64,000 nucleotides of DNA, taken from assembly GCA_963921825.1 (NCBI GenBank), contig OY997588.1, forward strand, positions 5,904,001-5,968,000, written 5' to 3'. The notes under the pieces are model-generated. The model saw only the letters and a list, made by a program, of their open reading frames with translations. It was not told where the DNA came from and made no database searches. How positions within the stretch are numbered: position 1 is the first letter of the stretch; each line of letters starts with the position of its first letter. The position numbers and the translations under genes were made by a program. This DNA is from Erodium maritimum (lineage: Eukaryota; Streptophyta; Magnoliopsida; Geraniales; Geraniaceae). Positions 1 through 64,000 of this stretch are shown here, one piece after another.

Positions 1-855
1 TGTTCTGGTGAACTGGCAACTGCAATAGAAACAGATAAAGTTTTAATATATAATAATACTCAACTTGTAGTTTCTGAGCTACGGAGAGAGAGGAAGCCAA
101 GGCCATCAAGCGTTGACTCGAGTCCCATGAATTTGGTTTCTGCAAAGAAGAAAAAATGAGGACATTTTGGCCCATTCTGAGTAGTGAGTACTCCATACAA
201 AACAATTATAATAATTGTTCTGAATTAAAACTATAAATAACGTATTTAAAAATAAACCACAATTGGTTATGAAGTAGACATCAGCATGTATGATGACATA
301 AAATATTCTGAGAACACATAAACCAAGACAAATGGTAATGCTTGAAAGGGAGAATAACAGTCAAATATCATTAAAAACAATTACAAGAAGGGACAGACCC
401 TAATAAAAGAAAGGAAATTGCTCTAAAAATTCATTGCGCGCATTGGTTAACTCTTCCGTTGCATCAACTAGGACATAGCTACTTGAAGGAACATTTAGGT
501 GTTGCAAAAACTATTGAGGAGCCTCAGGCCCTCTGACCATTAGTGAAAATGTAAACATCTATTTCTGCTATCCAAGAAGTGATCCTCTAAGTCCAATGGA
601 ACAGTACCCGTGTTAAAAATTAGTGTAAAACAGAATCAACTTAATGCTAGATCAAACGGTTAATTTTACAGGAACACCTAATTATGCCAAGAAATTTTTA
701 TTTGAAAAGACTCTTACAATTACAAACATAACCCAGAATCCAATATGACATTGGAGAAATCAGCTAAGAGAAATGAAATATCGAAAATCACTGAATCTGA
801 ATCATGGGTAGTCAAAGACACCCTCTTGCGTGTGTTTCTGGTGATTTTATTGCCT
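1..855. other. 3' flank of the GH32 gene, no gene seen
   Basis: AT-rich sequence beyond the stop codon of the GH32 gene. The part nearest that gene probably holds its 3' UTR. I see no long reading frame, RNA gene or repeat that I can name. Confidence 0.5.
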
Positions 856-3532
856 TCAGAGTTCATCATTAGAGATAGCGTCATTAGTCAGTTCTGATGC
901 TCTATACCTTAAACTATCTTTGTTTCTGAGATGGGCTTTCTTCATGCTCCAAGCACTCAACCTTGAAATCACTACATCTTCGGTTCCATTGTTAAATACA
1001 TGCAGGTACACATCTTTATCATTTGCCAATTTTGGGTAAACTCTAGCAGTGATGCAAGCTTTCCCTTGTCCACCAAAACTCTCAACAATTGAGTGGTCAA
1101 TCTGCAAGAGAAAAGTAATTCCTTAAACAAGATTAATACAATAAGTCATTTAAATTACTTGGAAGGGGAAAAGTATAATTAACATACCAAGCTTCTTAAA
1201 GAAATCTTTTCAATGCGAGGATCTATATCAACAAAAGCTCCAAATGTTCTTTTATCTAACCCAGTTCTTATAGAAGACCTGTAGGAGATGTCGAAAAAAT
1301 TGAACAATTAGCTGATCCACAAGAACATGAGTTTTGCACCATCAGATAAGGAGGAAAAGGAAATTAAACACTTTCAGGGTAAACATTAACCTGCTCTGAT
1401 CACTACACATGAGCACTACATATCCACTGTGGCTTCTGAATATCCGAAAAAATACAGCAGTGTGCTCTGTTAAGTCCTTAGATGCAAGAACTAACAAACC
1501 AAATGGTCCCAGGCTTCCACTGGTTTTTGAATTTTTATCATTACACAGCTGTTCAGGGTCATCCCAGCTAGGGTTCATCATTTCAGCTGCATGTAGATTA
1601 GGCACTTCGAACAAAACATCTACATCAGCCTTTCAAAAACACAGAAACACAGTTATGAGTATATTGCAAATGCAGTACAACATTGATCTAATACCTAATT
1701 ATGGGGAATAAAAGAAGATAAACATTCAGTCATAGCCTGATGAAATACTTAGATGTATATGATTCATCATGGCTCACCTGTGATGCTGTAATACCAGCAA
1801 CTTCAACCACTGATCCACCCTTAAGTGTCTTGTCATGGATATTGATTTCCTTATCATGTAAAGTCTCAATCTCTTCAATTGGCCACTGAATTAATTGTTT
1901 CCCACCTCTATCCAGCCAAAGAGTTCTAGGTATTGTCTGCAAATCCAAGCATAAGAACATTATCTATAAAGGGTATGATGACAAATTTTAAGTTTCAACT
2001 TAAAAGACTTAACATTTGGTTAACAGAAAATAGTTAAACACATTATCCTAATTACCTGTATTCCAGCCCATCCTTTCTCTACATCATCTTTCGAGCTATC
2101 AGACTCATTCGCCCAACTCCACAGGATTCTCCTGTCCTTGGCACTATCAAAGAATGATTTTGAAGCATAAAATTTTCCATAATCAAACCTTGTTGGGTCA
2201 GTTTCAGGAACATATTTGTCCATATCAGAAGAGTAAGTCCCAAGTTGGTAAAAGTCATGAGCAACATCAGCATGGCTTGCTTTCATTACATGCTTGACAT
2301 TCTGACCATGTACTGAAGTATCAACCCCATTGGTGCTATTAAGAGACACAGGAAAAAAGTCCGGACATTCCCACATTCCAGGTGTTGCTGCTGAATATAA
2401 CGGATTTGGATGCTCGGTCCAATGAATAAAATCCTCACTTGTATAGAGAAATGCCAATCCACGCTCCTTTTTGTAACTTCCAACAGTTACCCTCCATTTT
2501 CCATCTGGGCCCTGCCAAGCAGTGGTTGGGTCTCTGAAGTCATCAGGTGCAATTCCTTGGGGTGGAGTCATGATAGGATTTCCAGAAAACTTAACCCACT
2601 CTGTTAGGAATGGGTCATTTGGGTCCTTTGGTGTGGCCAAGTTCTGCACCTGAGTACCATTAGCATCAATTCCAGTGTATAAAATGACGGGTCCTTTTCC
2701 AGGAAGGATAGTAACTGAACCAGACCAGCAGCTTTTGAAGTCAAATGGCTCCGATGGCTCAAGAGCATGATCAAGGTGAATCCAATTCACAAGATCATGT
2801 GATATAGAATGTGCCCATATCATAATATCACCAAATACAGCACCATTTGGGTTGTATTGGTAGAACAAATGGTAAAGTCCGTTATAGTACATTGGCCCTA
2901 GAAACAAAACATCATATAACAAATCAAGCTCAAAATTGATTCCTCCAAATCCCTTCTCTTAACCTAAATCCACTGAGTTCTTACAATAATAGAAATGTCA
3001 ATCAATCAACCCACAAAAGGGAGTTAGCAAAAAGCATCCAAATGTTCCATTCTCCAACACAATTTAACCAGTAGTGATTTGCATAAATTACACAAAGCTA
3101 TGAATAAACTAACTAGCCGATCATTTTGATCAAAGGAGTGCATCTAGAACAAAAAAGAAGCCAAAAACTGAAGTGGGTTGAGCCAAAAACTTACCATTAG
3201 GATCTGCAAAACCAAAAGCTCCCGTTTACAGATTCCTCCATGGACACATGTTGAAGAACAGAAAACAAACAATATCTGAAACCCATAAAAAGGAACACAA
3301 AAAGGAAAGAGAAGGGTTTGAAATAAGAATCAAACACCATACCATTGAGCCAGTTTTGGGGCGATTGGAAGTGAAAGGAAGTTCTGTAAGGCTGCTCCGC
3401 AACCTCGGGAGAGCCATCAGCTTGAGCTCCCCCAAATTGAGCGCTGATCAAAGCACAGCAGAGCCCAACAACCAGAGCAGCATAAGCCACACCCATGACT
3501 GTTCTGGAGAGGAAGAAATTGCTACGACCCAT
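856..3532 (-). CDS. GH32 cell-wall invertase / fructan exohydrolase-like enzyme
   Basis: Hydrolyses terminal fructosyl bonds of sucrose or fructans in the apoplast. Seven exons join in frame to 591 codons: 3532-3343, 3203-3195, 2897-2056, 1936-1778, 1629-1391, 1278-1188 and 1101-856. The second exon is the 9-nt mini-exon of plant invertases, completing the NDPNG nucleophile motif. Other family landmarks are a hydrophobic N-terminal signal segment (about residues 12-31), FRDPTTAW, and WECPDFF with the acid/base Glu; its Pro is typical of cell-wall rather than vacuolar forms. At the position where invertases carry an Asp-x-x-Lys pair after GTY, this protein reads [10 protein letters not shown], so both residues are replaced. 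From family knowledge that favours fructan exohydrolase over invertase activity. The C-terminus is NDEL. Length and all splice phases are normal, so the gene looks intact. Substrate is inferred. Confidence 0.95.
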
Positions 3533-3604
3533 GATGATTATACTTCTGTGGACCCAATGGCTATTGCTATTGCTTTGCTTTTATGGTCACTTGGGGCTCT
3601 CTGA

Positions 3605-4090
3605 TTGATCCATGGACTTGCTTTTAATAATTAATAATCTCCAAGTCTTTTATTAATCTTTTTTTTTTTGTAATGGACAATGGTGCCAGATCAGCCCAAA
3701 TGTCACTGTACAGTACTTGGAACATTAACAAAGTTTTTGCTTATGTATTGATTAGTGTGTATCTCTAAACTAGAGAATGAGATGTAATCATTTATTAATT
3801 CCCTAAGTCTTTTGTTTAGTGTCCATTCTTGTTGTATTTGAAAATGGCTCCCCTACATTACTTTGAATCACTTATCTGTGAGGTTTTAAAACCATTGGTA
3901 TGATAATCAAGGTTCTTGTTTGTATGGCCGTTTTTGAAGATAAGGTAGATTAATTACAAAGTAAAAAGTTTGTAGGTTGGAACCTGAATAAAATCGAGAT
4001 CGCAGTCATAATCGAAATAAAGGAAAGCAACGAAAACATAATCAGAAGAGTATAAAATGAAACAGGTGTCAAATGAGAATGCAAAAGGTC
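3605..4090. other. Intergenic, upstream of the GH32 gene
   Basis: AT-rich sequence that should contain the promoter and 5' leader of the minus-strand GH32 gene. No reading frame or named repeat was seen. I could not point to one convincing TATA box. Confidence 0.35.
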
Positions 4091-4099
4091 CCCCATAAG

Positions 4100-5690
4100 A
4101 CGAACGGTACCGGAAGAGTGACAACCGTTTTATGAGTATCTTATGAAAGACCGCATATGAGGCTTGGGTTGCCCGTCGTTAAGTAGCTGGTTTGGCGCAA
4201 CTGGATTGGCTCTTGTCCTGGTGTACAAATTTTCTCGTGCCCTCCCTCAGATAGATGTGAGGGATCTGAAAAGGTGAAGCATGTTGTAATCCGATCGATC
4301 TGACAGGAGACGAGTTGATACTTGGTGGCGGTAGCACCACCTCAGACGGGATAACTGGGAAGTATCGACTCAACTATCTCCCTCCCCCGTAGGTGATCAT
4401 TTGTCCAGGTGAGGGGTGCTTAACATGTCACCTGGTGAGTTTTTGTGTACGAAGTTGGCGACTCTATCTTCGTTTTCTTTCCGGTAGAATATGGGTTTCT
4501 TCCAACCCTCTATGGATTCTCCTTCACCTTTCAAATCATATCATGTTGCTCTTTTCCAGTCCTTTCTGAGCTGGTGAAGATTGGATTGATCGGGGGATCT
4601 CTATTTCTGTTCGACTCCCAAGTGAAACTGGATGTGGGGCCCGATAAGTCTGGATAACGTTTCAGACCCTATCTTGGGGTACCGGAAGTGAGGGAGGTGC
4701 CTCAGTCGAGTGGTGTGGTGGGGGGACTGGATACCCAATCCCTAGCGTTATGGACTTTATCCCAAGTTACCGATATGTTACTTATCGGGAGAGATGCGGT
4801 CTTTGATGGCTATGAAGTGCCCGTCTTAACGGAGTTGATGGTCCCAAGAGAGATGGATTCCCCCTGATGAGGAATTTTAATAGACGGGAGGGGGAATGGG
4901 ATCTCACCCTGCTCCCGATCAAGGTTTGTAGTGGGTTGTCATGTTGGGGTTTAAAACCGAGGTAGTCGCCAACTACAATTTTGGGGTGCTTCAACCCCCC
5001 ACCCCTACCCCCTCCTTCCTGGTCCATATACCTTGGAAATAAGAACGTTGATTCCACATGACACAATCTCTTGATATATGCCTTATGCGTCCACAATTAT
5101 AACAATGTTCATGTAAAAGTTCGTAATTGAAAGTGACTAGTACCAGATAAGATCTTTTCCTATTATGAGCAAGAAACAATTGTATCCGGAGGGCTCCATT
5201 CCATTCCCATACTAATTTTTCAGTGGCCACCTTTAGAAACGTTCCTATTTTTTCCTATAAGTTATCCTACCTCTGCGTTCTTTGCTCATGAGGCTAGATT
5301 TTGGACCCTAACCCACAACCAAGTAAGGGTAAACAAGATCTCCTTGGGGGGAGTGGGGGCTCAATGGGTCGATTCTAGTGAGGATTAACAGTGGGGTTCG
5401 ATATCTCGTCGTCTAGGACAAATTGTAGCTCCTCCTCCGCCTAGAAAAAGAAGAAAGTCACTTGATCCCCCATAGACCGGTCTTTCATTAATGGAGTCTT
5501 CCAAACGTCCTGCATTATGCTGCTTAAGGCCGAAGAAAAATAGTTCTAACCCATAATTAGAGTATCGCCCAACAAAGTCTAGGGCACCGAGTGTTTCATC
5601 CGAGATGTGAAGCTCCTCCAACGAAAGGGCACCAGACGTATTCTCCATCATCACCGTGGAGGGATCAGGGACGGCTATCAAGCAATTATA
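4100..5690 (-). pseudogene. Decayed LINE ORF1 (DUF4283/CCHC-type) relic
   Basis: A GC-richer block on the minus strand holds broken pieces of a plant L1-type ORF1. The clearest is at about 5230-5080: a segment ending YELLHEHCYNCGRIRHISRDC-like with the zinc knuckle order C-x2-C-x4-H-x4-C, which in this family follows a DUF4283 domain. Upstream on the same strand (5681-5385) lies a possible ORF1 N-terminus. Frames shift between the pieces, and no reverse transcriptase was recognised. Boundaries are approximate, and no target-site duplication was found. Confidence 0.55.
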
Positions 5691-6187
5691 GGGGGAATGG
5701 ATTACTATGTCCTTTTGGTCATCAATTCATGTCTGATTCGCCAGGTCACGACATGACCTCGATTGGTCGTCTTTGGATCTCCGGTGTTGGGGTCTCGTGA
5801 ACGACCGTCATAGAAGGAATCGACCCTTCATCTTTACGCATCTCAATGCCCGGAGAAAGGGCCATTATATGATGTCGTGGGGGCTAGGCTTGTTCGGCCT
5901 CAGTCTTGTCTTACATTGGCGCTTATCGGAGGCATGTTACGATTGTAATGGTGAAGCTTGAAGGAAGGCGTCAAATACAATTGGAAGGGGCGACAATGTT
6001 AAGGGAGAAAGGATTTGTGATGGTGCGGTAATGAATGGGGAAGACAGTAAGAAAGGTAAATGAACTAAGGGAAGAGAAGGAGGAAGGGGTGGATGGAAGG
6101 ACTTTCAGCGTTACATGAAAGAGAAATGAGATAAAATCATTATCTGCCTTTAGGAGCATATAGAGAATAATATATGCTTTGGATCGC

Positions 6188-6356
6188 TCACATGGGTTAG
6201 CCTAGTGGTGAATACCTCTTCACATCTCACCTCTCCTTGAGGTCACAGGTTTGAAACCCGGTGGGTACACTTACTTGGGAGTAAGTGTGGGTGTTGGATG
6301 GTGGGTTAGATTAGGCTAAAATATGATTTCCCTGTGATTCTCTCTGATAAAAAAAA
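6188..6356 (+). mobile_element. tRNA-derived SINE
   Basis: The head looks like a Pol III promoter. A-box-like TAGCCTAGTGG lies at 6198-6208 and B-box-like GGTTTGAAACC at 6248-6258, the latter one mismatch from consensus. A tRNA-unrelated body follows, with an A-rich tail near 6346-6356. The box spacing of about 50 nt suits a plant SINE rather than a working tRNA gene, and no cloverleaf closes around it. A target-site duplication was not clear. Confidence 0.65.
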
Positions 6357-6359
6357 TAT

Positions 6360-7325
6360 GGAAGCATATTTTTTTGTAGAATTTGAGTTTATCGTCCGAG
6401 AGTAAATTGTCAAATGTATAATATTTTTGTTAATATAAGATGAAATCATTATGTACCTCTTTTTTATCAGCAAAGTAGTATATAAAACATGCTCTTTGAA
6501 GTAAAGAGCAGGGTGAAATAAAAGAAGAGCAATCCACTCCAATAGGATCCTCAAGGACAGATCTCAATAATGTGACATAACACATAAACCAAACCAAAAC
6601 AACACCCAACAAGGGAAGAAGATGAAATACAACAACATCAATGAAAGAAAACAACAAAAGATCTATAACCTATATTTATCAAACATGAAGCACTAAAAAA
6701 ATAAAAGGTCTTAGAACTTGGATTCACAAACTTGAAGCACAAAACCGTAGTAGCGTCAAAATCCCAAAAGACACCTGAACCCTACCCTGTGCCAACATGT
6801 ATGACTGATTAACGCGTGTATCTTTTCACTAAAAATAAGATGTAAATATTAAATAATAGAATAAATCTGATGTGTATGAATATGAGTGCAATATATGATT
6901 CTTGTCTATACTACTGACACCAAAGATGAAAATAACTATAATAAAATCAAAATTTGGAAGAAAGTTGTGTTTTAGAGTGTTTGAAAATGTGGATTGCCGC
7001 GCTTTAATCCAGTATTTTATTAATTTAGTTCATCAATAATTACAAAAATGTCAAATTATACATTAACCATTATACTGTAACGTGCCTCTCAAAAAAAATT
7101 ATACTGTAACGTGAGAGATTTAAATTGTTTCGTGCTTTAATATTTTAAAGGAAATTCCATTAGAAATAACCCTTAACCATGTGCCACTGCCAGCTACAAC
7201 TACACGACAAAAGAAGATATTTTCGGGTTGGAATATCCGCTACAGTGCCGCATATACTAGGGACAACACTACCACTCAGAAGTCATATTTCGGAAAAAAA
7301 ATCATATTAATTTTCTTAGAACAGA
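6360..7325. other. Intergenic, nothing recognised
   Basis: AT-rich DNA with scattered short A and T runs. No gene, RNA or named repeat could be supported. Confidence 0.4.
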
Positions 7326-7329
7326 ACGA

Positions 7330-7760
7330 ATTGTGTGTAAACCATATCGTCGAATCGTGATTTAACGGTTCGCAGTTCGTCGTTCGGTGCATTGTGAGAT
7401 ACCGATTTTGTGAATCGTGAACCGTTAAATCACGGTCCCGGTCGCGAAAACAACGCGTAATTACGGTTCGCCGGTTCGCGAACCACAATTCGCGCGCTAT
7501 CCAATCGTGAGACGACACGTGGTTTCGCAGGGTCAAAAAAATCCGACCGTTGGCAATCGGATAATGGTAATATTTTTTAATCATTTAAACACACAAATTC
7601 CATATATAAATACACTCTCTCATTCTCCAATACCACCAACATTATCCTCTCTATTTTTTTTCCAAAATCAAAATTTTCTCTTTACATTTTTATTCAAAAT
7701 GTCTGACGAGGAGGATCCATCATATGAGGAGCTGACAGTCTAAATGCGTTTGGTGAAAGA
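7330..7760 (+). mobile_element. 5' module of a DNA transposon: subterminal repeats plus promoter-like leader
   Basis: Between 7340 and 7500 the motif GAATCGTGA/AACCGTTAAATC and its inverse recur many times. A TATA-like stretch (TATAAATACAC near 7604) and a pyrimidine-rich leader follow, then a start codon at 7699 with a short frame. The same arrangement is seen at 29340-29690, where it precedes a PIF/Harbinger transposase relic, and in inverted form at 21600-21960. I infer the 5' end of the same element type. The reading frame after 7699 is broken and was not identified. Confidence 0.45.
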
Positions 7761-8149
7761 ACGATTTCGATAAAATATCGAGAGAAACATACAAAGATCG
7801 ATGTTAAGGTAAGAACAATGGCATGAATTTTTCAGGGGAGAGAAATACTAAAATAATCAATTTGAGGACATAGAGAGCGTTGATAATCGTAGGATTTTAC
7901 CATGGCTTGTGTCGTTAATCAAAGACATTTTAAAGGAAAAAGAATGTTACTTTGTTCTTCCTACCACTGTTTCTAGTCTCCTACCATAGCTCTTAATCCA
8001 CCAATTAGAGAGGTAGTTATAGGAGGTCCTTATTTAAACTTCCTATTACTTTTCCAAATAACTATATAAATTATTATCATTGAAGATGTTTTGAACGAAA
8101 ACTTGAAGCATTTTTCTTTGTAGTTGATTTTTCTACAAAGAATTATACA

Positions 8150-9180
8150 CGGATGGAGCCGCTAAAAGTTCTTTCTAAACTCTTTAGGACATCGAACTTC
8201 TTAGGGGTTGAATTCTCGCAGTCGCTGATCATTCCTCCGACCGACGTGTGCCCCCGTGCTCCTGCCTCAGGTTTCGCATCAGTCCCGACCGCCATCTACC
8301 ATCCCCTTGCGTTGCGCCCTCCCTGGTACGAACATATTTCGTTTCCTTTTTCTGGCGTTATCGCATCTCAATACCCCGGTGATCAACGACCTCCATGATC
8401 GTCCCGACCGGGTTTCCTCTGACGCCGAGCCACGCACGGTCCCTCCTCGGCCGAAATCAGCCATGGTACCCGGGCGCTTCCCCTTTATATTGAATACAAT
8501 TGGAGTTTTTTCCGGCACCGTGTACCACGTGACCACATCACAGGACACGGATCTGATCCGGAGGCACCCACCGGCCAACCCCCCTCGCGAGCAACCCACC
8601 CCGGGATTTGTCTCGCCTGACAATCAGCAACCAGTGATGCAACCTCGTCGGCGTGAGCAAGCACATTCTCCGGCCTGGCCGAACATGCGGCTGCCCCATG
8701 CTGAGTTGGGGAAGGCAACGTCGCGGCTCCGCGACACGTTGGAGCCCCGTCAGATCTATTCGGAGCTGAGGGACGAGGAGGTGACCCAGGATTCACAAAC
8801 GGAGGTGTTACAGCCTCCTATGGAAGAATGAGAAGACCCGGCGGGGGTGGGAGGGTCCGATTACGGACTATACCCACAGACCCGGTACTGTCGGTGCTGG
8901 GAAGTCTCGGGAAAGCCGCAATCAGAGCACTCATTTCAAGCTTGCCTTATGTTTTTTACAATTCTAGTTTGGGGTGATTAGTTCATTTCGATTGTTGGAC
9001 TAGTTATTTTTTGTTTGGTACTTTTGAAACGTCGGTAAGGGGAACTCTTGAGTTCAGATCTGCGATTAAAGCGAACTATTTCTACGGATCAATTGGCGTC
9101 TGGTGGATTACGGTCGATTGGGACAAATATCTGGAATCCTGGACAATTATACCCTAACCTGTAAGGGTTACATTTTATAA
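8150..9180 (+). pseudogene. LINE-like ORF1 tail and 3' UTR relic
   Basis: A GC-rich coding-like block (open for 191 codons at 8256-8831) is followed by about 350 nt of leader-like non-coding DNA. The 3' part shares blocks with the end of the element at 40046-42349: a stretch around ATTGTTGGACT and a later ACTATTTCTACG block occur in the same order in both. I therefore read it as the 3' part of another copy of that family. No zinc knuckle or reverse transcriptase was seen here, and both boundaries are approximate. Confidence 0.4.
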
Positions 9181-9280
9181 TAATACAATACTCCATCTAC
9201 TCGTTTTTTTTTAAAAAAAAACATTTTTCTTTTGTTAATTCCAAAAAACAAATCTCATTTCTTTTGCTATTTCCGATAAT

Positions 9281-11794
9281 TATATACCATAAAATTAGGA
9301 GACACGGTGATTATTTTTTTAGCCTGTTCTCTAGACGCAGCCTGTTCTCTGCTAGGGTTTTCTAGGGTGCAGGTTTTGCGAGAAACAGCTGCCTTCCATG
9401 GATTTTTCGACGACGGTGACGAGTGGAGAGGGCGGTGTGGCAGACGACGTCCACTGGGGGCCGCGTCTGGTGGAATCCGGTGAGCAGGGAGGTTCTCCGA
9501 TGGTGGGGGACGTCCTTGGTCACGGGTGGGTGGAGCCGGAGGATGAAACGGAGCGGGGCTCTGAGCCTTCGGCGGAGGAGACGCCGGTGGAGGAGATGAC
9601 GACGGTGGAGGAGGTCACGCCGGTGATATCAGCTGGGCCTTGGTCGGGGAGGGTGTCGAGCCTCCCGGAGATGCAGTTCTCGGCTGCACCGGTGGCGGAG
9701 GATGGCTGGGTGGTGGGGGGTCGGCTTCGATCCGGACCGCCCCCCCTCCGTCGTACGGTGGCGAGGGGTCCCAGGCCGCGTCGGTTGGGCGTTGGGGTGG
9801 GCCGGAGCGGGGTGGGGCAGGGTGGCACTGCTGTCGCGGAGGGGGTATTGCATGGCACGGGAGACGATCCGGTCGTGGTTTCGTCGGACTCTGTGTCCGG
9901 GACGGATGCGAGGACGGGTTCGCCGGACTCGGCATCGGAGCTGGAGGAGAGGGTGGGGCCGGAGGAGGTGCCTTGGCGGCGACGGCAGGGGAAGGAACCT
10001 ATGACGGCTAGGGTTTCGCCACCTCGGGCCAGGGAGGAGGCGGGTTTGGGCCGAGGACTTATGCCCGATGCTCGCAGGGCTGGTCTCCCGAGGCCAGGGC
10101 TGGGCCCTCATCCGGGCTGGACCCGGGGAGGCGTGGGAGACGTGGCGGCTTGGGCCGCCCGTTATGGAGCGGGTCGAGGTGCACATGGTGGACCGGGGGC
10201 GGATCTGAGGCCTGGGGCGGGTCGGGTGCCTGAATCGGCTTTCAGGGGTGTCCCATCAGTGGGCACTGGAGAGGAGAAGGGGGAACAGGTGGAGCTGGAC
10301 CGCCGGATGGGGGCTATGCGGATCAGGGAAGTCGTGGTCCCAGTTCAGGAGGTCACGGGCAGGGGGAACCTCTACAGGTATGCGCTGGCAGCCAAGCACC
10401 TGACCTCCAAGACTGTCTTGTGGAAGCCAGTGGTGGCACGCATGGAAGACGTCTGGGGTATGAAGGTGGAGGCGAAACCATTGGAAGGTGGTCTAGTGGC
10501 CTTTTACTTCAGAACGGCTAAGGAAAGGGAAAGGGTTCTGCTGGGGGAACCCTGGTCGTTCAGGGACTCATTGGTCCTGTTTACCGACTTGAGGGCGCAC
10601 ATGCAGGTTAGTGATCTGCAGTTCCACCACTTCTCAGTTTGGGCGCGGGTGTCCAATCTTCCAATTGGGGCCTGGACGAGGGATGTGGGTTTTAGAGTTG
10701 GCAACGCATTGGACGTTTGTCAAGGCGTAGATGTTGATAGGGATAGGCTCTGTTGGGGGGACTTTATGAAGGTTCGGATCAGGGCAGATATCAGGATTCC
10801 CCTGCAGAGTCAGCTTTGGTTCCGCCTCTCTGTCTCGCAGGTACGGACACGTCTGCTAATTTCTTATGAGTTTTTACCTGAACATTGCTTCGGTTGCTGT
10901 TGTGCGGGTCACCTCTTTCCGGTCTGTCCGGTTGTGGGCAGCTCGAGGGGTGTAACCCTGAGAGCACATGGGGACCCGCGGTCGGCCTTGGAGAAGGCGA
11001 AGCGCGGGAAGGCCATCCCGGGAACGAACTGGACCTACTTAGGTGGGTCGGACAGAGGTGTAGGGGGGTCGGACAGAGGTGTAGGGGGGTCGGACAGAGG
11101 TGTCCGAGCTAAAGATACCACACGAACACCAGGGCGGAAGGAGGGGCCGGGGTGGTGGGGGCGCAGTCAAGCAGGGGTTGAGGAGGATCGGACCGCCTGG
11201 ATGGCTAGGGATGTGGCACCGTCACTATCAGGGAATAAGAGACTAGTGCGGGAGGAGGAGCCGGATGAGGAAGAGGACTCGGCGGCGTCCAATGAGGTTT
11301 CACCTACAGCGGCGGGGGGCTCCAAGCACCCTCGCCTCCAGGAATGAGTCCGACAGGGGCCAGGGAGGGGTTGGTCGGTTGTACCTTCTCCCTGGTGTAT
11401 AGGTGGCATTGGTACCACCAACAGCTGACATGTTACTACCCTACCACTTCGGGGTCAGCATTCCCGCGTTCAGGAGCCCTACCACTATCAAGCAAGGGAG
11501 GACGACGCACGCTGACATACCGGGGGAGTAATTGGTCCACCGTTGTTTACTTATCCTCTGGTCTGCTCGATCGGTTCCTTTTGGTTGGGGTATACTGTAT
11601 CGGTATCTCCGGATGCTAACGCAGTCCCAAATCCCCGACCGCAATTATTCTACAGAGCACATTTACTCTTTATGCACTTGTCTTTCCAATTATTCTAGTT
11701 TGGTTTATGTACGGTGACTTCCCTTTGTGGGGTCCCCGAGTTACTTTATATTAATGAATATCTCAATTTCCTTTCAAAAAAAAATATATACCAT
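9281..11794 (+). mobile_element. ORF1-only LINE-like retroelement with target-site duplication
   Basis: The element is bounded by TATATACCAT at 9281-9290 and again at 11785-11794, directly after an A-run that closes its 3' end. That is the expected footprint of target-primed reverse transcription. Inside are a short leader with the 12-nt direct repeat AGCCTGTTCTCT, one long ORF (9398-11347) and about 440 nt of 3' non-coding DNA. There is no room for, and no trace of, an endonuclease or reverse transcriptase, so it must have moved with enzymes supplied in trans. The 3' end lies about 270 bp upstream of the SLD start codon. The perfect repeats and open ORF suggest a fairly young insertion. Confidence 0.7.
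9398..11347 (+). CDS. Gag-like ORF1 protein, DUF4283 plus CCHC zinc knuckle
   Basis: An intact 649-residue frame starting at ATG. The first 320 residues are low-complexity, acidic and then Gly/Arg/Pro-rich. About residues 326-440 match the DUF4283 pattern of plant L1 ORF1 proteins. Residues 497-510 form a C-x2-C-x4-H-x4-C knuckle (CFGCCCAGHLFPVC). After the knuckle, a 21-nt unit repeated three times at about 11042-11103 encodes GGSDRGV three times. The tail is acidic and then basic. In the family this protein binds the element RNA. GC content is far above the surrounding DNA. A host role after domestication cannot be excluded, but the retroposon footprint favours an element protein. Confidence 0.75.
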   Translation: MDFSTTVTSGEGGVADDVHWGPRLVESGEQGGSPMVGDVLGHGWVEPEDETERGSEPSAEETPVEEMTTVEEVTPVISAGPWSGRVSSLPEMQFSAAPVAEDGWVVGGRLRSGPPPLRRTVARGPRPRRLGVGVGRSGVGQGGTAVAEGVLHGTGDDPVVVSSDSVSGTDARTGSPDSASELEERVGPEEVPWRRRQGKEPMTARVSPPRAREEAGLGRGLMPDARRAGLPRPGLGPHPGWTRGGVGDVAAWAARYGAGRGAHGGPGADLRPGAGRVPESAFRGVPSVGTGEEKGEQVELDRRMGAMRIREVVVPVQEVTGRGNLYRYALAAKHLTSKTVLWKPVVARMEDVWGMKVEAKPLEGGLVAFYFRTAKERERVLLGEPWSFRDSLVLFTDLRAHMQVSDLQFHHFSVWARVSNLPIGAWTRDVGFRVGNALDVCQGVDVDRDRLCWGDFMKVRIRADIRIPLQSQLWFRLSVSQVRTRLLISYEFLPEHCFGCCCAGHLFPVCPVVGSSRGVTLRAHGDPRSALEKAKRGKAIPGTNWTYLGGSDRGVGGSDRGVGGSDRGVRAKDTTRTPGRKEGPGWWGRSQAGVEEDRTAWMARDVAPSLSGNKRLVREEEPDEEEDSAASNEVSPTAAGGSKHPRLQE

Positions 11795-12055
11795 TTCCAA
11801 TTTTTTTTTACTTATTTAGTTTAAATAGAATATTTAACCTACATCAAAAAAAAGAAGAATATTTAACCTACAGCTACAGATCTCCAAAGAAGTCACCTGC
11901 ACCATTATTTTTTAGCTCTGCACACCCACTGCTGGCATTGGCTTGCCCGTTCGATTACAATTTCATCTTTAAAAGCTCTGTGTGGCCATTTTTGAATCAT
12001 TCGCCTTGCTCTTCACTTTCCTATCTGATCCAATCCCATCTTCCTTCTCGCTCCA
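11795..12055 (+). promoter_or_regulatory. SLD promoter and 5' leader region
   Basis: About 260 bp separate the retroelement from the desaturase start codon. It is AT-rich at first, then turns pyrimidine-rich near 12000-12050, as expected of a plant leader. The older upstream promoter must now lie beyond the 2.5-kb insertion. No clear TATA box was assigned. Confidence 0.4.
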
Positions 12056-13399
12056 ATGGCGGAGCCAAGGAAGCACATTTCGCAGCAAGATCTCGCCACC
12101 CACAACAAGCCCGGAGATCTGTGGATCTCCATCCAGGGCAAGGTCTACGACGTCTCCGATTGGGCCAGGGACCACCCCGGCGGAGCCACCCCTCTCCTCA
12201 ATCTCGCCGGCAAGGACGTCACCGATGCCTTCGTCGCCTACCATCCCGCCTCCGCTTGGCAGCACCTCGGCAAGTTCTTCAATGGCTACTACCTCGAAGA
12301 CTACTCCGTCTCCGAGGTCTCCAAGGACTACCGACAGCTCCTCTCCCACTTCACCAAACTGGGTCTCTTCGAGAAGAAAGGCCACGGCGTCTTCTTCACC
12401 TTCTGCCTCATGACGGCGCTCCTCGCCGCCAGCGTCTACGGCGTTTTGTGCTCGGACAGCACTTGGGTCCACCTGCTCTCCGGTGGGTTAATGGGTTGTC
12501 TCTGGATCCAGAGCGGGTGGATCGGGCACGATTCGGGTCACTACCAGGTGATGTCCAGCCGGAGATTCAACAGATTGGCGCAGGTCCTCACCGGAAACTG
12601 CCTCGCCGGCATCAGCATCGCGTGGTGGAAGTGGAACCACAACGCCCACCACATTGCCGTCAACAGCCTCGAGTTCGATCCAGATCTACAGCACATGCCC
12701 TTCTTCGCCGTCTCCTCCAAGTTCTTCAATTCCTTAACCTCTTACTTCTACGACCGCAAAATGAGCTTCGATTCCGCCACCAGGTTCCTCGTCAGCTACC
12801 AGCACCTCTCCTTCTACCCCGTCATGTGCCTCGCTCGCCTCAATCTCTTCGCCCAATCCTTCATCCTCCTCCTCTCCAATCGAATCGTCCACAACCGAGG
12901 TCAGGAGATTCTGGGCATCTTAATCTTCTGGATCTGGTACCCTCTCCTAGTCTCCTACTTACCCAATTCCGCAGAGAGGGCCATGTTCGTCCTCGCGAGC
13001 TTCTCCGTCACCGGGATCCAGCACGTCCAGTTCTGCCTGAACCACTTCTCCGCCAGGGTCTACGTCGGCTCGCCGGCCGGCAACGACTGGTTCGAGAAGC
13101 AGACCAACGGAACCGTCAACATCTCCTGCCTCCCGTGGATGGATTGGTTCCACGGCGGCCTCCAGTTCCAGATCGAGCACCACCTCTTCCCGAGGCTTCC
13201 CCGAGGCCAGCTCAGGACCGTAGCTCCGTTCGTCAAGGAGCTCTGTAAGAAGCACAACCTCCCCTACGACATCGGGACCTTCTACGAGGTCAACCTCATG
13301 ACCCTGAGGACTCTCCGAGCCACGGCTCTGCAAGCTCGCGATCTCTCCAACCCAGTTCCGAAGAATCTGCTCTGGGAAGCTGTCAACACCCATGGATGA
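12056..13399 (+). CDS. SLD: Sphingolipid delta(8)-desaturase (cytochrome b5 fusion)
   Basis: Inserts the delta-8 double bond into the long-chain base of plant sphingolipids at the ER. The 447-residue single-exon protein matches the usual length of about 449. The N-terminal cytochrome b5 domain carries HPGG at residues 40-43. The three histidine boxes are HDSGH (158-162), HNAHH (195-199) and QIEHH (372-376). Replacement of the first His of box 3 by Gln is the hallmark of front-end desaturases. Hydrophobic segments lie between the boxes. The start ATG follows a pyrimidine-rich leader and gives the full b5 domain. Third codon positions are strongly C-rich, so long shadow frames occur on both strands. 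The gene looks intact. Similar front-end fatty-acyl desaturases exist, but plant proteins of this type are mostly SLDs. Confidence 0.95.
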   Translation: MAEPRKHISQQDLATHNKPGDLWISIQGKVYDVSDWARDHPGGATPLLNLAGKDVTDAFVAYHPASAWQHLGKFFNGYYLEDYSVSEVSKDYRQLLSHFTKLGLFEKKGHGVFFTFCLMTALLAASVYGVLCSDSTWVHLLSGGLMGCLWIQSGWIGHDSGHYQVMSSRRFNRLAQVLTGNCLAGISIAWWKWNHNAHHIAVNSLEFDPDLQHMPFFAVSSKFFNSLTSYFYDRKMSFDSATRFLVSYQHLSFYPVMCLARLNLFAQSFILLLSNRIVHNRGQEILGILIFWIWYPLLVSYLPNSAERAMFVLASFSVTGIQHVQFCLNHFSARVYVGSPAGNDWFEKQTNGTVNISCLPWMDWFHGGLQFQIEHHLFPRLPRGQLRTVAPFVKELCKKHNLPYDIGTFYEVNLMTLRTLRATALQARDLSNPVPKNLLWEAVNTHG

Positions 13400-14033
13400 T
13401 CCTCACCATTGTTGCTTTAATTTATGCTTTTTCCCCAATTCGGCAAATCCTTTGTTTTTGGACCTGATTTGTATTAATCAATTTAATATATTGTATTTTC
13501 GGAATTTAGTTTATAGCGTAATCCTATAGACTATAGTTTACAATTTCGAATTAAATATGAAATCAGTTAATAGTAGTAATCTTGATCGCGCTTAACAAAA
13601 CATATCGAAACTAATTTGAACAAGCGATAATAGTAATCACTAATCACTTATCACTTCCAATTTCAATCTTTGTTATTCGATAGTATTTACCCAAATAAAC
13701 AACCAATCTAATATACGAAAATCAAACCCCGATTAACGAATTAGTTACCTTAATTAGTTATACCTTGTGAAAAGACAACTCTGTCCCTAAAATGTACTCT
13801 GTCTCTCTGATTCGACACGGTACAGAAATGGAAATCGACCCACGATTCCACGATCTCTATGAAAAAAACAAAACACGTCCGTAAATCTCTCTAACTGAAA
13901 ACAGAACCTTTTATTCCTCTCACTCCCGAAAAAAAACCCGAAACCACAGACACAGTCTCTCTCGCCGCCGCAAAAAGAGGCGGAGATTTCTCAGGAATCG
14001 CCGAGAATCCGGCGAGCAAGCGGAGTTTCCGGG
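13400..14033. other. SLD 3' flank and LBD promoter
   Basis: AT-rich spacer between two plus-strand genes. The first part should hold the SLD 3' UTR. The last 150 bp before the LBD start turn CT-rich and then GC-rich, like a 5' leader. No repeat was recognised. Confidence 0.4.
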
Positions 14034-14624
14034 ATGAAGAGAGGCGCCGCCGCCGCCGCCGCCGGATCGCACTCCCCGGCTTGCGCGGCGTGTAAGCACC
14101 AGCGCAGAAAGTGCGCTGCCACCTGTCCTCTGGCTCCTCATTTTCCTCCGAACCGCAAATCCGATTTCCTCAACGCTCACAAGCTCTTCGGCGTCAGCAA
14201 CATCCTCAAAACCCTCGAGGACGTCACCGATCCCAAGCTCCGGGACCACGCCGTCATGTCCATCGTCTACCACGCCAACGCACGCGCCGCCGACCCCGTC
14301 GGCGGCTGCCTCCGCATCGTCACCGACCTCGGCCGCCAGATCGACCAGACCACCGCCGAACTCCGCCTCGTCCGCCGCCAGCTCTCCGCCTTCCGCGCCG
14401 CCGCCAGCAACCGCTCCGCCGCTCCCGGCGTGTACTCCAGGCTTCTCAACAACGCGCCGCCGCCGGAGTCCTGTTACGGCGGTGGTGAGTCGGTGAAGAA
14501 CGAAGGGTTGGAGTGTTGGTTCGGGAAGCAGCCGCTGGCTGACGTGTCCGAGGACATCAAGCCGCTTCTGCAGATGTTCGATGCGAGGCATTCCAATTCC
14601 ATTGACGCGCTCGACGCTAATTGA
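14034..14624 (+). CDS. LOB-domain transcription factor, LBD27/LBD22-like
   Basis: Plant-specific nuclear DNA-binding protein of 196 residues. An alanine run (residues 5-10) precedes the LOB domain. The zinc-binding C block CAACKHQRRKCAATC is at 17-31 with C-x2-C-x6-C-x3-C spacing. The Gly-Ala-Ser-type block with FLNAHKLFGVSN follows, and then a leucine-rich coiled segment around LGRQIDQTTAELRLVRRQL. The diverged wording of the C block and GAS block resembles LBD27 (pollen asymmetric division in Arabidopsis) more than AS2-type class I proteins. It is read here as one exon, although many LBD genes have an intron inside the domain. The close paralogue identity is inferred from memory of the family. 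Confidence 0.88.
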   Translation: MKRGAAAAAAGSHSPACAACKHQRRKCAATCPLAPHFPPNRKSDFLNAHKLFGVSNILKTLEDVTDPKLRDHAVMSIVYHANARAADPVGGCLRIVTDLGRQIDQTTAELRLVRRQLSAFRAAASNRSAAPGVYSRLLNNAPPPESCYGGGESVKNEGLECWFGKQPLADVSEDIKPLLQMFDARHSNSIDALDAN

Positions 14625-15595
14625 GCCGTGGACAACCTCAGACTCAGCGCCGGTTCGTATCAATGTTTCATCATCAACCTTAAAGTTCGAAATCGACACT
14701 TTCATTAAATGCTCTGTTTTTGTTGCTCTGTTTAAGCCAATGGGATTGAAGAGTGAGTCTTAATTAGCTGCTTCAATTTGGTGGCTTGTTTAAATCCACC
14801 AATCTTCTCAATTTTGTTCAGTACAATGCATGAATCAACTAAATTTACAGAATGTTAAAAGAGTAATTTTGGAAGCAATTCTCATTCAAATGGAAAATTA
14901 TACCCACAAATGTAAGTTCTAAGATGGTGTAAGGGTATGAATTATTGAGTTTCCACATATAATGCTTTGATCCATGGCATGCTGATTCATAGTAGTACAC
15001 AGTTTCAGTGTAATTTATCATCACTCCACCTAAAAATGTGACCTTTTTACCCTTTGCAGTGACAAAAGAGAAGAAAAGGGTAGAGAAGATTGAGAGAAAA
15101 ATTGATGTTTTCACCTGCACTTGTACTCTGCTTGTTCTACCCAAACGAATACGAATAAATGGAATCAATCATGTTTACTTTCTAACGACGTCGTTTTAAA
15201 GTATAAGATAACTGGATCGGTAATCGGTGGAAATTTATGGAGATAGGGACAGGCTTGTTTCGTATTGGGCCTGGATCTGTCCACACAGCTGACGATTTGG
15301 GCCTCTTGTGCAAATTTAACTATTTCGTCGTTTTGTAGCTTACTTGCAAGATGGAATGTTGGAATAAAAATAAATAAATATTATTGTTAAGCATCAATTC
15401 ATATTTGCGAGCAAAGACAGATATGAAAACCTCTGACATATTCCAGTACCATTCATTGGTTAATTGCCTTATTTTGTCCCTCTTTTTTATCCATACCAGA
15501 GATCCAAAACACAACCCTTCATTAATTTCTATCCATACGGTAACATTATGCAGTGACACAATTAAGGATCAACCAAATACCTCTATTTTATAATA
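14625..15595. other. Intergenic, LBD 3' flank
   Basis: AT-rich DNA after the LBD stop codon. Only short frames occur. No element could be named before the MITE that begins at 15605. Confidence 0.4.
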
Positions 15596-15949
15596 TAATT
15601 AAAAGGGGTAATTCCATTTTAGTACCCTAAAACTTTCGGATTTCGTTTTTAGTACCCTAAATGTTTTTTGTGCCACTTCAGTACCCTAAATCTTTGTTAA
15701 TTCCAGTTCATGTGCCTTGCACATGACCCTATCTTTTATAATAATACCAAAACCACACTTTGGTAGTTTAAATAAATTGAATTTTTGAAAAATAAAAATG
15801 ATTTTTTATAAATAAAAAATCAGACGTTGGGTACTAAACTGGAATAAACAAAGATTTAGGGTACTGAAGTGACACAAAAAACATTTAGGGTACTAAAAAC
15901 GAAATCCGAAAGTTTTAGGGTACTAAAATGGAATTATCCCTAATTAAAA
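15596..15949. mobile_element. Long-TIR MITE with 9-bp duplication (Mutator-like)
   Basis: The element spans 15605-15940 (336 bp) and is flanked on both sides by TAATTAAAA (15596-15604 and 15941-15949). The terminal inverted repeats run for about 100 bp each, beginning GGGGTAATTCCATTTTAGT on the left. They contain several spaced copies of AGTACCCTAAA. A perfect 9-bp duplication with very long inverted repeats points to a MULE-derived MITE. It encodes nothing. The perfect duplication and close arm match suggest a young insertion. Confidence 0.85.
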
Positions 15950-17427
15950 ATTCTAGATAATCATTATCTAGTTCAATGGATGGTTTAGTTTCAATAAAAA
16001 CCATTAATCATATCAACTATAACTAATTGGAAATTTTAATAGATAACTTGATATCATAACGTTCACATATTGTTTATTATCAAATTATAATCCAAATAAA
16101 AGCTGGTTCTTACATCATAACGGTTGACCGTAACTTTTGATAGCTTTCATCTAAAAAATGGACGGATGTTAAGTGAGAATGCGAATGTCAAATTTGCCCT
16201 TAAAGGGTATTGTTATTACTTTAAAAAATAAGGTCACTTAAAGTTATGAAACAAGATTACTCTTCTATGATTCCCATAATTTTTTTTTACTTTGACTAAT
16301 GAACATGTCTTCGAGATCAAAAATCATGAAAATAATTTTTTTTCACTAATTCTTCTTTAATCACCTCTTCTTTTATGATAATTTACACCAGACACAACAT
16401 CAAAATACATGATATGCATAAAAATATAAATAAATAAACTATAAGTTTACGAAAATTCTATTACACACAATAAAATAAATAAATAATAAATTAATCTATA
16501 AACTTAAATATAATAAACTATAAGTTTATATATATTAAGAAATATAAAGGAAATGTAAATAAATAAATAAATAAATAAATTATAAGTTTATGAAAATACC
16601 AGTATACACAATAAAATATATAAACAATAAATTAATTTATAAACTTAAATAAGAATACAAATAAGTATAACTAGGCTTTGTAAAGTTTACCCAAAAATCA
16701 AGTTTCACACTTCATTTTGAAAAGAAAAAAAATTGTCTATTGATTCTAAAAATCCACAAATTGTTTTATTAAAACAAACTTAAAGAAGAAGAACAAGAGA
16801 GGTTAATAATAAAAAAAAAATTACATGTCATTTATCAAATATTCTGATAGTTTGTAATAATTTATGGTAATTGATTGTTATGATTTAAAAGGGTAATTTG
16901 GTATTTAAAAAAATCAAAGGTCATATGCGTTGTATACCACCGAATTCTAACGTTTTCCATTATATATCACAAATTTGTTGTCTTCTTGCATTCTAATTTC
17001 AGTACGTTCTTTTGAGTTGCTTTAGCTTGTAATCTTTATTTTGTTTATTTATTTATTTTTCTATGATTAAAAATAGATTAAAACATATAAATAAAAAAAT
17101 AAAACAGTTAATAATTAGTGTAAATGGATATGATAATCGGAAGGGTTGGGACAAAATTCAGTCTAAACAAGTGATGAATGTAAGAAGTGGCTGGCATGTT
17201 GTGGGTGTGCAGTCAATATATACACATAGGAAAGAGGAATTAAACAGGTTTAGGTTGTATCCTATGTTAAACATGGGGAGATGTAGGGTTTGGGTCAACG
17301 CGTTTTTGACCCAATATTAAGGCCATGTGAAACGAGTGACATTATTAATCATCAGTTACTAATTAGTAAAATTAATAGAGAACAAATAAATGGAATTTCA
17401 ATTTTGTTTTCCCTCATAAATGAGAAA

Positions 17428-17462
<35 letters not shown>

Positions 17463-19268
17463 GGAGTATGGACCATGGTTTAGGAGGTTGGACCGTTCAG
17501 TTCATTAATGATGAATCGAAAGAGAAAGTGGTTATTGAATTTGACAACTCAAACTCCATCCATTATTCTCTGCACATCACTATTTGGACCCTCACTTCTC
17601 CACTGTGTGTGTGCCTCTTTTATTCGTTACAGATTGTCATACCTATTTTCTTATTAAGGTATTGTTCCGTTCCCATGTAAGAAATATGTGATTTTTTTTA
17701 GTATTTTAACATAGGTCCAGAAAAATCAACATCGACGGTTGTTAAACATCAGTCGAATTTAGTTGGGACGAGCGAGCATAATCATTCGACTTGTTTTTGT
17801 ATCTAAATCATCCGACATTTCAGTCTAATTCATAAACATATGTGATCAAAACTTAAGATATACGGTTTAACATTTTCAATTTTTGAATAATTTATTATTC
17901 GTGTTTTTGACCAATACCTTATAATAGGTTTTTTTACGTTTCCACTTCTTTGTTTAGTATTTTCACACATTTACCTTTTTTTGAAATGGTAGGGTACTGT
18001 ATCTTATTTAAACTGAGTCAAGATACAAACCTGTGCATCTGGTACAGTGAAACAGGCCACGAAAGAACATGTATGGAACAGGCTGCCCTGGCTAGTCAAT
18101 GGCCCGTCCCGTTCGCTGTCCTAGGAATATACTCGAGTTTAGCATCCTCGAGAGTACATAAAATAGACCGACATTCCATAACGGACGACCTATGGGAGAA
18201 TATAAAGGACTAGACTCCTGAATCAGGTGCACAATATACTGTGCATCGCATTAGTTTAATCTTTTACAATGGATTTGACTTGATATATGTTATTTTCAAA
18301 TATAAAAATATATTTAGGAGTAAATGAAGTTAAATTTGGATCTAAAGGAAGGTCAAACCATAAGAAGATCCATTGTTGATATATTTCGTCAGTCTCTAGT
18401 GGCCTAGAATCAATTATAAAGTCGATACTAATAGTGTTAAACGCCGTTCGCTCCATACACAAACCATCCGATTCTATTGAAACTCAGACCGATCATTCAA
18501 TTTCACGAGCTGAAACAACCCGAATCTATTCTCCTCCAAACTCGTACATGTTCTTTTGTTCATTCCCTAGACCCTAACCTAACTAGCAACACACATGTAG
18601 ACCCAAAGGCAACAAAAATTGGTGGAGAGCTAGGAAGAATGTGCAATCAATAACAAATAGATGGCATGAACAATTAGCAAGTTTAAAACCAACCTAATTC
18701 ATCTCTGAAACTCATACTAACTGCTGAAGCCTGAAGCGAGTGTTAACAAACTTGAATCGAATAAATCGAAATTTATAATTCTTCTGACAGTTTCGATATG
18801 AATTGAATTCCACCCCCAATAATTGGGAAATTGGAGCACCACTACTTTTTTTTCCCATGAAAATTGACCTTAAATAGAAACTCAGAAATCAGAAACAGTC
18901 CCATAAAAGTGTGCATTGATTTCAGTGCAGAGGCCTAGAATCAGGAACTAAACCATTTGGATCAAATCCATAGAAATTAAGGACATAGTTACAAATAATA
19001 CCCACATAAGTAATAAATTAGTGTTAAAAACAGATAATTAGAAGAATATAATAATGTATGCAAATTATATAATTGATATTGCAATAACCAACAACAAATT
19101 GAAGAAAATCATCACCCACTTGTAAATGGTAAAATGGTAAATTTCAGCAACCAAAAACACTACCCTCTCTGCTTCTTCTTCTTCTTCCCCAATTTGCTAC
19201 ACACAGTAGGAGCAATCAACACCAGCACAAGCACAAGCACGGCCCATTGTAATGTCAAATTGATGAGA
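15950..19268. other. Gene-free AT-rich interval
   Basis: Over 3 kb without a recognisable gene. It holds TAAATAAA-type low-complexity blocks near 16400-16640, a (TA)n microsatellite at about 17435-17462, and only short spurious frames. The last 150 bp before 19269 probably belong to the 3' UTR of the NHL gene. Confidence 0.5.
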
Positions 19269-20054
19269 TCAGTAGGTCCATCTCCAGATCTTGATCCGGA
19301 GATCGACCGTGCAATCGGAGTTTTTGACGGAACCCACCGTGGGGGTCTTACCTTTGGGCTGCGCCGCCTTGATTCCGTCGCAGGTCACCTTAATCCCGAC
19401 CTTCCTGCTCTTGAACCCGCCGACCTTCACCTTCACGTTCGTGTCCATCCGAATTTTGATCGGCGCTCCGGCTTTCCTCTTCAGATCTGACCGGAGCGAC
19501 TTCGCGGAGTCGGGGTCCAGATCCAGCGACCCGGCCACGACGGGCCGGAGCGCGGTGGTGTTCCGCTTGTAGCTCGTGAACGCCGGGAGGGTGCCGTTGC
19601 CCAGAACGACGTCGTCGGAGGTCAGGGCGTAGACCGTGAAGGGCTCGTAGAAGAAATTGATGTGGTTGTTGGGGTTGTGGGAGGAGACGGTGAGGTTCAT
19701 GAGCGTCACCAGGTGGGAGGAGGCGGAGTCAGGCGCCGTCGTCAGGTTCAGCTTCGCCACGCGCATGGTCAGCACCTCGAATGTCGGGCGGTGGGGCCGG
19801 TACAGCACGTACAGGGCGGCGCCGGCGATCGCCGCCAGGAGGGCCAGAGCCAGGAGGAGGAGAATCGTCCAGAAGCAGCAGCAGCAACAGTAATTCCGGC
19901 GGCTCCGCCGGTGGCTCCGGTGGTGGGGCTGACGGTAAGGGATCCGGGCCGGGTTGTAGAGGTTCGGCGGCTTGGCCACGTTGGCAGGCGCCGGCGCGGC
20001 GGGGGCGCCGCCGTTGGCGGCGGGTTTGGAAGATGGGTACACTCTGTCGGTCAT
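19269..20054 (-). CDS. NDR1/HIN1-like protein 13-type LEA_2 membrane protein
   Basis: A 261-residue single-exon protein. It starts MTDRVYPSSKP, has a Pro/Ala-rich cytosolic head, a basic RRSRRNY patch followed by five cysteines in a row (possible S-acylation), one transmembrane segment (about residues 61-90), and a lumenal or apoplastic LEA_2 domain. NHL signatures include HNPNNHINFFYE, PFTVY, the DLDPDSAKSLRSDL stretch and a KVTCDG segment near the C-terminus. The head and tail (ending DLRIKIWRWTY) match what I remember of Arabidopsis NHL13, a plasma-membrane protein needed for antibacterial immunity. Several N-glycosylation sites (NLT, NTT, NGT) sit outside the membrane. The upstream leader is rich in GA/CT repeats. 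Function is inferred from the family. Confidence 0.9.
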   Translation of the reverse strand: MTDRVYPSSKPAANGGAPAAPAPANVAKPPNLYNPARIPYRQPHHRSHRRSRRNYCCCCCFWTILLLLALALLAAIAGAALYVLYRPHRPTFEVLTMRVAKLNLTTAPDSASSHLVTLMNLTVSSHNPNNHINFFYEPFTVYALTSDDVVLGNGTLPAFTSYKRNTTALRPVVAGSLDLDPDSAKSLRSDLKRKAGAPIKIRMDTNVKVKVGGFKSRKVGIKVTCDGIKAAQPKGKTPTVGSVKNSDCTVDLRIKIWRWTY

Positions 20055-20340
20055 TTCTTATCTTAATCGAAAATTGATTAGGAAATCGAACTGGGTTTTC
20101 GGAGATCTGGTGATGGTGTTCAAAAAGATGGAGCTCTGTAAGTAGGAGAGAGAGACAATTCAGCAAATTGTAGAGAGAGAGACAGAGCAACCCAAAACCA
20201 GAAAAGGGATGAGGAAGAGAGAAGGGTGAGGTTATACAGTTAACACAACTCACCAAATCTAGGGGTTGGGTTGGGTTTGGGTTAGGGAATCATTTTCTCT
20301 CTCTCTCTAAAACTTGTAAACTAAGCAAGTTCTTTTTTTT
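20055..20340 (-). promoter_or_regulatory. Promoter and leader of the NHL13-like gene
   Basis: Upstream of the minus-strand start codon lie GA/CT-rich stretches (for example 20290-20310 and around 20140-20185). These are common in plant core promoters and leaders. No other motif was assigned. Confidence 0.4.
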
Positions 20341-20759
20341 TCTTTCTAGAGAGAGAAGGAGCTGTGAGATCTCAAAAATGAAATTAATTTAAAATAGAAA
20401 TTATAAGGGCATTATGAATTACCCAATATAATCACACTTGAGTTAATGATGATTAATTTTGTATAAAAAGGTTAAGAGAAACAAGTAAGGTGAGGAATTA
20501 TTAGGTAAGGCACCGACAGAGACACCTTACTTTATATATTGGGATGCTTAGTAATGGATAATATAATAATTAGTTGATTAATTGGAGTCAGTAGTTGAAG
20601 ATTATGATATACCAGCTGAGCACTCATTTCTAAGTCAATTCATTACTCATTAACTACTCACACCTTTCGTTAATCACATTAAAAAAAAATCTGTATGGAT
20701 CATTAATCGCTAATAAGAGTATGGTGAGAGAAAAAGAAACCTCCTCTGGACATTGTATT

Positions 20760-21600
20760 TGTCTAATAAGCTAAAGATGGTTTGAGGGGTCTATCTTTTA
20801 AAAGCGTGTTATTTGTGGTTATTTCGGATGGACGGACATTGAGTAGGACTTAGGATCACTTACAGTTTTTCCGAAGGCTTCTTCTTTCTTCACTCAACAC
20901 GTGGTTTGTTTGGTTTGGAATTTTGGGTTTGCAAGAGTGTTTGGTCCTGACACCTTGAGGTGGTTGGTAGGTTCTCAGGGCACGGTTCATTTCTGGTAGG
21001 ACCTGTGGCTTTTTTATACCGCTTTGACGACTCGTTTTTTCCGACTCTTTAGGTTGGCGGAAGGCCATCATGAGTCAGTTATAGAGTTTTATGCATATGG
21101 GGAATGAATTTTTCTGTTTGGTAGGGATTTTCGAGTCCGAGATGTTGAGGCGTTGGAGGGGATAAGGGTCCGTCTAGTTGGGGTTCATCTGGTACGTGAG
21201 CGCTTATATTCGTGACCTGGTCTTGGGATTCGAGAGGGTTCTCTACAACTAGAGTTTTTTAGGTTGTTGCTGGTTTGGTGGATTATGGGGCCGCTCTTTT
21301 GGCTTTTGTGATTTGGTCTGCCCTAGTTCCTCCCAATATCCATTTGTTTGCCTGATTGTTTTCTCATGATGGGGTTCCCACTATTTCCTTCTTGGTGGAT
21401 AGGGGTGTGTCGATTCCGTTAGTCCGGTGAAGGTGTGTGATGTGTGGTTCACGTTGGGTGGACTCTAGGCACTTGTTGTCGCTTGCTCATGGACCTAGAG
21501 GGTCTGGTCTCTGGTCTTGGGATGGTGGGGAGTCGTGGGTGTTCTTCCGTTGTTGCCAACTCTTTTTCTTAAGTCTTGGACCTCTCTAGTGGGACTACGG
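20760..21600 (+). pseudogene. LINE reverse-transcriptase C-terminal (zf-RVT) relic
   Basis: The plus strand at about 21320-21480 reads ALVPPNIHLFA, then SHDGVPT, then CVMCGSRWVDS and a HLL segment, interrupted by stops. This is the order of the zf-RVT domain found at the C-terminus of plant L1 polyproteins (W..K.PPK..F.W, LPT, C..CG, E...HL). The GC-rich block upstream from 20760 is probably more of the same element. This is the only trace of a LINE polymerase I recognised in the window. Confidence 0.55.
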
Positions 21601-21965
21601 AGAAATTTTTGAGATAAAGAGAAATGATTGGTGGGTTGATGAAAGGATTGGGTGGTACTTATAGATGGTAATTTTTTAAATTGTTAAAAGTATGAACTTA
21701 ATTTTTTTTTAAAGACTTACCATTGCCAACAACTCTTTTGTGTCATACCAACTGCCACGTTGCAGTTTCTCACACGTTGTTTGCGAGTTACACGCCGCTG
21801 ATTCACGGTTCCGGTTCGCTAAATAGTGAATCAGAATCAAGCGAGCCGCGCTTCACATTGCGCGACTCGCGCGGCTCACGGTTCACAATCGTGAATCAGA
21901 ATCGAACAAACCGCACTTCATATCACGTAACTCGTGATTTGTAATTCAATGTTTGGAAAATCGGA
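21600..21965 (-). mobile_element. Inverted copy of the subterminal-repeat module
   Basis: Read on the minus strand, this carries the same architecture as 7330-7760 and 29340-29690: a cluster of CGTGAATC/GGTTCACGA motifs (21800-21960), then an AT stretch, a TATAAGT-like box and a CA/CT-rich leader. No reading frame follows, because the LINE relic abuts it. Confidence 0.4.
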
Positions 21966-23660
21966 GTTGTAAATACCGCACGATGCGGATGCTTTACCGT
22001 CTTGATTTGATGATCGATAAGTCTCCCATTCTACTCAACGAAGAAAAAAAAAGCAAACAGTCCGTGTTAATCCAAGAATATTGAAATTGAACTTTAGGAC
22101 ATAAGATTTGCGGATAAATTTTTACTACCAATGTATAGTTTATACTTTAAAAAATGATTAGAAAACAGAGATGTGGCAGTCGAAATTGATTTGTGTAGCT
22201 CAGAAAAAGGAAGGTAATACGGGTTGGTTCATGGAAGGAAGGAGTGAAAATAAATGAGGTGGTGTCGGCTTCAGACAAGGGATTTAAAAGAAAGGCCAGA
22301 GCTTTTAATTTTGTTGGGAGGAACTCAGCAAATTGGTAAAATGGAGATCGTAAGTTACCTTGAATTCATTCATTCATTTATTTATTAAAAAACACAGTTA
22401 ATAGAAAAGAATATTATTTTTATTTCTCGTTTATCCAAATGTTAATTTAGAGCACCATAATTTATTAAGATATTCAATTTCTTCTATTGCAAGATAAGAA
22501 TGAGTATGAGACACTCTACACAACCTCATATTAGAGAACATCACTGTATTTCATGCATATATGTAACTTACAACAAATAGTTGAGATGCATTTTGAGACA
22601 AATATTTCTTAATTATTTGATTGATAATTGAGATATATTAAGATTAAGTTCAAAAGTAATGATATTAACAAGTATATTATATAAAACAATAATGAGTCAA
22701 AAGAGATTTTTTCTCTTTAGAGAAAATACAGTTATCCTTTTCATTTTCAGCCTTAAGTTGTTCCTTCGTTCATATCGTCACCGTGACCAATCCCACACAA
22801 CCACCACCATCTCCACCAGTCAAACGGAGGGCACCCGCGAACCACACCTGAGCCCCTCTTCAAGCTTGCAGAAACGGGTTTTGATACAGATCACCGAGCG
22901 ATACTCAACCCTGGTGAAAACTCTACCGGTTCGTCGCTTCTTTACTTTTCTCAATATCGGTTCCAACCAATGTTGGTCTATTTTACCGGTACCCGTAAAA
23001 ATTTGAACACCCTTACTTACCATACTACTTGTTCAATTCTCGTATTTTCCGAAACTATGTTAACCAAAATACAAATGTTTGGCAAGGTTATTCCAACAAG
23101 TTTGTAGTGTAGGTGTGTCATTAGAGTGCATGCCTATAATGAAAGTAAACAAAAGCACAACTTCAAAGCACATGTATATGCACATGTACGCGAGTATATA
23201 TATCAATCCATACCATTATTGTCCGAAGAAACCAAAAACATGCATGTGAAAGCATGCCCATCTTATATACGTTCGTCATGTGTAATCATCACCGTCTCTC
23301 CCATTTTAAATTACAAAACAAACCACAAAACCATAACCTGCATTCTTACCTACAAATTACAATAACATCCAAATGAGTAACAAAAGCAAAACAAAATGCA
23401 CAATGTGAACTACAAGTTAGCATTCTAAACATAGAAACGTATCCCGATCCAATGGAGCTTACGTGAAGCTCGGATACTGCATCAAAGTACAATCTAGCTA
23501 AAAAAACTCGAACTTATGATTGGGATTTCATGAATATATTATCATAACCCGTTCTTAGAAAAGAAAGTAAATCGAATACAATGGAACTTTGATTGAATAC
23601 GCAATCATCATCAGCAATCCACAATGATAATTTGATGAGCTTCAAAACACTTTGCAATGC
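21966..23660. other. Intergenic with repeat scraps
   Basis: Mostly AT-rich DNA without a gene. A GC-richer segment around 22760-23020 ends in GTAAAAATTTGAACACCCTTA. In reverse complement this resembles the terminal repeat of plant hAT elements (TAAGGGTGTTC), but no partner end was found. Confidence 0.35.
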
Positions 23661-23666
23661 ATAATT

Positions 23667-23909
23667 TAAGGGCATCCACAATCGTGGGCGGGGAGCTGGC
23701 GGGGAGCAATCGTCAGTGAGGAGCTGGCTGGGAGGTCGCTGACTGGGAGCTCCTCACCTCTTCTCACCGCCGACTAGAAGTAAAAATGTGAACAAAAGGA
23801 GTTACCATAAGCCAACAAAAAGGATTAGCATTTTAGGGTACTGGCTGGGATAGCTGGCTATGAGGCAACTCTCCGCCAACAACCAGCTATATAGCTGTGG
23901 ATGCCCTAA
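23667..23909. mobile_element. PIF/Harbinger (Tourist-like) MITE
   Basis: The element occupies 23670-23906 (237 bp). Terminal inverted repeats GGGCATCCACA and TGTGGATGCCC are flanked by the trinucleotide TAA on both sides (23667-23669 and 23907-23909), the PIF/Harbinger target signature. The interior repeats GGGAGCTGGC-like words, allowing a hairpin. It has no coding capacity. It was probably moved by a PIF transposase, relics of which lie at 29.7-30.6 kb and 44-46 kb. Confidence 0.88.
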
Positions 23910-26900
23910 GTTCCATGATATGGAGTGCAGACTTATTGAAAAACCCCATTAGGTCAACAATTGAATAGAGCAAAATGTCCCACAAACATCCATCACTAAA
24001 AATCATATGATATGCAGCAAGGAGCCCAACATTAATGTGTTGTCCTGAGACCCAAAGGCCACCCCTTGAAAAGTCCTCCACAAGGACAAGAGGTGCCCAA
24101 TTCCAACCCTATCCTAGTCCTAACAAAAGTAGGCACAAATCCAACCTATTTCCAAACACTGCCCGTCAATAAATATAAAACTGGGCCCTCTTACCAGGAA
24201 GCGTTGAATCAATCACTGGCTTGTATTAGATTACACTTCAGATTTTATTGGGTGTGACAGTAATATGTACAAACAATTCATTTTTATTTAATTAAAGGGT
24301 AATCCCAAAAATATACCTGTTAGACCATGTACATTATGGGGATCACATATGGAAGTTTAAAGTGCATAATTAATGTGTTGATTTTTATATAAAAACTGAA
24401 TTTTTAAAAATAAAAATTGAACTTTTAAAAATGTTTTTTTAATGAATAAAAATAAAAAGTGATTTTGTAAAATTTAAAAATTCTGAAGGATATATTTTAT
24501 TTTAACACCCTAACAATGGAGGGTATTATTGTCATTTCACTTATTTTCAAGTTCTGACTTCAATGACAGGTTTGAAAATTTGAGTAATAGTTAGGGGTAT
24601 TATGGACATTCTACCTATTTTGGATGGAAAGTTAACAGAATCTGATGGCTGGGTATGAAAATGAAATTAAAAGTTTGGTTAGAGTATGAAAGTGTTAAAA
24701 ATTTATGACAGGATATCAAAATAAAATTAAATATTTGACAGAGTGTTAAAGTAAAATTTTCTATATCGTTTTTCAAACTATACACAAGATATAATATCTA
24801 TTCAAAGCATAATGACATATATATGAATGGATTATACTGACAGATATTTCCTCCAGAAAACTCATCTACTGTCACATTTTTACTAGTGTTTGTGAAAAAA
24901 ATAGTAATGTATGAAATAGTGAGACGCCCCGGCAGGACCCGTCCCGGTCCCCCAGGCGAGCCCGGCACCCGAGCCCTTGGCGAGGTCCCAAAGGGCCCGA
25001 GTTCAGCCGTCCTCGGATGGTGCGCAGTGGACTTGGCACATCCTACCATTGAAGAACGATACGAGACGCTCAAAACAAGGGACTATCGCACCTCAAGAGA
25101 ACGGGACATACCTGCAAACCATAGAAGATGTCGTTAACGCACTCATCTGGCCGTAGGAAAAGGGGGTCGTCAAAAAGGTCGTAACAATAGTCTATTTTAA
25201 CCTCAAGATGCTATTTAAAAACAAATCTGACTGAGTATATCAAATTGTCCACCCAAAGAATGAAGACAAATTACTCTCAAAACCATAAACTTAATCCTAA
25301 TATAATTAAGACCATAAGTCATTCGAACACTAAAATAAAGTTTCGAACGCTGATAATCCAGTGTGATAATCATCCTCCACAGATCAAAATCTGAAGTGTC
25401 TGTATTGATATAGTCTCGAGGGCCATTATTTGGAACAACAATTGACTTCAATGGAAACATTGTACGTGGGCAACAAATTATTTGAAAACGAAGCAACACA
25501 ATGACATGACCATACGATGAATTTGGAGCTGGTCATGTGTTTTTGTTTCTGTCCTAATCTCCACGCTCCAAAAATAGTTTCCTTCTATCCCCATCGGTAT
25601 AAAAAAAATATTTAAAAAACATTGGCATGTACGATTAGACAATACAAGCTCAGGGTATGATTTTATTTGCTCTTAGGTCATCCACAATAAGACTAGACAG
25701 ACGAAAAGCGGAGAAAAAGTAGGATTGATCAGTAGAAATGATGGACTGAAAATATATGTAAATTATTTGGGCTACATGGCAATTCAATATAGGAGAATCG
25801 TGACTTAAGCCCGAATATACGGTCGATGAATTTATCAACAGACTTCACAGTCTAATCCAAATGATCGTTGATTTTGGATTTTTTCCCCAAAAAAATGTCG
25901 ATTCGACGGCCTCTAATCGACGTGCTTTAAACGGTTTTATCTTGGAAGGTCTTATCTTGTTCTCACTGTTAAGGATCCTTGGTCTATCGACTTTATTAGT
26001 CAAATGATTTTATATTTATTTAATTAATTAAATATGATTTGTGTTATAGTATGATATCAGATTAATCAATTACAAACATCACTTCATTTACATATTCAAA
26101 GACACACATTTAAGTATTAGTTAATTATATCTAAATGTGTTCAACAAGTCAGCATTCGATTATCTATGTAATAACATATCGGCCTCCAACAAATTGTGTT
26201 GTATTTTGTAATCATACAAAAAATGTTTTCTTTTGAAATTTCGGTACATGATCCTTATGAGATTTTTGTACGTGTGTTTAAAATAATTCATCGAACTCAT
26301 TCTATAATAAAAACAAAGACACTGTATACATGTTGATTGGTTGAAGAGGAGTGCAAGTCGAGCCTCCGATCACAGACTCGAACTCATTAATAAAGACCGA
26401 TTTCTCTATCGTTATTGGAGACCGACAACCTCACGCAGGAGAGGCCAAGCAAGTTAATTAAAATCAAAGACGAACAAAATGAAAAATATTATTTTTGTTA
26501 AAATATAAAATTATAATTGACTCTTCAATATTTTTTTAATCCTAATACGAATTTAAAGAAAAAGATCTTTCGGGGCGACCACGAACCAACTAGTACATCA
26601 TCAAAAATAATACATTTTGTTTAAATCAAAATCGAACACTCCCAATTCGGTGACACCAAAACCAAACCACACTAAAAGTTGCTAAACAAATATACATAGA
26701 TTGATCCAAATCTCATCTCTGCTTCATATATATCACATCTCAACGTCCCATCGATCCCCACCTCCACCATACATATAATCCCAAATGACACTAATACCCT
26801 TAATTCCTTCCGGAATCATCCGTTTTACCCTCCTTAACTACATATCCTACACCCTTTAATCACACAACAACTACCATACACCATCACTCCAAACACCCTT

Positions 26901-27120
26901 TACCCACGATGGGACGCACTCAAAAGGAGTGACACGGCACGACACGATGTGAATTCCCCAATCTACCCCTCTCACAAACAAACTACTTAGTGAAATCAAG
27001 GGCATATTTGAACAAGATGCTGAAAGCGCATGCATGAACATGATAATTAGATCTATGACCCCGGACGAATCGAAATTACCCCGGCGACCCCTGGAGGTTT
27101 GATAATTTGCAATGGTGTCC
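23910..27120. other. Gene-free interval with one GC-rich island
   Basis: More than 3 kb without a recognised gene. Most is AT-rich. At 24915-25140 a sharply bounded GC-rich island starts near GAGACGCCCCGGCAGG. It may be a transposon or LTR scrap, but I could not identify it. The DUF4408 gene's 3' UTR probably occupies the last few hundred bases. Confidence 0.45.
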
Positions 27121-27924
27121 CTACTTGTGGGTCGAGCCTGAGGCTCTACCGACCATCTCCTTGTACCTGACGATGGAATCGATCCTCTGCAATTTGAGCT
27201 GTTGCTTGAACTTGTTTATGAAATCGTCCGCTCTCGCGTCCACTTCCTCCTCCTCCGCCGCCGCCTCCTTCCCCTCCCTCACCGTCGCCGGCCGCCGCGC
27301 CTCCACCACTTCCTCCGCCTCGAAATGCCCGAACGCCGACTTCGAGCTCGCCGACTTCCTCATCTTCCTCGCCAGCTTCGCCGGCATCTCGCCCGCCGCC
27401 GGCTTCGTGTCCGACTGGCTCCGGCTCATCCGCCCGCTCTCCTGGAGCTTGCTGTAAACCTCCTCCATGCTCGGCCGCAACTCATCCTCCTCCTCCGCCG
27501 CCGCCGCCGACGGAGGCTCCACCTCTCCGGATCCGTAAAGGGCGTCCGTGTCGACGTGGGATTGGGTCTGGTCGTCGACGGTGGGTTCGTGGGACAAGTA
27601 ATTGTAGAGATTTATGGACTTGAGCCGCTGCAAAATTGAGGGAGATCTAGCGAATAAGCGATTCTCATGTGGGTTTTCGAAATCGGCGGCGGAATGGGAG
27701 TGGAAATCGGCGGCGGAGGGTTCATGAGATCTGTGGGTATAGAAATTGACGGATTTGAGCCTCTGCAACACGGAAGGAGATCGGAGGAGGTCGCGGTGGT
27801 GTTTGGGGGCGGCGGCGAGAGTGGAAGTGACGTAAATGGTGGCGATGGTGACGTTGAGGAGGAGGAAGAAGACGGTGGGAGTGAACCAGCTGTTCACAGA
27901 AGCCCAGATCGATTCTTCAAACAT
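27121..27924 (-). CDS. DUF4408/DUF761 membrane-anchored protein
   Basis: A 267-residue single-exon protein. The N-terminus has a hydrophobic segment (about residues 13-35) starting in WFTPTVFFLLLNVTIA, typical of DUF4408. The C-terminus has the DUF761 signature DDFINKFKQQLKLQRIDSI, shared with cotton-fibre-expressed proteins and the pathogen-induced A70-like group. Between them the protein carries an internal duplication: RSPSVLQRLKSVNFY and RSPSILQRLKSINLY, each followed by SHEP, at about residues 48-66 and 91-110. The middle region is acidic and disordered, with Ala/Glu runs. No biochemical function is established for the family; stress or pathogen induction is the usual report. No truncation is seen. 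Confidence 0.88.
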   Translation of the reverse strand: MFEESIWASVNSWFTPTVFFLLLNVTIATIYVTSTLAAAPKHHRDLLRSPSVLQRLKSVNFYTHRSHEPSAADFHSHSAADFENPHENRLFARSPSILQRLKSINLYNYLSHEPTVDDQTQSHVDTDALYGSGEVEPPSAAAAEEEDELRPSMEEVYSKLQESGRMSRSQSDTKPAAGEMPAKLARKMRKSASSKSAFGHFEAEEVVEARRPATVREGKEAAAEEEEVDARADDFINKFKQQLKLQRIDSIVRYKEMVGRASGSTHK

Positions 27925-28368
27925 GGCGATACAGAAACAGAGCCGGAGAGAGAAGCTTGGTGGAGAAGAAGGACAGTGGGGTTGTGTTGTGGTGGCTGCA
28001 CCTTTGTCGCAATGGGTCGTTTTTTTTATATATAATAGAACTGATTTTCAGCATCCGAGGGACACGTGTCAGTGACCCAATGGGTTTGATGGAGGGAGAG
28101 AGGACAAAAGTGGAATGTACATGAGAATGAGGCTGGTTTTGCCTTTTTAAACTATTTTTTAATACTAATAATGAAATCGTAAAAACATATTAAATATTGA
28201 TATAGGAAAGAGTGTTGAGCTGTCGTGGATTGCAAAACGACGCCGTTTGGTGATCATTAGAAATGATGAGCCTACTGGTGTTACCATTATGGTATAGGGT
28301 TGTCGTGTCCGACTAAGGTTGTGGCTGGATTTGAAAAATGAATGTAGGTTATTGATGCACTCTAAATC
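27925..28368. other. Promoter region of the DUF4408 gene
   Basis: Immediately upstream of the minus-strand start. A minus-strand TATA-like stretch lies near 28025-28035 (TATATATAAAAAA in reverse). An ACGTG-containing CACGTGTC-like G-box lies near 28063. Beyond about 28200 nothing is recognised. Confidence 0.45.
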
Positions 28369-28832
28369 GAAGATATTTCGATGGAATGACTAGAAAACCT
28401 AAAAATGTATCAGAGTCTGATTTAATAAAGTTTTAGTATTTTTTGAGTCGAAACGGGTTTTCGGTAAAATGGGTTCTATGAAGTTTTTCGACCATCCGAG
28501 GTTTTTTGGAGGAGTCAAATTGTACTTTTAAGAGTCCGGTTCATTATTTTATGTTGTTGTTAGGATTTGAGATTTCTTTTATTCGAATGAGTGTTTTGGG
28601 GTTTAGTTTCCTTATGTATTATGATTTTGAGGTTTTAGTTTTCTATTTAAACATTTGAGAGCTTTTATTGTAAGACAGATTTTGATTAATAATCACAAAG
28701 ACAAGCTTCTACTCAATCTATCGTTTTCGATATTATCTTGAATCAACGAATTTGATAACTATTTTGTTCAGTATTCTTGCAAATCAACGAATACGATAAA
28801 TAACTTTTCTTCCAGTCTCTCACTCTACATCA
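28369..28832 (+). mobile_element. LTR-retrotransposon fossil, solo-LTR-like (copy 1)
   Basis: A segment of about 460 bp aligns along its whole length with 52633-53114. Both hold a long T-rich region with GGTTTTAGTTTTCT, a TATA-like region, a polyadenylation-like AATAA stretch and an end at ACATCA. This is the layout of a plant LTR, probably Ty3/Gypsy, with no internal domain beside it. It is broken and old, as shown by many differences between the two copies. Confidence 0.55.
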
Positions 28833-29335
28833 GTTATCGAAGACGGTGTAGCTGAAGTCAATGGCTTTGAGTACTAAATTGCTGAGTGTGAATGAGCTCA
28901 GTGTTTGTACCTAATAGTAGAAAATAAAGTGAGTCCGGACATTAAAATCAAACAATTGATTATAGTATATAGTACCATTAATGGGGCACTTTGACTTGCT
29001 CTCCTCTCATCACTTTCAAGCTCGTCGGAGTGAGGACTCCATTAATGAACTTTCTACACCGACACCTACTCGCAAGACTATCTCTACACAAAGACCGGGA
29101 GAGATTTTCCTGTATTGAATCAATTGTGTCGGTTGTTTCATTATTAATTATATGACATATAGATTAAAGGGAACTTGATATTTCGATTTTAATCTAATGA
29201 TCGTGATAATGAAGATGAGAACTGACGGAAGTGAAGGACGAAGGGACTGGTGTTGAGACAAAGGGTTGAAGTGATGTCGACAAAAATGAGCAGAACATGA
29301 CGACGGAATTATGTTGAAGTTTATAGTTGGTAAGA
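28833..29335. other. Intergenic, nothing recognised
   Basis: AT-rich sequence between the LTR fossil and the transposon module. No coding or structural feature is supported. Confidence 0.35.
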
Positions 29336-29339
29336 GATT

Positions 29340-30640
29340 TAGTAAATCGTGAACCGTGACTCACATATCGTAGCCAGGATCTCGTATGATTTTGGATCAT
29401 TAAATAGTAAATCAGCTCTGTGAATCGTGACTCGCGTCTTACAAATGTGAACCGTAAAACGCGATTCGTGAACCGTTTGTGACCAATACACGTGTGCCAT
29501 GTTGCGAAATGACTATTGGCTCCATCGACTATTTTTTAATTTAAAAACAACTAAAATACATTAAAAAATTCATTTTTTTTCCCATTTATATATACCTTCC
29601 ATCCCATTCATCAATCCGTCAACAATTTCTTTTCATCTCAAACATTTCTTTCTCAAATTCAACTTTTCACAAAGTTCTAACTATGCATGATGTAATAAAC
29701 GCCTATCTTTGTAAAATGAGGGAACGAATCCAATGAAGGGCTAAGAGAGTGATATATACAGTGTAGGCAAAGTTCTATGCAATGAGTCGAAGGCTCATAA
29801 ATGGGGAACATTTCCGAAGAAAGAATGGCAGAGGTCGTGTTAAAGGCCACGATCGAATAATGGAAGATTATTTTATCGAGATTCCCACTTATGGGCACAA
29901 GATCGTTTAGGCGTCGATATCGTATGAGCCGACCACTTTTTATTCGGGTGATGGAAAAGGTAGCGGAGCATGACGATTACTTCGTTCAGAAGTTGGAAGC
30001 TATAGGACGCATGGGGTTATCAATGCACGTGCGATACGAATGCTAGCTTATGGGGGCTCGACCGATCTGTTGGATGAATCCCAACGACTTGGGGGTAAGT
30101 ATCATACTCGAATGTGTATGACGGTTTGCAAGGCCGTTGAGGTTTTTATGGTAGAGTATGAGAGAAAATCAATTGCGGAGGACTTGACCCAATTATTGGA
30201 AATTGGGATACAAGTGAGGGTTCTCCGGCATGATTAATAGTCTTGACTGCATGCATTGGCGGTGGAAGAACTGCCCAACCGCGTTGCAAGGACCCTTTGG
30301 CCGGGGAGATCACCACCGACCCAACTGTAATGCTGTAAACTATAACATTCTGTGATTTGTGGATTTAACATTCGTTTTCGGAATTTCTGGCTTGAGCAAT
30401 GACATCAACATCTTAAACACCGACTACTTATTCAAAGACGCTCATCGGGGCCGCGACTATGTCGTAAAGTACGAGATCAATGGGAATCGATACGACCGAC
30501 CTTATTACTTGGTTGACGACATTTACCCATCATGGAGTCGGTTTGTGAAGTCGATTCACCATCCCACCCAACACAAACACAAATTGTTTGCTAAAGTTTA
30601 AGTCGATTCAAAAGTTCCTTCCATGCTTTTTTTTATCAGC
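29340..30640 (+). pseudogene. PIF/Harbinger transposase relic with its 5' module
   Basis: A subterminal cluster of AATCGTGAACCGTGACT-like repeats (29340-29490) precedes a TATATATACC box (29586) and a leader. From about 29830 pieces of a PIF/Harbinger nuclease follow in order: a DRIMEDYFIEIPTYGHKI segment, then DDYFVQKLEAIGRMGLS, then MLAYGGSTDLLDESQRLGG (30040-30237), then CMHWRWKNCPTA (about 30250-30290), then DINILNTDYLFKD and the YYLVDDIYPSW segment (30359-30601). That order matches HARBI1-like plant transposases. Stops and frame changes separate the pieces, so it cannot work. Terminal repeats were not located. Confidence 0.8.
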
Positions 30641-30965
30641 AGAGGTTTTATAGTGACAAGCTCATTTTTTGTTGTTTGTAACTTTAGAACGTGTTGACAA
30701 TCATTTTTATGAAATCATTCGTGTTCATAAACTCTGCTGCGTGTGACTTTATTTCTCTATTTATGGTGATGATGATTATCAGCTGTTCTAAAACTGTAAT
30801 TATATAACTTTGCTGGTATCACTATCAGTCCCAAGAACTCTGGAAACAGAAGAAAATTGCATACACAGATTTGCTTGTTGGCAATGAAAAAGAATATAGA
30901 TGGTATAGGGAATTGTTATCAGTGTTACTCTGAAGTTGTGTATTCGAATGCCTTACAGTCTTAAG

Positions 30966-31095
30966 ATTGTGCAGCTTGTTAGATATAATTGCAGAAAAGT
31001 TCCCTGATGTATTCACTTTTTGCAACTTGTAGGTTGGTAAAAAAAGGTTCCCTAAACTTGTTTTTATTGTTACACTTCATATAAATTTGTTTTGA
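30966..31095 (+). mobile_element. Fragment of MITE family B
   Basis: One arm only. It reads ATAATTGCAGAAAAGTTCCC, then a GTATTCACTTTTTGCAACTTG stretch, matching the left arms of the elements at 31853 and 35429. The other arm is absent. Confidence 0.5.
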
Positions 31096-31379
31096 AATGA
31101 TTTGATTACCTGGAAAAAACACAAGATACAATTGGCAACCAAAAAACAAGCTCTAAACACATTCATTGACAAGCTAGCATCTTCTTCAATCACTATACAG
31201 CTTTGACTTCTGATCAGATCACAAAATTGAGTTGCACATTGCAATGCCTGTTGCTGGCAAAGCATGTAATGCAAAGAATCTTCACCGATCCCTGGCAGAT
31301 TAGCATGGAGAAAGACCACTTCAGCCTTCCCTGCCAAACCAGTTTGATGCTTAACATAGACAGAGAGAGCTTCGTAATC

Positions 31380-34300
31380 TTAGTCTTCAACCTCGGTATT
31401 GAAAACAAAGCTTGGAAATACTGTGGAGATGTCCCTGGAAGATGATCAGATTAAGAAAACCAAGGTCATTGATTTTACAGGTTAGATATGATGGTATTGG
31501 TATAGTATATAGAGCCTAGAGAGGAGTCTGCATACTTGAGATATGGAAGAGTCATGTTCCTCAAAAGGGTCGGGTGGCGAAGAACAAAATCCTTCCATTC
31601 TTCTTTGTTGATTTTACCGTCCTTATCAGCATCGGCATCAGCAAATGTCTGCAGAACAATTATCTTAATCTGTGTTACAATGGTTGTTACAATGTTTTTT
31701 TCCCAAATGTGAACAGAGGCCTTACCTTGTCAATGATGACTTCAAGAAGTTCATCTGAAAGTTTCATGTCAGACTCCATCAAAATGGCAACTACCATCTG
31801 CTTCACCTAAAAATCAGCTATGATCAACAAAGTGACATGATATTCCAATTATGGGATAATTGCGAAAAAGTACCCTGAGGTATTCGTTTTCTTTCGTAAC
31901 TTGGTAGCCCTCTTACTGATTATTACAAAAAAAAGTACCAAGAACTTGTGTTTTTGTTGCAATTTGTATAAAAATAATGATTTTACCCTTGCAATTTATA
32001 TTTAAGAATCCAAAATTTCATATCCCTAAATATTCTTCCTTTTTGTACTGTACAAAGAGTAGGAAATTTAATGAATATGAAATTTGGATTTTTGTTCTTC
32101 AATTACATTTTAAAATTTAAAAGGGTAAAATTGTTATTTTACAAAGTACAATAAAAAGATAAGTCCATGGTACTTTTTTGCCGTTATAGAAAAGATTGGC
32201 TACAAATTGCAAAAAAAATGAATACCTTAGGTAGTTTTTTACAATTATCCATTCATGATGTTCTGGCTGATTGCATTCAAACAACATTTGCATATAAGAG
32301 TCAAGTATAGAATACATTTACTCACTTCTTCTCGCTCGATAAATCCCGTCTCTCTCAGATCGTACAGCCTAAAAGCGACTGCAAAACATCTAGTTGTGAT
32401 AAATCAAAAGGAAACCACATAGCAGCTAAGTTAAGAGATTGTCTGAAGAACACTTACAATCTATCTTTTCTTCCACGGGGGCATAAGGATGGAAGACATT
32501 GAGGGCATGGACAAATTCTTCAAATTCAATCACACCATTCTTCTTTTTATCAAAAAGATCAAAAACCTGGGAAAAGCACAGCATTGGTTGTGGTCAGTGG
32601 TTACATAAAACATTTCTGAACAATTGGAGACACTTTATTTAAGAGCATTTTAATTTACAGAATAATTGTACACAAATCTCTACTTAATCTCTAGCTTACA
32701 AGCTGAACCAAAATTATCAATCACACAAGAAGACCCCTAACCTATCTATATCTTCCAAGAATGTTGGAAAAATGGCTTCAAGTAGCTTTTTGAGTTTTTT
32801 GCCAAGTCCCACATCGTTGGGCTGGATCCGGCTAGGTCAGGGACGGGCTAAAATTTATTTTTGGACAATTATTTTTTTTTTCAATTTTCTGTTGAGGACT
32901 TATTCAAATATTTTTTGAAGCGCTTTGAATAAGTCGAGGTCAAAGTGGTTTTGGTTTTCCTGAGGTTGATTTGAAAATCAGGTGCGCTTTTACCTTTCTA
33001 CCCTCGTGTTGAAAGCCTATATAAACCTGGCTCTCGCTCTTTACTTCATTACGTTTTACTTAATTTTCATAGCCAAATTACACACTTTCGTTCTTTTCCC
33101 AAACCCTTAACTATTCATTCTGGTCGTCGTTCCGCTACTTCCATATCTGGTAGAGCGAGTGAGCGCGCTGTTGGATAGAGTTGTGTTATCCTTGGAGAGC
33201 ATCTGCTGCTGATTGCCACCACGGTCACACGAAAATATTGCTTTCAAATCAATGGACTTTGTTGTCACGCCACATCTTCGTTTCTCGGTTTTCTGCATGT
33301 CACACCGGTTGGTTGTTCCAGTTTTTCAATTGCTTGTTTTATGCAGTGTTCTAAAAATCCCGACTGGGCGCCGCCTAGGCCCCCTTTTGTGCCTAGCCGA
33401 CTCGAGTAGACGCATATGCGCATAGAACAATTAGATGGTTGTCCAGTGTTGTTCGGTGTTGACGATATTGGGGATTGTGCTTGTAAATTGTTTGATATTA
33501 TTTTTTAGGTATTTTAAATATTTATTACCATTTTTAATATAAGAAAGTTTATATTTTGTTTATATATATATATATAGTAATATATCTATTAAAAAATAGA
33601 AAAATATAAATCTGATTAGTCCCTGATTAATATCCATCTAGTGTTCTATTAATCCCTGAAGATCATAACCGTCCGATTAACGCCTAACGACTTTTAAAAC
33701 CTTGGTTTTATTCTTTGTGTTTTGTTATGAAATTCATTACAGTTTACCTATAATAATCCAACAAAAAGACTCCGACCTGTTTACTTCATCAGCACCAAAT
33801 GAAACAACGCAGCATCAATAACGACATTTAGGCCGAAACGGCACCGTTTCCTTCGTCAGCTCCTAATTACTAACTCAATCCTGAGATAGCCCAATTAAGA
33901 ACGGCAAAACACGGCGACTTCGGGGATTCGCGGGGCGGGGACTCCCCGCCCCGTGGGGATTTAACAGTCGCTGAAACTGAAACCCTCAGGGCCTCAATAT
34001 CAACACTCGCCGAAATAAAAATAACATTTTTCTCTTCCATTACTAAGCGCCTGGTCTCTCTCCGAAACCCTCTTCGCTCCCTCGCGGTTTCGATCACTAG
34101 TGGTTTTGGGTTTCGCTCTCAACTGCGGCGTCGGAGGTCGGTTTTCTCCGGTGAGTTTCTGCTTTTCCGTCTCTGGGTTTTGAGGGTCTGCTGAGAATGC
34201 TGTGGGTTTTGTGTTAGTTTTGGAGATCGGTTCTTTTCTCCTTAAGCAATCTTAGTTTCCGATGTTGGGTTTTGAGAGTTTGCTGAGAACAGTATAGGTT

Positions 34301-37300
34301 TTGTGTTGGTTTTGTAGATGGGTTCATTTCTCCTTAAGCAAGCTTAATTTCTGGTGTTTTCTTGTGCTTTGTTTAAGGGTTTAATTTGTGGTTTTGAGAT
34401 GGTTATGCATTGTTCAAGTAACAGTTGTTGCTTTTTTTTATCCTTCAGTTTTCTGGATATGCACAAAATAAGGTATGTGGTTCAAGTTTTTCTTTTTTCT
34501 ACTTGAATCTCCTTTACTGTTTCCAAAATGATCTGGTGCTACTGGATTTTTTGCTGGTCAATGTTTCAGCTCTCTTTGAACTGTTTAGGATGAACAATGC
34601 TCAACTTTTTCCTAAGTTGTTGTTACATAGTTCTGTAAGGATTTTGGACTTTGTTTTGCCTCTATAAATTATGCTGTTCAACAGACTGAGTCTGAGGTAT
34701 TGTTTTGATTAAGATTTTGTATGTCTTGATTATTATGGGTTATATGTTATTAATATTTTTTAATTATTCCTTTTTAACATATAAGAATATGTTGGTTTAA
34801 AGGTTTATTGGATATGGATACTGAATCAGAGGCTTGTAGTAATGAATCTCCTGATCAAGTTGCTGATTCTCCAATGCCAGTCAACTCTGAGGATTATTCT
34901 ATGGATACTCAGTTAAATGCTTTCAAGAGACAGAAGATAGGTGGAGGTGAAAGCATGAATGAAACAGAACATCTCTATCATTACTTCGATCAAGAAGCCG
35001 CGCAAAAGCTGCTTGTCCGTATGATCATTATGCGACAGTATCCCTTGTCATTTGTTGATCTTCACGGATTTCGAGAGTTAATGACTAGTCTTCAACCATT
35101 ATTCAAAATGCCATGTCGAGACACTGTTGAAAGTGATATCTTGAACATGTACAAGTATGAGAAGGATACTACAATGATGATGTTGGAGGGAAATGAAAGT
35201 AGGATTTCATTGACTATGGATATGTGGATTGCAAGCGATCCAACAAGGGATTTTATGGCTATTACGGCACATTACATTGATGACAATTGGACGATGCAAA
35301 GAAGAATGATCAGGTATGTGTTTCAACAATTTTTGCATCATAATTTAGCTCATATATCATATTGTCTAATTGTTGACTCTTGCATCATTGTTTAGTTCAC
35401 ATGCTATGTTTTCTAATTGTTAATTTTAGGGATAATTGCAAAAATAAATATCCTGCGATATTCACTTTTTGTAATGTGTAGCCCTCTTCTTTGGTAATTG
35501 TAAAAAAGTGCTCTGGACTTGTCTTTTTGTGGCACTTTATATATATTTGTTTCAAAATGACGATTTGTCCCTTTAAAATTAAAATTCAAAAGCAATAAAT
35601 TCATATTTTTCATATCCCTTAAATTTCTTGTTTTTGTTATGAAGTACAAAGAGTAAGAAAATTAAGGGATATGAAATTTGGATTTTTTTTAACTGGTTAC
35701 TTCTCAAATCTAAACTATAAGGATAAAATCGTCATTTTATACAAGACTAGTTCAAGGTATTTTTTTGCAATTATCAATGTTGAGGGTTACAAGTTGCAAA
35801 AAGTGAATACCTCATGTTACTTTTTTGTAAATATCCCTTTATTTTATGATCGTAGTTCAATTCACATACAGTGTTTCGTAATTTCGTATTTTTTATACTA
35901 AAACGTGATATGTTTAGGTTCATACACGTGCCCTGTCCGCATACTTCTGACGATCTTGCTAGTGTCTTGCATGAGTGTATGCTAGATTGTAACTTGGATG
36001 AAAAACTATCTGCATTGACAGTAACTGATTGTGCAACCAATAATGACATTGTTAAAAGTTTGTTGGGAAAGCTTCCTCCTACCTCACTTCTATTAGATGG
36101 GGAGCTATTGCATGTACGTTCTTTTGCTCATATTCTGAATTCAATCGCACAAGATGGTTTATCTATCATTGAACAAGTTATTGATAAAGTAAGAGACATA
36201 GTTGGTTATTGGAGTGCGAGTTCCGAAAGAGTGAAGAAATTTAAGGAAATATCACATCAATTGCAAATTGAGTGTACAAAAAAATTATCTCTTGATTACA
36301 CGACGCAATGGAGCTCTACTTACTCAATGTTGATGGTCGCCTTGAAGTATAAGAACGTGTTTATGCAATTGAAAATTCCGGAGGAGGTTTTTAAGTGTCC
36401 AACAAACGAGGAGTGGGATATAGTTGAAGAAGTATGTGAGAAACTGTGCATATTTTATGAGGTGAATGAGGCGTTATCCGGTAGCAAGTATCCTATTACA
36501 AACATGTTGTTCACTCACATGTGCAGGATTAGATTTGCATTGATGTCATGGCAACCATCTTCATCTGAAATGATAAGATCCATGACATTGAATATGACTC
36601 AAAAGTTTGAAGAGTATTGGCATAGCATACATGGAGTTATGAAAATTGGTATTGTTTTGGATCCAAGATATAAGATGAAGTTTTTGGAATACTACTCTCC
36701 TAAACTTTATGGCAATGAAGCTTCTTTAGAGGTTGACAAAGTCAGAACACTTTGTTCTAAGCTCGTTAAAGAGTACCAATCAAGAGATGCAAAGGCATTA
36801 AGGCAAGAGCGTAATGGGATGCAAAGTTGTGATGAAGATGATGTCTTTGCTGAATTTGATTCATATGTGAGTGAAGTAAACGAGGAGTTGTTAAAGTCAG
36901 AGTTGGATCAATATTTGGAAGTGAAACTCATACCAAGAAGCGTGGATCTTGACATTTTGGTTTACTGGAAAACTGATGGGCTCAAGTGGCCTACTTTACA
37001 AAAAATAGCTAGAGATATTCTAGCTATTCCAATTTCAACTGTAGTATCTAAATCTGCAGTTAGTTATGATGATAGAATGGTCACCCCGCATTGGAGTGGA
37101 CTTCATTCCAACACTTTGGAGGCACTTATGTGTGTTAAAAGTTGGCTATGGAATGAAGTACAAGGTAAATCAAACATTTCATGTGATCTACTTTTTTAAA
37201 ATTACTATCAAAAGCTAATGTATCTTACTTGTTTTTCTTATTCAATCAATTGAAGAAGAAGAAGAAGAAGATGAAGAAGAAGAAGAAGAAGAAGAAGAAG

Positions 37301-39627
37301 AAGATGAAGATGAAGATGAAGATGAAGATGAAGACGAAGACCATGAGCATGATGATGATGAGGTATACCACTAATATATTATATATGTTCATTTCATCGT
37401 TAAGATGATCTTTATACTTTGATATTTCTAACTTCGATTTAAGATAGTACCACGATGAAGGCATAACACTAACATTTGATATTTATTCAACATATGTTTT
37501 ATGTAATGAATATGATGCATTATATAGTGAGCAGTAGCACTACAAACTGTTATGCATTATGTTTGTGATTGATTTTGATTGTCGTATGTCTTGGTATATA
37601 ATACGATAACTTAGCATTTGTATTATACCTAATCTTAAAGTTCTCGTCTCATATTTGTATAGTTTTATGTATTATTATTATTATTATTATTATTATTTTA
37701 TATACTCTTATGTCATTTTTTAACATTTTGAATATGTTGGTCTACAGGTTTAGGGAAATACTTGAAATGAAGACTTTGTTATTACTTATTATACCATGGT
37801 GAAGCAATTAGATTGGCTCTTTGGACTTATATATCAACATTTTCATGTTTTGTTATGCATTTAGTTGGGATTGAGAAACATCTCTTGTTCTGTTGTACAG
37901 GATGGGATTGTAACTGAATATGAGGTGTTTTCTGAGTACACCAACAAGACCCTTCGTTTCACTTGTGTTATGTTCGTGTGCTTATAATCGAATATTAGTA
38001 TTGTGCTCATGTTTATGTTTACGTGTTTCGTGCACTTGGGCTTATATATATGAACATTTCATGTTTTGTGATGTATTTAGTTTGGATTGGGAAACATTTC
38101 AGGTTCTGTTGCAAAAAAAAAAAAAAAAAAATCGAACAAGACACTTACCCTGTCCAGAAATAGATTTTCGCCCGATGGGGTTTGGATCAATGCTAATTGG
38201 AGTTCTTCCTGGAAATACATAAACACCACAGGAAATAATCAAAACCATACAGTATAGTGTATGTATATGCCCCATTAAAGAATACGAATGGAACCAAAGT
38301 TTACCTTGTGAATTAGGCCATCATCAACAATGGAACAACTCAGTTTCTTAAAAAGCTCGTGTAGTGCCTCCACCTCATTAACACTAACTGAAACATCCAA
38401 GGCATTACAAACAGTCCCTACAATTTTTCCCCTAACACAAAACACTAATTCACAGAGAGAACAAGAACATTTGAGCTCAACTTGGAACAAATGTCCCTAA
38501 CATTCTTTGTGATCATTAAGTAATAACCATTTCTATGTACTTCTATAGATTAAAGAATAGAAATAATTACAAAAAATATATATATCACCAGATATTCATT
38601 TTTGTGTAAATTTGTTTCAAAATAACTATTATCCTTAAAAAGAATTATCTAGAATTTTTCTATTTGTGCATCCAAATAAGAATAATATCATTTTTAAAAG
38701 TTTGAAAGATAAAATAGTCATTTTGAAACAAAATTGTGCAACCCACAACAAAAAAAATAAGGGGTAATTACCTTTTGTACCCCTTTTCTATTGATAACAT
38801 ACTTTTTGTACCCATGCGTTTTGTAACGTTCAATAACAATCCCTTCGTTTTGGTAACCGTCATTTAATACTCTTTATGAATTGATCACAGATCATTTAAT
38901 ATCCCTTATGTATTGATAAGGGAACATTTAATACTCATTATGAATTGGTCACAAATCATCAAAATGACGTACCAAAATTTTGTCCGGAACGTTACCAATA
39001 CATTGGGGTACTAAAAGAGTGTTACCAATAGAAAATGGATACTAAAAGTAATTAACCCAAAAAGAAGATAAATCATTTATTTGCAATTATTAAAAAAAGA
39101 GGGATACAACTTGCAAAATAAACAAAATCACCAACCCAGATTTTTTACGCAGACCAAATTAACTGATACAAATATCAGCAATTTTCTTCTGATGAACTGT
39201 AGAGCGAGAATCAGAAATTCCCAGAAACAGAAGAAAAAAATAGTCACTGAACTAACCCAAATTGAACTGAACTTGTCATAATTCAGAAACCAAACCAAAC
39301 AGAACATAAACATTTGAGAAAATGAGAGAGGAATTGAATTACAGCGAGTCTCGTCGGAGAGGCGAGTGAGATCTCGAATGCTGTAGCCGGCGCATTGCCT
39401 CCGGCGAAGGGGACGCAACTGGAAGCAATCGGCGACGGCGTATATAGATACCTCGAACAGAGCTATACACGGAACAAACGAAGCGCAGATCCGTTCTCCG
39501 ACTGACAAAAAGTTCGATCTCTGCTCAAAAAACACGAATCAGCTTCAGTTCTGAGCAAGCTAAACGGATTAGAGAGTAGGGAATTGAAGGATGGGGAAGC
39601 AATTACAGAAGAATTGTTGGTCTCCAT
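31380..39627 (-). CDS. CBL10: Calcineurin B-like calcium sensor 10
   Basis: Calcium sensor that binds CIPK kinases (SOS2/CIPK24) at the plasma membrane and tonoplast in salt tolerance. Nine exons join in frame to 250 residues: 39627-39607, 39520-39343, 38387-38305, 38208-38149, 32566-32458, 32378-32326, 31806-31726, 31648-31536 and 31434-31380. The N-terminus METNNSSRSNF plus a hydrophobic segment at residues 18-37 replaces the myristoylation site of other CBLs and is diagnostic of CBL10. EF-hands 2 to 4 are clear: [26 protein letters not shown] and [17 protein letters not shown]-hand 1 is degenerate, as usual. The C-terminal FPSF motif is the CIPK phosphorylation site. An in-frame ATG six codons upstream (39645) is possible. 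Exon 1 codes only seven residues. Intron 4 (32567-38148) is swollen by transposons. Confidence 0.95.
31853..32250. mobile_element. MITE family B copy in CBL10 intron 6
   Basis: About 398 bp with imperfect terminal inverted repeats of about 55 bp. The left end is GGGATAATTGCGAAAAAGTA and the right end, in reverse, is GGATAATTGTAAAAAACTA. The central part has a second inverted pair around CATATCCCTAAAT. No coding capacity. It belongs with copies at 35429-35837 and 38561-39137 and fragments at 30966 and 53175. Confidence 0.7.
32763..33340. mobile_element. Possible Copia-type LTR fossil in CBL10 intron 4
   Basis: It begins TGTTGGAAAAATGG and soon carries AAGTCCCACATCG, a word common near the start of plant Copia LTRs. 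A TATATAAACCTGG promoter-like box (about 33020) and a pyrimidine-rich leader follow. No internal domain or second LTR is seen. The right boundary is unclear. It is broken or solo, and its age is unknown. Confidence 0.35.
33336..33712. mobile_element. hAT-type MITE, copy 1
   Basis: Spans 33344-33704. The left end is CAGTGTTCTAAAAATC and the right end, in reverse, is CAAGGTTTTAAAAGTCG. The flanks are GTTTTATG and GTTTTATT, an 8-bp duplication with one mismatch, as expected for hAT. The ends match those of the copy at 51931-52242. It lies in CBL10 intron 4. Confidence 0.75.
33960..34802 (+). promoter_or_regulatory. Promoter, leader and 5' UTR intron of the hAT-derived gene
   Basis: A CT-rich leader near 34020-34150 ends in a good splice donor at 34151 (CCG|GTGAG). 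An acceptor at 34801-34802 precedes the coding exon. The T-rich 650-bp interval between is therefore read as a 5' UTR intron. A GC-rich perfect palindrome sits just upstream (33931-33953). Confidence 0.45.
34814..37374 (+). CDS. hAT-family transposase-derived protein without BED finger
   Basis: Three exons join in frame to 621 residues: 34814-35313, 35918-37164 and 37256-37374. After an acidic, Ser-rich head comes the hAT core ([45 protein letters not shown]). The hAT dimerisation region follows at about residues 508-582 ([42 protein letters not shown]). The last exon is a run of Glu/Asp codons with a GAA/GAT repeat. The N-terminal BED zinc finger of active relatives is missing. The frame is open, and intron 1 hosts a MITE. 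It lies antisense inside CBL10 intron 4. It could be a domesticated RICESLEEPER-like gene or a stranded transposon; terminal inverted repeats were not found. If the last intron is retained, the frame ends at 37199. Confidence 0.8.
35420..35846. mobile_element. MITE family B copy in hAT-gene intron 1
   Basis: Spans 35429-35837 (409 bp) with inverted ends starting GGGATAATTGCAAAAATAA on the left and GGGATATTTACAAAAAAGTA in reverse on the right. The flanks TTAATTTTA and TTTATTTTA match at 8 of 9 bases, so a 9-bp duplication is likely. That size fits Mutator-like movement. Confidence 0.72.
37820..38131. repeat. Direct repeat pair and A19 run beside a CBL10 splice donor
   Basis: About 80 bp containing CATGTTTTGTTATGCATTTAG at 37842 recurs with changes near 38058. 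The second copy runs into 19 A residues (38113-38131). The run lies 16 bp from the donor of CBL10 exon 4, on the intron side. It may be the tail of an inserted sequence. Confidence 0.5.
38561..39137. mobile_element. MITE family B copy split by another MITE
   Basis: The left part (38561-38760) and right part (39059-39137) match opposite arms of the family B elements. They are separated by the unrelated element at 38761-39058, which must be the younger insertion. The right end is eroded. It lies in CBL10 intron 2. Confidence 0.6.
38761..39058. mobile_element. MITE inserted in a MITE (GGGGTAATTACC family)
   Basis: 298 bp with imperfect inverted repeats of about 40 bp. The left end is GGGGTAATTACCTTTTGTAC and the right end, in reverse, is GGGTTAATTACTTTTAGTAT. 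The ends resemble those of the Mutator-like MITE at 15605, and the interior repeats CATTTAATACTC-like units. Flanking A-rich sequence makes the duplication ambiguous. Confidence 0.7.
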
Positions 39628-39645
39628 GGAGGAATTGGGCCACAT

Positions 39646-40030
39646 CTCGCTCGTCTCTGTCGCTTTGCGCCTCTGTGTGAGAAGTGAATTATTGCTGAGA
39701 GGAAGAAGAAGACCCGAGCGATGGAACTCTCCGTTACTTTACTGCAGACATATACTGAACGTAACGTGTTCATGCTGAATTGTCACCGTTGTTATAAACG
39801 TGGTAAACAAATTAGTTTGAGACAATGGTCAGCAATTCTTTTTTTCGACTGAATAAATTATAAAGATTTCTTATTCAATTTATTTTATTCTTTTAACAAA
39901 ACATTTATCGTTCGATTTTTTTTTTTCGAGGTTTTATTGTTTGATTTAGATATAACAATAAGAGTGGCTGAGCTTGATATAATGTAATTTTTTTTTAATT
40001 TAAATGATTGAAGTACAATGTTTACATTTT
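39646..40030 (-). promoter_or_regulatory. CBL10 promoter region
   Basis: Sequence between the CBL10 start codon and the ORF1-only element at 40046. The insertion therefore lies only about 400 bp upstream of the start codon. No core element was assigned. Confidence 0.35.
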
Positions 40031-40032
40031 AC

Positions 40033-42362
40033 AAGTAGGTAAGAGAACGCGCAAAAAAGCTAGTCTATGTGACTTTAGGGTTTCCCCTCGTTTTCTCTTA
40101 CGGTCATCGTTTTTCCTCACGGCCTCTATTTTCACTCTCTCAATTCCAAGCTTCTGATCCTTGATGGCACCCTCCTCCAATTCAACATCGTCCTCCTCCC
40201 AAAACCGCATGCCTAGCCTCACCATCGTTATGGCTACACCGTGCTCAGCCGCTCTCTCGCCTTGTTGTGCACGCACCACACTCACCGATAGCCCTTCTCT
40301 ATGTCAGGAAGGGGAATCAGAGAACCGAGTACCTCCACCAGCCACAAGGGAAAACCTGGTCTCTCTGACGCGATGGAGCCCGCAGTAGGACCAGCCATAG
40401 CCGGCGATGGGTCGCCGATCACCAAAACGTCATGGGCACAATCAGATCCAGGGTGCTCAACCACATGCATGGTCGCTGGTTCCACCGCATACCACGGAGC
40501 CCCCGTCTCAACCGCGTGCGCACAAGCTTGGAGGATCCTCGTTACCGGCTAGGGTTTCGCTCGATGCCTTCTCAGATAACCTGGGAGGCGTTTCTCTAGA
40601 GGATGACGACGATGAGGATGTTGTCGTGGTGGTTCCCCGAGAAGCCGTCCCGACCAAATCCGATGAACGGTACCGATTGCCTCAGGTCGGTCGACTCATT
40701 GCCAGGATCTGGTATATCCCGAAGGTCTTAATCGGAGCGATGCTTAAACACTGACAGGTCAACGATATGGGGATGAATGTTCTCTCTCAGAATGTGGTCT
40801 CGTTCTAGTTCCCGTCAGAACCCATTCTCAATCGGATCCGCCATAATAGGCCTTGGACATTTAGCGGGTATCCTCTCTTCTTCCTCCTTTATATCTCATG
40901 CATGCAACCCGATCAGATCCGTTTTCGGTTTATGGAAATTGGGGTCCGAGCTTTCAATGTCCCAAGAGACACTAGAATTGATCAGGTTCGAGCCCTCCTT
41001 ACTAACACACTTGGTCAAGAGGTACCCGGAGCCCCATACCATCTACGAAGTCTTGGGATGACTTCTTGTGGTTCCGGGTTGGACTGGATGTGGACAGGCC
41101 GCTCAAGAGAAAGGCCCGTCTATAATCCCCGAGACACCGACATGATACTATAGTGGGCATACAATATGAATGCCTCCCGAGGTATTGTGCTCGGTGTGGC
41201 AGGCTTACTTATTGAATCCAGCACTGTCTTGCCCATATTTGAGGAGTCGGTAAGGAGGAGGTACGTTTTGATGATTCATTACGTGCTAATATGAGTGTGG
41301 ATACAGTTAAATTGTTGTAAACCCGTTGGGTACCTCCACAGAACCGACGGGAACCGAGGGTGAAAGAGATGCTCACATCCCTCTAGGACCGAGCTAGTAG
41401 GGGGGCCGAGGGGGAGGTATATCTCCCCACCACCGGGTTTCCCTGCTCTATCGCTCGGGGAAGGGACTGCAATTCTGAATACTGGTAACATGGCTAAGGA
41501 GGGTCCCAAGGGGACACCTCTAGTTCTTTAGGGAGTGCATCCAGGCTTGTTAGATGGGACAAGAGAGATTGGGAATACTCGTGACCTGGCTAACCTGAGT
41601 CAGGAAATGGGCTGGGACACGGGGGTGGGAGCCCCAAACATTTCTATTTGGGCTCCCCACAGTCATTGTCGCTTTCTCCTCCAGATGACCCCCATCAGCT
41701 GCTGACAGCAACTGCTCGCGGGGGAAAACAGAAGGACCCGCGTTAGTTGGGTAGAGGCTTAGGACCCCAGCGGCTAAAGATGCAGAAGACCAGGGACAGG
41801 CCTACGCCGGGAAAAGGGGATAGGAGAACTACCCAGACAAAGCTCAAGAGGGCTTTGGAAGCGACATGCCAGCTGATACGCCGTTTCCAACTCATGGATG
41901 AGGAGGAAACTAAAGATGATGTGGATTTGGTGAGGGCTGCAAAACAACCCCGCCAGGCCCCATGAGGCTACTTCGGTCCCGGGGGGTAGAGAGCTGGTGG
42001 CCTACCCCTTATGACCTAGGACCAAGACGAGGAATCTTCTCTGAGGAGCTGAGGACTACACCAGAGGGTCCAGATTTATATTGTTGTTGTTATTTTCTTT
42101 ATTGCATTCAGTACTCTATTGGTTTTTGATTGTTGGACTTTGTTTTCAGTTATTTCGTTTATCAGCACATGGTACAACGTAGGGATGGTTTTCTTTATCT
42201 AGGATGCAAACTAGACTATTTCTACGAGTTCATGAGCGCCGGGTGTCCTACGAAAGACGCAGACTTATCCTGTTTTCAAAACTATTTAGTCCCATTCATA
42301 AAATTCCACATGCATTAGTAATACAGCTCCTCGTTTGTCCTTCCGAAAAAAGTAGGTAAGAG
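40033..42362 (+). mobile_element. Second ORF1-only LINE-like element, ORF decayed
   Basis: Bounded by AAGTAGGTAAGAG at 40033-40045 and 42350-42362, a perfect 13-bp duplication, with a short A-run before the right copy. The 2.3-kb interior holds a leader with CTAGTC...TAGGGTTTCCCC, a Ser-rich N-terminus from ATG 40164, then DUF4283 scraps (GGVSLEDDDDEDVVVVVP at about 40585, PSEPILNRI and NRPWTFSG at about 40815-40870). A zinc-knuckle scrap (CARCGRLTY...IQHC) follows near 41185, then a long non-coding tail. Stops and frame changes interrupt the ORF. No endonuclease or reverse transcriptase was found. This is the same architecture as 9291-11784. Confidence 0.72.
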
Positions 42363-43830
42363 TCTTATTAACCATTTTTATTATAATGGGTGAGATATAG
42401 ATATCAAAAGTAAGAGAAATTATATCATCATGAATTTTGTTTTATTTTTGTTTTTATTTTTATTTTTTATATAATTAAATATTTATGGAAAATATCAAAA
42501 ATAATAATAATTATTTTCTATAAAAAATGGACACAATAATTTTCTTAATTTAAAATTTCTACTTTTTCATTTTTTAATTCATATAAGATGAATTTTCGTT
42601 ATCAACATTCTAATTATGAAACATTAAACCAAAAATAAAATTGATTTGGATGATCTAATATGATTTAGAGTATAAAATAATATTTTGATAATATATATAT
42701 ACACATTTAAATGATAAAAAAATTATATATATTTTTTAAATGAAGTGTAAATACTAATTTCTCCTTTAATATATTAACAGACGAAAAATGCAATTCACGT
42801 ATGGATAAGAAAGACGTTGATCATGTGGTGACACCTCAACAAAAAAAAAGGAGGACAAGGAACCATAATGATGTAATATTGGGTATGATTGCAAGATACA
42901 CCTATTTTTTTTATCACCAATTATTGGAATACAAACGAAGTATTAAATATATATATTTTTTTAAACGAGTAACTGGGGAAGTGCATTAATGCAAGAAATA
43001 AACCATACAAAGTAGGGCGTAAAAGCCTTGGGTTCCAGATATGTGTCCTGGTTGCCCGTAGCCAACCCAGCGCTCATGGACCCGTAGAAAAACATTGTTT
43101 TGGGTCGCAGACACTAACTTAGGACATCCCCTTACCGACATTTCAAAGGTTCGAAACGAGAAATTTAAACGACATAAAATCTAAATCCTAAAACAGTACA
43201 TGAATTGAAACCAAGCTAACCAAACTAACCAACCTAACGAACCATACAAGTCCTTATTGAAGCAGAAAGCGTCAAAATAGGGGATCCTACAGTGGTGCCC
43301 TCCTTTCTTCCTCCCTGTGCTAGGATGTCGTGGAGAACTGCACCACCTGTCAGTCATCTGATCTGAGGGACGGAGTGGAAGCCTCTTTGCTTGAGAGGAT
43401 GACGGCCCGAAGGAGGTAGAGCAGGGGAGACAACGACGAAGATAACCATAACGGCGAGTGGTGATCGACAACGATGTAAAAAAAGTAAAAAATTTCTTTT
43501 TGGTGGCTAAGATTTTTTCCTTTCTCTCTGCCCTTTTCATCTTTAAATGAAAAGGTTTCTATAAATATTAAATACTTGGTTTATTGCTTTTGGTATTATA
43601 TTAAACTTTACTAGCATTCAAACGCCAATTGGATCTCACATTCCAACCACTCAAATTGGACGTTATGTCAACACAAAAGTGGTGAATGGTTTATGAGTGT
43701 CGCGACAAAAAGGGAGGGAAAAAAGTTAATGGATAGGATAACATATTTTTTGAGGGGTCAGAAAATCAGGAGTATCACATGATCAAAAATAAGCCGTTAT
43801 TGTTATTGTACGTGGAGATTTAGACTAGTA
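42363..43830. other. Gene-free interval
   Basis: Very AT-rich from 42400 to 42780, then mixed composition. A stretch around 42990-43540 is GC-richer and may be another repeat relic. No domain was recognised in its frames. Confidence 0.4.
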
Positions 43831-43839
43831 TCGTGCACT

Positions 43840-45110
43840 AATGCTTAATTTACAAGTGAAGTTTCCGGGCAGCCACAGAGTTGGGAGGAGAGCTGGTGAA
43901 GAGTTGTTAGCGGTGAGTAATCGACGGTGAAGAATTGACGGAGAGAAGTCGATTCAACGTTGACGGGAAGAGAGCCGTTGAGCATACCACCAGCATTTAC
44001 CGATGACGTTGAGATCCGTTGGTACCTCGAGGGCAGCACCGACCGTTGGACATCTACATGCTGGCGCACGTGGCAGGGCGCTGGCAGACCTCATTTCAAA
44101 TTATTCCTCTATTTAAACAACAAAACTCTATTTTTTTTTTCACACATCAACAAAATTCTCTTAAACTACTACTCTACTCTTTATTTGCAATTGTTTTTCT
44201 GTTCGCAGTGGATTTTGATCTCAATTGGAAGGAAATGTACACCGAGTTGAGCAGCGACTTGTTGAAAACGCCAACTCAAGAAATCTTCCCTTCGAGCCAA
44301 ATCTCCAGAGCGACAAGTGAACAAATTCTAATGGTTACTGAAGACGAGACTAGGGGGTCGAGTCGACAACCAAAAAAGGCGATGCGAAGACTATATAGCG
44401 TCGATGAGGATGAGCGTCTTGTTCGCGCTTGAATGACGAATTCCTATGGTTAAATTTATGGGGATGAGATAAAGAACTTCAAGTATTGGGAGAAAATCGC
44501 GTCCGATGTCGCTTCTATGTGTGGAACGGATGATCTTGAGAGGAGCTTGAAGCAGTGCAAGGACCACTGAGGCCAAGTCAATCCTAAAGTGACGAAGTTT
44601 CAAGGGTATTGCGTACAAATTACGAAGAACCACAAGACCGGCTGGTCCGATGACGAATTCACGGCGTTGCCCGAGGAGATGTATGCGAAGATTGAAGGCC
44701 ACCCATTTGTGTGGAAATGTTGGTGGAGGCTCGTCAGAGGCGAGCACAAGTGGAATGCCAAAAATATTGTCGTAGACACAAAGAAGGTTGAAGGAGAGGG
44801 CATACCGACGACGATGTTCGAACCATCTAGCGACTCGAGCAAGCGCACCCCGTGAAGATACGCCTGAGGAGGAAAGTGAGCACACCACGACGATGAGCAA
44901 AAGTCCAGGGTCCAAGCAGCCTATGGGTCAGAAGGCTGCTAAAGCTGTGAAGCTCAAAGGTAAAGGCCAAACATCAAGCAAGAAGGAGCTTGTCGAGCGT
45001 GTTGAGGCGGCCCATGTAGCCATGAAGGAATCAGGCGAAATGCAGCTCAAACTCATGACCTTCTATCGGTGAGTGCAAGAGGATGCCAAGGACAAGTAAG
45101 CCACAACCCC
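43840..45110 (+). pseudogene. PIF/Harbinger accessory (Myb/SANT-like) gene relic A
   Basis: A leader-like region is followed from about 44210 by pieces of the Myb/SANT-like, NAM-associated accessory protein of plant PIF elements: RRLYSVDEDERLVRA, YWEKIASDV, LKQCKDH, GQVNPKVTKFQGYC, GWSDDEF, HPFVWKCWWRLVRGEHKW and, after a frame change, PMGQKAAKAVKLKGKGQ. The order matches the family from end to end. Stops and frame changes make it non-functional. The protein normally helps the transposase bind element ends in the nucleus. Confidence 0.78.
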
Positions 45111-45419
45111 TTGAGCTTGAGGCCCATTTTGCGACCCTTGCGATGTTGCGTCAGTTGATGCAGTAGTGACGCTCGGGTTTTCCTCCTTCTGTGTTTGTTT
45201 CCTCATTGTTCTTCTTTGTTTTTTACATTAATGAATTATAGTCCTTTCTTTTCGTTCAACGCGTCAATTTTAATTAAATGTCTGTTTCTTTATCGTTCCA
45301 AATTTTTTTCCGACGTAGTTCATCGGTTTGGTCGTCGGTGGTTATCCGTTATTTAATTAATCTGTTGAATTATACTTTGAATTGCATTTGGGACAAATTT
45401 CATTTCGATTTACTCTTCA

Positions 45420-46275
45420 TTCCACTTGCCTTGGGTTGCGTGACATAGTTGCACTAAACATGCAAAATGTCCAAAATGCCCTTGGGTGATCGACGGTTTT
45501 GTGGCTATAAATGTCACATCTTCCATCAATTATTTTCACGCCTCCATACTCCAACACCTCTCTTTCTCCAAAGAACCTCTCCAAATTTTTTCCTACACCG
45601 AACCACTAATGGCCTGCAACACAGTAGCCTACCCATGGCCACGTGAAGAAGAGATGATGTTGGTGTTATGCTGGCTACAACACGCCCGTCCGGGGCTAAA
45701 TATCCGTTATTGGCGGAATGTGTACGCTATCTACGTCCGAAATACCCCGGATGACGCCCCGATGCGAACACAGAAGTATTGTAGGGACCACTGACATCGG
45801 ATCTCCGATAAGGTACATCGTTTCAATATATTATATCGTCAAAGACTACATGCTCGCCTTCCTAGACAAACCGAAGCTCAACTTCGAACCTTGGTTGCAG
45901 ACGATTATTGGACCCAACATCACCGACACTTCACGAAGTTCACGATTTGGGACCTCGTTAAAAACCACCAGAAATGGCTACAATACGTGCACGAAATATA
46001 AATCGTGAACATGCTATGATTATTTTTCGCTTCGGTGATAGTACAATCGGGTTATTTTTCCGCTTTTGTGTGATGTGTTGTGTTTTTTATGATAAAAATG
46101 CATTTTTTTATATTATTTAAATATAACAGTCAACAGCCAAAAGTCATCCAAAAGTTTTAGCATTGCAGGGCCATGGCCTTTAGGGCTGGCGGTGAGGCCC
46201 AAAAAATATGTTTTAATCATCTCCGCCTGCTCCTCTCCGCCAGCGTCGGTGGTAAGCGTTGTGGATGCTCTTCGT
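45420..46275 (+). pseudogene. PIF/Harbinger accessory gene relic B
   Basis: A TATA-like CTATAAATGTC (45504) and leader precede ATG 45609. The frame then reads YPWPREEEMMLVLCWLQHA, IRYWRNVYAIYV, YCRDH, KVHRFNILYRQ and DLVKNHQKWLQYVHE, with stops and a frame change. It is again the Myb/SANT-like PIF accessory family but clearly diverged from relic A. At the right, GTTGTGGATGCTC (46258-46270) resembles the TIR of the MITE at 23670. The partner TIR was not found. Confidence 0.65.
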
Positions 46276-49075
46276 TGGAGGATATTCGTTCAGAAGGGGT
46301 AGAATTCATTCGTCCGTACGAATATGGATTAATATTTCTCATATCTCGAAAAATAATATTTGGTTGAGCTACCTGTTTCATATACAACTATAACATCGTA
46401 AAAACAAAGAATTTGTAAGGGGAGCTAGTGTTTGTGTAGAATTTCTCGAAAGAGAAAAAAGAAATAAGACATAGTGGAATTGGGGTGAAACCAAACCCGA
46501 TAACTGGGTTGTTGTTTAATGAAAGAAATTTTGTTAGCTGATTTATGTCTATATCATGTGATACAAGTAGTTTGGAGAACACGTGTTGTGTATGTAAAAA
46601 ATTAATCTAATCGTAGCTAAATTTTGTTGCTATTTACAACTAAAGTGTTATGTTTTATATTTAAGCATTCTAGTTTGTGGATATATGACACAAGAAATGA
46701 GAGAGAACACAACATCAACATTGTAAGATAATAGACATAAAAACAACATATAGTCAGTTTGAGGATAAAAATAGTCTCGTTTGCAGACGGTTAACACCAA
46801 AATTGAAAATGAAGACAACAAACATCACTTATCATATTGAGAATACAAACATTTCAAATTACGTAACGCTAAACATCATTAGAAAGTTCTAAACGATACA
46901 AAAACGAAATTCATAGAGACAATTGAAGCAGATTCTTTTTTTTGTGAAAATTTGTACTTACATGTGGTAGATGACATTTCGATAGACGATGTCGATCTTT
47001 ATAAAGAAATCCTGCGATTTTTTGAATAACGTCGGCGATCTGAGTTGCGACTTACGACGAATTGGATCGCAGTTTCTGCTTGGAATCAATCTTCAGATAT
47101 TTCATCAACGATATCGATTTACTCGTCATAACTTTCAGGTTGTGCTTCATTCGGTTTTGGAATTCTGATTGAAGAAGTTTTCGTTTTCGAATTCGTCGGT
47201 TTTAATGAGGCAGATGGATTACAGATTTATCCCTACACAAAGGCGCGTGGACCAGATCGGGACCAAATTCATGATGAAAGACGCTAACAGTATATCATAT
47301 GAGATTGACGAAGCTAATAGAGTTTGCAGGTTCACATCCTATGAAAGATTTACACCTGATTATCCTCCTATATATTCGGACTAAACTCGTATATATATAC
47401 ACTCAGAAATCCAAACCCGAACTCTTTGGATGATCAGTATGGTAACCGATCTCAAACATCTCCGATGGGATATCGTTACTTTTTAGTTATTAACCCCATG
47501 AGCTGCCCTGTAAGCAAACACTCGTTAATTGGAATGTTCAATATCTTGATACCAAAACAATAAAACAAGCAACAATACGTCACAAGTATCCATAAACAAT
47601 AGCGTATCTGCGGAGTCCAATGCACAACATGAAACGCACTATTGAGATTGTGTCAAGTTTTACCAGCAGCTCAATGTTTTTACCATAAGAAGCTAAAAAG
47701 TTGGGTCGCAGAATTGCTTGGTTCAGAAGTTACAAAGGTTAAGGGGCAACATACGACACAACCAAACAGAAGAAAAAGGACAATTTAAATTTATGATAAG
47801 TGCCACAAGACATCAGTAAATTAATTACCACTTTACCATCATCCACGAAACACTATTGTATAGTCACATCACACTTACCACTTTTAATACTTCTTATCTC
47901 ACACAAGACCCGCTTCTCTAAGCACTAAATTTACAGTAGAACTCAGAAAAGCTCATCATCATCATCATCACCCTTGAAGATCCAAGAACAGATGGAGATA
48001 TACCAATGCATCATCACATGATTACAATCATTGTAACTAGTTCAAACTCATATTTAATTACTTTTATCAAGTGGGTCCACACAAATTCTCTAATATTTTG
48101 TTCTTTTCAATGACTTATTATACAATAAAAAAAATCTATTTTGATGCGTTGTAAGTTGTTTTCACAAAATTACAACAGTCGATTATCAAAAATTATTAAA
48201 ACCTAATAAAATTCATTCGAACTACAAAACTTGTTAAACATATCAACTATGATAATGGCGTAAAAAAAAGGTCAATTAGGGTTGTCTATTGTTTTATAAC
48301 CCTAACGAGTCTTTAGGGTAAATTTTGATATTTCGTAAGATCTGTTTATGGGTCTTGATAGTTCGAACAAATTTTAATAGTTTTTAACACTTTCTTATGA
48401 TCGGTTGTTATGACTTCAAAAAATATATCAAATTTAAATATAGCATCGGAAACCACCTTTATCTATTGTTAAGTAATATAAACATAAATCTTTATTACAA
48501 GTGTTTGATCATTGTTGTTCATGTTATTGATCAATGGTCTATGGTAAGTAGTATACTACATAACATGCAAGGACAGAAGGAGTGGATTATGGGGCTTGAG
48601 TAAATGTGTCAAAGATCTCACCCACCAGATTTCCTTGTGTCATCATGTTTGATTTTTGCTTGCATCATCATCTCAAGCCCTTACTCAAGGTACAGTCTGA
48701 TGATTCAACATCTCTTCTGTTCCCACAATTCAATTTTTTGCCATAAAATCCATGTAAGTGGACTGAGAATAGAAAGCTAAGGAACTTGTTGCCATGTTTG
48801 CTCATCACCCTTCTATCTTTTAGGGTAACAAATCAACCATGGCTGTTAAAGCAAAGGACTGTAAAAAAATGGGGCTGAGAGGAACTGCCTTGAACAGAGA
48901 GAATCCAGATATTTTGCTAGTGATGATAGAGAAGAGATGGCCATGGCCTAAAGCCAAAGGGTAGGAGATGGTATGGGCCCTCTAAAGCCTGCAACAGATA
49001 TGAGTGGCACTGCACCAAAGAACCCTAAATTATCACTACTTAACTTGCATTGTATTGTATGGTATGGTATGCTAT

Positions 49076-49120
<45 letters not shown>

Positions 49121-49170
49121 CTCTCTGAAGTCTGAAATGGCCAAATGGGTACATTTCAATTCTCACTGAT
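46276..49170. other. Gene-free interval
   Basis: Almost 3 kb of AT-rich DNA. A 71-codon frame at 47169-47384 has protein-like composition but no recognised relative. A (CAT)n run is at about 47956-47973 and a (CT)n microsatellite at about 49079-49116. Nothing else is supported. Confidence 0.45.
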
Positions 49171-49359
49171 TCATCTCCACTTATTCTGAGCAGGGGCCTC
49201 TTTTGAGCTCTTAGCAACACTCTCTTGCTTGCTCTTAATGGGGTTCTCTGACACTTGAGACTTGAGAGTGTCCTTTATGTTGAGCACCCATTGATGTTTT
49301 GTGTTTCTTCCCAATCCCCCTTTAGAATCTTGTGGGTAGGGAGAGGGATCATCAGCCAT
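49171..49359 (-). CDS. Possible small hydrophilic protein, 62 aa
   Basis: A short open frame from a real ATG: MADDPSPYPQDSKGGLGR, then HQWVLNIKDTLKSQV, ending in a Lys/Glu/Ser-rich tail. It is very hydrophilic, with no membrane segment or signal. It lies head to head with ATH1, whose leader begins a few hundred bases away, so a shared promoter is possible. I do not recognise it. The balanced composition argues for coding, its small size against. Confidence 0.4.
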   Translation of the reverse strand: MADDPSPYPQDSKGGLGRNTKHQWVLNIKDTLKSQVSENPIKSKQESVAKSSKEAPAQNKWR

Positions 49360-49579
49360 GGGTGGGGTCTTCTGAGAGGGCTCTGAATCTCAGTTTCTTG
49401 GGCTTTGGGTTCTTCAAACAAAAAATCATACCTTTTTTCCCCACTCATGCAAGCAAGGAAGTGAAATTAAAACCCACTTTTTCCATTGGCTTTTCAATTT
49501 GAGTGGTTTGAGATAAAGGTGATAACTTTTATTTGGTAAAGATGGTCCTTTGATTTATTGTGAGAGACTTTGTGCTGCA

Positions 49580-49705
49580 ATGGGTTCTTTGAAGTAACCC
49601 ATGGCTTCAACATCAATCAGTGTATGGGAACAGAAACCTCCCAAGGCCAAGCCCACCCACTTATTTAGAAACCTTTCTATTCCTGATTTGGGGATTATCC
49701 CATGA
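49580..49705 (+). promoter_or_regulatory. Two upstream ORFs in the ATH1 leader
   Basis: A five-codon uORF (49580-49597) is followed by a 34-codon uORF (49601-49705) starting MASTSISVWEQKPPKAK and ending SIPDLGIIP. Both precede the main ATG by more than 300 nt. If present in the mRNA they would lower translation of the homeobox protein. Whether the leader starts upstream of them is inferred. Confidence 0.5.
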
Positions 49706-50017
49706 ATCTTCATCCCTATTCTTAACCTCATTTTTGCTCTTTCACTTCACTTTCAGCTCCTTTGGCACAACAACAACTCATTCAAGTGATTGCAAGGTCT
49801 TTCCTTTTCTTCAACCTTTGGTTCATCATTACAGTTCCTCCATACCCTTTTCATTGATCACTGTAATCAATCTCCATCTAGCTGGAAATGGCCTTCTTAA
49901 TTCCATAACTTGTTCTTATCTGTAGACAAATTTGTATGTGCAGGTCTGTGTTTCCTTGGTTGAAGATGATGTAGGAGGTGATGATCCAGGTCTCAGTTGA
50001 TCTCTGAACTGAAACAA

Positions 50018-52414
50018 ATGGCTGGATTTCCAGTGCTCTCAACAATGCAAGGTCCACCCATCACTGACCTCTACAACACAACAAATCATGCTGATGATTC
50101 TGATGCCCTGCACAACAGTTTTGGTCAAGCTCACAATGCTGAGTTGTTTCAAGAGCAATTCACAACAGTTTTGGCCTCAAGAGCAAGCCTAGAAGAGAAT
50201 CAAAACACTTGGGCTCATCTTCTGGATGATGCCATGAGAGCTCATGCCTACTCCAATGCTCTAAACATCTCATTTGCAACTTCTATCAACAACAATGGTC
50301 ATGGCTATCATGATGATGAAGATGAAGTAAACTTTCTGGATCCAAATGGGTCTGTATGGCCTAACAATTACTCCTCTCTTAGTCTTGCAACATCTTCATC
50401 TTCTGCGACAAGAACAAGCACTGTCTCAGATGTAACTCACCAAGGCTTTGGTGCAGAACATAACTCTTGCAACACTAAGGAGCTTTCCCTCAGCTTTGGC
50501 TCCCAGGAAGCTTCACCATCACCATGGTCTATGTATCTCCATGTGATTCAAGACATACTCTCTCAAATCGCTACCTATTCACTGCAAAATTTGGACCACA
50601 TGGGTCACTCTAATTCCACATTTGGGATGAGATCTGCATCATACTCACAACACTCTTCGAGCTTCTCGATCGATCCTCAGCTTCACAAGCAAGCTCTTGA
50701 AACAAAGAAGTCTCAGTTACTGACTCTACTTCAAGTGGTACGCTACATCTTATGCTACAGAGTTATGGATGTTGAATTAATTTGTAGAATAGCCTTATTT
50801 TGAAACCATAACCCTCATTTCTATGTTTTTTTTGGGTAGTTACGTTTATATCCTTAATGAAAACCCGATCGTGGCGTGGGGCTTATCTGATCAGTAATCA
50901 TACACACTCGATCGGGTATTTTCCTTAAGGGTTAAATCTGGAATCCCTTAAAAAAAGCTACTTTGCAAAGATTACTTAGTTAGCAAAAAGTTTATAACTT
51001 TAAGGCTATTATGCCCATTAACCTTTGATTAAGTCTCAATTACTAACCTTACTTCAACTGGTACATTACATTAATGCTAGAGTTATGGAAGCTGAAACTA
51101 TGGATTGATTTGCGAAATAGCCTTATTTTGAAACCCTCAAGCCCACATTTCTATATATTTTTTTGCAAAGTTATGTTTTTACCCTTAAAGAAAACTCGGA
51201 GGCATGAGTACCTGATCGGTAATCATACACACCCGATCAAGAGCAAGTCATACCCAATCGGGTATTTTCATTAAGAGCAAAATCGGGAATCTGCTAAAAA
51301 AATAAGACTGTTTTCCAAAGATTTCAACTTTGAAGGCGGGTTAGCAAAAAGTTTACAACTTTAAGGCTATTTTGATTAAGTTCTTATTGTGTACATACTT
51401 AGGTTGATGATCGGTACAACCAATGCATGGATGAGATACACACGGTAATATCAGCATTCCACGCTGCAACCGAATTGGATCCTCAGAAGCATGCCTCATT
51501 TGCTCTCAGAACCATAACTGTGTTGTACAAAAGCATGAGGGAGAGGATCAGCAGCCAGATCCTCTCCATGGGAGGAGCTGAGTTCAATAACTTAGGCAAA
51601 AGAGAAGAGGACATGTCCTTCGAAGCTTCGTTCATACAGAAGCAGTGGGCTCTGCAGCAGCAGAAGAGAAAAGAACATCAGCTATGGAGGCCTCAGAGAG
51701 GCCTCCCTGAGAAATCTGTCTCTGTTCTAAGAGCATGGATGTTCCAAAACTTCCTCCACCCGTAAGCCCTCTTCGTAATCATGTAATTATTGACATGATC
51801 ATGTACTAAAACGTGTTTAATATGGTTGTTAGGTACCCTAAAGATGCTGAGAAACATTTGCTTGCAGTGCGAAGTGGACTATCGAGAAGTCAGGTACATT
51901 ACAAACCTTAAACTTATGATACATCACAGTCAGTGTTCTAAAAATTGGTACCTAAACATTGATCCGACGGATTTGAAATATTTTAAGAGATTTTTAACTG
52001 AATTTTTATATTTTTTTTTCATAAATAAAACTGAAATACACTTAGCTCGATAGATGTGGTTTTTAGTTTGAATCCCAGCAGGTGTTATTTGATTATTCGT
52101 CATTATAGTAGTAGTTGTTTTGTAAAGTCTAAATATATTATTATAAATTTATAATAAAATCTGAAAACATATTATTAAATTATTAATAACTAAAAGATAG
52201 CCCTCGTCGCCCGACTATCACTTAACGTATTTTAAAACCTTGATCACACATAAGTAGGATTGATTGTTTCTTTACTTGTTAGGTATCCAATTGGTTTATA
52301 AATGCTCGTGTTCGTCTATGGAAGCCAATGATCGAGGAAATGTACATGGAGATGAACAAGAGAAAGGCCCGTGATCTATATGAGCAAGGAAGCGAAGAAA
52401 CCAGAAGAGCTTGA
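50018..52414 (+). CDS. ATH1: BEL1-like homeodomain transcription factor, ATH1-like
   Basis: TALE homeodomain protein that pairs with KNOX partners in the shoot apical meristem. In Arabidopsis, ATH1 controls organ boundaries, stem growth and flowering time. Four exons join in frame to 423 residues: 50018-50737, 51403-51761, 51833-51893 and 52283-52414. The SKY region is present as [19 protein letters not shown] (about residues 178-196). The BELL domain spans the exon 1/2 junction ([37 protein letters not shown]). The homeodomain starts at [19 protein letters not shown], with the TALE PYP loop and the recognition helix [15 protein letters not shown]. It is about 50 residues shorter than my memory of Arabidopsis ATH1, mainly at the N-terminus. 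Intron 1 holds a partial exon duplication and intron 3 a hAT MITE. Confidence 0.93.
50708..51370 (+). repeat. Tandem duplication across the ATH1 exon 1/intron 1 border
   Basis: The segment from 50708 (last ten codons of exon 1, [10 protein letters not shown], plus donor and intron start) recurs from 51031 with about 323-bp spacing. Shared landmarks in both copies are AAGTCTCA-TTACT, TAGAGTTATGGA-style words, ATAGCCTTATTTTGAAACC, ATCGGGTATTTTC and GCAAAAAGTTTA-AACTTTAAGGC. The second copy keeps a GT after the exon-like part but has no matching acceptor. Confidence 0.75.
51923..52250. mobile_element. hAT-type MITE, copy 2, in ATH1 intron 3
   Basis: Spans 51931-52242. It starts CAGTGTTCTAAAAATTGG and ends CGTATTTTAAAACCTTG, matching the ends of the copy at 33344. 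The flanks ATCACAGT and ATCACACA agree at six of eight bases, consistent with an ageing 8-bp duplication. Confidence 0.7.
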
Positions 52415-52632
52415 GCAACTACAGAAGCTACATGATCTGAAGTTGAAGACAAGATTGTATAAAGTGAATCATTGGGACTGAGCTTATTTTCATCATGTAA
52501 CGTGTATATATAATGCATTGATCCAATTAGATTATGAACTAAATATTTTGTTAAGCCTATGTTTTGTGCCTACCTGTCCTTGAAAATTATTAGGTTTGTG
52601 CCTATGTTAAGCCTATGGTTTGTGCCTATATT

Positions 52633-53114
52633 GAAGATATTTTGACGAATCGGTTAGAAAACCCGAAAATGTAGCATTGTCCAAATTTGACGAAACATTA
52701 GAATTTTTCTGGTCGAAACGGGCTCCTGAGCAAAACTCGTCGCTTCGCCATGATGTACGATGTTTTTCGGCCATCCGAGATCGTTTATAGGGGCAAAATT
52801 ATATTTTTAGAGTCCGGTTCATTATTTCTTGTTTTTGTTAAGATTTGAGATTTCCTTTATTCGAATTAGGGTTTTGGGCTTTAGTTTCCTTATTTGTATT
52901 AAGATTTTGGGGTTTTAGTTTTCTACATAAGCACTTGATAGCTCTTATTGTAAGACATGTTTTTTATTAATAAACACAAAACGAGTTTCTACTCAACCTA
53001 TCTCTTTCGGTATTCATCACGAATCAACGAATTTGATTACTATCCAATTCGAATATTCTCTAAGAATAAACGAATTCGATAAAAAATTCTCCTTTCGTTA
53101 TGCACTGTACATCA
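52633..53114 (+). mobile_element. LTR-retrotransposon fossil, solo-LTR-like (copy 2)
   Basis: It aligns with 28369-28832 throughout, including the GAAGATATTTTGA start, the AGAGTCCGGTTCATTATTT region and the ACATCA end. No internal domain flanks it. Same family as copy 1, probably Ty3/Gypsy. Broken or solo, and old. Confidence 0.55.
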
Positions 53115-53174
53115 TCTTGTGCCTACCCATCATGTAAGCCTATGTTGGTATGTTTTGTGTCTAAATATTAGGTT

Positions 53175-53425
53175 GCTTTAAAATGACAATTTTATCCTTG
53201 AAAATTAGATTTTATAAATAATAATTAAAGAACAAAAAATATAAATTTTCATATCACTTCGATTTCACATTCTTTGGATGGTGCAAAAAGAGAAGAAAGC
53301 GAAAGAATATGAGATTTTGGATTTTTTGTATGTTTCTTATTATTTTTAAAATCTAAATGTTAAGGTTAAAATTGTCATTTTCATATACGTTACAAAAAAA
53401 GAGGAATATTTCTATAATAAAATTT
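53175..53425. mobile_element. MITE family B fragment
   Basis: The core of the family (AAAATGACAATTTTATCCTT, the CATATCACTTCGATTTC inverted pair, and AAAATTGTCATTTTC on the other side) is present, but the outer ends are eroded. It lies between the LTR fossil and the phosphatase gene. Confidence 0.5.
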
Positions 53426-53781
53426 AGGTTGGGAATACTTGGGATAGTAGGATGAGCACTAACTGATTCACAGAATATCCATAATGATACGTGGGGCTGA
53501 AGAAACATGTTACAGACTATCATTGGAGAGGAAAATACAAGCGTCATTTAGCAACAAAATCATCCCATTACAAAATTCAAACACAGAGTTCTACTTGGAT
53601 TCAAATTACTGATTCACTTTGAAAACTATATTTATATCTAGATAGTGCATAATAAGCTGTAATTAGCAATTCAAATCACACAACAATTAGTGCTTTATTT
53701 GGTTTGGTTTGTTATAAAAGAAAACAAAACAGAACCTAGCTTTAGCTTGCATTGATTAATGGCAGATTGAAGAAGAAGAAG

Positions 53782-54861
53782 ATGGCTAAATTGGTGGTGA
53801 TTTTTGATTTTGACAAGACGATCCTCGACTGCGATAGCGATAATTGGGTCGTTGACCATATGGGTTTGGGCCATTTGTTCAATACCCTCCTCTCCACCCT
53901 CCCTTGGAACTCTGTCATGGTCTCTACACCCTCCATTGATTGACTTTTTGAAGAAAAAAAAGGTAATTTTTATATGGGTTTTGAGTTTTGAATTCTGGGT
54001 TTTCAGGACAAGATGATGATGGAGCTTCACTCGAGAGGGAAGACGATCATGGACATTGCAGATTGTCTCGAAAAAGCTCCACTTCACCCTAAGATCATCT
54101 CTGCAATTCAATCAGCTCATGCTTCTGGGTAGGTTTTATTTTTCTCTACTTGGCTGATCGAGGCTGTTCTTTGTAGTGACGATGAGTTTAGTTTTGCAGG
54201 TGTGATCTAAGGATTGTGAGTGATGCCAATGTCTTCTTCATCGAGACGATCCTGAAACATCATGGTGTTTTGAACTGTTTCTCTGAGATCACCACCAACC
54301 CAAGCTCTGTTGATGGCCATGGCAGGCTCAGGATCTTACCCTACCATGATCCCTTCAGCTCATCTCCTCATCACTGCCCCATTTGTCCTCCCAACATGTG
54401 CAAGGTGAAGGTTTGATCCTTAAACTACACAAATCCTAGTATGTACCATAACCCAGTTCTGATGTTTGTGGTAGGGTCTGGTGATGGAGAGGGTTCAAGC
54501 ATCACTGTCCCAAGAGGAGAGACATGTGATCATCTATGTGGGAGATGGAGAAGCTGATTTCTGTGCGGGTTCGAAGCTCGGGGAAGGAGATTTCGTAATG
54601 CCCAGGAAGAACTTCCCCATCTGGGAAGCTATCTCCGAGAACCCGAGTCGTGTGAAAGCTAAGGTTTGTGAATGGAGCCAAGGGCATGAATTGGAGACTG
54701 TCCTGCTGGAACTGATAAGCAGAGTATCAATCTCCACAGAAGAAATCTGCGGTACAACAATGGCTGATCAATTGGTTAGTCCACTTGTTCACTGCAAGTT
54801 CCAGACAAGCTCAATCTCTTCCCTCAATGGTTTCACAGATACTCTCCCAGTTCATCACTAG
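53782..54861 (+). CDS. HAD-family phosphatase, thiamine phosphate phosphatase-like
   Basis: Soluble PHOSPHO1-like phosphatase of the haloacid dehalogenase superfamily. Four exons join in frame to 283 residues: 53782-53919, 54007-54128, 54200-54404 and 54475-54861. Motif I is DFDKT (residues 9-13, nucleophile Asp9 and acid/base Asp11). Motif II is in IVSDAN. The metal-binding motif is VGDGEADFC. The cysteine-bearing ILPYHDPF...CPICPPNMCKG block is typical of this plant group. The best remembered relative is Arabidopsis At4g29530, annotated as thiamine phosphate phosphatase-like. The related pyrophosphatase/PEPC phosphatase group (At1g17710) is a close alternative, so the natural substrate is uncertain. 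The start follows GAAGAAGAAG. It is tail to tail with the NDL gene, with 193 bp between stop codons. Confidence 0.9.
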
Positions 54862-55054
54862 TTTCGATACCACAATGTGTACCCATTTTATTTGCTTGTC
54901 TTGTGTAAACAATCATTTCGAGGATTTACAGAAGCTCGACTCACCTAAAAGTTTCTCTTATATCTATATAACCTACACCTCAGTCATCCAATCAAAAGAT
55001 TATGAGCAAATCACTGAATGGAAGAAAAAAAATTACCCTTCCTTGCAGCTCCAA

Positions 55055-58000
55055 CTAAACATCAGGATAGGTCCTTGTTTTTATCGGTTTTAGCTTTAGT
55101 CCCATGCTTTCTGGGGAGAGAAGCTCTGCAGAGATGCAAGATGGACTCAATGGACTTCTCGGACTCACACTTAGCTTGGGTGGTCTGTGTAAGCCGTATC
55201 CCATGAGAAAGTACTCAAGTGGTATTAACATGGCACTTGGCTGCTCCTCGGTCACCATTGACCCACATGCCTGAACCTGTAAATGAAGTACTCGTTAAGA
55301 CCTAAGATTTTACATCTTGAAGGTAAGGTATGGATGTTTGTTATATACCTCAACTAAGGCACTGTATCTTCGGTCTAGTTTTGAAGTCATGTGCAGAGCC
55401 TCGTCGTGGAATGGAGAATTTTCCCCGATGAAAATTAGTGAACGGCAATTTAGTTTCTTCAGTCCTTCACTTATGTCTGATCTCCTGAAAGATGAGAAGA
55501 CTTCATTTCAGAATTTGTATGTATACAAACCAATTAGAGTTTTTAAGGTTATGCAGAAGAGTTTTACCTGTTAATGGCTTCAAGAAACTGCCAAACATTC
55601 GAACACTGCCTCTCATCCAGGAACTGTCATAAAAATAGACACAATGTAGGTATTAAGACAAGCCTGTGATTAACTCTTGACAATGAGCTTTATTTAGCAG
55701 AGATGATTCACATGTATTATAAAATAAAAAAATAAACAAGTCGTGAAGATGAAGAACTTACTCTTCTGCATGCCACCACTATATCTGACTCTGGTATTTG
55801 AAGACTACCACAAACTTCCTGCCATCAGGCCCATCACAATTAACAATTCATTTTCTCAATCAACTAATATAATAATCAGAATATGAACATTAAGAACGGC
55901 TATACCTTGCTGAAGTATCGCTTAATCAGTAACTCCTTCACCACTCCACACATGCCATAGAAGTAGAGTAAATTTGACAGAACCTGCAGATTACATTTGA
56001 AGTGAGATGTAAGAACAAGATCTTATTTAACATCCAATACATGACAGTGATCGAATGATTCGGAAAGCAAACCTTATTACACAACCACTCAGTCCAAGAG
56101 GGTGCTTTACATAGGGGTGAAACAAGAATCAAACCAACAACTCGTTGCCTATATTTCAACTGTTACCAAATATGAAACAGCCAAGATCAGTAAATCCCAG
56201 TAATACAAGATAGCAATAAGGAGACATTATAAGTTATGTGCATTATAACCGAATCTTGCTTGTCCAACTGGTCAAACACTTTTTGGGTCTTGGGTTCAAG
56301 TCCCAGCCTCTCTCTATCCAGCCCTTGTTGGGCTTCTGTCAAGGTGGGGGTCAAGAATTTAGTCTACATAAGTAAGGTCTTGAGCCCAAATTGCTTTGAT
56401 ACACCTGCTTTAGTAGATCAAAATAAAATTATGTGCATTATACCAAAGGAGACAACTTACAGCGAATAGGGTAAGAATGTACGCTCCAGCTGTAACCCCC
56501 ATACACATCACTGCCCCAAGTCTATAAAAAAAATATGTATCAGGTTGCTACTTTTTTTTCTTTTCCAAGTAAAGTTAAACAATGAACATGATACTGACAA
56601 TGACTACTTTGGCCTTTTTCTTGCTGAGTAGGTGTAGTGTCTATAAAAATCCTTATCAACCAACTAGGCAGAAACTTAACCAGCCAAAGTAAGCCCGCAT
56701 AGAATGTAATAAAATCATTAACAATGTCTTTAGTGAGAAGAAAACTACTCTTCAAGACAATGCCTACCCCACTGAGAGCTGATAAACATAGTGAATAAAA
56801 TTTGCTGTTATAACTTACTTACCCGAAGTAGTTGAGGACCTCCACTATCTGATCTGCCAAGTCATCAACTGAAAGCACGGGTTTATTAGGGCTAACCGCA
56901 ACGGCTCCAAACTACAATATTCTTGAAGGAAACACCAAATAAGAAATTGTGTGAATTATAAACTTTAAATGCTGAAAAAGTTGCCAAGTTACAGACCTCG
57001 TGCCCGGGAGGACTAATATGGTATATGCAAAAGTTGTGGAGCAGCAAGGAACAAACTTCTGGACAGAAGAATAATCCTTGAAAACATGACATATCTGCTT
57101 GATTACACATAGAGAGACAACAGTTAAAAATATATTATTTAAAGCCAGAGCAAATTATGATCCTCCGAATGTAAGGATGTTAGCAAATTTTCATTCAAAG
57201 CATAAAAATCATAAGAACACATGTTTTTATCCTATATAGTTTAAGAGTTTTTTTTTCCATGTAAAACTCAAAGCAATCTTATATCCTGACACGGTTAATA
57301 CTTAAAACTATAATAGCAGCTAGAATAGAATGTAACCTTGATAAATAAATAATAACCGTGTGATATCAAACATTTGACAAATTACCTGAATTTTCAGGTG
57401 AAAGAAAAGGGGAAACATTAAAATATTAAATCTTATTCGACTTACAATTTGCAGCTAAATCAGGGTATGTAATAAGAGCTGGCTTGTCCTCATCTCCATA
57501 CACAGAAACAGATATAGGCCCAAAACTTGTTTCGATGAAATGCTCCTGAAGGCAACCATGTGCATCAGAACAATATCCAGATAGATACATCATCAACTAC
57601 TAACAAATAAGACCTAGTTTACAAACATGATACCTTAATAAGGAAAACTAACTATTTTGCTTGTATAGTTAGTTAAGCTTATTCCGATTTTATACAAAAT
57701 GATCTATGAGGTTGTTCACTCGCTAAACATAAGCCTGAGCCTTTTCAATTACTAATTAGAGCTTCTTTGTCATGTAAAAGAGATGCAAAGTGATTTGCCG
57801 AAATATGTTTCAGTGCCAACTTAAAGACTAAAGGGAACATTACAACGAAGAGAACTAATAGGTTTGATGAATCCAATTCACTTGACCCCAAAACAACCAT
57901 GAAACAGCTGTGAAGTCATATCATACAATTGAATTCACCAAACTCACAATCTGAAGCAACAAAAAAGTACTGTTCAAAATATTACTATTTTGATCTGCAA

Positions 58001-58449
58001 ACTATTCAAATTATTGAAATGGATCATTACAAAAATAGCACAGCCGACAACAAGATGCAAATCTAGCTCCATATTTGAATAGGGTATAATGCAGGCACGA
58101 AATTTGGACCAGAGTAGCTACCAAAATTACAATAATTCATCCAAATAAAGCCATAAGCTGTTTGGTTCCCGAGAAAAATAAACGAGTGTAAGAAACTGCG
58201 CACATCCAATTCAACTCATCCAAATAGAACTCTCCCACAATGGAAATTTCCAGTTCCCTAAATAACATCAACATTGGAGGAAGAAGAAAAAAACACGTTT
58301 CCTTTCTCTCTTTTCACCTCATTTTCTCGGAAACCAAACAGAACCATCAGGCACAGGACATACATGCTTAATAATTGAAATGCAGGTACCTTTCCACCAA
58401 ATAAGTGCGCCTCCATATCAACCGACACGGAATCGCTTGAATCCGCCAT
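55055..58449 (-). CDS. NDL: NDL protein (N-myc downregulated-like), NDR family
   Basis: Alpha/beta-hydrolase-fold protein without a known enzymatic activity. In Arabidopsis, NDL proteins bind the G-protein beta subunit AGB1 and modulate auxin transport in roots. Eleven exons join in frame to 347 residues: 58449-58390, 57545-57446, 57094-56997, 56911-56823, 56521-56461, 56159-56073, 55983-55906, 55818-55762, 55623-55568, 55484-55349 and 55276-55055. Landmarks: [85 protein letters not shown] and [14 protein letters not shown]. Length equals that of Arabidopsis NDL1. Which of NDL1 to 3 it matches best was not resolved. A SINE sits in intron 5. The gene looks intact. Confidence 0.94.
56234..56442 (+). 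mobile_element. tRNA-derived SINE in NDL intron 5
   Basis: The 14-bp sequence TTATGTGCATTATA flanks the element perfectly (56234-56247 and 56429-56442). The head carries an A-box-like TGTCCAACTGG (56261-56271) and a B box GGTTCAAGTCC (56293-56303). The 3' end is A-rich (ATCAAAATAAAA). It lies antisense to NDL transcription between exons 6 and 5. The perfect duplication points to a recent insertion. Confidence 0.85.
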
Positions 58450-58900
58450 TTCCCCTTTCTCGGAGCTCTCTGCTTCTCTCGCAACACGCACACACTCTGT
58501 ATTCGAAGAGACGCGATGGGGGTTTAAGCTTCCATGGCTGCCTTGTATATATAGTGACAGACAAAAACGTCAGATCTCTCTCTCTCTCTGGTCTGCGCGG
58601 TGGAGTCACGGACGCTCCATTTGAAGGAGGTCAGCTCACGAGAGTGATGCGTATTGCGTACTGATTCGCTAACTCTAGTTAGAATTTAACCATCCTTAGC
58701 TAGGAGGTCAGCAATTTTTGCTTGAAATTACTATATTATCCTTGTAGTAATTAAAAGCAAATAATATTATGAAGCAATACAGATATCTCTTTCCATTTAA
58801 GTTGGTAAATGTCATTACCAATCACTCCACACTCTGGCGAACTTAGTGTTTTTATTCGAATTTAGATTGTGTTTAAAATCATTCTATATTAGTTGTTGTA
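58450..58900 (-). promoter_or_regulatory. NDL promoter and leader
   Basis: Upstream of the minus-strand start codon. A GA/CT microsatellite-like run lies at 58578-58590, and a minus-strand TATATATA stretch at about 58544-58552 may be the core promoter. Beyond 58650 the DNA is AT-rich without a recognised feature. Confidence 0.45.
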
Positions 58901-58903
58901 ATT

Positions 58904-59622
58904 AATATTTATTAAATGCATTATAGAATATCCAAAATCTAATTGTCAGCTTTCGTTTTTGGCGGCGGCTCTTCTTTTCTTTTCTCTTCTGGTCCACTGA
59001 TTCTTATGGCTTACTTTAGGTATTTTCGTTCAGTACATGTGGTGTGTTCATCTTTTTTGGATTTTCGTCGACAAATCCCTCGATTCGATTTGGTCGTCTT
59101 TTTCTCTTTTTTGCAGGGCCTAAAGTCGCGATTACTATGTAACTGTTCTCCGGCAGGTTGTGAGGCCATGGGTGTCGTTGGGTGAGCATCCGGTGGCTTA
59201 CTTATACTATGGCTTGGGAAGCAACATCAACGTGAAAGATCCTTGAAGCGGTAACCACAGGCTTTGATGATCGTTCGACGTCGCTGAGGAGCAGCGGCCC
59301 GCTCTGTGATCCTACCCACATCTCCTAGAGTACATCTCGGATTCCTCCGAGTTGAGGCAGAAGACGTGCCAGATGCGTACCTACATCTGAAGAGGGGTGA
59401 ATCTCCTATGTATACACATAGGATAGTCATACATTGAAAGTCGTTCTTATGTGTTCCATTACATCTCAACGTTGCGATGAAAAGCGGCTATCTGTGTTTC
59501 AGAGTTAATGTCTCGGATCTTACAAGATTTGAGAATATGTGTAATCCTTCTCTGTGTTTTTCCATATGTTATTCGAAATAAAGATGACTCTTTGTATGCT
59601 CAAAAAAAATATTTATTACATG
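58904..59622 (+). mobile_element. Small non-coding retroposon with 15-bp duplication
   Basis: AATATTTATTAAATG (58904-58918) and AATATTTATTACATG (59608-59622) bracket about 690 bp that ends AATAAAGATGACTCTTTG...CTC followed by an A-run. The duplication (14 of 15 match) and tail show target-primed insertion. The interior is GC-richer than the flanks and has only broken frames. It may be an internally deleted LINE-like element or a retroposed RNA. Its source was not identified. Confidence 0.6.
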
Positions 59623-60560
59623 TGAGTCAAGCTATTTTCTAAGAAACGCATTTTGTGTATCTCTTCCATCCCGAGTACAAGCAGGAGTCCGTAGGGTTTC
59701 AAATGAAACTGGTACGTAGTTGTCGTCATTTTCTCGTAATCGGGTGAGGGTATATCTTCATCCCCAATCCGTCTTCAATCCTTGGATTGGTCTTACAGTG
59801 GAACCACATGTCAAGAGATTTATTTTCCATCCAGGGAAGGATGAGCGCGGTGTCGCGCGATGTGACGAAGATGAAGATGATGGGGTCATCATGGTATTGA
59901 GTATCGACAGTCCCGGGCATAGACGATGTTCGCTATCAGTTTGCCCTAGCCGACCGACTTCTCTCTAAGAGCCGCTTCAATCCAAGGCCTATGTGTGGTC
60001 TCATGACGGAAATATGAGACATCAAAGGTTTGGTAGTGCCAGCCAAGACGGACCAACGATGTAGATTTGCACCTCACCTTCCTTGTCTCTCTAACCTTTT
60101 CCTTCGTCTCCGTCCAAATATCGGCCACCGAGAAATCGTTTCCTTTGCCCAAAAATCGATGTCGTTTCCTCTGCCCAGAAATCGATCTCAACCCGCGTTG
60201 CTCCTCGCTTTTGTACTAGGACACGAAGGCCTCGCTCGAGGATTTCGGGTTTCGTTGTCGAGAAATTGGGACCATCAAAAGCTCGAATCCGGATTTGGGG
60301 AAGGCTCGAGACAATTTAGGAAAGGTCCGCCGGAGGGTAAGGTTCGGCGATGGGGTGTTGTCGTTCTTCGTCTTTTCTCTCTTTTCTTCTGGTTGTGGGG
60401 ATGGGTTTCAGAAGGCACGAAGAACTCCACCGCACCAGGCCGTCGTTGAAGAACTTCGCCCGTGCTCGCCAGAGAATCTCATATTTGGTTGAGGACTTTA
60501 GCGAAGAAGGTCGCGAAGAAGACGTGATACATATCCAGTTTCTTTTTTTTTTTAATTAAA
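59623..60560. other. GC-richer block, not identified
   Basis: Contains several frames of 60-140 codons on the plus strand (for example 60030-60449), none with a recognised domain. Composition suggests a repeat or pseudogene relic. No boundary was found. Confidence 0.3.
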
Positions 60561-61000
60561 ATTTTCATAAATATGTACAAAAATAAAAACTGTAAAACAA
60601 ATTAATAAATTACTTTGAAAATAAATAAAAATTAGGAAATATATATATAAAGAAAATAATGAAAATTTAAAAAAACAAAAAAAAATATGTAATTTTAAAA
60701 ATAAACAAGAAAAAATAATCTTTTATTGAAATTTTATGATAAATACAATTTTTAATTACTGAAAAATAAAAATTAAATACATATTAATCAAAATATAAAA
60801 ATTATATATATAAATTTAAAAGTAATTAAAAATATACATTTTGTAAAAATATTTTTTAATTTTTTTATTAATAATTTAAGAAATAAATAAAATAATAATT
60901 ATAAATATAAATATAAATATTTTAATAAATAAATGATATTATTAATATCTAATAATGAATTATTAAAGAATTAATAATCAGAAGGGTAAAATAGTTTTTA
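60561..61000. repeat. AT-rich low-complexity tract
   Basis: About 440 bp made almost wholly of A and T, with AAATAAA-type and TATA-type words repeated irregularly. No coding capacity. Confidence 0.7.
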
Positions 61001-61244
61001 AACTTATAAGACAATTTCATTTGAAATGTCAAAGGGTAAAACTGTCATTCCACATAATTCTGTTAGTTTTTAAACCCCAAGTGCTCAAAACGTCCGTGGA
61101 CCGAATATTAGGATACCAAAATGTAATAAAAATATCATAAGGGTACCAAAACGTCTATGGACCGAACATAGGGGTACCATAATGTATATGTATTTAACCC
61201 TAAAAATTAAAAATAGAAGAAGGTGTTATTAAGTGAGAATGAAG

Positions 61245-62001
61245 CATACCTCAATATATACAAAGGCCTAGGTTTCCATTGAAGCCGCCATCATATAACC
61301 GTCATCGTGCCCGTCTCCAATCACCACGAGATTGATTGTGAGTCCCCTCTTCTCTTTATTTATTTATTGTAGTGCTCTCCTCTGCGCATCCACAATTCAA
61401 CAGTGTTGTATCAGAAGGATGTCGTATCGATGACGAACTACGACCCTCTGTTGCGGTGGTGTCCTCTTCTACGCATCCATAATTCGGCGTTGTTGTATCG
61501 GAAGGATGGTGCATCAGCGGCGTTCTGCGACTCTCTATTACGGTGTTGCTCGCATTTTTCGTGTTAGCCTCTCATGTCTCGAGTGGGGACACGTTCGACG
61601 ATATAGTCGGAAAAAATCAAACGAACCAGGCGAGGAATGCTATACAGCCTCGCCAAACCCAATGAGTAAGTAAGGATTCAGAGATTTTTACCGGGAGGTA
61701 TCCCTGAATCATACATATCCCGATCAGACTATCATGTTCAAGTTCGGTTGCTCACATGATGTAAAGAGTCCTTTGAAAGCAGAGATCAAGTAGCGTTTAG
61801 GCACAACTTTGAGTGGTTCTTGCCAATTTGAACCTTTTGGATTTTATTTCTGTTCTAGTTTTCCTATTTTAGTCATGCTTGTTGTAACCACAACCGTTTT
61901 TTATTGGATTGTTCATATCTAAAGGTTATTAGATCACTATTCTTATAAGGGCTATAACCATTGCATTGACTTCTTATTCTAAAAAAACATACATCAATTT
62001 A
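61245..62001 (+). mobile_element. Possible small retroposon
   Basis: CATACCTCAATATA (61245-61258) and CATACATCAATTTA (61988-62001) agree at 12 of 14 bases, and an A7 run precedes the right copy. The 730-bp interior is non-coding and contains a tandem duplication of about 86 bp (61370-61455 and 61456-61541). It looks like an older target-primed insertion, but the source family is unknown. Confidence 0.45.
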
Positions 62002-63042
62002 AGTATACATAAATATTCACAAAATTAATACTAAATATTGTTCATGGACAAAAAAAAATCACTTTATGATCATATAAAATACTATTGAATTAAATTAATG
62101 GTAATTGAAGAAATGATGTGTAGAATTGTTTTTGAAGGCATGGATCTTGGGATCTTTGATTCCGATATCTGTTGGTAGTTGAAACCATAGCAACCAACCA
62201 ACGGCAAAAACAAAACAAAAATGTTCATATGGGCAAGAGATTGTCAACGAAAATCATGCATGCTTGCTTACTTGTCACGTATTATTCGCGTGCGTGGGGC
62301 TCGCGAGTTTGACTTTCAGTTCTCGGACATAACATCGTTATTTAAGAAGCCAAACGCACGTGTTATAATTTTTATTACAGATCTAAAATGATTCTCCATG
62401 TGCCACTAAACTTGACGTGTATGTCTTAACTCTTTTTCCTCTTTTTTATAGGACTCAGAGGTGTAGTTCCCAAAATAATTATTTTTTGCATATAGTATTT
62501 GGTGCTTCGACTCGAATTCAAAAGAATTGTATTTTTATTCTAAAAACAGTACCAAACCTTATATACAAATTGACGAGGCATGATTTTGCGGGATATGACA
62601 TAATATATTAGAGTTGACGACTTAGTTGAGCCTCTCTTAACACACCATGTGTTTAATGTGTATTACAAAAATGGGGAAAAAATGAATTTGGATGAATCTC
62701 ATCGGTTTATATGTGTGTAAGATTCTGACGAGTTTTGATTTATTGGAACTTGAATGATAAACAAGTCAAACTCGATTTATTATCATGATATTCGATTGAA
62801 TTATAATCTAGTTTATTAAAACTTTATGTAATTATTTGAATTGTATTATTATCATATAAATTAGTGATTTTTTATAACTAAAAGAGTTAAATATCGAAAA
62901 TTACACTTAAGTATTGGTCACACGATTTTGTTACTAAAAATGGACGGAGTGTCCGATTCCGTTAGTCATGTGACCTTAAGTGTCACATAATAGATGTTAA
63001 AATGGCGTTTTCCTTAAGTATTTGACCTTTGTACATTTTATT
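62002..63042. other. Intergenic, nothing recognised
   Basis: AT-rich DNA with short spurious frames only. No gene or repeat could be supported. Confidence 0.4.
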
Positions 63043-63976
63043 AGAAATATTAGGGGTGTGTCGAAAAATCCGAAATCCGGAAAAATAACCGAATCCGGAC
63101 AAATCCAGTCCGGAAATTAACCGACTCGGATATAATCGGACAAAAAATCTCGTCCGGAATTCAGATATCCGGATGATACGGATCCGGATACGGATCCATT
63201 ACTTGAAATCCGCCGGATTCCGGATAAAATCCGGACCGGTCCAATTCAAGAGCAGTCCCATCTATATTGGTGAAACTCAACAACTGCATCAAGTCCATTC
63301 GTAGAAACTAAAATCGTGGAATGACCAATCCTTAAACCTAACGTGCCTATTCGTTTCCCCAATCTTCTTCGCCGATTTTCTTTGGATACTTTTCCCTTTT
63401 CTCTCGCTCCATCTCCTTATTATTTATATTTCCCCAATTTCCTCTCTACTATCTCACAAATAGGATCCATGTCCAAACCTTAGAGAGGTCATGAACATGA
63501 GCCACACAAAGGACTTCATATTGAGGAGAGATCGGAGTAAGTTCTCCTCTCTGCAACTTTGATTTTTTGACATGTAGATGAAGGCATTCTGAATGCCAGA
63601 TGAGAAGAAATGGATGCCTAGTGATATTTTTATAATTGTATTTTAATTTTAAATGTAAGAAAATAAGATTGTCCAGATGTATGTAAGTTTTCAATGTTGA
63701 CATGATAACTGAAATATACTAGTGTAAGAATTAGGTAGCAATTGGATGATAGTATCTTGTAAAACTTGTAACTGCACTGGAAAATGGGCTCAAAACAGTG
63801 ATCTCATTGAGGTCCGGATAAAATCCGGACCCAGTCCGGACCGATCCGAATCCGGAATTTTATACTTAATTCGGACTGGTTATGGACATCAATATTTGAG
63901 ATCCGGATGATCCTGACCGGATATTTTAATGGGCTACGGATTGGGTATCCGGTCTGGTTACACCCCTAAGAAATAT
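63043..63976. mobile_element. Non-autonomous hAT element with TCCGGA subterminal repeats
   Basis: Spans 63051-63968 (918 bp). The 8-bp duplication AGAAATAT is perfect (63043-63050 and 63969-63976). Terminal inverted repeats start TAGGGGTGTGTCG on the left and TAGGGGTGTAACC in reverse on the right. About 190 bp at the left end and 160 bp at the right end are packed with TCCGGA or ATCCGGAT words in both orientations, as expected for transposase-binding subterminal sites in hAT elements. The middle is AT-rich and non-coding. The intact duplication suggests a young insertion. Confidence 0.88.
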
Positions 63977-64000
63977 TATCATTGTACCCTCATTATTGTT

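What the first reader, a model, noticed from the sequence alone, without database searches (positions are those of the whole stretch)
9281..11794. ORF1-only LINE-like element with an intact 649-codon gag-like gene
The element has a 10-bp target-site duplication (TATATACCAT), a 3' A-run and one open ORF with DUF4283 and a CCHC knuckle, but no endonuclease or reverse transcriptase. Mammals have half-L1 elements of this kind; I know of no named plant counterpart. An open ORF1 in an element that must borrow its polymerase suggests the protein is kept because it binds the element's own RNA.
Basis: partly seen in the sequence, partly recalled or inferred. Interest (0 to 1): 0.8.

Follow-up and report, generated by a model that had tools for sequence, protein, structure and literature searches.

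The report
Plant gag-only retroposon family, under selection
This is one copy of a large plant family of jumping genes that carry an RNA-packaging-type gene but, in every copy read, no copying enzyme, and the gene shows the marks of natural selection even though the enzyme must be borrowed from another element.

Summary
In detail: a 2,494-bp element (9291-11784) between perfect TATATACCAT repeats, ending in nine A, with one 649-codon ORF (DUF4283, CCHC motif). It is not a unique deletion. The same genome (763 Mb, plant by gene content, unnamed) holds 34 further near-full-length and many partial copies. 29 of 40 loci have accepted target duplications of 9-18 bp. An ORF-end word occurs 512 times, a tail word 1,582 times (reversed controls 0). 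No RT or endonuclease was seen upstream of the tail in 108 copies (often short stretches). At 21 of 22 divergent loci the ORF is seen to run into the same tail; the last stretch starts inside it. ORF1 is under purifying selection: dN/dS about 0.06 around DUF4283 between subfamilies; for DUF4283+CCHC 0.06 on internal and 0.32 on terminal branches (p 1e-19); wrong frames 0.9 or more. Simplest reading: the protein acts in cis, RT comes in trans. Relatives that lack DUF4283 but share the tail show mostly unselected residual frames. The RT donor was not found; RNA binding is inferred. It works like mammalian HAL1 without being one. My paper searches listed no plant counterpart.

The parts
9281..9290 (.). 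5' target-site duplication TATATACCAT
9291..9320 (+). 5' filler; its first 23 nt are identical to an unlinked place, C8:25354571-25354593, with no element in the 401 bp read there
9321..9397 (+). 5' leader; family 5' end GACGCAGCC at 9334; in this copy a 12-bp repeat AGCCTGTTCTCT at 9321 and 9339
9398..11347 (+). ORF1, 649 codons, open; aa 1-300 GC-rich and only weakly constrained
10442..10780 (+). DUF4283 (PF14111), aa 349-461, in the strongly constrained core
10886..10927 (+). CCHC motif C-x2-C-x4-H-x4-C; Pfam zf-CCHC_4 below cut-off
11040..11103 (+). three 21-bp tandem repeats in the C-terminal part of ORF1; one to three units in the copies translated
11348..11775 (+). 3' tail shared with other subfamilies and with DUF4283-less relatives; its word CAAGGGAGGACGACGCACGCTGAC (11493-11516) occurs 1,582 times in the genome
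11776..11784 (+). 3' A-run (9 A)
11785..11794 (.). 3' target-site duplication TATATACCAT

Best explanation
It is a non-autonomous plant retroposon with an L1-type DUF4283 ORF1 that has lived without endonuclease/RT since before its present subfamilies split. Its RNA encodes a DUF4283-CCHC protein that most likely coats the RNA it was made from (cis action); a separate LINE supplies nick and reverse transcription in trans, recognising the shared 3' tail and A-run and inserting by target-primed reverse transcription. Shown: multicopy structure without RT in the copies read, TSD and A-run, one ORF-tail junction, purifying selection on ORF1 during spread, relaxed constraint and stops on terminal branches. 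Inferred: RNA binding, cis preference, tail recognition, identity of the donor.
For: Copies. TSD. No RT seen and one junction. Of the 12 hits on the first 39.3 Mb of C1, 9 have the tail word at the expected distance, L117 was read directly, and the other two show the ORF-end word only. Selection: aa 301-461 omega 0.055, 0.057, 0.063; wrong frames over the whole ORF 1.28 and 1.39; omega-like 0.73 for variants seen once, 0.41 for two, 0.22 and 0.24 for more; DUF4283+CCHC internal N 36, stop 0, S 192; terminal N 189, stop 19, S 199; Fisher p 1.2e-19. Open frames: 37 of the 150 hits have an open frame of 600 aa or more and no stop in the match (counted by eye); 9 of the 37 sequences have 600 codons or more from an ATG (L089 and L090 among them had been chosen for being open). 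Internal contrast: residual frames of relatives without DUF4283 have pN/pS 0.97, 1.12, 0.96 and 0.63 in four groups.
Against: The donor LINE was not found: nine loci beside long-frame LINE-type RT hits show no match to the tail, and the seven with a readable A-run end otherwise (..GCTGATCAAAA and variants). Relatives without DUF4283 spread as well. Of these, group A has pN/pS 0.63 (other frames 0.75 and 1.27), and groups B and D are compared at low divergence, where selection would hardly show. Terminal-branch omega of the long type is 0.50 overall, not 1. The structure prediction was useless (mean pLDDT 36.5), so RNA binding rests on domain names only. Most copies could not be read; searches scored 40 or 150 of thousands of candidates. 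No data on transcription or translation.
Confidence: 0.72

Rival explanations
1. Recurrent by-products of an autonomous LINE: a full element with this ORF1 and this tail exists, and ORF2 is removed at a fixed junction, for example by splicing before integration. Selection on ORF1 would then act in the autonomous parent.
For: It would explain one junction at divergent loci and strong ORF1 constraint. Only part of the copies could be read.
Against: No RT-bearing copy among 108 tail-bearing copies read, nor among those of the 12 hits on the first 39.3 Mb of C1 whose downstream side could be judged (10 of 12). The nine loci beside LINE RTs lack the tail.
Confidence: 0.13
2. Independent internal deletions of a LINE, each unable to move: a graveyard rather than a family.
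For: No RT in the window copy.
Against: Separate TSDs, the same junction at divergent loci, constraint on internal branches.
Confidence: 0.03
3. Retrocopies of a host DUF4283-CCHC gene: selection acts on a host source gene and the copies are processed pseudogenes.
For: mRNA-like structure with A-run and TSD; relaxed constraint on terminal branches.
Against: Divergent subfamilies with synonymous differences near saturation; the tail also follows other upstream frames, unlike one gene's mRNA.
Confidence: 0.08

Closest known systems
HAL1 (half-L1) of mammals
   Same: ORF1 only, poly(A), TSD, depends on RT/EN of full LINEs (PMC5322556, PMC5753468: passages read).
   Different: ORF1 here is DUF4283 plus CCHC, not mammalian L1 ORF1p (composition of the latter recalled); plant host; donor LINE not found; relatives that also lack DUF4283. 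The primary HAL1 paper (Bao and Jurka 2010) is not held and was not read.
Plant L1-type LINEs with a DUF4283 ORF1, such as Celine of poplar
   Same: ORF1 with DUF4283, TSD, poly(A) (PMC11288735: passages read).
   Different: Celine is 6.1 kb with ORF2 (EN, RT); here ORF2 is absent and the 3' end differs from the seven LINE 3' ends readable in this genome.
LINE ORF1-derived EKA genes of powdery mildew
   Same: Multicopy ORF1-derived sequences outside full LINEs (PMC4641428: passages read).
   Different: Those are proposed fungal effectors, truncated before the nucleic-acid-binding region, with signs of positive selection; here that region is the most constrained part and copies carry TSDs.
SINEs
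   Same: Non-autonomous, borrowed RT, shared 3' tail; the relatives without DUF4283 resemble them in this (general knowledge).
   Different: 2.4 kb with an ORF under selection; Pol III promoter not tested.

Membership tests
HAL1 (mammalian half-L1) | encodes ORF1 but neither EN nor RT | tested here: met
HAL1 (mammalian half-L1) | poly(A) end and target-site duplications | tested here: met
   (29 of 40 loci)
HAL1 (mammalian half-L1) | ORF1 homologous to mammalian L1 ORF1p | tested here: not met
   Pfam finds only DUF4283 and a weak zf-CCHC_4; what mammalian ORF1p looks like is recalled
HAL1 (mammalian half-L1) | derived from a known autonomous LINE with which it shares its ends | tested here: inconclusive
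   nine LINE loci compared, none shares the tail
Autonomous plant L1-type LINE | ORF1 with DUF4283 | tested here: met
   Celine passage
Autonomous plant L1-type LINE | ORF2 with endonuclease and RT | tested here: not met
   absent between the TSDs in the window and not seen in the copies read
Non-autonomous LTR retrotransposon (gag-only) | LTRs at both ends | tested here: not met
   no long terminal direct repeat; the ends are filler/leader and A-run
SINE | short and without coding capacity | tested here: not met
   2.4 kb with a selected ORF
SINE | Pol III promoter | not tested
   no scan run

The most novel reading that the evidence does not exclude
A two-tier parasite chain: an ORF1-only retroposon whose own DUF4283-CCHC protein has been kept by selection in cis over a span in which synonymous sites nearly saturate, exploiting a LINE with an unrelated 3' end, and itself exploited by satellites that carry the same 437-bp tail but have lost DUF4283.
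Probability: 0.3. Interest if true: 0.78.

Novelty: new variant of a known kind. Interest (0 to 1): 0.63.

Why it matters
Elements that keep a gag-like gene but no polymerase are a natural experiment on what ORF1 proteins are for. Here the same genome holds long copies in which the domain is under strong constraint and relatives with the same tail in which it is gone, so the cis role of a plant LINE ORF1 protein becomes directly testable. It would also be a plant counterpart, convergent in organisation, to mammalian half-L1s.

Tried and rejected
Unique-deletion reading: rejected. LTR or SINE identity: rejected (length, selected ORF). RT donor among nine loci chosen by long-frame RVT_1 hits whose roughly 770-bp span I took for LINE type: no tail match; L096 has no A-run found and L097 looks like other sequence; donor left open. 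Autonomous copies among the 72 exact 3'-end matches: 51 lie outside one search's list, I read upstream of 43 of these (8 not read), no RT seen; two searches gave positions only. Single-sequence AlphaFold of aa 301-521: mean pLDDT 36.5, not used. PDB sequence search: one hit at E 0.41, taken as chance. RNAalifold of 23 tails: 92 pairs, 8 with double changes, covariation term only -2.4, so no claim for a recognised hairpin. Filler copied from the local target: not supported, 5 of 19 fillers share 10 nt or more with their own flank against 28% with other flanks. First base A of the TSD in 26 of 29 is inflated by the ambiguity between A-run and TSD and is not used. The indel counts come from a rough counter and are not used.

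Literature: nine searches of the held PMC library (one search found no paper). No listed title or abstract beginning names a plant ORF1-only LINE; two searches listed 20 of 91 and 20 of 47 papers. Only passages of four papers were read.

Rows dropped: one search uses 29 of the 40 loci. Of the other 11, L032 (14 bp) and L037 (13 bp) had simple A/T-rich matches that I rejected; L005, L029, L031 and L038 had only 7-8 bp; L006, L014, L015, L036 and L039 had none, the coordinates of L006, L014 and L015 being spoilt by joining (one search shows 15- and 14-bp repeats for L006 and L014). leave out the truncated or split copies L029, L036, L038, L039 and L040. L043, L045 and L047 are second fetches of L023, L030 and L016.

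Full report
What is there. The window copy is bounded by TATATACCAT at 9281-9290 and 11785-11794, ends in nine A, and holds one ATG ORF of 649 codons, 9398-11347. Pfam gives DUF4283 at E 6.5e-14 (aa 349-461) and a sub-threshold zf-CCHC_4; the C-x2-C-x4-H-x4-C motif is at 10886-10927. One search lists no long terminal repeats. GC is 54-70% in the 500-bp windows from 9500 to 11499. An ORF with cytochrome b5 and fatty-acid desaturase domains starts at 12056, about 260 bp past the 3' duplication. I infer a plant host from gene content; the species is unknown.

It is a family. A DNA search of the same genome scored 40 of 4,111 first-look candidates and listed 42 matches: the window copy, 39 further copies, one second piece and one 239-bp fragment. 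35 rows, the window copy included, are near full length (query start at or before 120, end beyond 2500), at 84-100% identity. A protein search with the DUF4283-CCHC region scored 150 of 13,017 candidates, all 150 at 84% identity or more. Exact words in the genome: 3' end 72, ORF end 512, tail middle 1,582, each 0 in the reversed control. In 29 of the 40 loci L001-L040 I accepted a target duplication (9-18 bp, median 14). By eye about 27 of these 29 begin at the same place (GACGCAGCC or a close variant; not L023, L016 doubtful), most after roughly 5-60 bp of AT-rich filler that lies inside the TSD.

No polymerase seen. I looked upstream of the tail in 108 copies: 39 of L001-L040 (L039 lacks the tail), five from the 3'-end word (L041, L042, L044, L046, L048), L049-L068, L071-L088, L089, L090, L100-L119 and L120-L123. 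None shows endonuclease or RT. This was judged by BLASTN against the element and by eye in translation; Pfam was run on a few only. Many stretches are short (201-501 bp), so they show the junction and not the whole element; some (L059/L069, L067/L070, L074, L078, L121, L123) are interrupted, truncated or unplaced. A small set complete by position: of the 12 hits on the first 39.3 Mb of C1, 9 have the tail word at the expected distance, L117 was read directly (its tail match ends after about 280 bp), and the other two show the ORF-end word only.

One junction, several subfamilies. L089, L090 and 20 loci taken from the more divergent hits (84-88% identity) were compared: in 21 of 22 the end of ORF1 is seen to run into the same tail; L108's stretch starts inside the tail, and L112's tail is interrupted by other sequence after about 106 bp (match identities 78-89%). 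The simplest reading is one RT-less ancestor before the subfamilies parted.

Selection. Nei-Gojobori: L001/L089 dN 0.265, dS 1.20; L001/L090 0.263 and 0.99; L089/L090 0.212 and 1.02. For aa 301-461 omega is 0.055, 0.057 and 0.063; for aa 462-512 it is 0.02 in two pairs, undefined in the third because synonymous sites are saturated; the N-terminal 300 aa give 0.41-0.62. Wrong frames over the whole ORF give 1.28 and 1.39. L089 and L090 had been chosen for long open frames. Among 35 near-full copies, variants seen once have omega-like 0.73, seen twice 0.41, more often 0.22-0.24; wrong frames 0.92-2.11. On a FastTree tree with parsimony, DUF4283 plus CCHC: internal branches N 36, stop 0, S 192 (omega 0.06); terminal branches N 189, stop 19, S 199 (0.32), Fisher p 1.2e-19. 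C-terminal part 0.23 and 0.47, p 9e-4. Whole ORF 0.30 and 0.50, p 2.5e-9. The N-terminal part does not differ (0.57 and 0.65, p 0.22). Control frames 1.0-1.7. The pattern is that of a gene needed by copies that went on to reproduce, with constraint relaxed after insertion.

Relatives without DUF4283. Many tail-bearing loci have another frame upstream that ends in the same AAGG(S/F)KHPRLQE. DUF4283 is absent by Pfam in L046 and by reading in L048. For the other types only about 400 bp were read; there the absence is inferred from N-terminal motifs of ORF1 (such as WRRxxGK) lying within about 100 codons of the ORF end, and in L049 from a BLASTN match to the N-terminal part directly followed by one to the C-terminus. 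L046 and L048 show near-identical flanking repeats by eye. In the last 130 or so codons pN/pS in the ORF frame is 0.97 (group B, 7 copies; other frames 0.74, 0.61), 1.12 (D, 4; 0.76, 0.77), 0.96 (C, 3; 0.90, 0.97) and 0.63 (A, 3; 0.75, 1.27). So these frames look mostly unselected; group A may be an exception, and B and D differ too little for a strong statement. These relatives spread without their own DUF4283: they may use ORF1 protein from long copies, or need none.

Donor. Nine loci beside RVT_1 hits of LINE-like span, chosen for open frames of 982 aa or more, have no tail match. The seven with a readable A-run end in ..GCTGATCAAAA or variants, and most of these are alike over the last 80-150 bp. 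The donor must be another LINE or one that accepts a different tail.

Mechanism and rivals. Best reading: ORF1 protein packages the RNA that encodes it, and RT comes in trans. The main rival is a hidden autonomous parent with a fixed ORF2 removal, for example by splicing. No RT in 108 copies would put such parents at about 3% or less of the copies if the sample were random (rule of three, my estimate); it was not random, and the genome could not be scanned completely.

Known relatives. HAL1 in mammals is the closest in organisation. Plant LINEs such as Celine carry DUF4283 in ORF1 together with ORF2. Nine searches of the held library listed no plant ORF1-only family (capped listings in 45 and 46); Repbase and most subscription journals were not available.

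Noticed in passing
9291-9320: The first 23 nt of the 5' filler are identical to an unlinked place on another chromosome (C8:25354571) with no element in the 401 bp read: a patchwork 5' junction, perhaps a template switch.
   Followed up: partly
L002-L040, 5' ends: Most copies with an accepted TSD carry roughly 5-60 bp of AT-rich filler between the TSD and the common 5' end (L003 has none); 19 fillers tested are no more like their own flank than like other flanks.
   Followed up: partly
L091-L096, L099: LINEs of this genome share a conserved 80-150 bp 3' end (..AAAATTGCTGATCAAAA), different from the tail of the RT-less family.
   Followed up: no
11493-11516: The tail's 24-mer is found 1,582 times, three times more often than the ORF-end word, so the tail is carried by many copies with other or diverged upstream parts.
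   Followed up: partly
L061, L063, L066, L077, L086, L088: Further tail-bearing types with other GC-rich frames that end in AAGG..HPRLQE; not classified.
   Followed up: no
35871-37199: A 442-codon ORF whose translation looks to me like a hAT-type transposase relative (recalled resemblance, no search run).
   Followed up: no
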